From Chrysomallon squamiferum (lineage: Eukaryota > Mollusca > Gastropoda > Neomphalida > Peltospiridae), in the NCBI GenBank assembly GCA_012295275.1, contig CM022673.1, forward strand, positions 11,574,288 through 11,638,287: 64,000 nt of DNA, in the 5' to 3' direction. A model generated the notes under the pieces. That model was not told the DNA's origin, searched no databases, and was given only the letters and a program-made list of their open reading frames with translations. Of this stretch, positions 1 to 64,000 are shown piece by piece (position 1 is the first letter of the stretch; the number at the start of each line of letters is the position of its first letter). A program made the translations under genes and the position numbers.

Positions 1-491
1 ATTTAGTTACAGGTAAACAGCATTCTTTGTTTTGTATTTTAATAAGTAACTGTTGAAAGTGACAAGACAATTGATTTTTGTATGAATTTGGCAGCATTCA
101 CGTTTTTTAAAACCTTTCTTTGAGAGGTGAGTAAAAACTTTAATATGAATGAAAAAGTACAAAAATTGTTTTGCCCATTGTTCTTCCAAGAGCTTAGAAC
201 CTATTGAAATTGTATTTCCCCCACTAACTCATCTTTCTGATGGTTTCCTGCCATTTATTTGGCTTGAATATCATCTTTTACTTTTATGTATTAAAATAAA
301 TCAAATCATTTTTGAAGAATAAAAAATAAGGAAAGATTCAGTGTACAAAATGTTTATAAATTTATAACAAAAAATTCTTTTTTATTCTGAAATTGTAGTG
401 GTTAAAAAGGTTTGATAATTAAAAAATTCCAAATTTGACAAAAAATAAGAAGAAATTTTTCAGTTCATTTTGTTTAAACCTTTTGTTGTAG
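1..491 (+). other. Intron of GID8 (3' part)
   Basis: This AT-rich stretch has no supportable coding exon. It ends in a pyrimidine-rich acceptor whose AG lies at 490-491, directly before the first visible GID8 exon, so it is read as the end of an intron whose donor lies left of the window. Short open frames here are chance frames. Confidence 0.7.
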
Positions 492-1783
492 AAGGCTTCA
501 AAGAAGCCGCAGAGAAGTTTCGTCTGGAATCCGGAATCCAGCCACCGATGGATCTTGATGAATTGGACGACAGAATCCGAATCAGAGAAGCCATACAGAA
601 TGGTCATATACAAGATGCAATCTGCATGGTCAATAACCTATACCCAGAGTTACTTGACAATGACAGATATCTTTACTTCAGACTTCAGGTCTGTTATATC
701 TAATATGTCTTTTAATAAACAGCTTTAACCCTTTTTATATATTCAGTATAATATCAGCCTTTCCTAATAATAAAGTATGCCTATAAAATTATAAATTTCT
801 CATTTATTAAGTTATGATAATAAATATGTATCAATAGTACGTAAATAAAAAACAAGACAGTTAATACTTCATTCCAGTTAGTCTTTCTTCAGCATTTTTT
901 AAATTTTACATTCACATTTAATGTTGTCATGGTTAACACTGTTATCAGTAGTAAAATATTTAGAAGGAAGATCTGGCAGTTTTAAAATAATTAAAAATGT
1001 TTTAAAAATAATTTTAAAAATATTACGGGCACTCATAAATTGTTTTAAACTTCATTTCAGATTGGACAATATAAATAAACGATATATGTGTATATTTTGT
1101 TTATACTATAGCAACAGAAGCTGATTGAATTGATACGTGAAAAAAACATTGAGTTGGCACTGGAATATGCACAGTCACATCTTGCAGAGAGAGTCGAAGA
1201 AAATCCTGAGGTTTTGTCTGAACTTGAGAGGACTTTAGCTTTGTTGGCTTTTGAAGAACCAGAGAATTCACCATTTGGGGAACTTCTGCATCCCTCACAG
1301 AGGCAAAAGGTTATATGAATCACAAATGAGCATGCATAAGAACATGTCTGAATACATGTAAAACATGTATATATTTATTTATGCATACACTCTAAATATT
1401 GCATAGAAAAGAGATGAATGTTTGGTATCTGAAAACGTTTATTTTAGAATTTAGTTTTGAAATTAAAAACTCTAGGACTAAATGTAAAAATAGATGATTA
1501 GATAAGAATCATGACTTTGGTTTCTTTGTATTTTGATAAATAGTCTCTTGAAAATTTTAAATCTAGAAGAGATTCCTTATTTTTGTGTAATTTTTTATTT
1601 ATTTGATTTATTTATTAGGTTGCAAGTGAACTAAATGCAGCAATATTAGAGGTGGATTCTACTCCGAGACTTGCCAATCTTTTAAAGCTGTTGCTATGGG
1701 CACAAGAGGAACTCGAGAAGAAGAAAGTGAAGTATCCAAAAATGGTGGACATAGCAAAAGGCACTATAGAAGACACTAAATGA
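492..1783 (+). CDS. GID8: GID8 (CTLH/GID E3 ubiquitin ligase complex subunit), 3' part
   Basis: GID8 (TWA1) is a scaffold subunit of the GID/CTLH RING ubiquitin-ligase complex and uses LisH, CTLH and CRA segments for assembly. Three coding exons are visible: 492-688, 1112-1309 and 1619-1783. All use GT..AG borders and phases are consistent (the first starts 2 bases into a Glu codon; the others join in phase 0). About 186 residues are present, starting at [10 protein letters not shown], which is the end of LisH. The CTLH part contains NRYLYF-like [10 protein letters not shown], then [10 protein letters not shown] and [15 protein letters not shown], and the CRA tail has [22 protein letters not shown]. 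These match the family closely and little else. The first 39 or so residues lie left of the window. The stop codon is TGA at 1781-1783. It is convergent with NUP35. Confidence 0.95.
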
Positions 1784-4333
1784 ATTGCTGTTAATCCCTG
1801 ATGTTACAACAAGAGTTAGTGTGCATGTTGTGATATGTGTCTTCATCTTGAAAAAGAGACCTGCATATTAACCCTTTATGTTCTAACCAAATTTGGCCAC
1901 TACATCAGAAACACTGCAGAATAACTGACAAAAATTTAGAGTATCGAGACACTGTCTACTGCCATCTTTAAGACAGATTATATCCTGTTTTCAGTCTGTT
2001 TCACCCAGCTAGTGATAAAGAAAGTTGGATTCCAGAGACAATAAATTGAAAAAGCAGTGACTTAAGGGAAGCCTGTTATATCCAAGGGCTTATGATGTCA
2101 TTTTGGTTTTAGTTTGCATCTGAAATGTGGGTCTTGCAATGCCACTTGGGTTAAGAAGTTAAAATGTAAGCAATTAAAAGAAGTGTTTTATTTTCAGTAT
2201 ATTATTTTAAGATTTTGTTGGCCTGATCTTTGGCAGCTGTTGTTCTTAAAAAAAAAAAAAAAAAAATCTTTGTTAACCAAACTTAGTTATAATTTACTTG
2301 AGAAAAATAAGTTTCTCTTAAATGTGTTATATGTTTGTCATATGAACAGCAACAGTTTACCAGATTAAGTTCAAACTTTATACCAGTATAAAGAAATGCA
2401 AAGATAAAAGGCATTTATATTTTTTGTTCACAGGCTTAACTACATGAGTTAAAGATGCTCAAGTCATACACCTTAACAAATAATAGCTTCCTTAATATTC
2501 TGGAAAATCTTTTTAATATTTACTTTTAAAGAAAAGGTATTGGTAGATTAAAACAAAAACACACACAAAAAAAAAGACCAACAAAACCACACAAAGATCT
2601 AAAGCACACACAAAAATCTAGTGTTTTAACGTATTTACTTTTATTAGATTTGTTTGTTTCCTGTGATTATTTTTCCCTTGAATATTTTCTTAATTTTTTA
2701 AATTACACCTTATATACAACAAATAATTATAAACGTCAACATAGAAATAATAATAAATTTTAGTTGAATAAAATGTTTTCTGTTTCAGTGCTTGTTGTTT
2801 ATGAATATATCTGAAATGTTTTTTTTTTTTCAAGTTGTATACATAATTATTTAAATATAGTGCAAATTTTTTATTTAAAAAAAAAAAAATAGAATTGTCC
2901 TTATTGTAATTATATGTGTTTTTTGAAAATAAAATATACAATTTTATGTTCACAAAATTTACTGGTTTTAATTCCTCAATAATAAACCATGTATGAGTGA
3001 GTGAGACAGAGATGTTACGAATGGAGGCCACTAGAGCTCAGTGCCTTAGTACTTGCTTCAGGCACAGAAGATCAGATGATCATTTGTTCCCAGAGTTCAA
3101 ACTGGTGTTTCCTTTCCTGTGGCCATACAACTAATGTATCAAAATATTTCAGCTGAAAGGTCTGAATGTTTAACATCTGGGCATGAAAATGTAATGGCTT
3201 TTATGCTGAAGATGAATATTTTGCAGTATGCCTATCTTATGCATGGTTATTGTAATGATGTAATTTTACCTCTTACATATTATTAACTTGAAATTGTCAT
3301 TGTTACCATTAAGACAGATATAAATCATACTGAGTACACTATTTCTAATACTATAAATGATTATGTATGCCACCATAAACAAACATTTTAATATATACTG
3401 GATTGTGTAAAATATATATTTTTAATACAGCATAGAGGAAGGCTGAATGTGCTACATACAACATTGAAGACATTTATTTATAATTTTTATTTTTCAGTAT
3501 AAATGATTAAGCATATTATAGTAAAAAATATGTTTAATTTCATAGATAGTCAATGAAATAAGGAAAATCTAAAGCATGATTGTGATATCAAATCAATTTA
3601 ATTTAATTTTTAAAATTAGTTATTCAGTACAAAATACTGTAAATAGAATTTTCCTCACCCTTTTTTTATGACATAAAAATTTCATCATTTTTATATTTTA
3701 ATAAAAAGCATAAATTCACCTTAAAGTATATCAGAAACATTTGTGTTGCCTCATCATGGCCTGTGTTAAAATCAGAATACTGTTAGTATACAAAAATCTC
3801 AATGTCCCCATCTCCAACAAGCCTTTTCATGACAGATTTTACATCCATTTTTCATTTTTATGATTAGTTTTTTAAATATTAAATTTGAATAATCTAATGT
3901 GTTTTAGTATATTATTCATTTTATTATTTATATATATAAATTTTTTAAAGATATCTGCCACAAGATGAATTCAGATGTTTCATTACCAGACAGGTTTAGC
4001 TCAAAGCTCCTATCTTGTGAGATTAGCACTTAAATTATTATAAATTTTTGTAAATCCTCCATCATAAAATCCACATTTACTTCTTTTTAATTATCATAAT
4101 TTTTTTTAAAAAGATAGTGATTGGCAAAGAATTTTCAACATCCAGTGCCTAAGAGGTCAATCTGGCATCATTTTTTTGGTCTTGTTTTGTAGATGAAAAT
4201 ATTTGCGTTAGTGCTTCGGTTTAGATTGACCAAGTAGTTTTTGAAAATCGCCTACGTTCAATCTTCATTATTTCTTGTCTGGGTGAACAAATATCACAGC
4301 ATGTTTCTTTTCTTATTATTCTTTTAAAAAATG
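1784..4333. other. Convergent 3' UTR / intergenic region between GID8 and NUP35
   Basis: No coding exon is supportable. It should hold the GID8 3' UTR (an AATAAA lies at 2040-2045) and the NUP35 3' UTR on the other strand. It contains several poly-A/T runs (for example 2250-2267 and 2878-2889). Open frames here are AT-driven noise. Confidence 0.6.
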
Positions 4334-4414
4334 CTACCATCCCAGCACATATTCTTTCACCTTTGCAACAAAACTGTTTTCTTTTTGTTGTGGGATGGAT
4401 TTTGGTAAAAGCTG

Positions 4415-4447
<33 letters not shown>

Positions 4448-7400
4448 TATAAACTGTAAATTAAATACAATTTATGTAATAATATTAAAAATGTATACGT
4501 GTGTGTATAAATACAATATACATAATGATTAATCAGGCTGTAATTTCCTAAACATTTAAAAGCCACTTGTAAATAAAGAAAAAAAAACAAATAAGATTCA
4601 CACACACACACACACACACAACTACATATGACAATGTGTGCACATATTATATTCAAAGTGATGTTACCATTGTAAAAAGTCTCTTTCTTACTTAAAGAAG
4701 TATCCACAATAATGCTGTTAAATGTGTCAAAAAACTGATTTACATAGTGAATACACAAGAAAAAGGAGACAAGTTCCTCGTGTGTTATTCTGATCTCAGA
4801 AAGAAACAGAAATTATTTAAGTGCTCAGATATTCTCAGAATGGTAACAAAAACTTACATCAGTTCTTGAGGCAAGTGGTCGAATGGGAGTTCCTAGCTGA
4901 GTTAAACTGACATTTTCTTTTGGTGTATTAATGGACAGCATGGATGGAGTCATGGAAACATCCTGAATCTCTCTACAGTCCTCTAGAACATTCTGAAAAG
5001 GAAATGACAAATTCAGTATAAATCACAAGTATGAAACCAAATGATCACTGAACTATATATAAGCCACCATTATAACAGATTCAATATTTTATTATAAATA
5101 ATCACTGAAAATATTTTTAAAATGGCGTTTACAGCATTTTTGTTATTAATATGTTTCCAGTGTAAATACTAAACTGCATAAAATGTTCAGTCAAGTCCAC
5201 AGTGAAAATAACTTGCATTAGATCACATCTGTTCTACATTATAAATAAAATGTTTTTAAAATGGAGTTCACAGCAATTTTGCAGTTATTATATTTTCAGT
5301 TAAGTTGCTTAGAATACTGAATACTGTCCATGGTGAAAACAAATTGCAAACTTCATATTCAAAACAACAGTTTACCCTCACCATTAAGGAAAACAATCAA
5401 CAGTTTGCTGGTATAACTATACAACAAATACTTCTGCAAACGAACCTTATCTATACACGGAAGAACCCCAATCATAATTGTGCCTTCAAATATTTTTCCA
5501 TTTTTACTGAGGGCCTTCTTGGCCTGTATCCTGGATTTGTAATGAATGTGCATCCAGTTTCCTTCAGTGGCTGCCTGAAATTTAGAGAAATATCTCCTAG
5601 ACATAAATAAATTTAACCAATAACATTTTATATTGAGACTGGGTAAAAATGTCCAGTCATTCAAATAACTGAAAGACAGGATGACAAAAATAATTAATAA
5701 ACTGTTAGTCAGAGCTGACCATTTTTCTTTTGATAATAATAATAATAACAAAACATTTTCTATGGTATGAAATGAATTATCAATTTTTAAAATTAATTTT
5801 TAAATATAATAGGGAAGGCTGATGTTAACAAATGCTCATGAATATCCTTTAAATCAAAATCTGAATCCTGTTAAATGAAAGTGGTTTTATGCTTATTATT
5901 TTCAGTAGAATTTTTTTTTTTAAAAAGCTGAAATAATATTTTTATAATAAAATGTAATTGGAAAGGAAATAAAAAGTCACATTCTGACAACTCACCACAT
6001 ATTTAATAATATCTCCATACTGAGCAAACTGTTGCAATATAAACGACATCGATGACGGCACAAAACTGAAATTTTAAGGAAAAAAAATATTTCCATTTAT
6101 GACTTTCAGGTTTTCTTTTGTATTTTAGGGGGAAAGGTCCAATATTTTCTACTAATTAATCTTTTAATTTATACATTTTATCATATTTAATAATATTCAA
6201 ACAAAAACAATATTATAGTAACTAATAATTTGGAAGTGTACAGTTTTACTAAATGGAAGACTGCCAAGCATTCTCAAAGAGTATTCACAAATTAAATAGC
6301 TAAAAACAGAATAATTCACAGTAAGCAGCTGTAACCAAAATACTACTTACCCAAAAACTGTTACCCACGTCTCATCTAAAACATCATCTGATTTCAACAT
6401 ATCTCTGGAAATAAAACGAAAATAAAAAAAATATATATTCTTCCTAGTATTTATTACCTGAATAGTAATTAATTAAAAATCATATTTATTAAAGTTTGAA
6501 CTACACATAATTTAAAAAAAAAAAAAGCAAAAATTTATATGGTATGGCAACATTTTAAACAATTTATGAATCCTACCTTTAAAAATACACAGAAACTGAT
6601 TGATACAACTCCTCAATTTTTTATATATTTTTTTTAAGACCAATCTTTCTTTTTTTTTAAAAATATATCTATAATTTTAGTAAGACCAATCATCTGACAT
6701 TTTTTTTTTTTTTTTTGATATCAGATAACCTGTCAATTTTTTCACTCACTTGTATAATAACCTGTTTGGATAAACCTTTGTCATCACAATGCTCCTGTGA
6801 TGACAGGTAAAATAACATCACACGATTGTTTTTATTTTATTTTAGGTAAAGCAAATGTCTATCACTCAAACAGACATTAAAAGAAAATTAAAATAGTTAC
6901 CCCTGTGTGTAAAAAGGATCAAGCTGGGCTGGAGAGGTTGGGATTTTTGCAGATGTTGAAAGGAAAGTTTCTCCTAGCTTAGGTGTTCCTGCAACTTTTC
7001 AAAATCATAAAGCATTTTAAATTAAATTAAAACTAAAAATAGTTATAATAAAAAAAAGAAATAATAAAAAAATATAATAAAAAAAATTAAAAATTAAAAA
7101 GGTAATTTTATTACAATTCAAATAAACAGAAAATTACCAGTTTAAAACATCAGTTTCAGACATATTGACACAGTATCAAAATATGTTACATATGTATTTT
7201 ATGTGATGTTTACTTACCAGGAGTTTGAAAACTTTGAGACATCACTCTAGATGGTGTTGCTACTGGTGTTCTTTGTGGATGAGTTATAGAAAACGACATC
7301 TAAAAAATGTTTACATATAAAACAAAAATGTTGTTTGCAATAAAGAAAATGTTTATATTTTTTTCTTCAACAATATATATTTTTCTTATATGAATCAAAC

Positions 7401-9994
7401 ATGCACACTAAATAAGATATTAAACTTTATATAACAGTGTACTTTGTAAGAGAGTCTACTGACATGTTTCTTGTAGTCAGAGAATTTGTAAAAGACATTA
7501 AACTAAAACATTGATATTCACCATCTTTGTTATTCATCTGTTGAATAGTAGTAGTCAAACATATATATTTTTTTTTTTTCTTTTTTTAAAACTTTTTAGT
7601 TGGCTGATAGTAACTATAACCACTGAACTGCATTTAGTTTTCACACACACATAAAGCACAGACAGCACACATATACACACTTTCTGTATTAGCAAGCAGT
7701 AGCTATTATACAAAAAGATGGGAAAATGGATTGTACATTACTTTCAGACACTGTTACTGGTATTCAGAAATAAAACAATCATTATCTGAATTTTTGAATA
7801 TATTTTGGCAGCTTACTAGCATCATCAAATGTACACTTTAACTGTACCTGCTGTTGACTGGGTGTTGTCGAGACATACTGATCATCCTGACTGACAAATA
7901 ATCCCTTGACCGGAGGGGCCCCAGCCTTGTCCTTTCCACGAGACATGTCACTCCTAAAGAAAACAAAATCAGTGAATCAACTCCTCATAGATTTCAATGC
8001 TCTCCCGACATGATACAAAACAACAGCTTAAGCTATTAGATTATAACAAGTTTAAAACTTGTACTAGATATATATGGTCATAATCATTAATGTATTTCAT
8101 AAAAGAAATCAATTTCAAAATTAATAATTTACTTATTTTGTATGGCAGGAGTGTTTGGCCACTGACATTTATGGGTTCAGAAAAATGTACTGAAACTGTC
8201 CCTGTGTGTGGCATACATTACATCCCATATGGGAAACACAGTGTATGGTGTTTGTAATAATAGACAAGAATAAGCTAAATATACCTTAATATCAAATACT
8301 AGTAACAGACTGAAGGGATCTTTGTAATATTCATCTTTATACAAATTACAGTATAAATAATAAAGTTTAGTTTCACCATGCCAACATTCAAGCTCAAAAA
8401 ACAAATATTGGCTCACTGACACATAAATATATCTGTTTTCTGCCATCACTTAAATTTCTCAAGAAATGTAAATAACATTAAAAAACCCATTTTAAAAAGT
8501 AAAAGGTGAAAGTCACAAAATTAATGGAAATAAAAGATAAAAAAAAAAAAAGTTTCAGTAGCTCAAACTGTTGAAATGATATATTCTACAATGGTTATTC
8601 AACTACCTATAAATACAGAAAAGACCTATAAATACAGAAAAGAACCACTGGGCACTAAGAATGGTTGTAAAAAAAAATGTAACTCAAGGAAAATGCTATC
8701 CTCACCTTGAAGTACCAGATACAAGGTGTTGTGGTGTGATGTAAGATGTGTTTCTCTGAGCTGAGTTTGATCCTGATTGATTTCCTCCTCCTGACCAGAG
8801 ACGTGGTGCAGGCTGAAAAAAATAATTTACATTAATTAGATTTTAAATATTTTTATATTTTTTTACTTAGTTATGTACTTCCATTTTATTTTTTAAAACA
8901 TTATTTTGTAGGTTTGACAATTTATCTTAGCTTTAAAAATACAGATATATAATTTTTAGAAGTAAAAGTGTTAATTTCATATCAAATTAAACTTGTAAAT
9001 AATAATTAAAATATGAATGCTCAAAACTGCTTCCAGGCATATGTGATTAAATTCTAAACAGCTATTTATACATCAGAAACTTTGTGGCACATTTATTAAC
9101 AGCATTGACAGCAATCTTTTTAATTTATCACCCACTTTCAAACACTGTAAATTGTGTAATTCACAATAATTTTAGAATTTGTTATGGACACTAACTTTAA
9201 AGCAGATCTGTATCAAATATTTAAGCTCTGTATTATGCATATTTGCTGGAAAATAAAGGAACTTACAGATAAAGTATGTGGTGTATTTTCTCCAAGTAAG
9301 AATGCTGGAAGATACTGATGACTTGTTGGTGATGAAACCATTGGTTCTAAAAACAAACATTTCATTGTATGTTAATGACACAAGCAACAGATGAATTTCA
9401 TTTGAAATTTAACAGCCATTATGAAGGCCAGATTTAGACCGATTGTAATGAATGACTTAGGGCTTCATAATGTGAAAGTAGTTTGTTCCATTGTTAACTT
9501 CTTCCGGCTTTGTACATATTTTTATTAATGTTCAATTATACTAATACTGTAGCAATAATTTGGTTCTTCCCTGTTTGATCATCTCAGCCACTAACAGTCT
9601 AGCTATATATCAAACTTAATAATGAACAATAATTTTAAACTGCAAATATGACAATTCAAGAGTAACATATAAACCTATTCAAAAATATTTATGGAACGTG
9701 ATTGACGATACTTAGCTTAAACTGAAAGTCCAAGTTCGTTAGACAGAATTACTGTAGACTTTTATAAGTTTTAGTATTTGTTTCAGTCACTGATTCAGAC
9801 TTAATGTCACAAACCATTCAATCAAATAATTTAATAGTAAATAAATAAATAAATAAAAATAACCATTTCCGAATTTATATAACTAACGAAAATAGAGAAA
9901 TGTATTACAATATGGTGAACATTTCATTATATTTATTTTAAAAAAAATCATATTAAACAGATTTACCATGAGATTCTGGCGACATTGTGAACAT
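4334..9994 (-). CDS. NUP35: Nucleoporin NUP35 (Nup53), complete
   Basis: NUP35 links the inner ring of the nuclear pore to the membrane and to NUP93, NUP155 and NDC1. Eleven exons on the minus strand: 9994-9967, 9346-9267, 8812-8706, 7953-7848, 7299-7218, 6988-6901, 6404-6351, 6065-5996, 5574-5446, 4992-4858 and 4411-4334. All have GT..AG borders and all phases agree. The product is 318 aa, near the 326 of human NUP35. Diagnostic stretches: [10 protein letters not shown] near the N terminus, [12 protein letters not shown] before the domain, then the MPPN RRM-like fold ([50 protein letters not shown]). The last exon ends KVKEYVLGW, the family's C-terminal amphipathic membrane-binding helix. 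A second in-frame ATG lies at 9985; I chose the first, at 9994. Divergent from the SMYD4-like gene. Confidence 0.96.
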
Positions 9995-10257
9995 GTTGCA
10001 ATATGTAATCTTTTTATCTGGACAAATAATTCTATGACTGGTGATTATCTTTGTACTTTTTAAAACTTGGCGGAAGACAGTGATTGACTACACGCGTGTC
10101 ATGTGGTCATTATTATTTTCTATTTTGATGCTTTTCTGGAGTTATTCCCCTTACATTGAATTGACCAATGCAATTTGAGTGTTGGTAGATTACCTTATTT
10201 GTCAACACAGGAACCATGTGATAATGATTAAGTGCATGTGAGTTCTTAGAGTTTCAG
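9995..10257. promoter_or_regulatory. Short divergent promoter shared by NUP35 and the SMYD4-like gene
   Basis: The NUP35 start (minus) and the inferred SMYD4-like first exon (plus) are about 250 bp apart. The stretch is less AT-rich than its surroundings. It holds an 8-bp palindrome CACGCGTG (10091-10098), an E-box CATGTG (10100-10105) and a CCAAT box (10165-10169). A good donor (CAG|GTGAGT) lies at 10257/10258. Motifs are read by eye; start sites are not known. Confidence 0.5.
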
Positions 10258-10788
10258 GTGAGTTCCATGATGCCATATTTATTTAATTTTTTGTGCGCAT
10301 TTTGTTACACAATTTAAGATGCAAAATGTACGAGTTATACACGGTATAGAAAGTCTATGCACTAATTTAATTAGAAAATGTACAGAAAAATATACAGAAA
10401 TGCATACAGGCTGATACTGAAAAACTTCAAAAAGTAACTTAAAACTTCCAAAGTTGTGATCTTTCAGAACGTTTCAAAGACTTATTATCATAATTGTGCT
10501 ATGGCTTTCTATATGTGACACATTGCTTACATAAATTTAAAAGTTCTTGCTGGCTGCTTTAGCCAGTAATATGATACATTCAAAATTGACAAGTCTATTA
10601 TAATAGTAGTACTACTAATACTAATAGTAGTATAGTAGAGTAATCAGAAACACCTACAGATGATTCAAAAGCAATAAATTTACTGGAATCATTTAAAAAT
10701 AATTTTAATTTATATTTTAAAAATATAAAAGTATTTTAATGAGGAAGTATACCAAATTAATAAATTGCTTCTTCTACCTACATTGCAG
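10258..10788 (+). other. Inferred 5'-UTR intron of the SMYD4-like gene
   Basis: Donor CAG|GTGAGT at 10257/10258 and acceptor with AG at 10787-10788 (TACATTGCAG) would bound a 531-bp intron in the 5' UTR. An alternative donor lies near 10238. The coding ATG follows the acceptor by 19 bases, with an in-frame TAA at 10793-10795. Confidence 0.45.
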
Positions 10789-10807
10789 AACTTAAAAAAA
10801 AAAAAAA

Positions 10808-13800
10808 ATGGTTGTTGTAAAGGAAATTGAAGAGAATGGAGAACAAAATGTTTCTGTTGCAGTAGACAGTTCTACCACTGCTCAGACAAAAGTTGAAGCA
10901 GTTGGAGGAGTCAGTGATACTTCCAGCTCAAAAACCGAGATAGTAAATGAAGAGACAATTAAATTGAATCCACCTGTTGATAAAATGATGGATTCTTCAA
11001 AGAACTCAGGGGAGCCAGTTAAAACTTCATCAGAACAAAAGCCTGCACTGAGCAGTAAAACAAAAATTAAATCTGATGACTCCAGTGATTCTGCAGCAAA
11101 AACAAAGGCAGCATCTGCTGGTGGTAAACAACATTTTACTGACTACAGCAAAGTTAGAAAGCAATTAAAGTCTGTAAATATGAGCCAGACTGAAAGTTTC
11201 CATAAAGCCAAAAAAGAGCCAAAGGCTGTGAGCATGAAACAGTCTGTGGAATCTTTAAGCAAAGACAAAAAGAAATGTGAGCCAGATAAAAGTAATGAAA
11301 AATTACCCAAATCTAAGGGTAAACAATGTTCTGATACTGTCCAGCATGAACAGAAAGTTCAAGACACTGTTAGTGCTAAAGACAAAGTAGATAAAAAGAA
11401 ACATGAACCTGAAAAAACTGATGAAAAATTGACCAAATCTTCAGATAAAAAAGATACTAGTAAAATGCAGCAGAAAGTTCCAGATACAGTTCCTACTAAG
11501 GAAGAAATAGAGACCAAGAAATGTGCATCTGGAAAAAGTGATGAAACTTTACAGAAATCTTTGGATAAAAAATATTCTGGTATAAAGCAAGATGGACAGA
11601 AACTGCCAGATACTGAAACTGTTGAAGAAGAAGTGAAAAAAAGGTCTAATGAACAGAACACTGCCTCTGTAGTTCAGGAAACTCAAAAGAAATCAAAACA
11701 TAAGAGTAAAAAGTCTAAATCAAAAAATAAAGATAACTCAGAAAAGCATGGAACCTCAGAATGCAAACCTACTGAGCCGCTTGAAAATAACACAACAGCA
11801 TCAGATGTTAATAAAAGTCATTCATCACAATCATCATCATTGTCTGAAAATGGTAAAGAAATTGATTGTGGAAGTAAATGTCTTGGTGACAACATTACAA
11901 AGACTGGCAATCAGAATTCAGTCATCAAGAGTGATATTCCAGAAATAAGGGAAGCCTCAAAAACTGATGAGTGTAAACCAAAACAGAAAACAGAAACAAA
12001 GAAAGTACATGAAAAAGGAGCATCTGTTCTTGGCAGACGTATTCAAGTAGTGAAGTTTGATTCTTCAGATGAATCTTCTGTTCAAGAAGAAAACACAACC
12101 TCAGTCAAACAGACAACACTAGAACAGCCTAGATCAACAAGTACAGAACAGACAAGAGCAGTAGAGACAAAACCAGTTGCCACAGGACAGACAAAACAAG
12201 TTACTACAGAACAGACAAAAAATGCAGAAGAGAAACATGTTACTTCAGAACCAATAAGGCCAGTGTACAATTCAAAACATTGGATTAAAAATGTTATAGA
12301 GCGTTTGAAAAAAGCTGAGGTTCATAATGAAGTAATGCTGGAGTTTTCTCAATGTAAGACAGATACTCAGAGATTTGCTTGTTTGTACATGCAGCCTGCT
12401 GTACATGAGGTAATTCATATCGAAGAATGGAACAAAGAAAAATCAGAAGTGGAAGCCAGAGTATTGCGAACATCAGGCAATAAGTCTTTTCAAAAGAAAC
12501 ACTTTAAAGAAGCCCTTGAAATGTATTCAGAGAGCATACTGAAGGCACCCATGGAACCTGACAGTAGTGAATTAGCTTTGGCCTTTGCCAACAGATCTGT
12601 AGTATTTTATCATCTGAAGATGTATGTCCTCTGTTTGCAAGACATTGAATTTTCACTGAAGTATGGTTACCCTGAACACAATAAATATAAACTGTATGAG
12701 AGGAAGGGGAAGTGTTGTTACCATCTAAAGATGAAAGAAGAAGCTGTTTTGTCAATTGAACAAGCTATTGAGTTTGCAGAGAAAGCCAAACTCCCAGAAA
12801 ACAAGATAAACAAATTAGTATATGACCTAGAAAAGGAACTTGATCAGATTGAAAAAATAAAAGGTAGCTCAGTTGAAATTCCTATAGCCAAGACATTTAA
12901 CAAAAACCATGGTCCCATTCCTTCTGTGGAAGGAAAGCTGAGTTCCAAGATTCCATGCATGTCATCAAGTGTTGTTTTGAGACATACAGAACAAAGAGGA
13001 AGAGGTCTGTTTGCAGAACGAGACATTGAAGTAGGAGAAGTGCTGATTGTGGAAAAACCATACAGTTCTTTGATACTGAAAGGATATGAACTGAATCATT
13101 GTCATCATTGCTGTAACAGTCTGTTGGCACCTTTGCCTTGTCACTATTGCAGTGGTGTAGCATTTTGCAGTGAAGAGTGCCAGACCAAGGCATGGGAATC
13201 ATATCACTATGCCGAATGCAAGTATCTGGTTCTTATTGAGAAAGCTGATATTGGAATGTCTCATCTGGCTCTGCGCATGGTCCTCAAAGCTGGTTTTAAT
13301 TACATTAAACAGTTTGAACAAGATAAAGAGGATACAATCTATCCATTGAAAAAAGGCTGCAACAAAGATGGGGTTTATGATTCAGCTAATTACAATACCG
13401 TATATAATCTTGAAGGGCACAGCAAAGACAGATCAACAACAGATCTTTTACAACGCACACTCACAGCCATATTTCTGGTGAAATGTCTGAAACGCACATC
13501 GTATTTCCCACCAATAACTGCAGAAGAGTCTAATAGTGACTTTGGGAAGGATGAAGATGAAGATCATGCCCTGGTAGGAAGTCACATTCTCAGACATATT
13601 CAGATGCTGCCCTGCAATGCTCATGAAGTATCTGAACTGGAATGGAACTCCTCTGATTTTGAACTGTCAGAGGTTTATGAATTTGGATCTGCCATCTACC
13701 CAGTTCTCAGTCTGATTAATCACTCTTGTGATCCATCAGTTGTCCGTCATTCCTATGGTGACCTGTGTGTAGTGAGAGCCATCAGGAACATCTACAAAAA

Positions 13801-14278
13801 TGAAGAACTTCTTGACAACTATGGAGCTCTATATGCCTTGACAAAAGGGCCTCAGAGACAAGAAAAGCTTTTTTCACAGTATTATTTTCACTGTGATTGT
13901 ACTGCCTGCAAGAATGACTGGCCACTGTATTCTGATATTCCTCAAGAATGCCCTGTCCTCAAATGTAAGAAGTGTTTTGGTCCAATATTTATTCCATCTG
14001 ATGGCAGGAATGAAAGAGCTATGTGTTGTGGATGTCGTGAAGTTCATGATATTACTCATGATCTCTTGCATTTGTCAAGGTCTGAAGAGCTGTACCAATG
14101 TGCCCTGGAGAAAACACTGAAAGGACAAGATCTGGAGGAAAATCTGCCTATCTTAATCCAACATCTACGTCTGCTTGATCCTCTTCTTTGTCGACCTTGG
14201 CGGGTGATTACAACAACTGCCAAGAAGCAATTAAGCAGTGCTACAGCACAATGGGAAATTGTATCAAAGGAAAAATAG
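10808..14278 (+). CDS. SMYD4: SMYD4-like TPR-MYND-SET protein with Lys-rich N-terminal extension, single coding exon
   Basis: Predicted SET-domain lysine methyltransferase of the SMYD4 group. Order: residues 1 to about 480 are Lys/Ser/Glu-rich and look disordered, with three imperfect repeats of about 41 residues (roughly 155-278). TPR-like helices span about 550-690 (TSGNKSFQKKHFKEALEMYS, ALAFANRSVVFYHLKMY). The split SET N part is near 718-745 (RGRGLFAERDIEVGE) and the MYND zinc finger near 763-803 (CHHC, CHYC, CSEEC, HYAEC). SET C has NHSCDPS near 970 and LDNYG near 1003, and post-SET has HCDCTAC near 1028. So catalytic and zinc motifs look intact. At 1156 aa it is much longer than human SMYD4 (804), all from the N terminus. 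The start is fixed by an in-frame TAA 13 bases upstream. The open frame is intronless in an intron-rich neighbourhood. The last 25 codons seem frameshifted: see findings. A paralogue of SMYD4 is possible. Confidence 0.9.
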   Translation: MVVVKEIEENGEQNVSVAVDSSTTAQTKVEAVGGVSDTSSSKTEIVNEETIKLNPPVDKMMDSSKNSGEPVKTSSEQKPALSSKTKIKSDDSSDSAAKTKAASAGGKQHFTDYSKVRKQLKSVNMSQTESFHKAKKEPKAVSMKQSVESLSKDKKKCEPDKSNEKLPKSKGKQCSDTVQHEQKVQDTVSAKDKVDKKKHEPEKTDEKLTKSSDKKDTSKMQQKVPDTVPTKEEIETKKCASGKSDETLQKSLDKKYSGIKQDGQKLPDTETVEEEVKKRSNEQNTASVVQETQKKSKHKSKKSKSKNKDNSEKHGTSECKPTEPLENNTTASDVNKSHSSQSSSLSENGKEIDCGSKCLGDNITKTGNQNSVIKSDIPEIREASKTDECKPKQKTETKKVHEKGASVLGRRIQVVKFDSSDESSVQEENTTSVKQTTLEQPRSTSTEQTRAVETKPVATGQTKQVTTEQTKNAEEKHVTSEPIRPVYNSKHWIKNVIERLKKAEVHNEVMLEFSQCKTDTQRFACLYMQPAVHEVIHIEEWNKEKSEVEARVLRTSGNKSFQKKHFKEALEMYSESILKAPMEPDSSELALAFANRSVVFYHLKMYVLCLQDIEFSLKYGYPEHNKYKLYERKGKCCYHLKMKEEAVLSIEQAIEFAEKAKLPENKINKLVYDLEKELDQIEKIKGSSVEIPIAKTFNKNHGPIPSVEGKLSSKIPCMSSSVVLRHTEQRGRGLFAERDIEVGEVLIVEKPYSSLILKGYELNHCHHCCNSLLAPLPCHYCSGVAFCSEECQTKAWESYHYAECKYLVLIEKADIGMSHLALRMVLKAGFNYIKQFEQDKEDTIYPLKKGCNKDGVYDSANYNTVYNLEGHSKDRSTTDLLQRTLTAIFLVKCLKRTSYFPPITAEESNSDFGKDEDEDHALVGSHILRHIQMLPCNAHEVSELEWNSSDFELSEVYEFGSAIYPVLSLINHSCDPSVVRHSYGDLCVVRAIRNIYKNEELLDNYGALYALTKGPQRQEKLFSQYYFHCDCTACKNDWPLYSDIPQECPVLKCKKCFGPIFIPSDGRNERAMCCGCREVHDITHDLLHLSRSEELYQCALEKTLKGQDLEENLPILIQHLRLLDPLLCRPWRVITTTAKKQLSSATAQWEIVSKEK

Positions 14279-14857
14279 ATTAGTTGTAATGAGACAGTCT
14301 GTGTGAAATAATCTCACCAAAGTGGTCAGTGAACCATTTCTGAATGCTGAAAATCACTAGAGTTCATATTATGTTTTGAACCTTTTGAGTAAAAATACAA
14401 ATACAAATTAGAGGGGTTGGTAAAGAGTCAAGGATAACATGATTGAATGGACAGCCAAATTTTTTTGGTGCTTGTTTGAATGTTGTATTTATATACAGAT
14501 AGAATTCTAAGGTTTTTATTTTTATTTTTTTTGATAGATTTTGTTTTCCTTTCTTTTTAAAATTTTTGTGAATGTTATGACATGTTCAAGTAACAAAATC
14601 AAATTTTTATTATCGATACAAATAAATTAGTTATTCTTATTCCCAAATTAAAGCATTATACCTAAAGATATAGTTTTCTTACATACCACAGTATATCAGT
14701 TAAAGTATAAATGTATATAAATAAGAGGAAATGAAGTTTTATGAAAAATACATCACAACCTTTAGAAGAATATTAATTATTTTTGACTAGTTAGTACATT
14801 CTGTATTTTAATCAATAAATGTTCTTTCTGCTGTATCATAACGTCAATGTTATTTAA

Positions 14858-14917
14858 ATTGTAATAAAAACATAAATCAGATAAAATTGTAATAAAAACA
14901 CAAATCAGATAAGATTG
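14858..14917 (+). repeat. 28-bp tandem duplication, two copies
   Basis: The unit ATTGTAATAAAAAC(A)NAAATCAGATAA occurs twice in a row (14858-14885 and 14886-14913) with only a few differences. Confidence 0.8.
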
Positions 14918-15313
14918 TAAGCTAAACATTTAACAGAATAATAATAATTTTACTAGAATTTAGTTACTATTCTTTGTCTTGAAGATGTTCAACATTTATT
15001 GAATTTTAAGGTATTTTTGATATAAATGGAGTATTACTCTTTCAAGCCGTGTGGTGTTCATTCACTCACCACATTGTTTACATGTTGAGTTGCCACACTT
15101 GTCTTTCATCAATTTTCTATATATCTAATTTTAAAATGTTTTTGCCTAATTATTCACCGGAAAATCCAGAAATCCGGAATGGCTATGGCCCCAAGGAGTC
15201 CTGATAATTGGTCTGGTACCTGAGGTACTATATCACAGTTAGATTTTAAAACCACATGGAAACACCACACGCATCTGGTTATATTTCAGTAATTTGCAAA
15301 TTGTAACATTACA

Positions 15314-15745
15314 GATATGCTGTATCCATGATCAACCAAAAGTTACTATAGTAACCAGAAAGCTCTATAGAGGGTGGGAATGAAAAGCCAGTGGACTAAA
15401 ATATTCTGGTTTATGAAAGACTTAAAATAAGAAAACATAACTGTCAGATATTTTTCAATTATACAATTCTGTCAGATTTGTTTTTGTTGCTTTTGTTGTG
15501 ATATATTGTTTTTGTGGTTTTAAAAATTTTAATCAAGTTAAATCTAGAATATTGCCTTTCTGTTATGTGAATCCAATAATTAATTAAATATAAAAATGTT
15601 AGTTACTGTGCTGTAACCATAATCAAACAGACATTGCTACGGCAACCAGAAAAATACCCAGCCTATTGTATAATATACTAAATTAATCTGGTTTGGTCTG
15701 TGAAAGGCTAAAAACAAGTTAAAATTACAAACTGCCATCCTGTTA
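15314..15745 (+). repeat. Diverged repeat pair of about 135 bp
   Basis: Copy A (15314-15450) and copy B (15602-15745) share an ordered set of blocks: TGCTGTA/ACCAT, ATCAA, then A/TGCAACCAGAAA, AAATNNTCTGGTTT, TGAAAG and CTTAAAA/TAAAAACAAG, ending in an AACTGYCA-like block. The similarity is patchy but collinear. It probably records an old duplication or two copies of an unidentified interspersed repeat. Confidence 0.55.
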
Positions 15746-18086
15746 CGTGAATTGTTTGTTTTATGCAGATCAGAGAAAATGGCTTGACTGACAGTATTTT
15801 GTTGACCAACATTGTCTTTATAATGAAACTTGTTTTAAATAGTAAATTATGTTGCTTTCCTCTTTCTGGAATCATCTATATCATAAATTCATTGGAATTG
15901 TAATGATATTTATTTTTAAAAATGGCGTAATGAAAAAAAAAATTGTTTTAAATTCTAAATATAAATTTGCTTATAAACATATGTAGTCCAATATAATTTT
16001 ATTTGTGGTGTTGCTTTGTATATTTTTGATTTACATGTTTTGTAGATTTATATTGTTTGTTAATAATTTGATACTGATATTTGTATGTTTGCATATGCAT
16101 AATATATATATTTTTATTTTTATTTTTTTATTTATTTTTTGTTTTGTTTTTTTAACTTCTGGTTTAACTCTCAAAAATCAAATATATATAATTTTTTAAA
16201 TCAAAAATTATTAGCAGTATAATGTGTGTATATCTATCTATCTATCATTGTGTGTATGTGTGTGTAAAGTCCAGGGTTTTCATACTTAAATAATTTGTAT
16301 CTTTATTAAATACTTATAGAGAATCATGAATGAATTTAAAAACTGTCTTTATTTTGCTGTAGACTCTTTTCTTTAGAGTGTATGAACTAGATGATGTCTT
16401 CCATTTACAAAAATTTATAATTTATAAAATGAAATTCTGCAAAAAGAAAATATTCTTAAAAGATCCTTTTGGTGCCAAATATCAGACAACTGATAATATT
16501 GAGGAATTTAAAAAATTATATACCGAAAAAATTTAAAAAAAGGTAAAAAAAATATTTAATCTTTCCATATTATCCTTTAAAAATAATCTAGCATTCTTCT
16601 ATTTTGTACAAAACATGCTGAGTGCATATTATAAAGATTTCATGTGTTGTAACAGCTATGGTAAATGATGCTGATGATGGTTAAAGATACTTAGTTATTA
16701 GAATCCAGAGTGTTGTTTTTTTGTTGTTGTTGTTGTTTTTATAATAATTATTATTATTATTTTCTTTTTATTTTAGATTTAGGTTAAAGTAATGAGTAAA
16801 TCACTATGAAATCCTCAAACAAAAAATTAATTTTTTAGCTCAAGTAATAATTACTTTCTGTTGCAACTCCAGACTTTCTAGTATTGATATAATTTAAATT
16901 TTGTAGTCTGTTTTCACAAGTAATTCAACAGTCATCTATTTTATTAATAAAAATATGTATATTTGTCAACATTTAAACCAGAATTAGACTTATTCTTGAC
17001 ATCACAGATGAAGTATGTAATTTTTATTTTAAGTTATTTTTTTTTTTTTTTTTTATTAAAAACAAGTTAGATGTGACAGATTCATCAGCATGTGCATGTT
17101 GTGTTTAGTTCTGTGTTTGCTCCCCATCCCATCCCATCCACCCCAAGTCTTTCAAAAACATGTTTGTAAGTCTTGCCACTTTGTATATTTTTTTTCTTTC
17201 GGATTGTTCTTGTATGTATAATCAATTCTCATGAATAAAAAATTGAAAATTTAAGATCTATTGTTTGTTATTATTATACTTCTAATTAATTTAACTCTAT
17301 TTTATTGTGACATGTTGAGAGATTACTGTTCTTTAGTATTAATTTGAAAACAAAAGACAATTCTTCTTCTTTTTTTTCAGTAGCATTTAAAATATGTTTT
17401 CAGATTTGTTAATATTGTCCCCAATTTGTTAATGAATTATTTTAAATGGACTCTGTTTATTCATGAAATGTTCTTATTAACCAGTTTGGAAACTGGATTT
17501 TCAGATCAAGTATCATCAATAATAGCTGAGTAATGTCATCCAAAAACTTGCAGGATCAGTACTTCATGCTTTCATTGAGTTATCAAAGGCACTGATATCA
17601 ACTTTGGTTACTATGAGAAGGTGGATATAAAACATATCTTGCTACTAATTAACAAAACTAATTTATTAACTAGCTGCAACAGGTCTCCGGTTTTATCATA
17701 ATAAAACTCTTAACATTTAGGATATGTACTGAGGTTTCTTTAAACATTCATTTATTCAGATTCATTTGAGTTGTTTACAGCTTTTATTTTTATAATTTTA
17801 ACTGATATTGGTAGAAAAAAAAAAAAAAAAAATAAATATGCCTACAAAAGAAATAAACATGCAAAATCGATCTATTTTTTTTTTCTGCATCAGTATAATA
17901 ATGTATTGCTAATAATTAAAATAATAATAAATTTTAAAATTTTCTTTCTTTTTGACTAATACAAATTAATACTGTACATCACAAAATGGAAATGTAATAC
18001 ACACATTTGTGTGTATATGTGTGCGTTTAACAATTTTAAAAAATAATAATAAAAAATTCGTAGTTTTCTGTTTTATCCTAAAAAAA

Positions 18087-18132
18087 AAAAAAAAAAAATT
18101 ACCTGTTGAACAACAGGTAATTTTTTTTTTTT
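18087..18132. repeat. Perfect hairpin inverted repeat with 2-base loop
   Basis: An A-run followed by TTACCTGTTG, a loop of AA (18109-18110), then CAACAGGTAA and a T-run. The stem is about 22 perfect pairs: 10 mixed and 12 A:T. Confidence 0.85.
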
Positions 18133-18215
18133 CTTTTTTTTTTTTTTTAATAAATAATAGCTGTTTTACTTCTAATAATTTTTTTTTCTTTTTATTTATT
18201 ATTTATAATAAAACG

Positions 18216-18272
18216 ATCAAAACATAGCCATCCACAGTAAAGATTCTAGCGTATTAATGGCTGTGTTTTGAT
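18216..18272. repeat. Imperfect inverted repeat, 16-bp arms
   Basis: Left arm ATCAAAACATAGCCAT (18216-18231) and right arm ATGGCTGTGTTTTGAT (18257-18272) pair at 15 of 16 positions around a 25-base loop. Two ATTGG (inverted CCAAT) boxes follow directly. Confidence 0.75.
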
Positions 18273-19324
18273 TGGCTAATTCTGATTGGTTAGCTACTGC
18301 AGTCGGGCTATCTACTGAATGGATAGTTTTTGTGATGGACACAATAATTTTCTAAACAAATTATAAGTAAGCTAATTTTTTTGGAATTTTTAAATTATTA
18401 TTTTTATTTATTTTAATCATGAAGGAAAATGTAAGGTTTATTTTTTTTTACTCTCTCTCACTTTCACTCTTTTTCTCTGTGTGTACTTTGACCTTTCTGT
18501 AAAAGTTTCACAGGCGGTAAAATGGCCAGTGTGTTAATCATAATGGTGGACACTATATAATACAAAACCAAAGCAGTGTTCTTTAACACAAGATAGGTGT
18601 GTCGCAAATGATACTACCGCATCCCAAAATAATAATAATAATAATAATAATGTAATAGTAATATTAATTTTAAAAAATAAATAAATAAAAACGCAAAATA
18701 TAAACAAGATAAACAATCAGTGCTATTGTTTGATAAATAACGTTTGATTATATTTACTTTATGAATATTAACGTTCATTTTCATTTTTGGTCCTTACTGT
18801 TAGTGCAGCTCTCGTAGACCCTTGGGATCAGACGACCCTGAAAACATTGTTTACAGACGGCTCGTTTTAGTTATTTAATTGGAATAATATATATATATAT
18901 ATATATATTGCACTCTGAGACGTGCGTAGCACAGACGAATAATTATATAGCATAAATATAACATTCTATCGTTATTAATAACTTAACAATTTGTTTATTT
19001 TAGGGACAGTAGTTTAATTTTAAAACTGAACATTTTATAAATAATTTTTTTTTTTATTTAACCACTCCTCGAAATTTGACATCAATATTTTAAGTTACTA
19101 GTTGAAAAGTATGTGAAATGAGAGGGAGGGTAAATGAAATGAAGATTTTCGAGAACTGCATGGCATTCCCTCAGAAAGCTGTGAAGCAAAATTTCTCAGT
19201 GAATGCATTTTTGTTTATGATGTACAGTTACTGTATTGATATTAACAGGATACAATGCTATAAATTATACTTCCGTGTTTGGAAGATTTTGTCATTATTT
19301 CTAACAATATGACAATAAAAGAAC

Positions 19325-19470
19325 ACTGATGTAAAATATTTGACGCCGCCTATATCCTCTCACAAATGGATTGTAACTACTAACTGTATTTTTCTCACAA
19401 CACTAGAAGAAACTGAAGCAGATGAGTCTGCGATGACGTCACGACTATAGTTAAAATGGCGGCGTCCATA
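19325..19470 (+). promoter_or_regulatory. Promoter-like patch with full CRE and YY1-type motif
   Basis: A palindromic CRE, TGACGTCA, lies at 19434-19441 and a YY1-type AAAATGGCGGC at 19453-19463, inside a locally GC-richer patch with several CpGs. This pairing is common in animal housekeeping promoters. It lies upstream of the candidate first exon at 20029-20122. Start-site use is inferred, not seen. Confidence 0.45.
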
Positions 19471-19551
19471 TAAAACTGATCTACTTTATGAATTATGAAT
19501 GGATAGCACAACAAAACATAAAAAATGTTTAAAAAATTAAATAAAGAAATG

Positions 19552-19554
<3 letters not shown>

Positions 19555-19625
<71 letters not shown>
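19555..19625 (+). repeat. (AG)n microsatellite, 71 bp
   Basis: A pure AG dinucleotide run. The Arg-Glu or Ser-Leu open frames across it on both strands are artefacts. Confidence 0.95.
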
Positions 19626-19628
<3 letters not shown>

Positions 19629-20028
19629 AACAATAAAAGATAACATGCCAGTATGCAGAATATGTTTAAATTATATCTTCGTATCCCACCCCCCCCCAAA
19701 AAGGTACATTTTAATGCTGGATTTCTTCGTATTGCCGAAGGTACACGTTAAAGCTGGATTAGTCTATAAAGCCCTGGTACACTTAATATTTTCTGCCTGT
19801 GATATAAATATTTTGAAAATGGCCGTGTATACATTCGAAACGAATACGACCGGATTTAGCTATAAGCTAAAAACCTATTGCTTAGGGCAAGATTTCTCAA
19901 ACTGTATTCCGCACGAGTTGTTGTTGATTCCTTGCCCAATTTCACAGAAGAAAAAAAAAATTAAAAAACCACACACAGACACAAAAAACACTTTGATAAA
20001 AAATTTAATGTTTTCTTTTCATTTTCAG

Positions 20029-20122
20029 TGAGTATAGCTACACGTTTCTGCCGATATCGAGATGGATGCTGAGAAACCGTTTTCATTTCAGGAGCAGAGT
20101 AAGATACAAGTTTTTAAAAAGT
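20029..20122 (+). other. Candidate alternative first coding exon of the RING-PARP gene
   Basis: Acceptor AG at 20027-20028 after a pyrimidine-rich tract, then ATG at 20062 opening MDAEKPFSFQEQSKIQVFKK and a strong donor T|GTAAGT at 20122/20123. The exon leaves in phase 1, as required by the shared exon at 36771; the junction codon would be Tyr. It cannot join the 35168 exon, since that would create a stop. No homology supports it, so transcript data are needed. Confidence 0.35.
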
Positions 20123-20272
20123 GTAAGTTCTTTTCCTTTTTTTTCTGGACAGCTCTGTAAACTTTTCACATTCAGAGTTTCTTGATTCGTGATAATTACC
20201 CATCCCATATTTCATTTCCACATCATTATCTTTCTTAAAATAAACGTAAAATAAAGACGTAAACACACAAAC

Positions 20273-20274
<2 letters not shown>

Positions 20275-20338
<64 letters not shown>
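20275..20338 (+). repeat. (AG)n microsatellite, 64 bp
   Basis: A second pure AG run, on the far side of the candidate exon at 20029-20122 from the run at 19555. Confidence 0.95.
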
Positions 20339-20341
<3 letters not shown>

Positions 20342-21010
20342 AAAATCGAATGAATTTTCTAATGTTTTAGGATTTTAGATTCCGCAGTTTTTTCGCCCAT
20401 TCTTATTGGATTTAATGAATACAAAAAGGCTTGTTGCCGATTGAGTTTGAAAGGTTCTCTATGAATTCATTTCTGTTACTATGACAGCATTTTTTGCATA
20501 TTAACCATTGTCAAATAGGCCACTAAAGTTTTGGACTTAACCACATAAAAATTCGGTCTTGATAGTTACATACACACACGGACGCACGCACACATACATT
20601 ATAGTAGCTTTAATTACTGAATCGTGAATATAATAAAAATCGTATTTATCAAGGTGTCATGACTTGGTGATTAATAGGTGTTATGGATTAACAGTTCATG
20701 CTGCATATATTCATGGTCAGGGTGTATGCACTTAATTATGTTACTATAGTGTGCACCACACAACATGAACACTGCTAACTATGATTTGTTAAAAGTATTT
20801 AGTCATGAATGGAACCGTCTGAAGTGGATCCAACATTTTAGAGAATGGTAATATAATTTTCAAAGTGAAATGAATTTTACAGAAATAAATAAATAAGTAA
20901 ATAAATAAATAAATAAATAAATATAAAATATATTATATATTTGTATTTATAATCGGTCGTGGAATTTTTATTTTGTTTTGTATTTATTTTTTTTATTTCT
21001 TTCTTTCTCC

Positions 21011-21170
21011 CTTTTATTATTTTATTTTATTTTAATTTACTTTATTTATTTATTTATTTATTTATTTATTTTTTATTTATTTTATTTTATTTTATTTTAT
21101 TTTATTTTACTTCATTTTATTTTATTTTATTTTACTTTATTCTATTTTATTTTATTTTATTTTAATTTAT
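21011..21170 (+). repeat. (TTTTA)n / (TTTA)n tract
   Basis: A tract of about 160 bp of TTTTA and TTTA units. The Phe/Tyr/Leu/Ile-rich open frames over it are artefacts. Confidence 0.9.
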
Positions 21171-21680
21171 ATTATCATTATGTTGTTGGCGTTTTGGGGG
21201 CCTAGTCTTGTTAAAGTAAAGAACGCTTACTGAGACTGTGTTAAGAAAAAAATGAAATAGAATCTTGATTTAAACACCAGGAAACTGAAATATATTTCTA
21301 GCCTTCAGAATGGCGCAGACGTCCTAATGTTAGACTTCTATTATATTAATCTACTCTAGTGATGCATGTTTATTCTGTAAACTATTATGAGATAGATTAT
21401 ATATATAAGGTTATGTTCAGTGTAACAAACTGCCGTTTAAAAATTTAAAAAAATTAAACGAAAGAAAGAAAAAAGATATATGTACGTTTATATAACCTAT
21501 TCTATTTTATGTCAGTATTGTTGAATATCAACATGAGTAAAATCTAATTGTGGTGGGTGATATTTATTTTAGAAACAGTTCAACTTATTCTCTTTTTCAG
21601 GATACGCGATAAAACTAGATTAGCCCTTAGACTATAAAGATTTTTCTTTTCTTTTAGTGTTATTATTATTATTATTTCAT

Positions 21681-21712
<32 letters not shown>

Positions 21713-21960
21713 TCCTAAATCTGTGAAAACGTTTAAAATAGGGTACTAAACGAACACGAAAATTCAGGAGAAAAAATCCGAAAAAAAAGTAGAAAAAAAA
21801 GTGAACTTCCACAAGAATAATACCTTCAATATCCAATTTTTATTCCAATAATTACCCCCCCAAAAAAAAAAATAGCTAAGACTATTATTACAGTGTTAAA
21901 GGTTATATTCTGTATTATAAAAATTTATTCTGAAAAGTCTCTTCTAGTTTATACTTACAG

Positions 21961-22034
21961 TTTATAATATTGCACACATACAATTTATACGTAATTTTTC
22001 TTTATGACTGCGTAATTTTAATATATATATATAT

Positions 22035-22075
<41 letters not shown>

Positions 22076-22124
22076 AAAATACGTATAAATTGTGTGTGTG
22101 TGTGTATGTGTGCAATATTATAAA
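21961..22124. repeat. Inverted repeat with 40-bp arms around a (TA)n core
   Basis: The left arm (21961-22000) starts TTTATAATATTGCACACATA and ends GTAATTTTTC. Its reverse complement reappears at 22073-22124, with a (GT)n expansion inserted. The loop is a 20-base spacer plus a (TA)n run to about 22072. Confidence 0.8.
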
Positions 22125-22599
22125 TTGTATGAAATAAATAATGTTATTTTTCTCCAGAAATTATTTTTCTGCTTAATTTTAATAAAGTTTCCTGTTCATG
22201 TTACGATGAATCATCAGAATAAAAACGCCCGGAATCCTGAATAATGGCGCCTACTTCCCAGAAATCGTGTCCAAACGAATCCGCATTTTTGACTATACAA
22301 ATAAATACTAAATAGCTGATTATAATTTGAAAATATATTGCATTCGCGTCTTTTGCTTTCTTTTTCTCCCTTCATATTCGTATAATCTTATCTTTTTCTT
22401 TTAAAATTTATTTTCAATTTCTTTTTTGTTTCCTAGGATGTTTTATTTCTAGAAATAAACTAAAGCCAGTACAGGCGCAATTTCTCAGAATTTCTTTCTT
22501 TCTTTTTTTGTCTTCCGTTAAACTTCGTAGTTTTTCGTTAATATACTGATCATTCGAAAAATGGACGAGTATTTCCGAATAAACTTACGAACGTGTCCG

Positions 22600-22714
22600 A
22601 CATTTGAAGCAACAATGAAACGTCCGGCAACGTCACTTCCTAGTCTCCTATCTCGCACTGTGTGAAAGAGAAACTATGACAGATATGTGATACAAGTACG
22701 TTATAGGATCAATC
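22600..22714 (+). promoter_or_regulatory. Proximal promoter / 5' UTR of the RING-PARP gene
   Basis: Directly upstream of the ATG at 22715 lies a CpG-bearing patch with a CRE half-site fused to an ETS core (ACGTCACTTCC, 22630-22640). A TGA in frame with the ATG lies about 9 codons upstream, so the ATG is the first usable start of this exon. Confidence 0.5.
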
Positions 22715-25700
22715 ATGGCTGAACCAAGCGGCAGTCCGATCATTATTCTTTCAGAAGGTTTGTTATCTTTACACTAACATATGTTTAAAACACCCTTTAT
22801 TAGTTAGAGTTAAGACCAAGTAGATACTATTAGAACAATAAGAGTTTGGTTAACTTGATCATTGAACGAACATTCCAATTTTGAAAACACTGAAACTCAG
22901 AGTTAATTTGCAACAATTTAAGTAAAATAGTAGGCGGTTAAACCTTCCTTTATGCTCGAAAATGATAGTACACGCAGTTACTGCGTCTAACTAATGAAAC
23001 AAAATATTTCATTTGCGAAGATAATTTGAATAATGAACATATTTAGATAACAGTAAACAGGAATCTAAATCACTTATACTATAAATAAATTCAAATTCAG
23101 ACTGGTTTAGTAAACACGAACCCTTGTGACTCGTCACTTGTGATAATGATATTACAGAAAAATATTTAAAACATTTTTTTTTTGAAAATAAACCCACATT
23201 TACAACAACCCTTGGATGTATGAACAATGGAAATTCATAAATCACAAATTGACAAATTATTAATGAGTTTGGAAACAGGTAGGATTTAAAATATTGTTAT
23301 ATAACCTGTTCATTTCATATTCGTGTTGACAGATGTATAAATTCTTCTTTAAACTATTGTTATTTTATTATTATTATTATTATTTTTGTTTCACACAATA
23401 TTATTTACATCAGGAAATTATTTTTGAACTAGTTATCAGTATATGTTTCTTATTGACTGGGTGTTAAACATTTTTTAGAATGTTATACCCAAGAAATTAC
23501 TGACTGTCTGGTTATAAATACAGTTCACATGTTTTCCTTTTCCTGATATAATCGGAACTTATTTCAAAGATAATAAAATATTATTTAGACATACATGTTA
23601 GAATTAATGAATATTTACAAGTAAATGCATGAAATATCTATATTGTATTTATATTCACAGTTTCAGAATGAAATTACAAAACAAAGTGTATTTTGAAATG
23701 TGTTGGCTAAAATTAGAATTAGCATGTTATTCACAGATAGCTAAGTGAAAGGGTGAAAACACTGATAAATAATTTATATGGGAATATTATGTTTTAATGT
23801 TTGATTCAGACACAACAGTTTTTGAACAAGGAAGTTATTTGTTTTAAAAGATTGTTAAAATGTCACCAAGTACTTGTTGCTATGGTGTTGGCAAACAAAA
23901 GCAAATTATATAAAAAGGTATATGTGTGTTGCGTGTAAAATTTACTTACCTAAATAAACTTTTGTTTTCATTATAGGTTTAATAATGTCATTTAATTTCA
24001 AAACCTTTATTATGCTGACTACTTTTGAACTTTGTTTGAAATGTCACTGAAGGCTTTTGATAATACATGTGTTATACATTCTGGTTAGAGTCCATGGTAG
24101 GTTTGTATACTATTTGGTGTTAACATTAAATAACAAATAATTGTAAGATATCTTAAATTCAATTTAAATAAAGAAGAATTATAGTAAATTCCAATGAAAC
24201 ATTTTAATTATTATATACAGACAGCTATAAAACACTATGTTCCTCTGATATAAACCTACTTGGACACACAAATATGCACCTTTCATATGAAGTTACTCAT
24301 AATGGATGTTACTGTACAAACATCATCATCAATCTTTCTTTTTTCTTCTTTCTCTCTTTCATAACGTGGATAAAGCAATCAGGTAGGCAGAGTAAAATGG
24401 TTTGCTTTTCTGCAGTGTTCAAGTACAAGAAATATTACTAGGTGTAGGTTTACTATGGGTAATTGAAACCACAGTGTAATATATACAGAACATAAAGTAA
24501 GTATGGACAGTTCATTTGAAAAGACCTTTCATTAAACAACAATACTGAATAACAAGAATATGTTAAGTGTGTATGTGTAAAATATGTTTTAACGTAACAT
24601 ACACACAAAATACACAACACATGTATATACATTCTTACATATGCATGTATGTATACATGTTTAGGCAGACAGTACACATATACATCTTGGTTACACACAC
24701 ACACACTGACACATATATTTATATAAAAACACAAACAGAAATGCTGTTTTGAAAACACATAAACAGAACACCAATACACATATATTATGAATAAACACAT
24801 GTGTACATATACAGAATAGTTATAAAACCTTGAAAACGAAATAAACAGGATAACAACAACACAAAGCCTTCATAACAGTTTGACTACATAAACTGGTATG
24901 TGAGGTTGAGCTGAAGACTACAGTAAAGTTAGCCACTATTGATGTTATCACACAATGATAAAGACTGTATAAATTATAGCCAGTTATCTGCAAAAGCCAC
25001 ATTTGTTTTTATTAGTGATTTCTGCTGGGAAAACACTGTTCTGTTATTTTGTACACCCAACATACTCAGTTTAGTCCTTCTGGACTTGGCCAGTTTATTA
25101 GGAGTGGGCTGTAGCTCAGTTGTAGCATAATGCTTGTCTGAGGAATAATTTGTCTCAGGATCCATTCTTCTCAGTGGATCAATTACTGTCCAATTAATTA
25201 TAGTATGTTTGATGAATCACAAGTTACGACAGGAGTTTCCTGTGTGTGGAATTTGCCCAAAAAGTATCCCTTGCTGTTATTCAGTAAAAGATCATATAGA
25301 ATGATAGCAGTGGGTTTCATTTTTCCAGTTGTAGCTTAGCTATTGGAATTTTGATTTTGATGTGTGATAGGCTCTCAGATCAATACTCATCAGTGCATCC
25401 ACAGCTGGCATATAAAAACAACTGTTAATATAAAAATACATCACACATTTTTGTGACTTTAATTGTTTTTAATTATTAATTATTTATTTTTTATTATTAA
25501 TAATTGAAGTAACTATCATTCTTCTTTAGGATACAATAATAAATATTACAATAAATAAATAAATAAAAATAACCTTGTTAAATTTTTATGACTAATTCTG
25601 AATAAAACTAAACAGATAAAGAAATGCATGACTTTGAAATGTCAACACTGTAAATTAATAAATGATAGCAATAAATAAATATAAGTAGTAAATAAAAACA

Positions 25701-25875
25701 TTAATAAATATAGGTAATAAATAATCTTGTTTACTTGATTATTATTATTATTCTGAGTTTGTTCTATTTAAGACACAAACTATAGATAAACTGTCTTACT
25801 TTATGGCAATCAGCTGGCATCCAGGGGATGACACACCTAAAACATGTGTTGTCTATTTTTATTCCAGCAAAATGA

Positions 25876-25907
<32 letters not shown>

Positions 25908-27220
25908 CTGATTTTATCTCAAGTGTTCCAGTTTGAATAAAAAAAATAATACAAAAAAAAAAAAAAAAAATAATAATAATAATAATAATAAAAAAAATAA
26001 TTTAAAAAAATGATGCTATCGTCATTCTGAAATGTTGTTTAGAAAATAGGTTGGTATTGGGATGTTTACACAAAATCACATTTTTCAAACTGTTACAGAA
26101 GACCTTTCATGAAATGTAGTCATTTGGATGTGTTGTTATTTTTTCCCAAGAACAGTGTTTTTCAGGTAATATTTCTACAGTAATGATTATGAATTAGTAT
26201 TCTGTTGTAGCAGATATGTATATCGTTATTATTAATATTTGTTGAAAGATGGTGTTTAGAAGAAAATTTGCTATCTGTTATTGAAAAAAACAACAACACA
26301 AAAACAAACCCTGCTGGGTTTCACTTTTAAATGAATATTAAGCGACATTTTAAGTGTATCATCCTACAGAACAGGAGCTGGGAATCTTGATTCCTTGATC
26401 CATCATTCCTTAAGCAATATAACAAACAGAGAAGTGCATCCTATTTCCTATTATGTATTACATTCTTCATATTGTTCAATCAGTTACAGTTTCCTGTATT
26501 TATTTATAAACATGCACATGATCATGAATGTGATGCTATAAATATTTTTGTTCTGTGTTTGAACTGAATTCTATAATAATTGTGTTGCATTTAAAAAAAA
26601 TAGTTTCTTGGGCCTTTGTAAATTACTACCCTTAAATATTAAATAAATTTTAACGTAGATTTAGAGTTTTTAGATTTGATATATATACAATTAATCTTTG
26701 TCTGTGTGTTTGTGTATCTGTGTATGAATGTATTTATGTATGCATGTGTGTATAAGGTCTGGTATATATATAAAATACTAATAAAATAATATATAAAACT
26801 GTTGCTCAACTAAACAGGAACAAAAACTGTAAAACTAGTAATTAATATAGCTTTTTTTTTATTATTCCATGCACATAGAGACTATAGCGTGTAGTATTGA
26901 TTAATAGTTAATGACTGAGATGAAAAACCTGGAATATTATACAGCAATATTACACCACATCAGATACATATTTGTTTACCCAGTATTTCTGCTAGATGTT
27001 TTTCCAGTTTACATACAGCAGCTGGGTCTAGCAGATAAACACATTGATGAAATGATTCACACGCTGTTGTTAACTTAGTTACTGGTTCATTGTCTTTTTA
27101 AATTTTTTATTTATTTATTTTTTAGAAAGTTTAACTGTTAATAATTGTAAATATAAATAGGGTCTTTCATACTACTGGCTATGAATAATGTATTGTTTGT
27201 TGTTTATTTTGTGGGTTTTA

Positions 27221-27255
<35 letters not shown>

Positions 27256-27990
27256 TTATATCGAGAAAGTGGAAATAATAACTGTTTTAATGAGATGTTG
27301 ATACATTTTAATATTAATAGTTTTAAGTGTCAGCCATTATTGTATGTATATAGTATATGAATATGTCTGAATGTATGTATATGTATAGGGGTGTGTGGGG
27401 GGAGGCTATGTGAGTGAGTGTTTGAAGAGTTCAAATACACATACAAACACACACACACACACACACACACAAACACTAACATAGTGAGAAATCTTTTTAA
27501 TGAAATTTCCATCGAAAGGAAAGCACATAAATGAAAATCATGTGCTTTGATAGAAAGTTCATGTACACTGGCTTAATGGAAAGTAGTCTGTTGAACACTT
27601 ACATATATAAACACCAAACTTGCCTAATTACTCTTCATTCTTTCTGTGATGTCATGATCAGTATAAAAAAATTATTCATGCTGCTGTTACAAAGCTTAAA
27701 ACTGACAAACAATGTTTTGTAAATAGTATTTTTATATACTTAGATCAGTTGAGGTTGTTATGCACATAACTGTGTACGTAAAGCTTAAATGGAGTACAAT
27801 GTTATTGTTAATTTAGCTATGGAAATTTCTTTTTCATGTATACCTATTACACAAACTGGTTTAATAATGTTTTCCTGGATAACAATAGTGCTGATGTTGT
27901 TATGTGTATACCTGTATATAATGAGGCTTAAAATAGAAAATACATTAAGTTATTAATGGTTCTGGTCTAAAGATTTTTTTTTTCTTAATA

Positions 27991-28027
<37 letters not shown>

Positions 28028-28991
28028 CATCATCAATATTTTTGTTTTTTTTATTTTATTTTTTTTAAAATTAATATACATGAAATTTCTTGATTTTAAA
28101 ATCATGGTTTTGAATGTTCTGGAACAATTGCATTCATAAATCTTTGCTGTCGTTGAAGAGGTGCAGATTTATAGTGATTGTTACAGCCATCTGATCAATT
28201 TGGACATATAAAATAAATAATTAAAAGTAGATGAATAAGAAAACTGTATTTAAACATATCAGTCAGAAGTTACAAGTGACACAGCTTCTTGAATCAGGCA
28301 TCTCTGTATATTGTTCTTATGTTTTTATTTTACTGTATTATAATACAGCTCATGTATTATTTGGTTCTTTGTGGGGTTTTTTTTGTGGTTTTTTGAATAC
28401 TTTATAATCATATGTTTTTATAAACAGTAAGTTTCAGTCTCTAATCAACCACTTTACTTTGTGTGGTTGTCATGGTGATCAGTAGTTAATTTATGCAGAG
28501 TGTGGAACTGTTGATTGTTCCTTTGTTTTGCACACTTGTATTTCATAGCTGAGCAATCACTGTGTGAAAAAAATACTGTGAATTAATTAAATGTTTCATA
28601 ATACTAAGTTTATTAATTTACAGTGTTGACATTTCAAACTCATGCACTTCACACATAATGATGGAACAAAAAACAACAATCAGAAACCCCCAAATGATCT
28701 TGGGGATTACATTCACTGACTTGTAGCAAGAGCTCTTTCATAAGCACCTACCCACAGATAGCAAAACACATAAAATGGCCTGTTTGAAACTGATATAAGA
28801 TATGGGTTTGAATGGCAAATACATCCACAGGTAATAATAGATTTGAATATTTTATACAAGTCTTGACTTATGTTAACTGCCTTTCTCTTTTTATTGCAAG
28901 TGGTTAAAATCACCGTGATAATTGAAGGTGTGTGTGTTTGTATTTTATATATATCTATATAACTGAAGAATGTGTGTTTGTATTTTATATA

Positions 28992-29030
<39 letters not shown>

Positions 29031-29770
29031 GCTCCACATACACTTTTGACCCTTAATTTTATGGACTAATTGAGGTAAAGATGTCCAGAAAAAGCAAAAG
29101 TCTATCAAATTGCAAATGTAAACATTGACCCTAAAATGTACTGAAACATTATAATTACACATAACAGCTGTATAATACAGTAAAATAATAATCTAAGAAC
29201 AGTACACAGAGTTGCCTGATACAAGCAGTTGTATCACTTCTGACTGATACTAAGATGCACCTTTTGTCTTTTTTTTTTTCCTTGAAGCCATAGAAGCTAT
29301 TGTTAGTCACAGAAAATATTTGAGTAATTATAAAATGAGAAAAATAATGATTTGGAGGAAACGCTGTGCTGTGCTCACTCACAAATATTGACCATTCACC
29401 AACTGCTGTCTACCATGAGAAACAGCAGTAAGTTCAAATTGTTATCCTGAAATCGGAAAAACTGAGGTCCGTGAAATCAAGGGTCAGCAGTGTGTGTGTG
29501 TGTGTGTGGGGGTGTCTTGTTACTGGCTTTTATATTTCTTTTCGAAAATCCTGTCTGGAAATAAAAAGAAATAATGAAGGTTTTTTTTAAACAGTAAGTG
29601 TACCTATAATCTTAAAAATAAATTTCAGAACACTGTTTTATTTTTATTTTTATATCTCATTATTGCTTAAGGGGAAGCTGAGTGTTGGCTACAGGCTAAC
29701 ACAAATAAATGTTTGTTCTCCTAATTAAAACAAGTGACATTTCTGAATTGGTATATATGTATGTATATGT

Positions 29771-29818
<48 letters not shown>

Positions 29819-29899
29819 ATACTTATTATAAATTGTAGACCTATAGATATATCAGAAAAGGTATTTTATAATTTAACATAAAAGTCAGATTAAATAATT

Positions 29900-29948
<49 letters not shown>

Positions 29949-31291
29949 CACCAAAGATTTTCTTTTGTTTATGCATGGGTGCTATATAAAACATTCACTC
30001 ATTCATTTCTCTACCCATTTATCCACAAATCCATTATTCTATTTTTGTGTTTATTTATTTATGCCACCCATCCAGCCATTAATCCATAAATTCAGGCATG
30101 TATCCACTCATTTATTTACTCATTCTTACATTCATTCATTATTCATCCATCCATTCTTCCAGTCATTTACTGAAAGGGCCGTCGCTTACAACACATAATA
30201 ATAATCTATCCACACCAGGAAATATTTCTGGTTGTCAAAACCTTCATGACAATAACAACTTCAGCGTAGTGTCAGCTTGCACTGCTTGGGCTTTAAGTTT
30301 TTCCCCAGGAAAATTAGTGGACCAAGTCTGTTTTTCCCTTTGTGAGGCTTGGCTGTTCTCAGCAAGTTTTGTCTTTCAAGGAATTCTTGTTTAGCCAGGA
30401 ACACAAGCTGGAGGACTGGCAGGCTAGGTGGGCTGTCTCATGCTATCTACAATGTGTGTGTGTGTGGGGGTGTGTGTGCATGAGACCAGGATGAAGGCTT
30501 TGAAGCTATGAACAGGATGTTCACATTAAATTTTGTAGCACACTGTACAGAGTTCATGTAGACCTTTTTTTTTTTTTTTTTTTTTTTGTTGTTGTAATTT
30601 GGCCATTTAACCCTGGTAGTCATGTGATTGTGAATTTATATCCATATGTGTATATTTGTACAGTTGTGTGGGCAGCTATGGTATTGTGTAATGATTATGT
30701 TGGTGGCCTTGCACTGCTGGTTTAGTATGCAGTGTTGGGTAACATAGAGTACTGGTTAATATAAATTGGTTTGTGAGTTGTATAATAAACAGTTGTAGAA
30801 TATACAGAACTGATTAATGTAAAGTTCTGTGTAATACACAGTGTTGTATAATACACATTACTGACAAATATAAAATGTAAAATGCAGTGTTGTGTTTTTC
30901 ACATACCAGTGCTTATTACAAAGAGGTCTGTTACATTCAGTATGGTATGATGTTGTGAGCGTGTTACGTAACACACAGTGTGTGTGTGTGTGTGGTTGTC
31001 ATACAGCTGACATTCAGACAGTTTATTGAGCCATCCAGGGATTGATTTACTTTGTGGCATACTGCACAGTGTGTGGATACCCTTTGTGTGTGTGACCACT
31101 GTTTGTGTTACAACAAGATGTCTCGTTTGGACTGTATTGAAGTGTTCAGCAGTTCAGGTAGGATTTTACTGTTTTAGTACATATTTACTGACACAGTCTT
31201 GCCTTAATAACCCCATTTTGTGTGTGTGTCATTATATGAAAACTTGTATTTCAGTTTTATGTTGTGTTTATTGTATTTAAGTATGTATTTC

Positions 31292-31356
<65 letters not shown>

Positions 31357-31891
31357 TCACTGTATGTGAGTGTGTTTGTGTGTAACCATATACATATAAA
31401 TACATTTAATCATGTTTCTCAGGGGATTTAATCATGTTTCTTATTATTGATTGATTATTTTAGTGTAGTCTTTACATCCTGCTATACATATGGTATAATA
31501 TATTTGGTTTTCTTCACTATACACACAACAATACCTGTCTGTTTTTTTTTCTTTTTGTATGTGTGTTTATGAACATATCTATGTGGGTGGGGTATACTGT
31601 ATAAGTGTGTTAGGAACGAGTACTATTTCTGTACTACAGTTTTGTTTATCTAATCCTGAAACAAACACATTTTGTTGCTGAGTCATTTTAATATGGAAGA
31701 AAGATATTACAAAAACAAATGTATAAAATGTTTTTAAATTCATTAGTTAGTTCACATATGCACAGACACACACACAAGCACAGAAAGCATTAAAAGCTAT
31801 AATACATTAGTCTTTGACATTCATCTCCACATTTTTAAGCAGTTTTCTCTTTATTTATTTACTTATTTATTTATTTTTTTATTATTTTTTT

Positions 31892-31927
<36 letters not shown>

Positions 31928-33047
31928 TTTTCTTTATTTTCACAGTTCTTTTAAGGTTCATTTTGTCAAATATTTATTTTGGACGTAAGATTTCATTCAT
32001 TAAAGACCTTTCTGAAATACTGTGAATTAGACACATGGAAGTTTGTGTATGATATTCACCCTCTAAAATAAGACTGATATCATCTGATACATTTGTGATA
32101 AAAAAAAAGGCTCTGTGGTTATTTCCAGCTTTTATTGCAAACTGAGAGGAAAGGTAACTGTCAGGTGTACAGATGATGAAACATATTTAGAATTTATTTT
32201 AATAAAAATAATTATATAACCATAAATTGTGTAAATAATAAAAGTATTTTTTAATATTTTGTATTAAATACAGTAAATGTAATGCTGCTTATCTATGTAT
32301 GAGTGTATCAGTGTGTGTGTTTGAATGTATGGATGTATGAACATATGTAGCATTTACACAATTTGTGGTACAATATATAATTTTATTACATTGTTTTCAT
32401 TTTTAGTCATTTTCTGATATTAAGCTTTGTATTATTATTATTATTATTATTTCAGAAAACTTTTGGACTTATTTCTTTATTTTCCTGTTTGTTGTAATTA
32501 TTTTTTCCCAGCAATATTTTTAATGTTACAATACAAAATATGAGGGATAGGCTTATTATGAATTTAGGCTTAATTCATTAGATATATAGAAAAACAGTAT
32601 GATGCTTGTTCCTGGCAAATTATGGTAATTTGGTTCATGGAAGAAGCTGACAGCATGAAATGAGGAAGTAATTAAAAGACAGAAGGGATGGATGGGGGTA
32701 AAGCTAAATTACATTTCTTTTCATAATTCAGTTCACATTATTTTGAGGCATATAGTATACCTTATTAGTTTAGAATTTATTTCGAGGCATATAGTATACC
32801 TTATTAGTTTAAAATTTCTCTTACAATGGTAGGTTTCCTGAATGTGTGTGTGTGTGTGTGTGTTTATTCATAACTTGCAGATCAGATATAGAACAACGAG
32901 AATAGTTTTACATTCATATACATTAACAGCATATGTGCCAACTGTCACATGTTTAATAAAAATCAACTAATAGTGTGTGTTTGATCTTGCAGTTCACATA
33001 AAAATCCCATATACATACATATATAAATATATATATATATATATCAG

Positions 33048-33096
<49 letters not shown>

Positions 33097-34193
33097 TCAT
33101 ACATACCCATATACAGTTTATATACATGTGTACTTATGTATATGTTTGTTTGAACTAAAAGCCAAACCCTGACCTGGATAATATATTATTTTACCATAAA
33201 AAAAAAAATGTTTGTATCTAAGGCAACATGGATATTGTTTGGAATAACGTCAGTACAGTCTGAAATAACGTCATTACATCTAACTTGCATCACTGTCATG
33301 ATGTGTCCTAGGTGATTTGTGCTGGGCAACAAGCCTGTTGTTAGATTGCTAGCCTGTGCATGATGTTAATGAAACTGTCTCTAAGATTACAAGCTCGCTA
33401 CAAGGGTCTAGAACCTCTCTTTTAGGTTCGTTGCCATTAAACAACATCTGTCGTTGCATGGTCCAATCAGTACACTGCTGAGCACAAGGGGCTTCCGTTT
33501 GTTACATAATAGCGAAACCAATCATAATGATTACCTGGACTTGATATAGGTATATGATTCAGAATTATGTCTTCGTTGTTTGGCCTAAACAATAAATGAA
33601 TATTTGATCCCGATTATTATTAGGTGGTTTTTTTATGGATTGTTGTTGTTGTTGTTGTTGTTTTGGGGACTTTTTTGTTATTTTCCCAGTCTTTCTTCTT
33701 TTTTTTCTTTTTCTTCCTTTTTCCTTGATTAAGTAACATAATTAAATACAATTATTTAAACAAAAAATTTAATACATGTTATATATAAAAAAAAAATCAT
33801 TTATTCATGGTATGTATTACAATAATTATATCTATACTGGGAATCACATACTCACTATATTCAAAGCACTACCTCATTCTCAACAAGATTATAACTTCAT
33901 TATCTAGTGAAGTTTGCAATCAACACATTTTTACTCTGTCATAAATTGTTACTGGTAGTCAGTTATACAGTGTCATTCATCTGGTTAAAGAAAGTATTTA
34001 AAATAGATAACATACACTCATAAAAGCAGACACAATTTTTGTTTATATAAAATATAGATAGAAGATTAAAAATGTGTATTATGTGTATAATACCAGTCTC
34101 ACTGTTTGCACTTTTCTTGTCCTTATTTTTTGTCCATTAATGTATGTTTGAAGTTTAGTAATGTTGATAATTTACCTTTCATTTAGATTTCAA

Positions 34194-34254
<61 letters not shown>

Positions 34255-35780
34255 TAGTAGTAATAGTAACTAAAATAAAACTTGTTTTCAATAATGGTTG
34301 TTTTTGTTTCTGAGTAGACAAAAAAGTGGTAATTTTTGTTATTTATATTCCTGTGTCCATAATGTATTGCATTGATGGATCTATACTGTAGTGTATAGCA
34401 GTATCAGTATTATATTGTGGTATCTATATGGTATTGTAGTATCTATTGTATTGCATTATCTCTGTTCTGTTGTATTTTAGTGTCTGTTTTGTTTTGCTCT
34501 ATCTAGACTATATTGTAATACCTGTATTCTATTATGATTAGTATCGGTTTTGACATGAAGTATCGGTATTGTTCCTGATTCATGGGGCATTTTAATTTTT
34601 ATTTAAATGTCTTTTGCTCATTAATATATCTATGTTACATTCAGATTCAGAATGCCAAATAAAGTTCTTAAAAGAAAATTTGATTTCCTAGTAATCCACA
34701 AAACTGGATTTTGCTAAAAAAAACAAAGCAGTCACGTTGCATCTAAACCGTTTCCATGTGACTTAAAATTGTATCTCTAGTAATTACATTGTAACCTGTC
34801 TGAAAATGAAGTACAAATTTTCTTCGTGCAACCAAATGAAAAAAATATAATTAAATGTGAAACCTAGGAGACAAATAACATCTAGAAGAAAAAAAAAAAT
34901 TATCACTGTAACTATAGCAAGCAGTAATGTAATAACAAAATGAGATAAACAATTCATACAGTCAGTGTGTTTAAAGGTAGCAGTTTGTAGATTTTGTGTT
35001 TCATTATTGAAGTTTCTAGAGTTGGATGACAGAGGATTTTGGGCAGATACTCAAAATAGACTTACCCCCACTAGAAACAGCACATGCTTTGAACAGATTC
35101 TCAAACTGAACTTGCCAAAAGAGGAATATTCTATTTTGAGTTAGTACTCAAATTCACTTTCTTACAGAGATGAGGACTCCTATTCAGTCTGTGTTTGGTC
35201 TTGAACCAAGCTACTACCAGGTGTTCAGACAGTTTATAGGTATGTTTATTAAGCTCTCTGTTCTGTCCTATCAGTATGTATTGATTGTGTATATATTATA
35301 TATTTCAGAACCATGTGTATTTGTAGATAAATGCATCTGCCATCTAACAATAGTATACTCTGTACATCTCTCATTTAACAATGGTATACTCTGTACATCT
35401 TGAATTTAACAATAGTATACTCTGTACATCTTGAATTTAATAATAGTATACTCTATATATCTCTCATTTAACAATAGTATAAATGTGTATTGGATGCAAA
35501 ACATATATGCACTATGAGGACCTGTACTTCATCTTCATGTCAGTGTGTTTGAGTGTGAGTCAATATTTAGGTACACTGGCAGTTAGGAAAAAGAAACATG
35601 TTGTGAGCAGTTTTCACAAACACCGATAAAAAATCTTATACTTTACTTCTCAGTCAAGCAGTCTGATGCTGAGCTAAAATTAATGTATTATTAAACAGAC
35701 TCTGTTACCTCAGTGATTATACTTCTGACAGGATGTAAACGCCTTCATCTAGGTGCTGAGTATTATTCAGAAGCATAAAT

Positions 35781-35831
<51 letters not shown>

Positions 35832-38275
35832 GACACATACAAACACAAAGGTGAAGATTCCTAATGTTATAATTATTTTGTCTGTTCTTAACAGCAGTAC
35901 TGAATATTTTTATATATGCCTCTTTTGACATAATACAAGTCGTATGGGGCTGTATGTGCTAGACTTTGAGAAAATCCTTACTTTTCTCAGTTTATCTTTA
36001 TCATGGCCGTTCCTTTGGTAGTGTTTGTGATGAAGAATCAAATCTGTTTGTAACGAATCTGAGAGAGACGGCTTCTTGTAGGCATTTCTATTTTTGGTAT
36101 ATATATGTGTGTTTTATTGGATATGAATTTAGTAGGTAAATAAATTGAAATATTATGTATGTTTATACAGGGTTTGGACTTCAAACAAGAAATATAGTCA
36201 GAACTGTCAATGTAAAAAAAAAGTGACAGATACTTGTTTGTGATAATTTATTCACAAACAGACACACACACACATACATGCACGCATGCACATTCACACA
36301 CTGAAGACATAAAGACACACACACATATACACATTTGTATCCTGATTTCTCCCAAAAAGGAGATAACCATTTTACTTGATTTCATTTTAAAAATTTGCAT
36401 TACCATCCTTAAAGTATTTACTTCTTTTAATTACAAATGCCATTGCCATATACATTTATTTCTGTTCAGTTGCTATGAGTAATAAGGATTCTATGAGTTT
36501 GCTGTTACTTAGGAACAGTGAGAATTAATAAGGTGGCTATGTCTTCAGAACTAAAGAATATTTTATACGTATCAGACTGAATTTCATTTTAGAACTGTGA
36601 TATACTGAACATAATTTTGTGTGTTTTCTTTCTTCAGGCTTTATTATGTAGTAAGATAATTTCTTGTTAATTTTTATTGCATTTTATTATTATTGTATTT
36701 TTAATGCTGTAAGAATATTTTTGTTGTGTTTACACAAGATCTTCATGAAATGTGTTTTCTTTATTTTCAGATGATGATGACGATGATGATGACGTTGTGT
36801 TGGTTAAAGAGGAAAAAATAAATCCTCAAGATGATGATGATGTTGTTTTCATATCACGGACGCCAGCCACTCCTACAGCTACCACACAGTCGTTAAACTC
36901 TGACCAACCAACCACAATGAAAGAACTTGCAGCCAAAACAACAAGTGCCGTTGTTTCGTCATCAGGTGACATCACCTTCAAATTCAGCACCTCAGAACAG
37001 CTGACCAGCATGGACCCCTGTCCCCTGGATCTTTCCAACCATTATACCCAGAATGGAAGTTGCATATCATCCAATGACTCTTCTAGCATGAACCTCAAAG
37101 ACCTGTCAGAAACTGAAACCGGTGGAATATACTGCAAAGAATTCACTGGAGACACTGTTTCTGCTGATCTGTGCAAAGCCTATCTCAAAGACTCGTCTGA
37201 TGCTTCTTCTGGCAGACTTGATGTGTCATCTTCAAATACCAATGACGATAAATCATCAAGACAGAGTTCCTCACCACAAGGATTGTCTGCAAAATCTTCT
37301 AGTTTCAAAAATCTGATGCAGTCTTCTAAGTCTGGTCTGTTAGGTGGGTCAATGAATGCATTATCCACTGTACCCACTTGTCTAAGCTGCCGAGATAACA
37401 AACCTGTGTACAGCAAGGTGGAGAATATGAGATCAACTTCACACTGTGAAATAACCTGCACTCGTACTCCAACTGCATCAGGAATCAAGAACACGAATAA
37501 CTCAATGTTAAATTTAGATGATATTTTGAATAACACTGTTAACAGTTCATCAGATTTACTCAAATCTTTGTCTAATGACGACAAGCAATCTGCAGCAACC
37601 CCTAGTTTGAACATACCCCTACCCTCAGCTTCGTTTGTTCAGAAAAGTGCTAATCTTCCAAACAACAACTGTGATCAGACACAAAGCAATAACAGTGCCA
37701 CAGTTCCACAGTCTCTCAGCAAACCAGTTAATCCTGCTTCTTTGGATATTTTGCAAAATCTTTATGATGCATCCCAGCAAGTTCCTTCCGTAAGCAGCAG
37801 TCAGTTTGATATGTCAGGCAACATGACCACGAAAAAATCTGATGCTTACTCTTCATTTCTGACTAATGCCTCAGCCTCTGTTGGATCTGCCTCAAGTGTC
37901 GCTGTGAATGGCACTTCAATGAGAAAACGATGCAGCGTCGCATCGGACAATGACGATTTTCTGTGTGTTAAGGTAGCGAGGTCTGCCGAGGTGTGTGTTT
38001 TATGTAAAATGAGTCTGGTGGACTTGAAAGTTTCGCGATGCACACAGGGACATCCAGTTTGTGGAAGTTGTCTGGAAGGACAAGTCAAACTGATTCTCAC
38101 AGATAAACAGGTATAGATTTCACTTTCAACATTTTATTTCAGCACAACAGCAAAGTGTATAATTAAAAATGAAAATGTTATTTAATATTCATTTTGTGTT
38201 TTTTTTTTTCTTCCTCGAAATTGTTTTCTTACATAATGTAAACTGTGGTAAAATAAGCTTTAAATAAATCCATCA

Positions 38276-38310
<35 letters not shown>

Positions 38311-41300
38311 TTTATTATTACTGTTTTTGTTTTTCTTTCATTCTGTATTTACATATAGTTTTATTTAAATTTTCTATGTTTACAGGGATCACTTGAATGT
38401 ATAAAAGACATGTGTAACAGCTATTATCCAATGAGTAAGTATTATCATATTTAGTAAATTTACATCAGTGTTGTGTTTGATTTAACAGTGAAAAACTTTA
38501 TGGCTATGTATCTAACAAACACCATAAATTGATCCATTTATTTAAAGCCAATTTAGGGTCATACATCCCAAATTACTATTATTATTTCTTTCTTAACCCA
38601 TGTTTTTAGTAAGGAAATTGACTTTACCTTGTTCATTTTATTATGACCTAGTAATGTATAAATACATTTTAAAAATACTTCTGCCAGCATAAATACTCAG
38701 CCTTTAGAATACTTGCCAATATGTTTTAATAATATTTTGATTTTCTTTCAGGTGAACTAAAAAATGCTCTGCCATCATTGGTGGTGGACATCTTGGAGGA
38801 CAAACTTCACAAGGACTACATCAACTTCATCTCCGATATGATGATGACCAACGATGCCTCTTCGGGCAGGACGAAACATCCAGATGCTCCCATTGACCAT
38901 TCTGGCTTGAACTTTCTGTCATCCAGTGGATCTAGTGTGGAACCTAGCATAAGTAAAGGTGTATCAGTCAATTCCATGAGTGATCCCGGCAGTGAGTACA
39001 TTCCCACAGCAGAGTCAGTCCCAGATAAAAACAATGATCTGCCCTCTCACTGGTATCCCATGGATAAGAACACGGTAAATAAAATATATATATATGTACA
39101 TTAGATTTATGTGTGTACATGTTGTCAAAGATGCATAACATCCAGATATTTAATAAGAAAATGTGGATTGTGTGTGTTTGTTTATACTATTATTTGTAGG
39201 TATGTGTGTGTGGGTGTACATATTTATCTGTGTGTGTATGTACATACTTATGTGTGTGGTTGTATGTGAGTATGAATGTATGTGTATTTGTATATGAATA
39301 TGTACATGTGTATTTGTGTTTGACTATTTGATATATTTCTGTATACACATACATATACACACAATTATACACATGCACACAATACAGATCACTGCATACA
39401 GTACGCACAAATGCAGATACAAATATACACACTTACAATATTCTGAATTGATTTTCTCAGTCCATTCTGTTAGGTTTATATCACTCCATTTCATGTGGGG
39501 AAATGGCATATTTTGTACTAATTCTAAACTAGCAAAATAATTATGTGTATCTTTTATTTCAAAGTATTTTCTTCAGATTGCTTTTCTCCTAATTTTGAAC
39601 ATAACACTTTTTCACAGATGTGTTGATCTGTGTTTATACAACTTTATCATGATTTAAATATATTTTTCAGAATTTGCTCATTGTTGAGTTACAACCAGAA
39701 TCAGAAGAATACGTTGACATTGCCATCAAATTCCATCAGACTATGATGTTTCCAACCGTCGCTGATATAGCCAAGATATACCGTGTTCAGAATCCTATAC
39801 TGTGGAAATATTACAGCCTGTAAGTGTCAAATCAATACAAATATTGTATTCTGTTCTAGAAGTTTAATAATTGCCTCCAACTGAATACCACAAATTCATT
39901 TTAATGTGATAGAATTTTCTGCATTTATTTATTTTAATGAGTTCTTTTTACAGTTTAGTACAGCAACTGTATTTTGGAAAAAAATAAAAATAAAAATAAA
40001 AATATTAAAATTGATCATTTGTTTTCGTTTAATGGTCACATTTTCTCCTTTTATTTAAAAAATTTTTATTATTGTTTTAATATTTATTTTCTATAGTTGA
40101 ATATTTATATTTTTTACATTGAGGATATTTTTACATTTATCTCTGTGATTCAGAGGTACTAAGATATTTTTTATGTTCACGAAAAAAGTGCAAAATATTT
40201 ATTAAATAATTTGTTTGCAGAAAAAAGATGGAGATGGTACACGAAAATGACTGCCACGAGATTGACGTACGTTCTCTGTTTCATGGCACCACTAATTCCG
40301 TCGTCGAGGCTATTTGTCGAAAAGGATTTGATTGGCGAGTGTGCGGAAAACATGGTTGTGTTTATGGTCAAGGTATGTGTCTAACTTTTAACAGATTCAC
40401 TTGCTAGGTTCTGTGTAGCTGCAATGCATTCATTCACCCAAGTTTTTCTTTTAATTATTATATTTCCATCATAATCTTTACATCCACAGTCAGAAATTTA
40501 AAAAAAAAAAAAAATTGGAAAACATTAGTTCATTATAAAGATAATAAATTTTAAAATGTTTTTATTAAACATTTTCAGGCCTAACCAGTGCATAAAAGAT
40601 ATAAGTGTGTATGTTAGATTTAAGGCTGTTGATAGCAAATGATCAATGTTTTTTTTTGTTTTTTTTTTCCAGGTTGTTACTTTGCACGTGCTGCCTCCTA
40701 TTCACATCAGTACACAGATCAGATTAAAGGTTATGCTCGACAGCACATGACAAATTCTCTTCATCACCTCCAGTCACTGTTTGCAGCAGCAGCAGCAGCA
40801 TCCAGTCAGTCTCTGGTTCCTAAGCAGTGTTCTCCAGTCTCTGCACCGTTTCTTTCATCAGTCCCTCCTCCAGCTCACATGAAATTTGCTTCCCAGAAAG
40901 GACCACTTGTGCAAACCCAGAACACTAACATCGGAAGACAGATATATCGAATTTATGGTCCAGTGAACATTAACAACAGCCAGCCTCCAGTTTCAGTCCC
41001 AGTGAAAATGCCTAGCCGATGTATTTCGGCGTCTGCAGATTTGAATTCGAGTCATGGTTCGCTGAATCAGACGACTAACATGTCGTATTCAGTCGGCTCT
41101 TTCTTCCTAAACTGTGCGTTGATGCTAGACAGCAGAAAGATGCAGAATTCCATTTCGCAGAGTAACTCAACTAGTACTACAATGACTACTTCTACCACAC
41201 CAACTGTGCCGTCCTCCAACACTCCTTATGTCAGGCAACACAGTGATAACACACCCAAAAAGGACACGAAGGAACAGGTTGTCTCATTATCCGACATCGT

Positions 41301-41529
41301 CAATGCCCCAACAAGAAAAATGTTTCTTGCCAATGTTCTCGTGGGCAAGTACACTGGAGGAAAAAGCTGTCTACGCAAGCCTCCACCCCTGTACCCAGCC
41401 AATCCTTATGGAAAATCTTACGATTCATGTGTGGATGACATCTTTGACCCGAAAATTGTCGTTATCTTTGACAGTAATCAGGCCTACCCTGAATACATTA
41501 TTGAGTACAATTACTCGGGTGACTGTTGA
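22715..41529 (+). CDS. SIM-RING1-PARP fusion: TIPARP-like mono-ADP-ribosyltransferase with RNF216-type RING1 domain
   Basis: Coding exons: 22715-22757, 36771-38110, 38386-38434, 38752-39074, 39671-39819, 40221-40372 and 40673-41529. All have GT..AG borders and consistent phases, giving 970 aa. Order: SIM-like IIILSE (9-14), eight Asp (15-22), VVLVKEE (23-29), DDDDVVFI (35-42), then a Ser/Asn-rich disordered stretch. A C3HC4 zinc domain follows at 423-471 (C423, C426, C438, H442, C445, C448, C466, C471), then YPMSELKNALP; spacing and tail match RING1 of RNF216-type RBR ligases. No IBR or RING2 follows. The ART domain starts near HWYPMD (about 572) and carries LFHGTT (H656), GCYFARAASYSHQY (Y688) and DPKIVVIF (I947), the H-Y-I triad of mono-transferases such as TIPARP. 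About 200 residues are inserted inside the ART fold (about 700-900). Known family: ARTs modify proteins with ADP-ribose. Inferred: a SUMO- and E2-linked transferase. No CCCH or WWE domain seen. Confidence 0.85.
25103..25330 (+). mobile_element. Degraded tRNA-headed SINE
   Basis: The head AGTGGGCTGTAGCTCAGTTG carries a tRNA A-box, and AGGATCCATTC about 45 bases on is a worn B-box. The body has AAAGTATCCCTTGCTG and AGCAGTGGGTTTC blocks that resemble the central part of SINEs I know from mollusc genomes. Ends and target-site duplications are not clear. Confidence 0.6.
31118..31157 (+). other. Alternative first coding exon of the RING-PARP gene
   Basis: ATG at 31118 opens MSRLDCIEVFSSS and meets a good donor, TCAG|GTAGGA, at 31157/31158 in phase 1, the phase needed for the shared exon at 36771. 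The joined protein would read SSS followed by the Asp run and be 969 aa. The segment IEVFSSS before the Asp run looks like a SUMO-interacting motif with phosphorylatable serines. Evidence is frame, donor and motif only. Confidence 0.5.
32742..32818 (+). repeat. 38-bp tandem duplication, two copies
   Basis: The block GAGGCATATAGTATACCTTA plus TTAGTTTARAATTT occurs twice in a row, with nearly no differences, so the duplication is recent. Confidence 0.85.
33230..33545 (+). promoter_or_regulatory. GC-richer island with paired CRE half-sites inside intron 1
   Basis: Two copies of AATAACGTCA lie about 25 bases apart (33240-33275), with an ATTGG-type CCAAT box (CCAATCAG, near 33462) further on and several CpGs. 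Base composition stands out from the flanking AT-rich repeats. It lies 1.6-1.9 kb upstream of the exon at 35168, so it could be an internal promoter or enhancer. Confidence 0.35.
35168..35239 (+). other. Candidate 72-bp cassette exon of the RING-PARP gene
   Basis: Acceptor CTTACAG ends at 35167 and donor ATAG|GTATGT starts at 35240. The exon is 72 bp, with phase 1 at both ends and no stop in the required frame. It would insert 24 residues, EMRTPIQSVFGLEPSYYQVF plus RQFI, directly before the Asp run. Because it carries an ATG at 35170, it could also serve as a first coding exon after a noncoding one. Confidence 0.5.
35346..35485 (+). repeat. 31-bp minisatellite, about 4.4 copies
   Basis: The unit AACAATAGTATACTCTGTAC plus ATCTYTCATTT repeats with few changes, starting about 107 bp downstream of the candidate cassette exon. 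Confidence 0.85.
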
Positions 41530-44500
41530 GTCTGTCTCTGCTAGAAAGAATTACTACAAAAAACAATAAAAAAAATATAAAAAAAATAATAATAATAACG
41601 TACTACTATTCTCAGGTGATTAGTAAAAACAAAACTTTCTGAAACTTGTAGAATATAACTACTCAGGTGATCCTTATTTTTATTTCATTTGTTATATATA
41701 CATAAATACATAAAACTATGTATTTTGGATTTTTTAAAATTCTTTTGTTGTTGTTGTTGTTAATCTTTCTTTCATGTCCGTTTATTATTTGTGTTTATTT
41801 TTTATTTTTTGCAGTTTTTTCTCCTTTTTTTAATTTTTTAATTTTGTTTAAAAGTATTTTCAAATTAAACGTCTTGAAAAATAATCTTTGTGTACAATAC
41901 TGGGATGTAAATTTGTTTATAAAGTCACTGCTATTCTTTTTGGGGTATAAGGGTGTTGAGTCTTTTGGTTATTTTCAGTGACCACTAACTGACCAAAAGA
42001 GTGGTCACTAAATACTGTATTTGTATTGATCTTTGTTTTATCAAGTCTTACTTTTCTGTTTTTAAAAATCTCGTTATAGAGGTCCTGATCATGTTTTAAA
42101 CGTGACATGCCAAAATTTTGGTAGCTGAAGATTTAAATCTGTGGTTTTTTTGAAATTCTCAAGTTTATTGATTTTTATTTTAGTGTTTATGATTTTTTTT
42201 TTTTCAAAATGCTTTGACAGATGTGTCTAATAATGGTTTGGAAATTTTATGTTTTTAAAAAGATTTGTTCATGATTTAGGATTTTTTTTTTTTTTTTTTT
42301 TTCCTGAACTGTTTTTACTTAAAATTTTGTATCAAGAAGCAAATCAATATTATATTATTTATGTGTAGGTTTTTCCTGAAAATTTAAAAACATTTTATCA
42401 CAAATATAACAGATTTTTGTGTGGTTCTTTTTTTTGGTTTTCTTTTTTCCATTTTAAAATCAACTTAACACCACTATAATTTCACATATATTTAGTTTAA
42501 CATTTGTTTATGCCAGGTTAAAAGTAGACATCTCATTATTAAGATTTCTTCATCTGCCAATTTAATCCATTTAAAAGATAGTTACATTTAGTTCTCTTAT
42601 TTCTTCAAAATAATCTTTAAAAATGTTTTCAAATTTGGTCCCATTTTAGAAACAGTAATTTACCAATGTGTTATGCTTCAGCTGTACCTTTAACTTTGAA
42701 ATACTGAAAAACACACACAAAAAAAAAAAAAAATATATATATGCAGTAATAAACAAAAATAAAACATACACCCTAATTACATTATAGTCAGCATTCTTCA
42801 TTATAATTTGTTGGTAAAAAATTAAAAATTGTCTCACGTTTTGAATCATTTAGGTCCTTTATGACCAAAAAATCTCATTTCTCACTAGTTAACTAGTAGG
42901 TAAAACATATATGACTAGTTACAATAAAAGTACTCTACTAATTGCCAGTTACAGTATGATCAGGTGCCATTTTATCATAGGCTGTTTTTTATAATTTCCA
43001 TTACATTTAACATATAAAGTGATTAAATGCAAAACTTTAGGACTAAATATGTCAAAATAACTGGATTCATATTTAAATTTTGCAGTTCTTTCTGATGACT
43101 GAAATATATTCATAATATAATTATATATTTTCTAATCTTATATACACATATAATATTATTATATAAATATATTGAATATATAGAGGTCTAGAAATCTAGA
43201 AAGGTACAAAATAAAACTACATATTTTTATGTACATTTCATTTAAGTGGGTTGCACATAACAGATAACAGTGATGGTTAATATAATAATAATACCATTTA
43301 CATAAATAAAAATGAAGCATATAGAAGTCATTTCTTAAAAATTATAATAAATTCATATCAATATCAGACATTTTTAATAACATGAAATTTAAGATACATT
43401 TAAGATACTTAAATATTCAGGATGTATATTTGCTTCTTCTATTAGTATACTTCAACAGTCATTTTGTTACATGAGTACTTCATTTAGTCATTTTAGTAAA
43501 ACTATACTATACTTCATTTAGACATTTTCATAACACTATACTGAACTTCATTTAGTCATTTTAGTAACAACATACTGTATTTCATTTAGACATTTTACTA
43601 AAACTATACTGTACTTCATTTAGTCATTTTAATAACATTGTACTGCATTTCATTTAGTCATTTTAATAACATTGTACTGTACTTCATTTAGTCATTTTAA
43701 TACTTAATAATGCATTTCATTTCTCATCCACAAAACTTCATTAACTAATCTATGCATGCACATGCATATATTCACACATACAAGTCACAAAAAACCTCAT
43801 TTAAAAATTTAGAAATACTGCTCATAAACTACTAATATGAACACTGAAGACTCTGTATAAGGAAAGTAATATTAAGTCATTTCTTAGTCACAAATTCTTA
43901 TCATTATTTTATTTTATTATATTTATTTATTATATTTATTTATATTTATTTATTTATTTATTATTTATTATTTTTGTTGTTTACTTTTCCCCATTATTTT
44001 TTAACATATTTGTTTTGACAAGCTATAGTGTATTAATAAGCAGATGCATTTTTTTTTTAAACTAAAATATTGCTTTTCTTCCATCTAGATCACATTATCA
44101 GAAACAGTTGTAATTTTCTTCCTTCGTGTCTGTTTTTTTTATATAAAATTTTATTTATAAATTCTTGTAGAATCAATATGTATAATCAATACTTATAAAA
44201 ATATATAAAACATATAAATTATGCATTTTGTTGTTTAAAATAAAACTTTAACCCTTGCTTTTTCTGAATCATTATAGACTAATTGTGCATGTGGTAAAAA
44301 AATTAAAAAAAGAAAAACAAAAGAAGAGAAAATTAGTTTTCAAATTTCAAGTAATTTTTAGACGTGTCCAGGTTAGATAACTGTAATTTTAAAATGTTTT
44401 CTTTTGTTTTTGAATAGCAGATCTTTCTGTTTTTACTAATGTATTCTGTAATAATTTCTGTTTGTTTGTTTTACATGTGATGCTGTTTGTACTTGAAATC

Positions 44501-45859
44501 AGTGTATGCTAGTTAAGTATACAAGCATTCAAGAATTAAACATTTTTGATAAATTGATTTAGTTGTGTTACTTATTTACCGATTTGAAGATTCATGCTGA
44601 CTGGATAACAGTATGAGAAATTTCAGTTTTATATGCCAGTCATAAATGCAAGGGAGAGTACGGTACACATCTTATCTTTGTTACTACTGCAGCTAGTCAT
44701 TTCATTTCTCTGTTCAATGAGAACAAAGATAAATATTTTGTGATAAGTTTTGTGATTTTAAGGGCCTAAAATGAATTCTTATAATTTTCACTTATAACGT
44801 CACTACTACTTATGTAACACAGATCCAATAAATATAATTATTTCATCATAATCAACTATGAGTCTTGTATAAATGCCAATACATTTGGGTTGGCTCTCTT
44901 CTGTTGGTCTATGTTATGCATGTTATGGACCAGCATCCAGTAAAGTTCTTCATGCAGTTTGTTGAAAGACTGTCTACACAGAGCACTTAGCAAATGTTAA
45001 TTCACACTAAAACCTGTTGGTAGAATGTGTCTTTGGTGTTTGAATTTTGTATATTTTCACATTTAATGCAGAACTGCTAGAATTCATTTTTGAACTTGAA
45101 TAAATATCTGACTGACGTAGATATGTTTTTATTAATTTTACAACTAGAAATAAATGTAACACTTCACATCATCTGGGTGTTTTTCACTTTTTTAATGCCT
45201 GGTGCATTTGACAACTTTTGTTCAATGAAAATTTTCACCATATATATATATTTTGTCTGACCATAATTACATTTGGGCAAAAACAAAAACAATTTTACAC
45301 TTTCATCCTAATCAAAAACCTTGAACATTTTGACAACAATGGCCACCTGTGGGGTCAGAAGTTCAAGAAGTGGTCCAGTGTGCCCTATTGTCTCCTGTTT
45401 GACTTTGTCACAGGTCTGTCCCAGGTGAATTTGCATGTGTGTGTGTGTGTGTGTGTTAAAACGATCTATTCAAGATAACAATTGTATCTTGAACAATGAA
45501 AACAAAATTAATTATTTAAAAAATTAACAACAAGCAGAAAATTGTATTAAAATGAATCCGTCCAGATTTTAATTTTATTTTGAATAATAAAACATTTTTT
45601 TTTTTCTCAGGTACAATTGCACTTATATAATATGAAAGTGATTGCATATGATTGGAAAGAAATTAAATCACGAGCACTAATTTTAAAGTGTTTAATATTA
45701 TTTTTTATTTTTGGATTTTTGGATTTTTTTCTTACTTTTTAAAATTTTTATCTTTAATTAAATTTTTCATTAAATTTTTCTTTCCTTTTTATTTTTTTAA
45801 TTTTTTTATATGTGCATCAATTGTTTCTATAATTTGCTGCTGGCTAAAGACTGGTCAAG
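41530..45859. other. Convergent 3' UTR / intergenic region between RING-PARP and IDH1
   Basis: No coding exon is supportable. An AATAAA lies about 35 bases after the RING-PARP stop, and others lie much further on (near 44826 and 45100). The IDH1 3' UTR enters from the right. A 34-bp minisatellite is listed separately. An open frame at 45218-45478 over a (GT)n run has no recognisable content. Confidence 0.6.
43449..43712 (+). repeat. 34-35-bp minisatellite, about 7.5 copies
   Basis: The unit CTTCATTTAGTCATTTTART plus AACANTRTACTGTA repeats about seven and a half times with moderate divergence. It lies in the convergent 3' region. Confidence 0.85.
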
Positions 45860-46480
45860 TCAGCTGTGTGACAGTTTTGTTTTCAGGTTTTCTGCGAGTT
45901 TATCCATGAATTCAAAAGTGCTGAGATAATCATCTCTTTGTACACTGAAACAGAAAACAAAATAATGTCAGTAAACAGAATATCAATATAAAAATAACAA
46001 TTAAATAAAATCTTTAATAAAATAAAATATAAATAATAAGAAAAAACAAATACAGAGATGTTTTTGCTTCTTTTTTCACATATCTTCTTAAAAAGAAAAA
46101 TTTAATACAGAATGTAACAAATGTTCATTAAAATCTATAGATTATACAAATATATTCTACATGCTTCCAAAGTATTATTTTATTTGTTTTTTTTTCATTG
46201 CCCTGTCTTAATAACAAAGTGACAACAAAAGACGATAGTTATAAAATATCACAGCATCATTATAATTTTTCTATAATCATGACATGGTGCATAGACTCAA
46301 CTGCTCTGCTTTTATTGACACTGTCAGAAACAAACATGTCTGCCATGCTACACAATAATATCTCAACACAACTGTGAAGTGATAAATTGTCAGTGTTTGG
46401 TAACCACTGTATTATTTTCATAATATGTCAATAATAATGATTGGTCACTGAAACCAAATACATAACTTGTAAGTATAATG

Positions 46481-46511
<31 letters not shown>

Positions 46512-49500
46512 CACTACCACTATTTTAACTAAGATACTTACTGGTTCATTCCCTTAATGCAGATGGCCAAGTCTTTTGTCATGAAGCCAGATTCTATGGT
46601 ATCAATACAGACTTGTTCTAAAGTGCTTGCGAAACTGGCTAAGTCCTTATTTCCATCAAGCTTAGCTCTGTGAGCCAGGCCACGAGTCCAGGCGAATATA
46701 GAAGCTGAAAAACAATTAAATTAATAAAATAAATAAAATAAATAAAATAAATAAAACAAGTAAAAATAAATAAATACAAGTAAATGAATTTTGTTTCAAA
46801 TGAAGTTTATTAGTTGGTAAGTGAGATGGTATCATTTTACCTGCTCTGGTAAGAAGAAAACTATTAGTAATGTAGTTATTTAGTCAGTTCTACACTGTAC
46901 TAACTAACAGTTTTTAATGTTACAGATAACAATTACAACACTTCTTTTTTTTTTTTTTTTTCTCAGAAGTAGTAAAAAGGTGTTGGATATATCCACAGAA
47001 ATAAAAAAATATCCTCACACACAGACAAAAACACACCCTACAGATGTGCACACACACTTTAATGTTTATATATAGACACACACACTTACACCTGTAATCT
47101 ATAAACAAAAGCTGTAGACAGAAACCTAGAGTTTGTAGATGTCTCTCTTTTTCTTGCTGATGAAAACATGAATGCACACACACACACACATCTATAAATT
47201 CAAATAACCTATGGAGTTTGTAGACATCTCTTTCCCCTGCTGATGAAAATGAAAACATGAATGAACACACACATTTCTCTTTTTTTGCACATGAATAAAT
47301 CTATAAATTCAAATAACCTATGGAGTTTGTAGATGTCTCTTTCTCTTGCTGATGAAAACATGAATACACACACACACACACACACACATCTATAAATTCA
47401 AATAACCTATGGAGTTTGTAGATGTCTCTTTCTCCTGCTGATGAAAACATGAATACACACACACACACACATCTATAAATTCAAATAACCTATGGAGTTT
47501 GTAGACGTCTCTTTCCCCTGCTGATGAAAGCGGTAATGTCTCGTCACTGTGCCATGGGCAGCTTCAGCCTCTACCGTCTTTCCGTCTGGACAGATCAGCA
47601 CACTGGTCATCATACCAAGTGACCCAAAACCTAGAACATTTCAAAATTTATATATCAGATTACACACAACCACACACACAACCACACACACAAACAAACA
47701 CACAAAGACACACACACACACAAACAAACACACAAAGACACACACACAAACACACAAAGACACACACACACAACACACAGAAACATACACATACACAAAC
47801 ACAAACATACACACACAAATACATCCAAAATTATAGTTCAGTATAAGATGTTTAAGTATGAAACCCATCAACATACATTAACAAACCACTAATTAACTTA
47901 TTAGTCATTTGTTACAACTTTATCAAAATCCCAACATTTTTAATTGTATTAACTAACATTTAACCTTTGTTTTTGTTTCTTTTTTTTTGAAAAAAATAGT
48001 CTGTTATCTGTTATGCCATTTTTAGAAAGACATTTTACTATACAATTAATAATCTGTATTTCTTTTTTTTTCTTTTTTTTGTATGATACTTATTAGAAAA
48101 AAACAAAAACAAAATAATTATTTTATTGAGCTATATATCAATGTAACAACTAACAGATTGTTCCAAAGTGTACAAGCAAATTAATTTTCTGTTTTATGCT
48201 CTGAAACTGGACTGGTTACCTTGAGCCACAGAATCAGACTGCACATCCCCATCATAATTCTTACACGCCCAAACAAAGCCTCCTTCTGACTTCATCACAT
48301 AGGCAACCATGTCGTCAATCAGGCGATGCTCATACCAGATTTTCTTAGCTTCAAACTTCTGTTTATATTCTCTGTTTGAAATTTTAATGAAGTAACAATA
48401 TTGTATCTGTATTTCAGCCCCCTCCCAAATAGGGGTTGTGAAAGTATATCTGACAAGTACTTTTAACAGCAGTTTAAAAAGATTAAAAAAACTTTTGTGT
48501 ATTTGTGTGGAGATTATATATATATATAAACACACACACATACACACACACAAGAAAAATACTGTCATAAAATAACAATTGTAATGAATTATCATACATT
48601 GTATCTCTTGCTGACACAACAAATGTTACTTTTATGATCAGTTTGATTAAGCTAGCACTATTTTGATTCAAGCAATTGATTTTGTTTTTCTAATTTTCTT
48701 TTTTTTTGTTTCTTTATTTATAAAAAGGATAAGGATTGAGAACAGTAACTATAAAGAAATCAGATAAATGAAGATGCTGGAATAAACACTTTTACACTTA
48801 CTTATCATACACCTCTTGGAAAATGTCTTTAAATCGACCGTCATATTTCTTCAGAATTGTGTTTTTAGTACTGTAAAGAGAAAAAGATTTTTAGATCATT
48901 TTACAGTTATAACAAGCCATTTATACATACATATGTACATACATACATATACATATATAGACTTGACGAGATGTCATTGTGATATAGCAGTGAACAATTG
49001 GGAAGGATAAAAGCAAATATATTTGTGTAACTGAAGATTTATCTCTGAATAAATAACTGAAACAGTAGCTGTATTTTCCTAGGTGACTGTTTTATTTGAT
49101 TTTATATACAAAAATAAACCAACAAAAGAACTTCTCACTAAAATAATACAAATGTAGAGAATCTTGGAGACCATCATTTTTCTGTGTAGACTTGTTTTAT
49201 CATTGTCATACTTTATGTTTAACAAAGGTTGATGTACAATTGAAATAAAACAATTATTTGAAAGAATAAAAGTTGTATTTAGACTTGTTTTATGAACAAT
49301 ATATAAATTTTATTAATAAAAAAATAAAATGTTCTTACCTTAGATACAGGGGCCAACCTTTCTCCAGTGCAAAGGTCATTGAACTGTAAGCAAAATCTCT
49401 GATACTCTGTAAAAGAAGTCCAAAGTTTTAGTTTTAAAAAAACCCAAAGTCTTTAAATTCATACAGTGAAATAAATTAAAATTAATTGATATTTTAAATA

Positions 49501-52500
49501 ATAGCTAAAACTAGTGAATACAGTGGATTATGAGATCATTCTCTTTTGTGCTTCCAGTGGGTTCTTTCCAGTTCTAACAAGTGCTCTCAAATAATTCATC
49601 AAAAACCATGGAACTGCAAAACTATGCTACTAATAAACAAAACTGAACTTCTCTTAAGTAATGAGTAAACAAATTATCCATATATTTGTTAATATTGAAA
49701 TATGTCACATTAAATATTCATTCATACTGTAAAGACTGGGCTCTACAAATTCATTTAAGAAATAATAATAGCTGCTTTATTAATAAAAAAAAGACTTGTT
49801 GTATCCCCAAGATACACATCTAGGCTCTGTTATAGTAATAACCCTTCTGGCAACAGTAACTAAATATATATTGGTACTAATAATAAATACATTACATATA
49901 TATATATATACACATACACACACATACATATATGTATATATTTATATATATATACATATGCACAAACACACACAAGTATATACACAGACATATTGATGCT
50001 CTCTCTAGATATCAGAAATGTACTTACAGCATCAGTGTTGTACATCCCCATGGCAACACCGCCTGATTCCTTGAAGTCAAACACTGTGTATTCCTGAGGA
50101 CTGCTACCATCTGCTGGTGTGTATTTTATCTCCACTTTGCCTGGTCCCGGAACCACAAAGTCTGTGGCTTTATACTGAAACAGTATCAACAAAATATCTC
50201 TACAGTTTGTGACAAAGAATACAAAACTCATATACACAATCAAAAACAAGTAAGTAAGTATTAGCTTACACTAAAAAAAAAAAAATATCTAGTGTACTTG
50301 CTGTTAGGTATTTGTTGTAACTGAAGTTTTATAACTTTTAGCTGAATAAATATTTATATTTGTAGTTATATCCAACATTTACAGTATTCTAGGTAAGTTC
50401 ATTTAATTCTTTTGGAGTATAAAAACCTTATTTCTCATCTGGCTTTCTTTGGATGAAGGTGTCATTATATCAAGAATTTTTATATTTTTTTTACCATTAT
50501 TATTGACAGTAATAATGGTGAAAGGCAGTTGTTAAATACAAAAAGGGATTGTTCATTCATTCTTTCATTCATTTACTCATGCATTCACTTGTTCATACTG
50601 GCTGTGGCACTCACCTGATCGCCAAAAGCATGACGACCAATCACAATACTTTTTATCCAGCCTGGAACAAGGCGGGGAATGTTCTTGCAAATAATGGCTT
50701 CCCGGAAAACCGTTCCACCCAGAATGTTCCGGATTGTTCCATTGGGCGACTTCCACATCTGTTTCAGCTTGAATTCTTAAATTAAAAAAAAAAAATTAAA
50801 TTGAAAAAAAAAAAAAGGACTTAAATATATTAACAAGTAAAAAGATTTATTATTAAAAATAATAAAAATATTTTAGAATTTTATATATATATATATTTAA
50901 ATTATAGGAAAATATATAAGAAAAAAACAACAACAATGAATTAAACTCATAACTAGAACAAGAAGAAACAAAAACAAATACTAATTATGTGAAACATAAA
51001 AAAAAAAAAAGGAAAAAAAAGATTTTTTTTTTTTTATTAAGAGTATATATTACATCTATATTATACATCTTATTCCAGTTTCTATTATATTTTACCTTCA
51101 ACTCTTTTTTCATCAGGTGTGATTGTTGCACATTTAATTCCAACATTGTACTTCTTGATAGCATAGGCTGCATCTTTAGTCACTGAGAAAAAAAGAAAGA
51201 AATAATAATAATATTAATAAAATAAAAAAATAATATATATTACTTTGGATGTACATGTTTGTCAGTGTGTGTGCATACATGCTTGCAAGCATATGAATAT
51301 AAACAAATTAATAATGACGTTTTTGCATTGGTGTTTTGATTAATTATTTATTTATTTATTTAAAGTATTAAAATTAATTTCAAAATACTTTAAATAAATA
51401 AAAATAAAACAAAAAGAACTTAATATGAACTGAAATTTTATTAACTTTGTAGTTTTATGTCAAAATTTCTCATTCGACTCAGACATTACAGGACTGCAGA
51501 TTTTGAGAATGGAGCTCAGTCTCTGGTTTATAAATGAATTGAGAATAAACAAATGAGAACATTTTTCAGTAAATATAAAAAATTACCCTCATCATCTGTG
51601 GCATCTCGGTTCTGAATGCTTAGATCATAGGAATGAAGTTCAAGGTCAACAAAAGGTAAAATAAGTTTTTCTTTGATTGCGTCCCATATGATACTGAAAT
51701 AAAAATTGAATGCCATTATAAATTTTAGTCAAGGAATTCACTTATAAACTAAAATACATGCTGATTTACATGAAATTATTTGTATCTCAGTAATATCTCA
51801 AACTTCATACTTTAAAAAAAACAAAAACAAATTATTGATGGAGTTAGTTCTTTTTGTTTTCAGTTTTTTTTAAATGTTTGATAATTTAAATATTACCGTA
51901 TATACTTGTGTATAAGTCGAATTTTTGGGAGACTATATTAAGATAATATTTTGGGGGTCGACTTATACATAGGTAATGCTTTTGTAGCTGTTGCTGAAGA
52001 GTCGCCATTTTGACTATTTTTTGCTACGGGATGCATCTAAAATAATTGCGGTCTTTCAGCTTTTCAAAAATATAATTTTATCGTATAAAAAATTTTGAAA
52101 AATTAAATAACAAAACCAAATATGAATGTAAAACATGATATTCTTCTGTTTAATGACATAAAAATACATTTTAAAGCTACTTCCTTCTGGCTTGCAATGA
52201 TCTAGGAATGCAGACTTCTCTGCCAAATTGCACTAAATATAAAAAAAAAAAAATTGTAAAGAAATTTGGTGAAATAATATTGCAATATTAATATCCACTA
52301 CCGACAAATTTTGTAAATCATAGAACGGCTAAATATAACGGTAAGTTAGGTCTCCATGTTAGATTACATTAAAGAGATACTTTTTATGATACATTTAGGC
52401 TATAGCTTGTTTTTTTACGTTATTATGGTTTTTAGGTAAACAGCTTGCAACTAATGTTACAGTAATGGAGGCCTTCATGGTCTTAAAAATAGTGACGGTG

Positions 52501-54356
52501 CCTGGAATCTACAGTCGACTTATACACAAGTAATACCTAAAATGACACAATTTTTGGTCTTAAAATACACATTGACTTATACATAAGGTCGCCTTGTACA
52601 CAAGTATATACGGTAATTAAAAACTGGGGAAAAAATGAATGAAAATATGAAAAACAATGAATAAATAAATAGATAGACAGATAAATAAATAAATAAATAA
52701 ATGAAATGAAAATTTAAAAATACAAATCAAAATTAAAAATACAAAATAAAATAATAATAAATAAATAAATAAACTGAAAAATAATAATATATATAATCAA
52801 GTTTTAAAATCTGCAACCTCATGTTGAAAACAAAAATATCTGCAGTCTGTTAAACTACAATTTTCTTTTTTTTCCTTTACAACTTGTAACTAACTAATAC
52901 TCTGTAAACATCAGTTAACCCTTTAACATTAGGAAAGAGAAAATAATGAAAGTGCTAAACAGTAACATCCACTAAATAACTTTATGTATATACAGTTCTG
53001 CAAACTATTATGTTTCAAAACTGTTAACCTGCAGTGAATGCAATAGGAATTCTAATATTAAGAAAGAGAAAACATTAACATCCATATTAAATAACCTTGT
53101 ATAAACATTCTCAAAGCTATCATATAGCAATTTTCTTAATGTGCAGTAAAAATAACAGAAATTAGCTAGAATAAAATAAACAGACAAACAGAACATTTAT
53201 ACTTTGTCTTAAAAACATTTTCACCAACACATGGTGTGCACACACACACACACACAAACAAACACACATATATTTTTACAATTTATATTCTTTAATTCTG
53301 TGTGTTTCTGTTAATATAACTTTCAATTTGTAGGAAATTTAAGGAATACAAATATATACTGTTTTGTGTCTAAAATTAACACACACACACTTTTAAGAAT
53401 ATTCATTTCTTCTGACATAATAAATGTAAATAAAATATATATAAGTAATAAACAGTACATTGATAAAAAAACAAGATAAATTCATAAAATATGATTTTTA
53501 TGCTAATTATCTTTAATATTTTTATAAAAAATATAATCTATTATAAATTTTAAGTATCCATTGCATTTCAGATAACTGCAAAAGATAAAGAAAAAATATT
53601 ATTTATTAAATGTGTTTGGTCGCTTATAAAAATCTGGAATAAGCTTCAGTAAGATTTACTCACTAAAATATACTTAACAGCTATTTTACTATTTTTTCAT
53701 TAATTAATAATAACAATAATTCTTTATATTCGTATTTCCTATTTTATATGCTTAAGATCTTGCAAAAAGTAATTTAAATTTATATTTAATAAGAAAATGA
53801 AATAAAGAAATGGAAAGGTACACGTATTTGTGTGAGAGAGACAGATGCAGCTGTGATAAAACAAATGAAAAAAAAAAAAAAAAAAAAAAAAAAAATGAAA
53901 AAGGCTATAGAACGTGACAATAAATTCAGTTTTTTAGGATCAAAGTCCATTATTAAATATGCCTATCAAAATCACCTGTCACTGGGATTATTCAGGTTAA
54001 ATCTTAAAATTATTTTGTCTTTATATTTTTCAGTTCATAGTACATTTACGACAAACATTAAAATTATTTTTTCTTCAATACCGATTTAAAAAAAAAAAAA
54101 AAAAAACAAACAAACAATACAACTAATATGGACAATAATAATACATTCCGATGTACGAAATGTTTAGTAAATACAAGCAAAACATTAAGTTCTGATGCTA
54201 AAATCTTACCGTGTCATTTCATCTCCCTGCATTTCGACAACCGGTCCGCCTGAAACATAAACAGTCACATTTTCATACTGTATAAAATAAAGCGATAATA
54301 ATGCATGTATTATGAACAAACAACAACGAAATATAGTTACCTTTAATTTTCCCCAT
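45860..54356 (-). CDS. IDH1: Isocitrate dehydrogenase [NADP], cytosolic type, complete
   Basis: Oxidative decarboxylation of isocitrate to 2-oxoglutarate with production of NADPH. Twelve exons on the minus strand: 54356-54341, 54249-54210, 51693-51587, 51182-51096, 50775-50615, 50174-50028, 49406-49339, 48870-48802, 48371-48220, 47630-47490, 46704-46542 and 45944-45860. Borders are GT..AG and all phases agree. The product is 411 aa (human IDH1: 414). Seen: [26 protein letters not shown] with the substrate arginines, [15 protein letters not shown] (its Arg matches human R132), [13 protein letters not shown] with the metal-site region, [19 protein letters not shown], and the NADP-binding HGTVTRHYR. 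No mitochondrial presequence precedes MGKIKGG. The C terminus is SHS, not a clear peroxisomal PTS1 (human ends AKL), so a cytosolic product is inferred. Two introns carry the oddities described in findings. Confidence 0.97.
47098..47529 (-). repeat. Tandem copies of the IDH1 exon 10 edge with (CA)n spacers
   Basis: Four copies of a block lie in the intron next to the true exon border: about 47098-47170 (degraded), 47191-47265, 47299-47373 and 47389-47463. The fifth, 47471-47529, is the real exon end plus donor. On the minus strand each intact copy holds the last 38 or so bases of the exon (coding FHQQ(G/E)KETSTNSI), the donor ATAG|GTTATTTG and TTTATAGATG, followed by (TG)n. Confidence 0.9.
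47657..47820 (+). repeat. (AC)n-rich tract
   Basis: A long impure AC-rich tract with CACACAAA and AAACAC interruptions. Open frames on both strands over it are artefacts. Confidence 0.9.
51894..52615. mobile_element. Nonautonomous DNA transposon (MITE-like) with terminal inverted repeats
   Basis: The left end at 51896 reads CCGTATATACTTGTGTATAA and the right end at 52613 is its inverted copy (CTTGTACACAAGTATATACGG, 1-2 mismatches over about 24 bases). Both are flanked by TA (51894-51895 and 52614-52615), as expected for a TA target duplication. The element is about 718 bp with no transposase frame. The motif TCGACTTATACA recurs inside near both ends, making nested inverted repeats. It sits in the second IDH1 intron. 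Confidence 0.8.
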
Positions 54357-54480
54357 TTTACTATCCGTTTTCTTCACAAAAATGAAAGCACTGCTCGAAT
54401 GGTTTTTGGAATGAATGCCAAGGACGTTAATTGAACTTTGACCTTAGAAAACCTTACTATGGTCCGATGTTATAAGCATT
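54357..54480 (-). promoter_or_regulatory. IDH1 promoter region with a DR1 nuclear-receptor element
   Basis: On the minus strand, 54444-54432 reads AGGTCAAAGTTCA, a direct repeat of the nuclear-receptor half-site spaced by one base (DR1), the type bound by HNF4 and PPAR/RXR. It lies 76-88 bp upstream of the IDH1 ATG, so it may even be in the 5' UTR. Confidence 0.5.
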
Positions 54481-55647
54481 TGATTTGATGTCGATATGGT
54501 TGTGTCTCCGTATCAGCATGTTTGTGTATATGTTTATACGTATCAGTGTGTGTGTGTGTGTCTGTGTGTGTGTGTGTGTTGTGTGTGTGAATTCGATGTT
54601 GGGCTCAACTGAAACATAACCTTTATTAGGTTCTCTTGTTGCGGTCCAGTAATCCATAACGTATTTCGCGTCAATGCGTAATTTTTTTTTAATGATAATG
54701 ATAAATAAATTTCGGTTCACAATAGTAATGACATTGTCAATCGAGTTGAAGCAAGCATGAAATCATAAAGCATTTGAATAATAAAAAAACATTATTCTGA
54801 ATTAAATATAATTAGTTTTGTTACGAAGAGTAATTACAACCAAACTGAATTCTGGATGAACTAAATCTAAATCTAAATTTAATAATAATAATAATTATAA
54901 TAAAAATAATAATATCAGAGTTAATATAAATATTAATAAGCCCTGACAACTAAGTAATTTGTACACAATTAGTTTCATGATTGTTTATATTTATGTGTTT
55001 AATCTAATGCGACAATATTGGAAGTGTCATAAATTTGTGTATGTTGTTGTGTATTGTTCTTTTTACTGTGAATGAATATCTCTGTCTCTCTCATAATGAG
55101 CTGGACATTATCTGTATACTTCAAAACTCTATGAATGTAGATTTGGCTAACTTAAATCTGTAACAAGATTTATTAGATATACTGATAAATAATAATTCAT
55201 GAATGGAAACCCCTGCCATCTCTTAAATAGGTATCATCATCATCATCATCATCATCATCACTGACCACTGGAGCAATGCAGTCATCCTTACAGTGTTGCA
55301 AATGCCACCTTGATATGCTAGTCTGATGAGGTCCACTCAAAAATTCTTTAGCAGAAAGGCAACATTTCATAGAAAAACACTCTCTGTGAAACACCAGTCA
55401 TGATGTACTTTGTAATCTTTCCTTTGATTATTAACCAAATCAGTTTACCTGATTCATTAACTGATTTTATTTCTGTAAAAAATTTTTTTTTTTTTTTTTA
55501 TTTAAGTATAAAATGTTTTCTTGCACTCTTTTTGACCTATATAGATTAGTCATATCCTGCTATGTCAGACATTTTAAACAGGGGGCAAATCCAGTGTCAT
55601 GTTTAGAGAGTTGAACTCTTGATACCCCAAGAAGAGAGAAACAAAAA

Positions 55648-55706
<59 letters not shown>

Positions 55707-55741
55707 TAATAATAATAGTAGTAGTAGTAGTAGTAGTAGTA

Positions 55742-55777
<36 letters not shown>

Positions 55778-58700
55778 ATAATAATAGTAGTAGTAGTAGT
55801 AGTAGTAGTGGTAGTAGTAGTGGTAGTGGTAGTGGTAGTGGTAGTAGTAGTAGTAATAAAAATAGACACAGTTGGACTCTATTGGGCCAGATGTGCTCCA
55901 GTTGATATTCTGTTTATGTCAATATCATTGGCAGGTCCTAGCCGAAATATATTTATAGGTTTAGGTAGAAGTTAGATAAATATACATGTATATACTAAAC
56001 ACATAGGTAGACAGAACAATACACACACATACACATATATAGAGTAAGAAATATATATATATATATATATATATATAGTGTAACCCTTTACTCAAAATCT
56101 TAAATCTTTTCTTGAACATGCGACAGCTGAAGCACATAATTTATTATTTCTCTCAAATTTTTGATTGTTTAAGTTATCACATAAACTGGACACCCAGCCA
56201 GAACTATGGTAATAAATATAACCCAAGTAGAGTGATAGGGTTATCATTATATTCACATCTGGCATTCGACACTTTATGATTAGCATACTAGTGTGGTTGT
56301 CCGATATACTGAGTTTGCAGTGTGATTTAATTATTGAGTGGTATGCCATACACTGATCCTAGTAAAACATCTGCTGATCACTTATGTTTTATGTTTTATT
56401 TTTTAAATTATTATTATTATTTTTTTTAATGAAATTTATTTTGTCTTGAAGAAATTAGCTTCCTCTTTTTTAAAATGGTGGAACCGTTGAGTTTATGTTG
56501 AAGGCAGTAACTTTAATTTGGGAAGGGACAAGAATGATTTAAAAAAAGTAAATAAAATATACAAAAGAATTATAATAAATAAATAATTATAATCCATAAC
56601 AGTTGACGAATGTTATGTATCGACTCCGTCTTGCACAAACTGAACAAAAAATAACAATGGAAACTGAAATTTAATTATTTTTCATTTATTCACACCATCT
56701 CTAATTCTGTTGTTAATTTAATAACCTTTTTATTTTTAAGACATTTTGAAATGAAATTCATTATTTTGAATGAATAAAAAAATAAAAATTAAAAAAAAAA
56801 ATAAAATGTTATCAAATAAAAAAAAAAACAAAAAAATGAATACATATAAATAATAAATTTATTTAATAATAATAATAATAATAATAATATAGAGCAAAAG
56901 AGAGGTAGAGTGTCTTGCACCTTTTCTAAGTATAATTAATTCATAAAACATATATTTGATCTTTAAAACACACAATTGATAAAAACACAAAACCACAAAA
57001 TCATCTTAAAACAAATAAATAAGTAAATAAATAAAAGAAAACAAAAGATGACGAAAAAGAACCAAGAAGCAACAAAATTAATTATTAAAATAAAAACTAT
57101 AACAACAATATTATTTTTATATAATATTTATTTACTTTTAGTGGAACTATGTGTCATTAGAAAATAATTATAACAAATGACCTAGTGGGATAATGACATG
57201 AAAAATATAGTTTTGTATACACAGTGTTAAAAATAGGTACCAGAACTTCATAAGCATTAAATAATATAAAATAAACATGAATGCTAAGTTAAATATAACA
57301 TAAAATACTTATTAGCATTGGTTTATCACAATTACATCAAAAATAAAATATATACAAGTTTTTAAAGTCTACATAAACTATAAACTATTTAGAAAAAAAG
57401 GTTTTTTATTTTTTATAATTTTTTTTTTTTATAAAATCATATTTTAAACCTTAAATTCATATGCTTGTAAGACTGAGTATAATTACAATAGTAGTTAAAA
57501 AACCTATATATAATAGACAAATCCTGGTTGTTAATGTCATTCTAATGCAAATAGTCATGCTTTTTGGTCATAATGTCCCTGAGGAAAAAAATGTAGATGT
57601 ATATTTATTCTATTAGGCAAGGTATTTCCCAGAGGTAAAATGTAGATATCTAAAAATAATTCCTTTTGCTTGTACAATTATTTTTTTTATTAGTATTATT
57701 TTTTATATATATATATTTAGAAAAGATATCTTGCTGAACTGAGAAACATTGCTGGTTTCATCTAAACAAATCAGAATTAGAAAACTGATATATATATATA
57801 TATATATATATATTGATTTATTGTTAGTTTATCAGTAATTTTATCAGTAATTACAAAAGATTTAGAAATGTAAAAATTAAAAAAAAAAAAAAAAAAAAAG
57901 TTTGAATTGTAATGCCAGAGGCAATTATTAATATAAATTAAAAAAAAAAAAATTAAAATGTTATTCGTCTTTAATAAGACTAATTATGTCCCATGTAATT
58001 AATAGAGTTTATACAAGAAATAATAAATATATTTTAAATGCCAAATGTTGTATACATGAGAAATAAAAACAAATTAAATAACATATTTCCTTCTTCTTTT
58101 TTTGGGGGGGGAGGTGGGGGTTCCCCATCAATTAAGACAGTATTGTGTTAGTATATTAAATATATTCCAAGTAAAAATCACCACATCTATATACAGTAAA
58201 TAAAACAGAATGAAATGTTAGCCTTTTTATTCAAACGCTGTAGTTCAAGAATACAACCAGAAATTAACCATAGAAGTTGATCTTGGATGTTAAAGATTTG
58301 AATGTAATATCCATAAACATGCTGAGCATAAAAATAACTAAACTAAAATACAAAACAAACCTGGATGTAAAATGATCTTTCATTCATAGGCAATTTGAAA
58401 TATTTGTGCGTTTTTTGTTTTTCTTGTTTAAATTAAAGATAGTATAAAAAAATTGTGAAAATTATGTTAAAGCATTGTACACTGTTCATTTTGAATAAGT
58501 AAATATTGAAAAAATAAAAAATAAAAAAATGATAAAATTCAAATTAATTAAAAAACACTGTAATAAGTTAACAATACTTCAGTTAAAAAGAAAAAAAATG
58601 TTAAAAATTTTTTTAAAAATGAAACATCCTTGCTACTTCTTACAAATATGTTAAATAAAATCTACTTTATTAAAATGCATAATTATATTGTAAGCAGAAA

Positions 58701-59745
58701 GGCCCATGCTACCTTGTTAAAATATATTATTATGAGTTATGTACTATTACAATACATTACAATGATTAAATAAATAAATAAATAAATAAATAACAAAAAT
58801 GAATTCCAAATACAAATTATCATGACTTAGAATGAAAAATCTAAAATGTACAGATAATGAAAAAACCACAATAAAGCTTAAATATAAATACAGGCACTTA
58901 ATAAATTATTAAATAACAATATTTATTGTATTGAAAACAATTTAAGACTGTTTCTTTTTACAACCCTATCCATAATAATAATGATAATAACAGTGTTACA
59001 GGTAATGATGATAACTACAATCATCAAAATTTATTTTTTTTAAAATGCATTTAAAATGTTTAAGGAAAATATATTTTTTTACAATTCCTTTCAAAATATT
59101 GACTTTAAAATCTTTACACAAAAGTATAAAACAGAGGAAAAAAATAATAAAAATTATGATATAAATTCTTAGGCTACTTTACATAATTATGAAGTTAAAT
59201 AACAAATTATATATTTATATCTGGAAGTTTAAGATAAATTAAGGATAGAAATTTTTTGATTTGTATTTTAACATCAAGACAAAATAGAGTAAAATAGAAA
59301 ATATGACTTTTAATCTTGTTTGAAAATGATTTTATATTTGCTTGAATTTAAGAATGTGTTGATATCAAAAATTCAAAACTGTTTTAGTTTCAAACACTGA
59401 TGTAAATTTATGACAATTGAATAATATATAATAAAAATAAAATACATATTTAATAAGCAATGATATAAAGTTTGAACAAAAGTATATAAAATTTATAAAA
59501 ATGGATTTTGTATATATATAAAGAAAAAAGTTTGTACAATAAAATATATTATGAATATGTAATATGTGGTTTGAATATAAATATTTCACAAATAATTGAG
59601 TTTACATGAATGACTTTAACAAGCTAATTTGGTTTAATTCAAAATCATGTTCACATTGTCACCTTTTTGAAACTACATCATAACAAACACGCAAAATGAA
59701 TTGTAGATATAAACTAGAATAAAAGGGTGCAAAAACAACAAAAAA

Positions 59746-59798
<53 letters not shown>

Positions 59799-61270
59799 AA
59801 TAAACTAATAAATAGCATAAAAATGTACTTAATAGCATTGTTTCAATGAAAGGTGATCAAGATAAAATAAATGGATTTTGCTTGGAATGTTTTCACAACT
59901 ACAGTATCACAGAATTTTGACTTTCATAATAAAACATTTCTTTTTATGTAAATCTATGAATAAAAAGCATCATCTAAGATTTTATTATTTATCTCTCAAA
60001 ACACTGAATTAAAAAAACCAACATATTTATGATACTTTTAATGCAATTACCACTTACATTTCAAAAGGAAATAAATGAAAAAAATATTCGAAAAAAATGT
60101 GTTTAATACCAGTAAATTATGACATGATTGCAGATGAGCGTAAATTTTAATGAAGAAGGTTGATTCCTACATTTGACAGAGAAAGATCTAACAAAGAACA
60201 AGAATAAATAAATAAAAATTGTGTAATTCTAAGGTATTTTCTTGTATATGACAAACAATTATATACTTTTATTTCATTGATCTCGTTTCATTGGTTTCAT
60301 GGGTCCAAATGGGAAACGTTTGGTTTTGGTTTTACTGATGCATACTGGGATTGTTTATACTACTGTCTGGTGTGGAAGACAGTTTGTAGTATCAAGATTT
60401 TTTTTTTCTTTTTATCCAAAACATGCAAAATCGTTAAACAAATCTTTGTTCATACCAAACAGCATGATATCAAATGTTTATGACACTGAATGTTCAGATG
60501 GTTTTTTTTGATAAAAATATGATAAAATAGATTTCAAAATAATGAGAATATTCAGATACCGAAATTACCTTTCTGCATAAAAAAAATATGACTTCTTAAA
60601 GGTTTTATTCAAATTTAACATAAACTATAAAAAGTAGAATGCATTATTATAGATATAAATAATTATCATTATAATGCTGGTTATCTAAAATAAATTTTAT
60701 ATATCCAAATCTTTTAGACATATATATAAAAACACAAACATTATTTTACAAAAAAAAAAAAAAAAAAAAAAAACACAACATATTCTAAATAGAAAAACTG
60801 CTGCCACAGTAAAAGGTATGCACAATTAAAAACATTTACATATATGAAGCACCTAAAACAATATAAGAAAAAAAAAAGATAAAAAATAAAAAAGATTCAT
60901 GTTTACAAGACAGTTATTTTGCATTAGAATGTCTGTTGAAAATATTCAAAATGATATTAAAATATTAAATAAATAAATAAATAAATAAATAGATAAATAA
61001 ATAGATAAATAAATAAATAAAATAAATAATATAATATAAAATAAAATAAAATAAATCTCAAAAATAGAACAATAAAAAATTTAATGATTAAAAAATAAAT
61101 AAACTGACGTAAAAATAACATTTATAATAATTATACATTAAAAAAAGGAAAAAAACTGTAAAACATTGCAAATAAAGCATTATAAAAAAAAATTCACAAA
61201 ATGAATGAGATTAATTCACAAAACAGTAATATATAATGAGTCACATTAAATAATAACACAGAGACCACAA

Positions 61271-61306
<36 letters not shown>

Positions 61307-61373
61307 ATACACTAATGTTACAAATCTGCAAATAATTTACGTGATGGTCTCTCAAGACTCTTGTTAAATTCTT
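54481..61373. other. Gene-free AT-rich region between IDH1 and the PLAT gene
   Basis: No coding exon is supportable. Contents: a (TG)n tract near 54546-54590, a (TCA)n run near 55233-55261, a compound tri/tetranucleotide array at 55644-55861 (listed), (TA)n near 56052-56076, (AAT)n near 59747-59800, AAAT tracts near 58766-58794 and 60964-61040, and many poly-A/T runs. Two patches of ordinary complexity (about 55265-55440 and 56100-56360) look like worn repeats I cannot name. Part of the right side may be the long 3' UTR of the PLAT gene. Confidence 0.6.
55644..55861 (+). repeat. Compound (AAAT)n-(AAT)n-(AGT)n array
   Basis: AAAT units run to about 55692, AAT units to about 55716, and AGT units with AAT and GGT variants to about 55861. 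The Thr-rich open frame on the minus strand is an artefact. Confidence 0.95.
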
Positions 61374-62735
61374 TTACGTGCTTTCAGGAAAGAGTTCATA
61401 CATGAGACTCTTGTCTTTGTCAAGCCACTTGTTACACGGGAATGTTGTCGTTTTGTTCGTGGCCATGTTTGTGACATCCACGTGATCCAGGTACCAGGAT
61501 GGTTTTAAACCAGTGTTGTCATGTTCGACTCTCATCTTTTTAAGTTCACCTTAAATAAAATAAAGTAAGAATTTAATCTACACTTGTATTGTGTCATACA
61601 TAAAATTATGGTTAAGGACCAGTCTGATATCTAGAGAGGAAACCCAGAGCAGTTATGTGAAGATGTTGTCTTTCTGGATTAGCAGCAAGATACCACTTTT
61701 GCACCTACTCATGGGCAGTAAAGCTGTTACCAAGGCCTGTGATAAATAAGTTGTACTGATAAAGGGAAAGAGTCTAATGGAGGGTGTCTAAAAGAACTGA
61801 TTAAAGTGACACATCAAATGTCAGCCTCTTCTCTAAATACAAAATAATTATACAACCCACCTACACAGACAGACACAAACACACACAGATATGTATAACA
61901 AATAAAAAAAACAATAAAAGAAAACAGTATTTGATATGAAATTGCTTTCCTTGATTATTTTTTTTTATCTCTTTAACGAATTCACTCAAAATATTGCAGC
62001 ATGCAAAAATCAGACATAAAATTAAACAACTGCAATAATATTAATAATATTTAAAAAATACACTGACATTATAAATAGAGACAAATATGCAGCAAGGTGT
62101 TTTTTTGTTTGCATATTTTCTTGTAATATAAAACATGTACCATAGCCATTAATACACAACCCAGATTTCACTGATCAGAATGGGAGAATAATCTTAAAGA
62201 AAACTGATGACGTTTGATCATTAACTGTCTGAGAATACAGTCAGCATTTTATGTCCAGTTCTTGTGTACGACATACCTAAATCTAGAGCCTCTATTTGGA
62301 ATTTGTCTTTCTGATTTCTTCCAAAACTTCTCCAGTTTTGGTTCAGAGAACGTCTGCCAGTGTCACCATGTTCTCCGAATATTGTCACAGACACATTGGA
62401 ACTTGTGGCTGCCCCCTTTTCATCTCCTGTGTGGAATGTCAGCTCATACTGGATAGATGCCAAGTCTGAAATGTCACATAAATAAATAAATAAATAAATT
62501 AATTAATTAACTGTTTACTTTAACTGGAAAGTAAGAAGACGAAGAAGAAGAAGAAATACTATAAACAAAATTACCACTCACAGAGACAAAAAAAAAAAAA
62601 AGAATAAAAAAAAGAAGAAGCAAAAAACAACCACAAAAATTAACAAGCAGTAACAAAAATCCCTGTTATTCCAATAATTTATTTCTAAAATGTGAATATC
62701 ATTTAATTTATGTATATCATAGTGTAATGGCATAT

Positions 62736-62767
<32 letters not shown>

Positions 62768-63818
62768 ACAACAAAACCCAATTTACTCCCAAAACACCTA
62801 AAACTAGGTTATTTGTTATAATTTTAATTTTAGTTGTAATTTCTGTCCATGCCTGTCTGTATGACTGTGTATATGTATGCAAGTTTACAATTTGTCTTCT
62901 GTATGTTTATTCATTCTGAATGGTTTATTCCCTAGATATCTAATGCTGAGACCTCAACAAGACTACCTCAAGTGATGCATATTTATTTATTGAATGTTCT
63001 TCTGCTTTTTAAGAACCAAATATGACATTTTTAATACTAAATATCCATAAAAAAAAATAATAATAATAAAAATAAATAAATAAATAAATAAAATAATAAT
63101 TATAATAATAATAAAAATAAAAACATTGCCCATGCATCTATAAAAAGAGATAAATGTAGATTTTTTTTTTTTTATATTTATAAATATTTTCTTACTCCTG
63201 TCTGAAGCAACATGGCCAGGATCCATTGTTTTTACTTTAAGAACTTTTCCTTCTTGTTTGGAAATTTGTGGCAGAATAGGAATCCATGATTTGCATTCAA
63301 AAATGTACCTGTTAATTGAAATACATACATAAATGCATTAATACTGGCATGTGCACAAATACTTGTGCTAATATCTCACACTCAAGCTAACGCATCTACA
63401 TGCGTTCATACATTATCTCTGTCAGTCGTTCACTTTTTTTAAATATTTATATAAAACTTAATTTTACTGAATAATTCTCTCTGTTATTTTTATTCTTCTG
63501 TTTATTGCATTACCAAGAGAAACCTGAAATACAGTTTTTAAAATATCACTTTCGTCTTATCAGCTCATTCATTCAAACTTATATTTATAATGAATAATCA
63601 GACACAAGACAGGTAACCGCTAATGTGAAGAAAAAGAAAAGTAAACTCACTTATCTCCCTTTAATGAGTCTGTGACAACAATGCTGTGACAGTGCCATTC
63701 AGCCACGCGACTTTGTAGATCTGTGTCAGGTGTGCCATCCCGTTTGACAGCTCCCACAATGCAGTTCTGAAGCTTTCCCAGAGGAAATGATTCCATTTTG
63801 AAAACATCGATTTGCCCT
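61374..63818 (-). CDS. LOXHD1-like PLAT-domain protein, C-terminal part
   Basis: PLAT (lipoxygenase homology) domains are beta-sandwiches that bind lipids or membrane proteins; LOXHD1 is a chain of them. Four exons are visible on the minus strand: 63818-63651, 63308-63196, 62465-62277 and 61549-61374. Phases agree and the stop is TAA at 61376-61374. The first two exons carry the end of one PLAT domain (RGQIDVFKMESFPLGKL, VAEWHCHSIVVTDS, GDKYIFECKSWIP). The last two carry a complete PLAT domain: YELTFHTGDEKGAATSSNVS, IFGEHGDTGRRSL, DKFQIEALDLGELKKMRVEH, DNTGLKPSWYLDHVDV, FPCNKWLDKDKS and the end YELFPEST. Two PLAT domains in tandem point to LOXHD1 or a relative. The 5' part lies right of the window, and the first visible exon starts 2 bases into a codon. 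Confidence 0.88.
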
Positions 63819-64000
63819 CTGAAAAAAAAAAAATAATAAAAAATTGGATTAATATTTGAATACAAATATGTCAAACCTGTAACCTCTGGATAAAGAATTA
63901 ACATCAGAGGATTAGGTAATATATATATATATAAAAATGTTTGTAATATTAATATTAAAAACCCATCAAAAGAACAACAACAACAACTAAAATACTAAAC
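63819..64000 (-). other. Intron of the PLAT-domain gene
   Basis: Sequence upstream of the acceptor (CAG at 63821-63819, minus strand). It is AT-rich with a poly-A/T tract at the acceptor, and no further exon is visible before the window ends. Confidence 0.6.

Follow-up and report, generated by a model that had tools for sequence, protein, structure and literature searches.

RBR enzymes are defined by the passing of ubiquitin from an E2 bound at RING1 to a cysteine in RING2. For RNF216 (TRIAD3), the available text of the published work places the E2 on RING1, an allosteric ubiquitin on the RING1-IBR helix and the IBR, and the catalytic cysteine in RING2, and describes RBR RING1 as holding E2-Ub open and disfavouring direct transfer (PMC9834252). 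It also gives a Cys at the E2-contact position of RNF216, with the C517A change tolerated, and Y519 as important for activity (PMC9834252), and SIM and CUE elements are drawn ahead of the RBR (PMC9834252, PMC13153464). Single chains that join a ubiquitin-related part to a PARP have precedents in a Dictyostelium U-box PARP and in fungal and moss UBCc PARPs, as presented in the accessible parts of PMC2964712 and PMC4245714, and the available portion of a 2025 review treats ubiquitin-related domains in PARPs, e.g. PARP10 and PARP6/8 (PMC12687431).

The window analysed here, a 64,000-nt stretch of Chrysomallon squamiferum DNA at 11574288-11638287 of contig C9, contains a gene whose product carries, in order, three SIM-like motifs, a PLDLS motif, a RING, a long helix and a PARP12-type ART. 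This layout (class A) and that of a second molluscan family (class B) resemble RNF216 in the ligand spacing of RING1, its tail and the helix that follows, in SIM-like motifs, RNF216 having SIMs before its RBR, and, in class B, also in an IBR and a CUE-like region; they differ in that RING2 and its catalytic Cys are replaced by an ART, the IBR being lost as well from class A. With PARP12 (and also PARP7/TIPARP, PARP11 and PARP13) the molluscan protein shares ART sequence and fold and the H-Y-I triad, whereas it has no detected WWE or CCCH, bears a RING1 instead and has an ART insert of 90-400 aa. As far as the source texts describe them, the Dictyostelium protein likewise combines a PARP with a domain of ubiquitin-ligase type in a single chain, but with a U-box and a macro domain, of other origin and not RBR-derived; the UBCc PARPs (PARP6/8 type) unite ubiquitin machinery and an ART on one chain, but their ubiquitin part is an E2 domain, not a piece of an E3, and their ART is of another clade; and in PARP9/DTX3L a ubiquitin E3 and an ART act together, but as two chains and with a Deltex RING-DTC. 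Titles and abstracts in the open-access literature on RBR, RING or RNF216 with PARP, and on RNF216 or PARP12/TIPARP with molluscs (for RNF216 with molluscs, among the 15 listed of 16,804 matches), yielded no earlier description of an RBR- or RING1-derived PARP chain; PARP12/TIPARP with molluscs matched no paper at all.

The exon chain, read from sequence, comprises seven exons with GT-AG borders at every intron and a single open frame throughout (Table 1). The preliminary description had placed the gene at 37985..41529; its exon chain stands, including the joins 38110/38386 and 39074/39671, at which GT-AG borders and an open frame are found, but the extent does not, as the gene covers 18.8 kb (22715-41529, forward strand) and not 3.5 kb. 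Exon 1, identified because it matches the N-terminus of the Gigantopelta protein, lies outside that interval, separated from exon 2 by an intron of 14,013 bases, and with it the product has exactly the 970 aa first proposed.

Table 1. Coordinates within the 64,000-nt window of the exons, protein parts and flanking features
Feature	Position	Strand	Remarks
Exon 1	22715..22757	+	start codon, MAEPSGSPIIILSE; SIM-like motif 1 (IIIL), codons from 22739; N-terminus as in Gigantopelta P0001
Exon 2	36771..38110	+	remaining N-terminal region and RING ligands 1-6; GT-AG, frame open
Exon 3	38386..38434	+	RING ligands 7 and 8, beginning of YPMSEL tail
Exon 4	38752..39074	+	end of tail, long helix, linker
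Exon 5	39671..39819	+	ART
Exon 6	40221..40372	+	ART; triad His656, codon 40282-40284
Exon 7	40673..41529	+	ART; Tyr688, codon 40678-40680; Ile961, codon 41497-41499; stop 41527-41529
SIM-like motifs 2 and 3	36794-36805 (VVLV), 36842-36853 (VVFI)	+	within acidic runs
PLDLS motif (CtBP-binding type, presumed)	37022..37036	+	
RNF216-type RING1	37994..38415	+	residues 423-471; interrupted by intron 38111-38385
LPSLVVDILEDKLHKDYINF helix	38769..38828	+	at the place of the RBR RING1-IBR helix by alignment to class B and RNF216
PARP12-type ART domain	39039..41526	+	residues 574-970, exons 4-7
Low-complexity insert in ART	40717..41316	+	residues 701-900, 200 aa, disordered
CTLH exon	449-700	+	match over cut-off, GID8/RanBPM-like
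SET, MYND and TPR frame	10796-14275	+	unbroken, 1160 aa; layout we take to be SMYD4-like
PLAT/LH2 exon	62224-62502	-	match over cut-off

The zinc domain had been described beforehand as an RNF216-type RING1 with ligands C-x2-C-x11-C-x3-H-x2-C-x2-C-x17-C-x4-C, and this spacing is exact. All eight ligands are present and are invariant across the 25 aligned class A relatives, and a RING fold is predicted in Gigantopelta P0001 (residues 471-560, block pLDDT 77-94), as is a helix at 540-565 of the same model. No RING exceeded its cut-off in a Pfam scan of the C. squamiferum product. In a profile search of the PDB, the class A RING matched solved RNF216 with an E-value of 1.9e-6, which alone is not decisive because beta-TrCP WD40 chains score just behind (3.6e-5 to 7.4e-5); E-value profile A2 holds 16 sequences and A6 holds 6. 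The RNF216 rmsd in VIA is 11.6 Å, which is expected for hinged domains yet is no tight fit. The link is made through class B, whose RING1-IBR matches solved RNF216 at 1.3e-21 and which the class A RING matches with an hhalign probability of 99.4%. Because class A thus matches both class B and RNF216, the earlier assignment is upheld: judged from these profile comparisons, the zinc domain is a RING1 of RNF216 type, and the ART takes over the position of the catalytic RING2. The claim that neither IBR nor RING2 follows was also correct, as the C. squamiferum linker contains no Cys and leads directly into the ART; all 26 class A members have 0 or 1 linker Cys.

The ART itself matches Pfam PF00644 with 77.7 bits (cut-off 26.7) and the PARP12 structure 2pqf with an E-value of 3.6e-42. 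The domain had been called TIPARP-like with an H-Y-I triad; its PARP type and the triad (H656-Y688-I961) are borne out, but PARP12 is closer than TIPARP. The third triad residue is I, L or V in 26/26 class A proteins, and H-Y-hydrophobic is the mono-ART pattern. Pfam at E up to 1 over residues 16-970 finds PARP only, with neither WWE nor CCCH zinc fingers before the ART, and the insert in the P0001 model has a pLDDT mostly under 50. Among the PARP-domain matches listed from a scan of the C. squamiferum genome (404.6 Mb, 22 contigs), 32 of 60 fall on a single contig (C10), 25 of them within about 2.2 Mb (about 15.27-17.44 Mb), a clustered expansion of ART genes.

Relatives were collected by a protein search, which finds proteins of limited length that have short exact words in common with the query and gave 22, and by an alignment search, which gave 86 from the 7988 best candidates scored. 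The nearest, among the matches listed by the protein search, is from Gigantopelta aegis, with 72% identity over the searched part. By part, identity to it is 92% in the SIM region, 88% in the RING and helix, 90% and 86% in the two halves of the ART, and 37-41% in the linkers and insert, the long disordered parts. When the pairing of RING1 and ART was sought in other proteomes, as had been proposed, a RING profile on the fetched proteins identified the same order in 25 (P0001-P0021, P0023, P0026-P0028); these counts omit P0022, whose frame leaves the RING, P0024 and P0029, whose models start past it, and P0087, which stops within it. Eighteen are from named gastropods, bivalves or a chiton (Gigantopelta, Haliotis, Batillaria, Physella, Patella, scallops, oyster, pearl oyster, mussel, Solemya, freshwater mussels, Mactra, Mya and the chiton Liolophura) and 7 are records without an organism name. 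Class B comprises 16 matches with an RNF216-type RING1, a complete IBR and a weak CUE-like region; in the 14 that were aligned (P0095 and P0103 left out), no RING2 with a catalytic Cys is found and the ART occupies its place. Motif and residue counts for class B refer to 15 of the 16 (P0095 left out), and the models of P0101 and P0103 are incomplete. The Mytilus class B proteins P0098 and P0101 have FN3 and SH2 matches before RING1-IBR-ART, and one of these records is named ABL1. Named class A records are mostly annotated 'uncharacterized protein', with Pfam detecting the PARP part only.

An ART tree of 19/26 class A proteins (C. squamiferum included), 12/16 class B proteins and 25 other chosen PARPs groups the two classes (support 95/89). 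A single RING1-ART fusion behind both is therefore likely but not proven, because the AU test rejects neither class A with PARP12 (p 0.24) nor class B with PARP12 (p 0.095). In the same tree P0026 and P0027 are sister to all other class A proteins, the chiton included, and the class A family may therefore be older than the molluscs.

Upstream of the RING, SIM-like motifs lie in acidic stretches, at least one in 24/26 class A proteins and at least two in 15/26, counts made without a chance control; P0003 and P0019, which lack them, have models that look shortened. PLDLS, which we take to be a CtBP-type motif, occurs in 21/26 against 0.08 expected from shuffles and is missing in 5/26. The class A consensus also has a basic stretch of LPPKK type ahead of the RING. 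With SIM-like motifs in class A and the CUE-like region and IBR in class B, the two families jointly hold the parts of RNF216 minus RING2.

These features lead us to suggest, with a probability of roughly 45%, that the protein is a nuclear, SUMO/CtBP-directed mono-ADP-ribosyltransferase built on the docking parts of RNF216. Through the SIM-like motifs, PLDLS and the basic stretch it would reach SUMO-modified corepressor complexes in the nucleus; the RING1-helix unit would either attach it to the ubiquitin system, by way of ubiquitin or an E2, or keep the protein together; and the ART, with its mono-transferase triad, would place single ADP-ribose units onto whatever is held there; the long insert may serve as a regulatory or self-modified loop. 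Ubiquitin ligation by the C. squamiferum protein is not expected from its sequence, which lacks both the thioester-forming RING2 and a RING linchpin: directly after the last RING Cys, 25/26 class A proteins have D, N, S, G, E or M (N in C. squamiferum), hence no basic linchpin, and one has Arg.

The same residues bear on the proposal of the preliminary description that RING1 recruits E2~ubiquitin so that the ART can modify the E2, its ubiquitin or a shared target. In its favour, class A conserves the RING1 helix past ligand 6, and C. squamiferum and Gigantopelta both have Leu at the canonical E2-contact position, which lies between ligands 1 and 2. Against it, 19/26 class A proteins carry N, Q, S, D, K, G, R, H or T at this position, the 15 class B proteins counted carry Ala, Ser, Gly or Val, and none of the 26 class A proteins retains the Tyr that corresponds to Y519 of RNF216. 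The drift is not fatal, since RNF216 has Cys there and tolerates its loss, and we judge this proposal rather unlikely; steering of a mono-ART by the SIM-like motifs, PLDLS and the RING1-helix unit is favoured over it because RING2 and the linchpin are absent, the contact residue is unconserved and the Tyr is lost. A further reading, in which molluscs turned an RBR ligase into an ADP-ribosyltransferase by exchanging RING2 for a PARP12-type ART, and RING1, the ubiquitin-binding RING1-IBR helix and the class B IBR still sense E2-ubiquitin or ubiquitin chains and so steer or switch on ADP-ribosylation of ubiquitin, the E2 or a SUMO/ubiquitin-tagged target, we hold to be unlikely.

That RING1 is a structural or dimerisation leftover, with targeting entirely through the SIM-like and PLDLS motifs, would explain why E2-contact residues drift as zinc ligands and helix stay, and why IBR, RING2 and linchpin are all missing; it is nevertheless somewhat unlikely, as RING1 and helix are as conserved as the ART in the comparison with Gigantopelta, beyond what a passive spacer needs. 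A true RING E3 acting in cis with the ART would form ADP-ribose-ubiquitin hybrids as Deltex and its partner PARPs do, but on one chain; the two-chain form has a precedent in the available text of PMC12687431, yet the missing linchpin, the open E2-Ub conformation reported for RBR RING1 (PMC9834252) and the lack of a DTC domain in a Pfam scan make it very improbable. Barely credible is an artefact of gene prediction that joined two adjacent genes, given that the domain order recurs in 25 separate proteins and that five nameless contigs of 3.0-3.7 kb (P0008, P0017-P0020), of spliced-message size and unspecified record source, encode 904-1041 aa uninterrupted, against 18.8 kb of gene in C. squamiferum.

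The nuclear, SUMO/CtBP-directed mono-transferase that we favour would keep the recognition half of an RBR enzyme and have its catalytic half exchanged for an enzyme that writes another mark. The molluscan families are a natural experiment on how the RING1-IBR unit functions by itself, and present a single chain on which signalling by SUMO, ubiquitin and ADP-ribose may converge.
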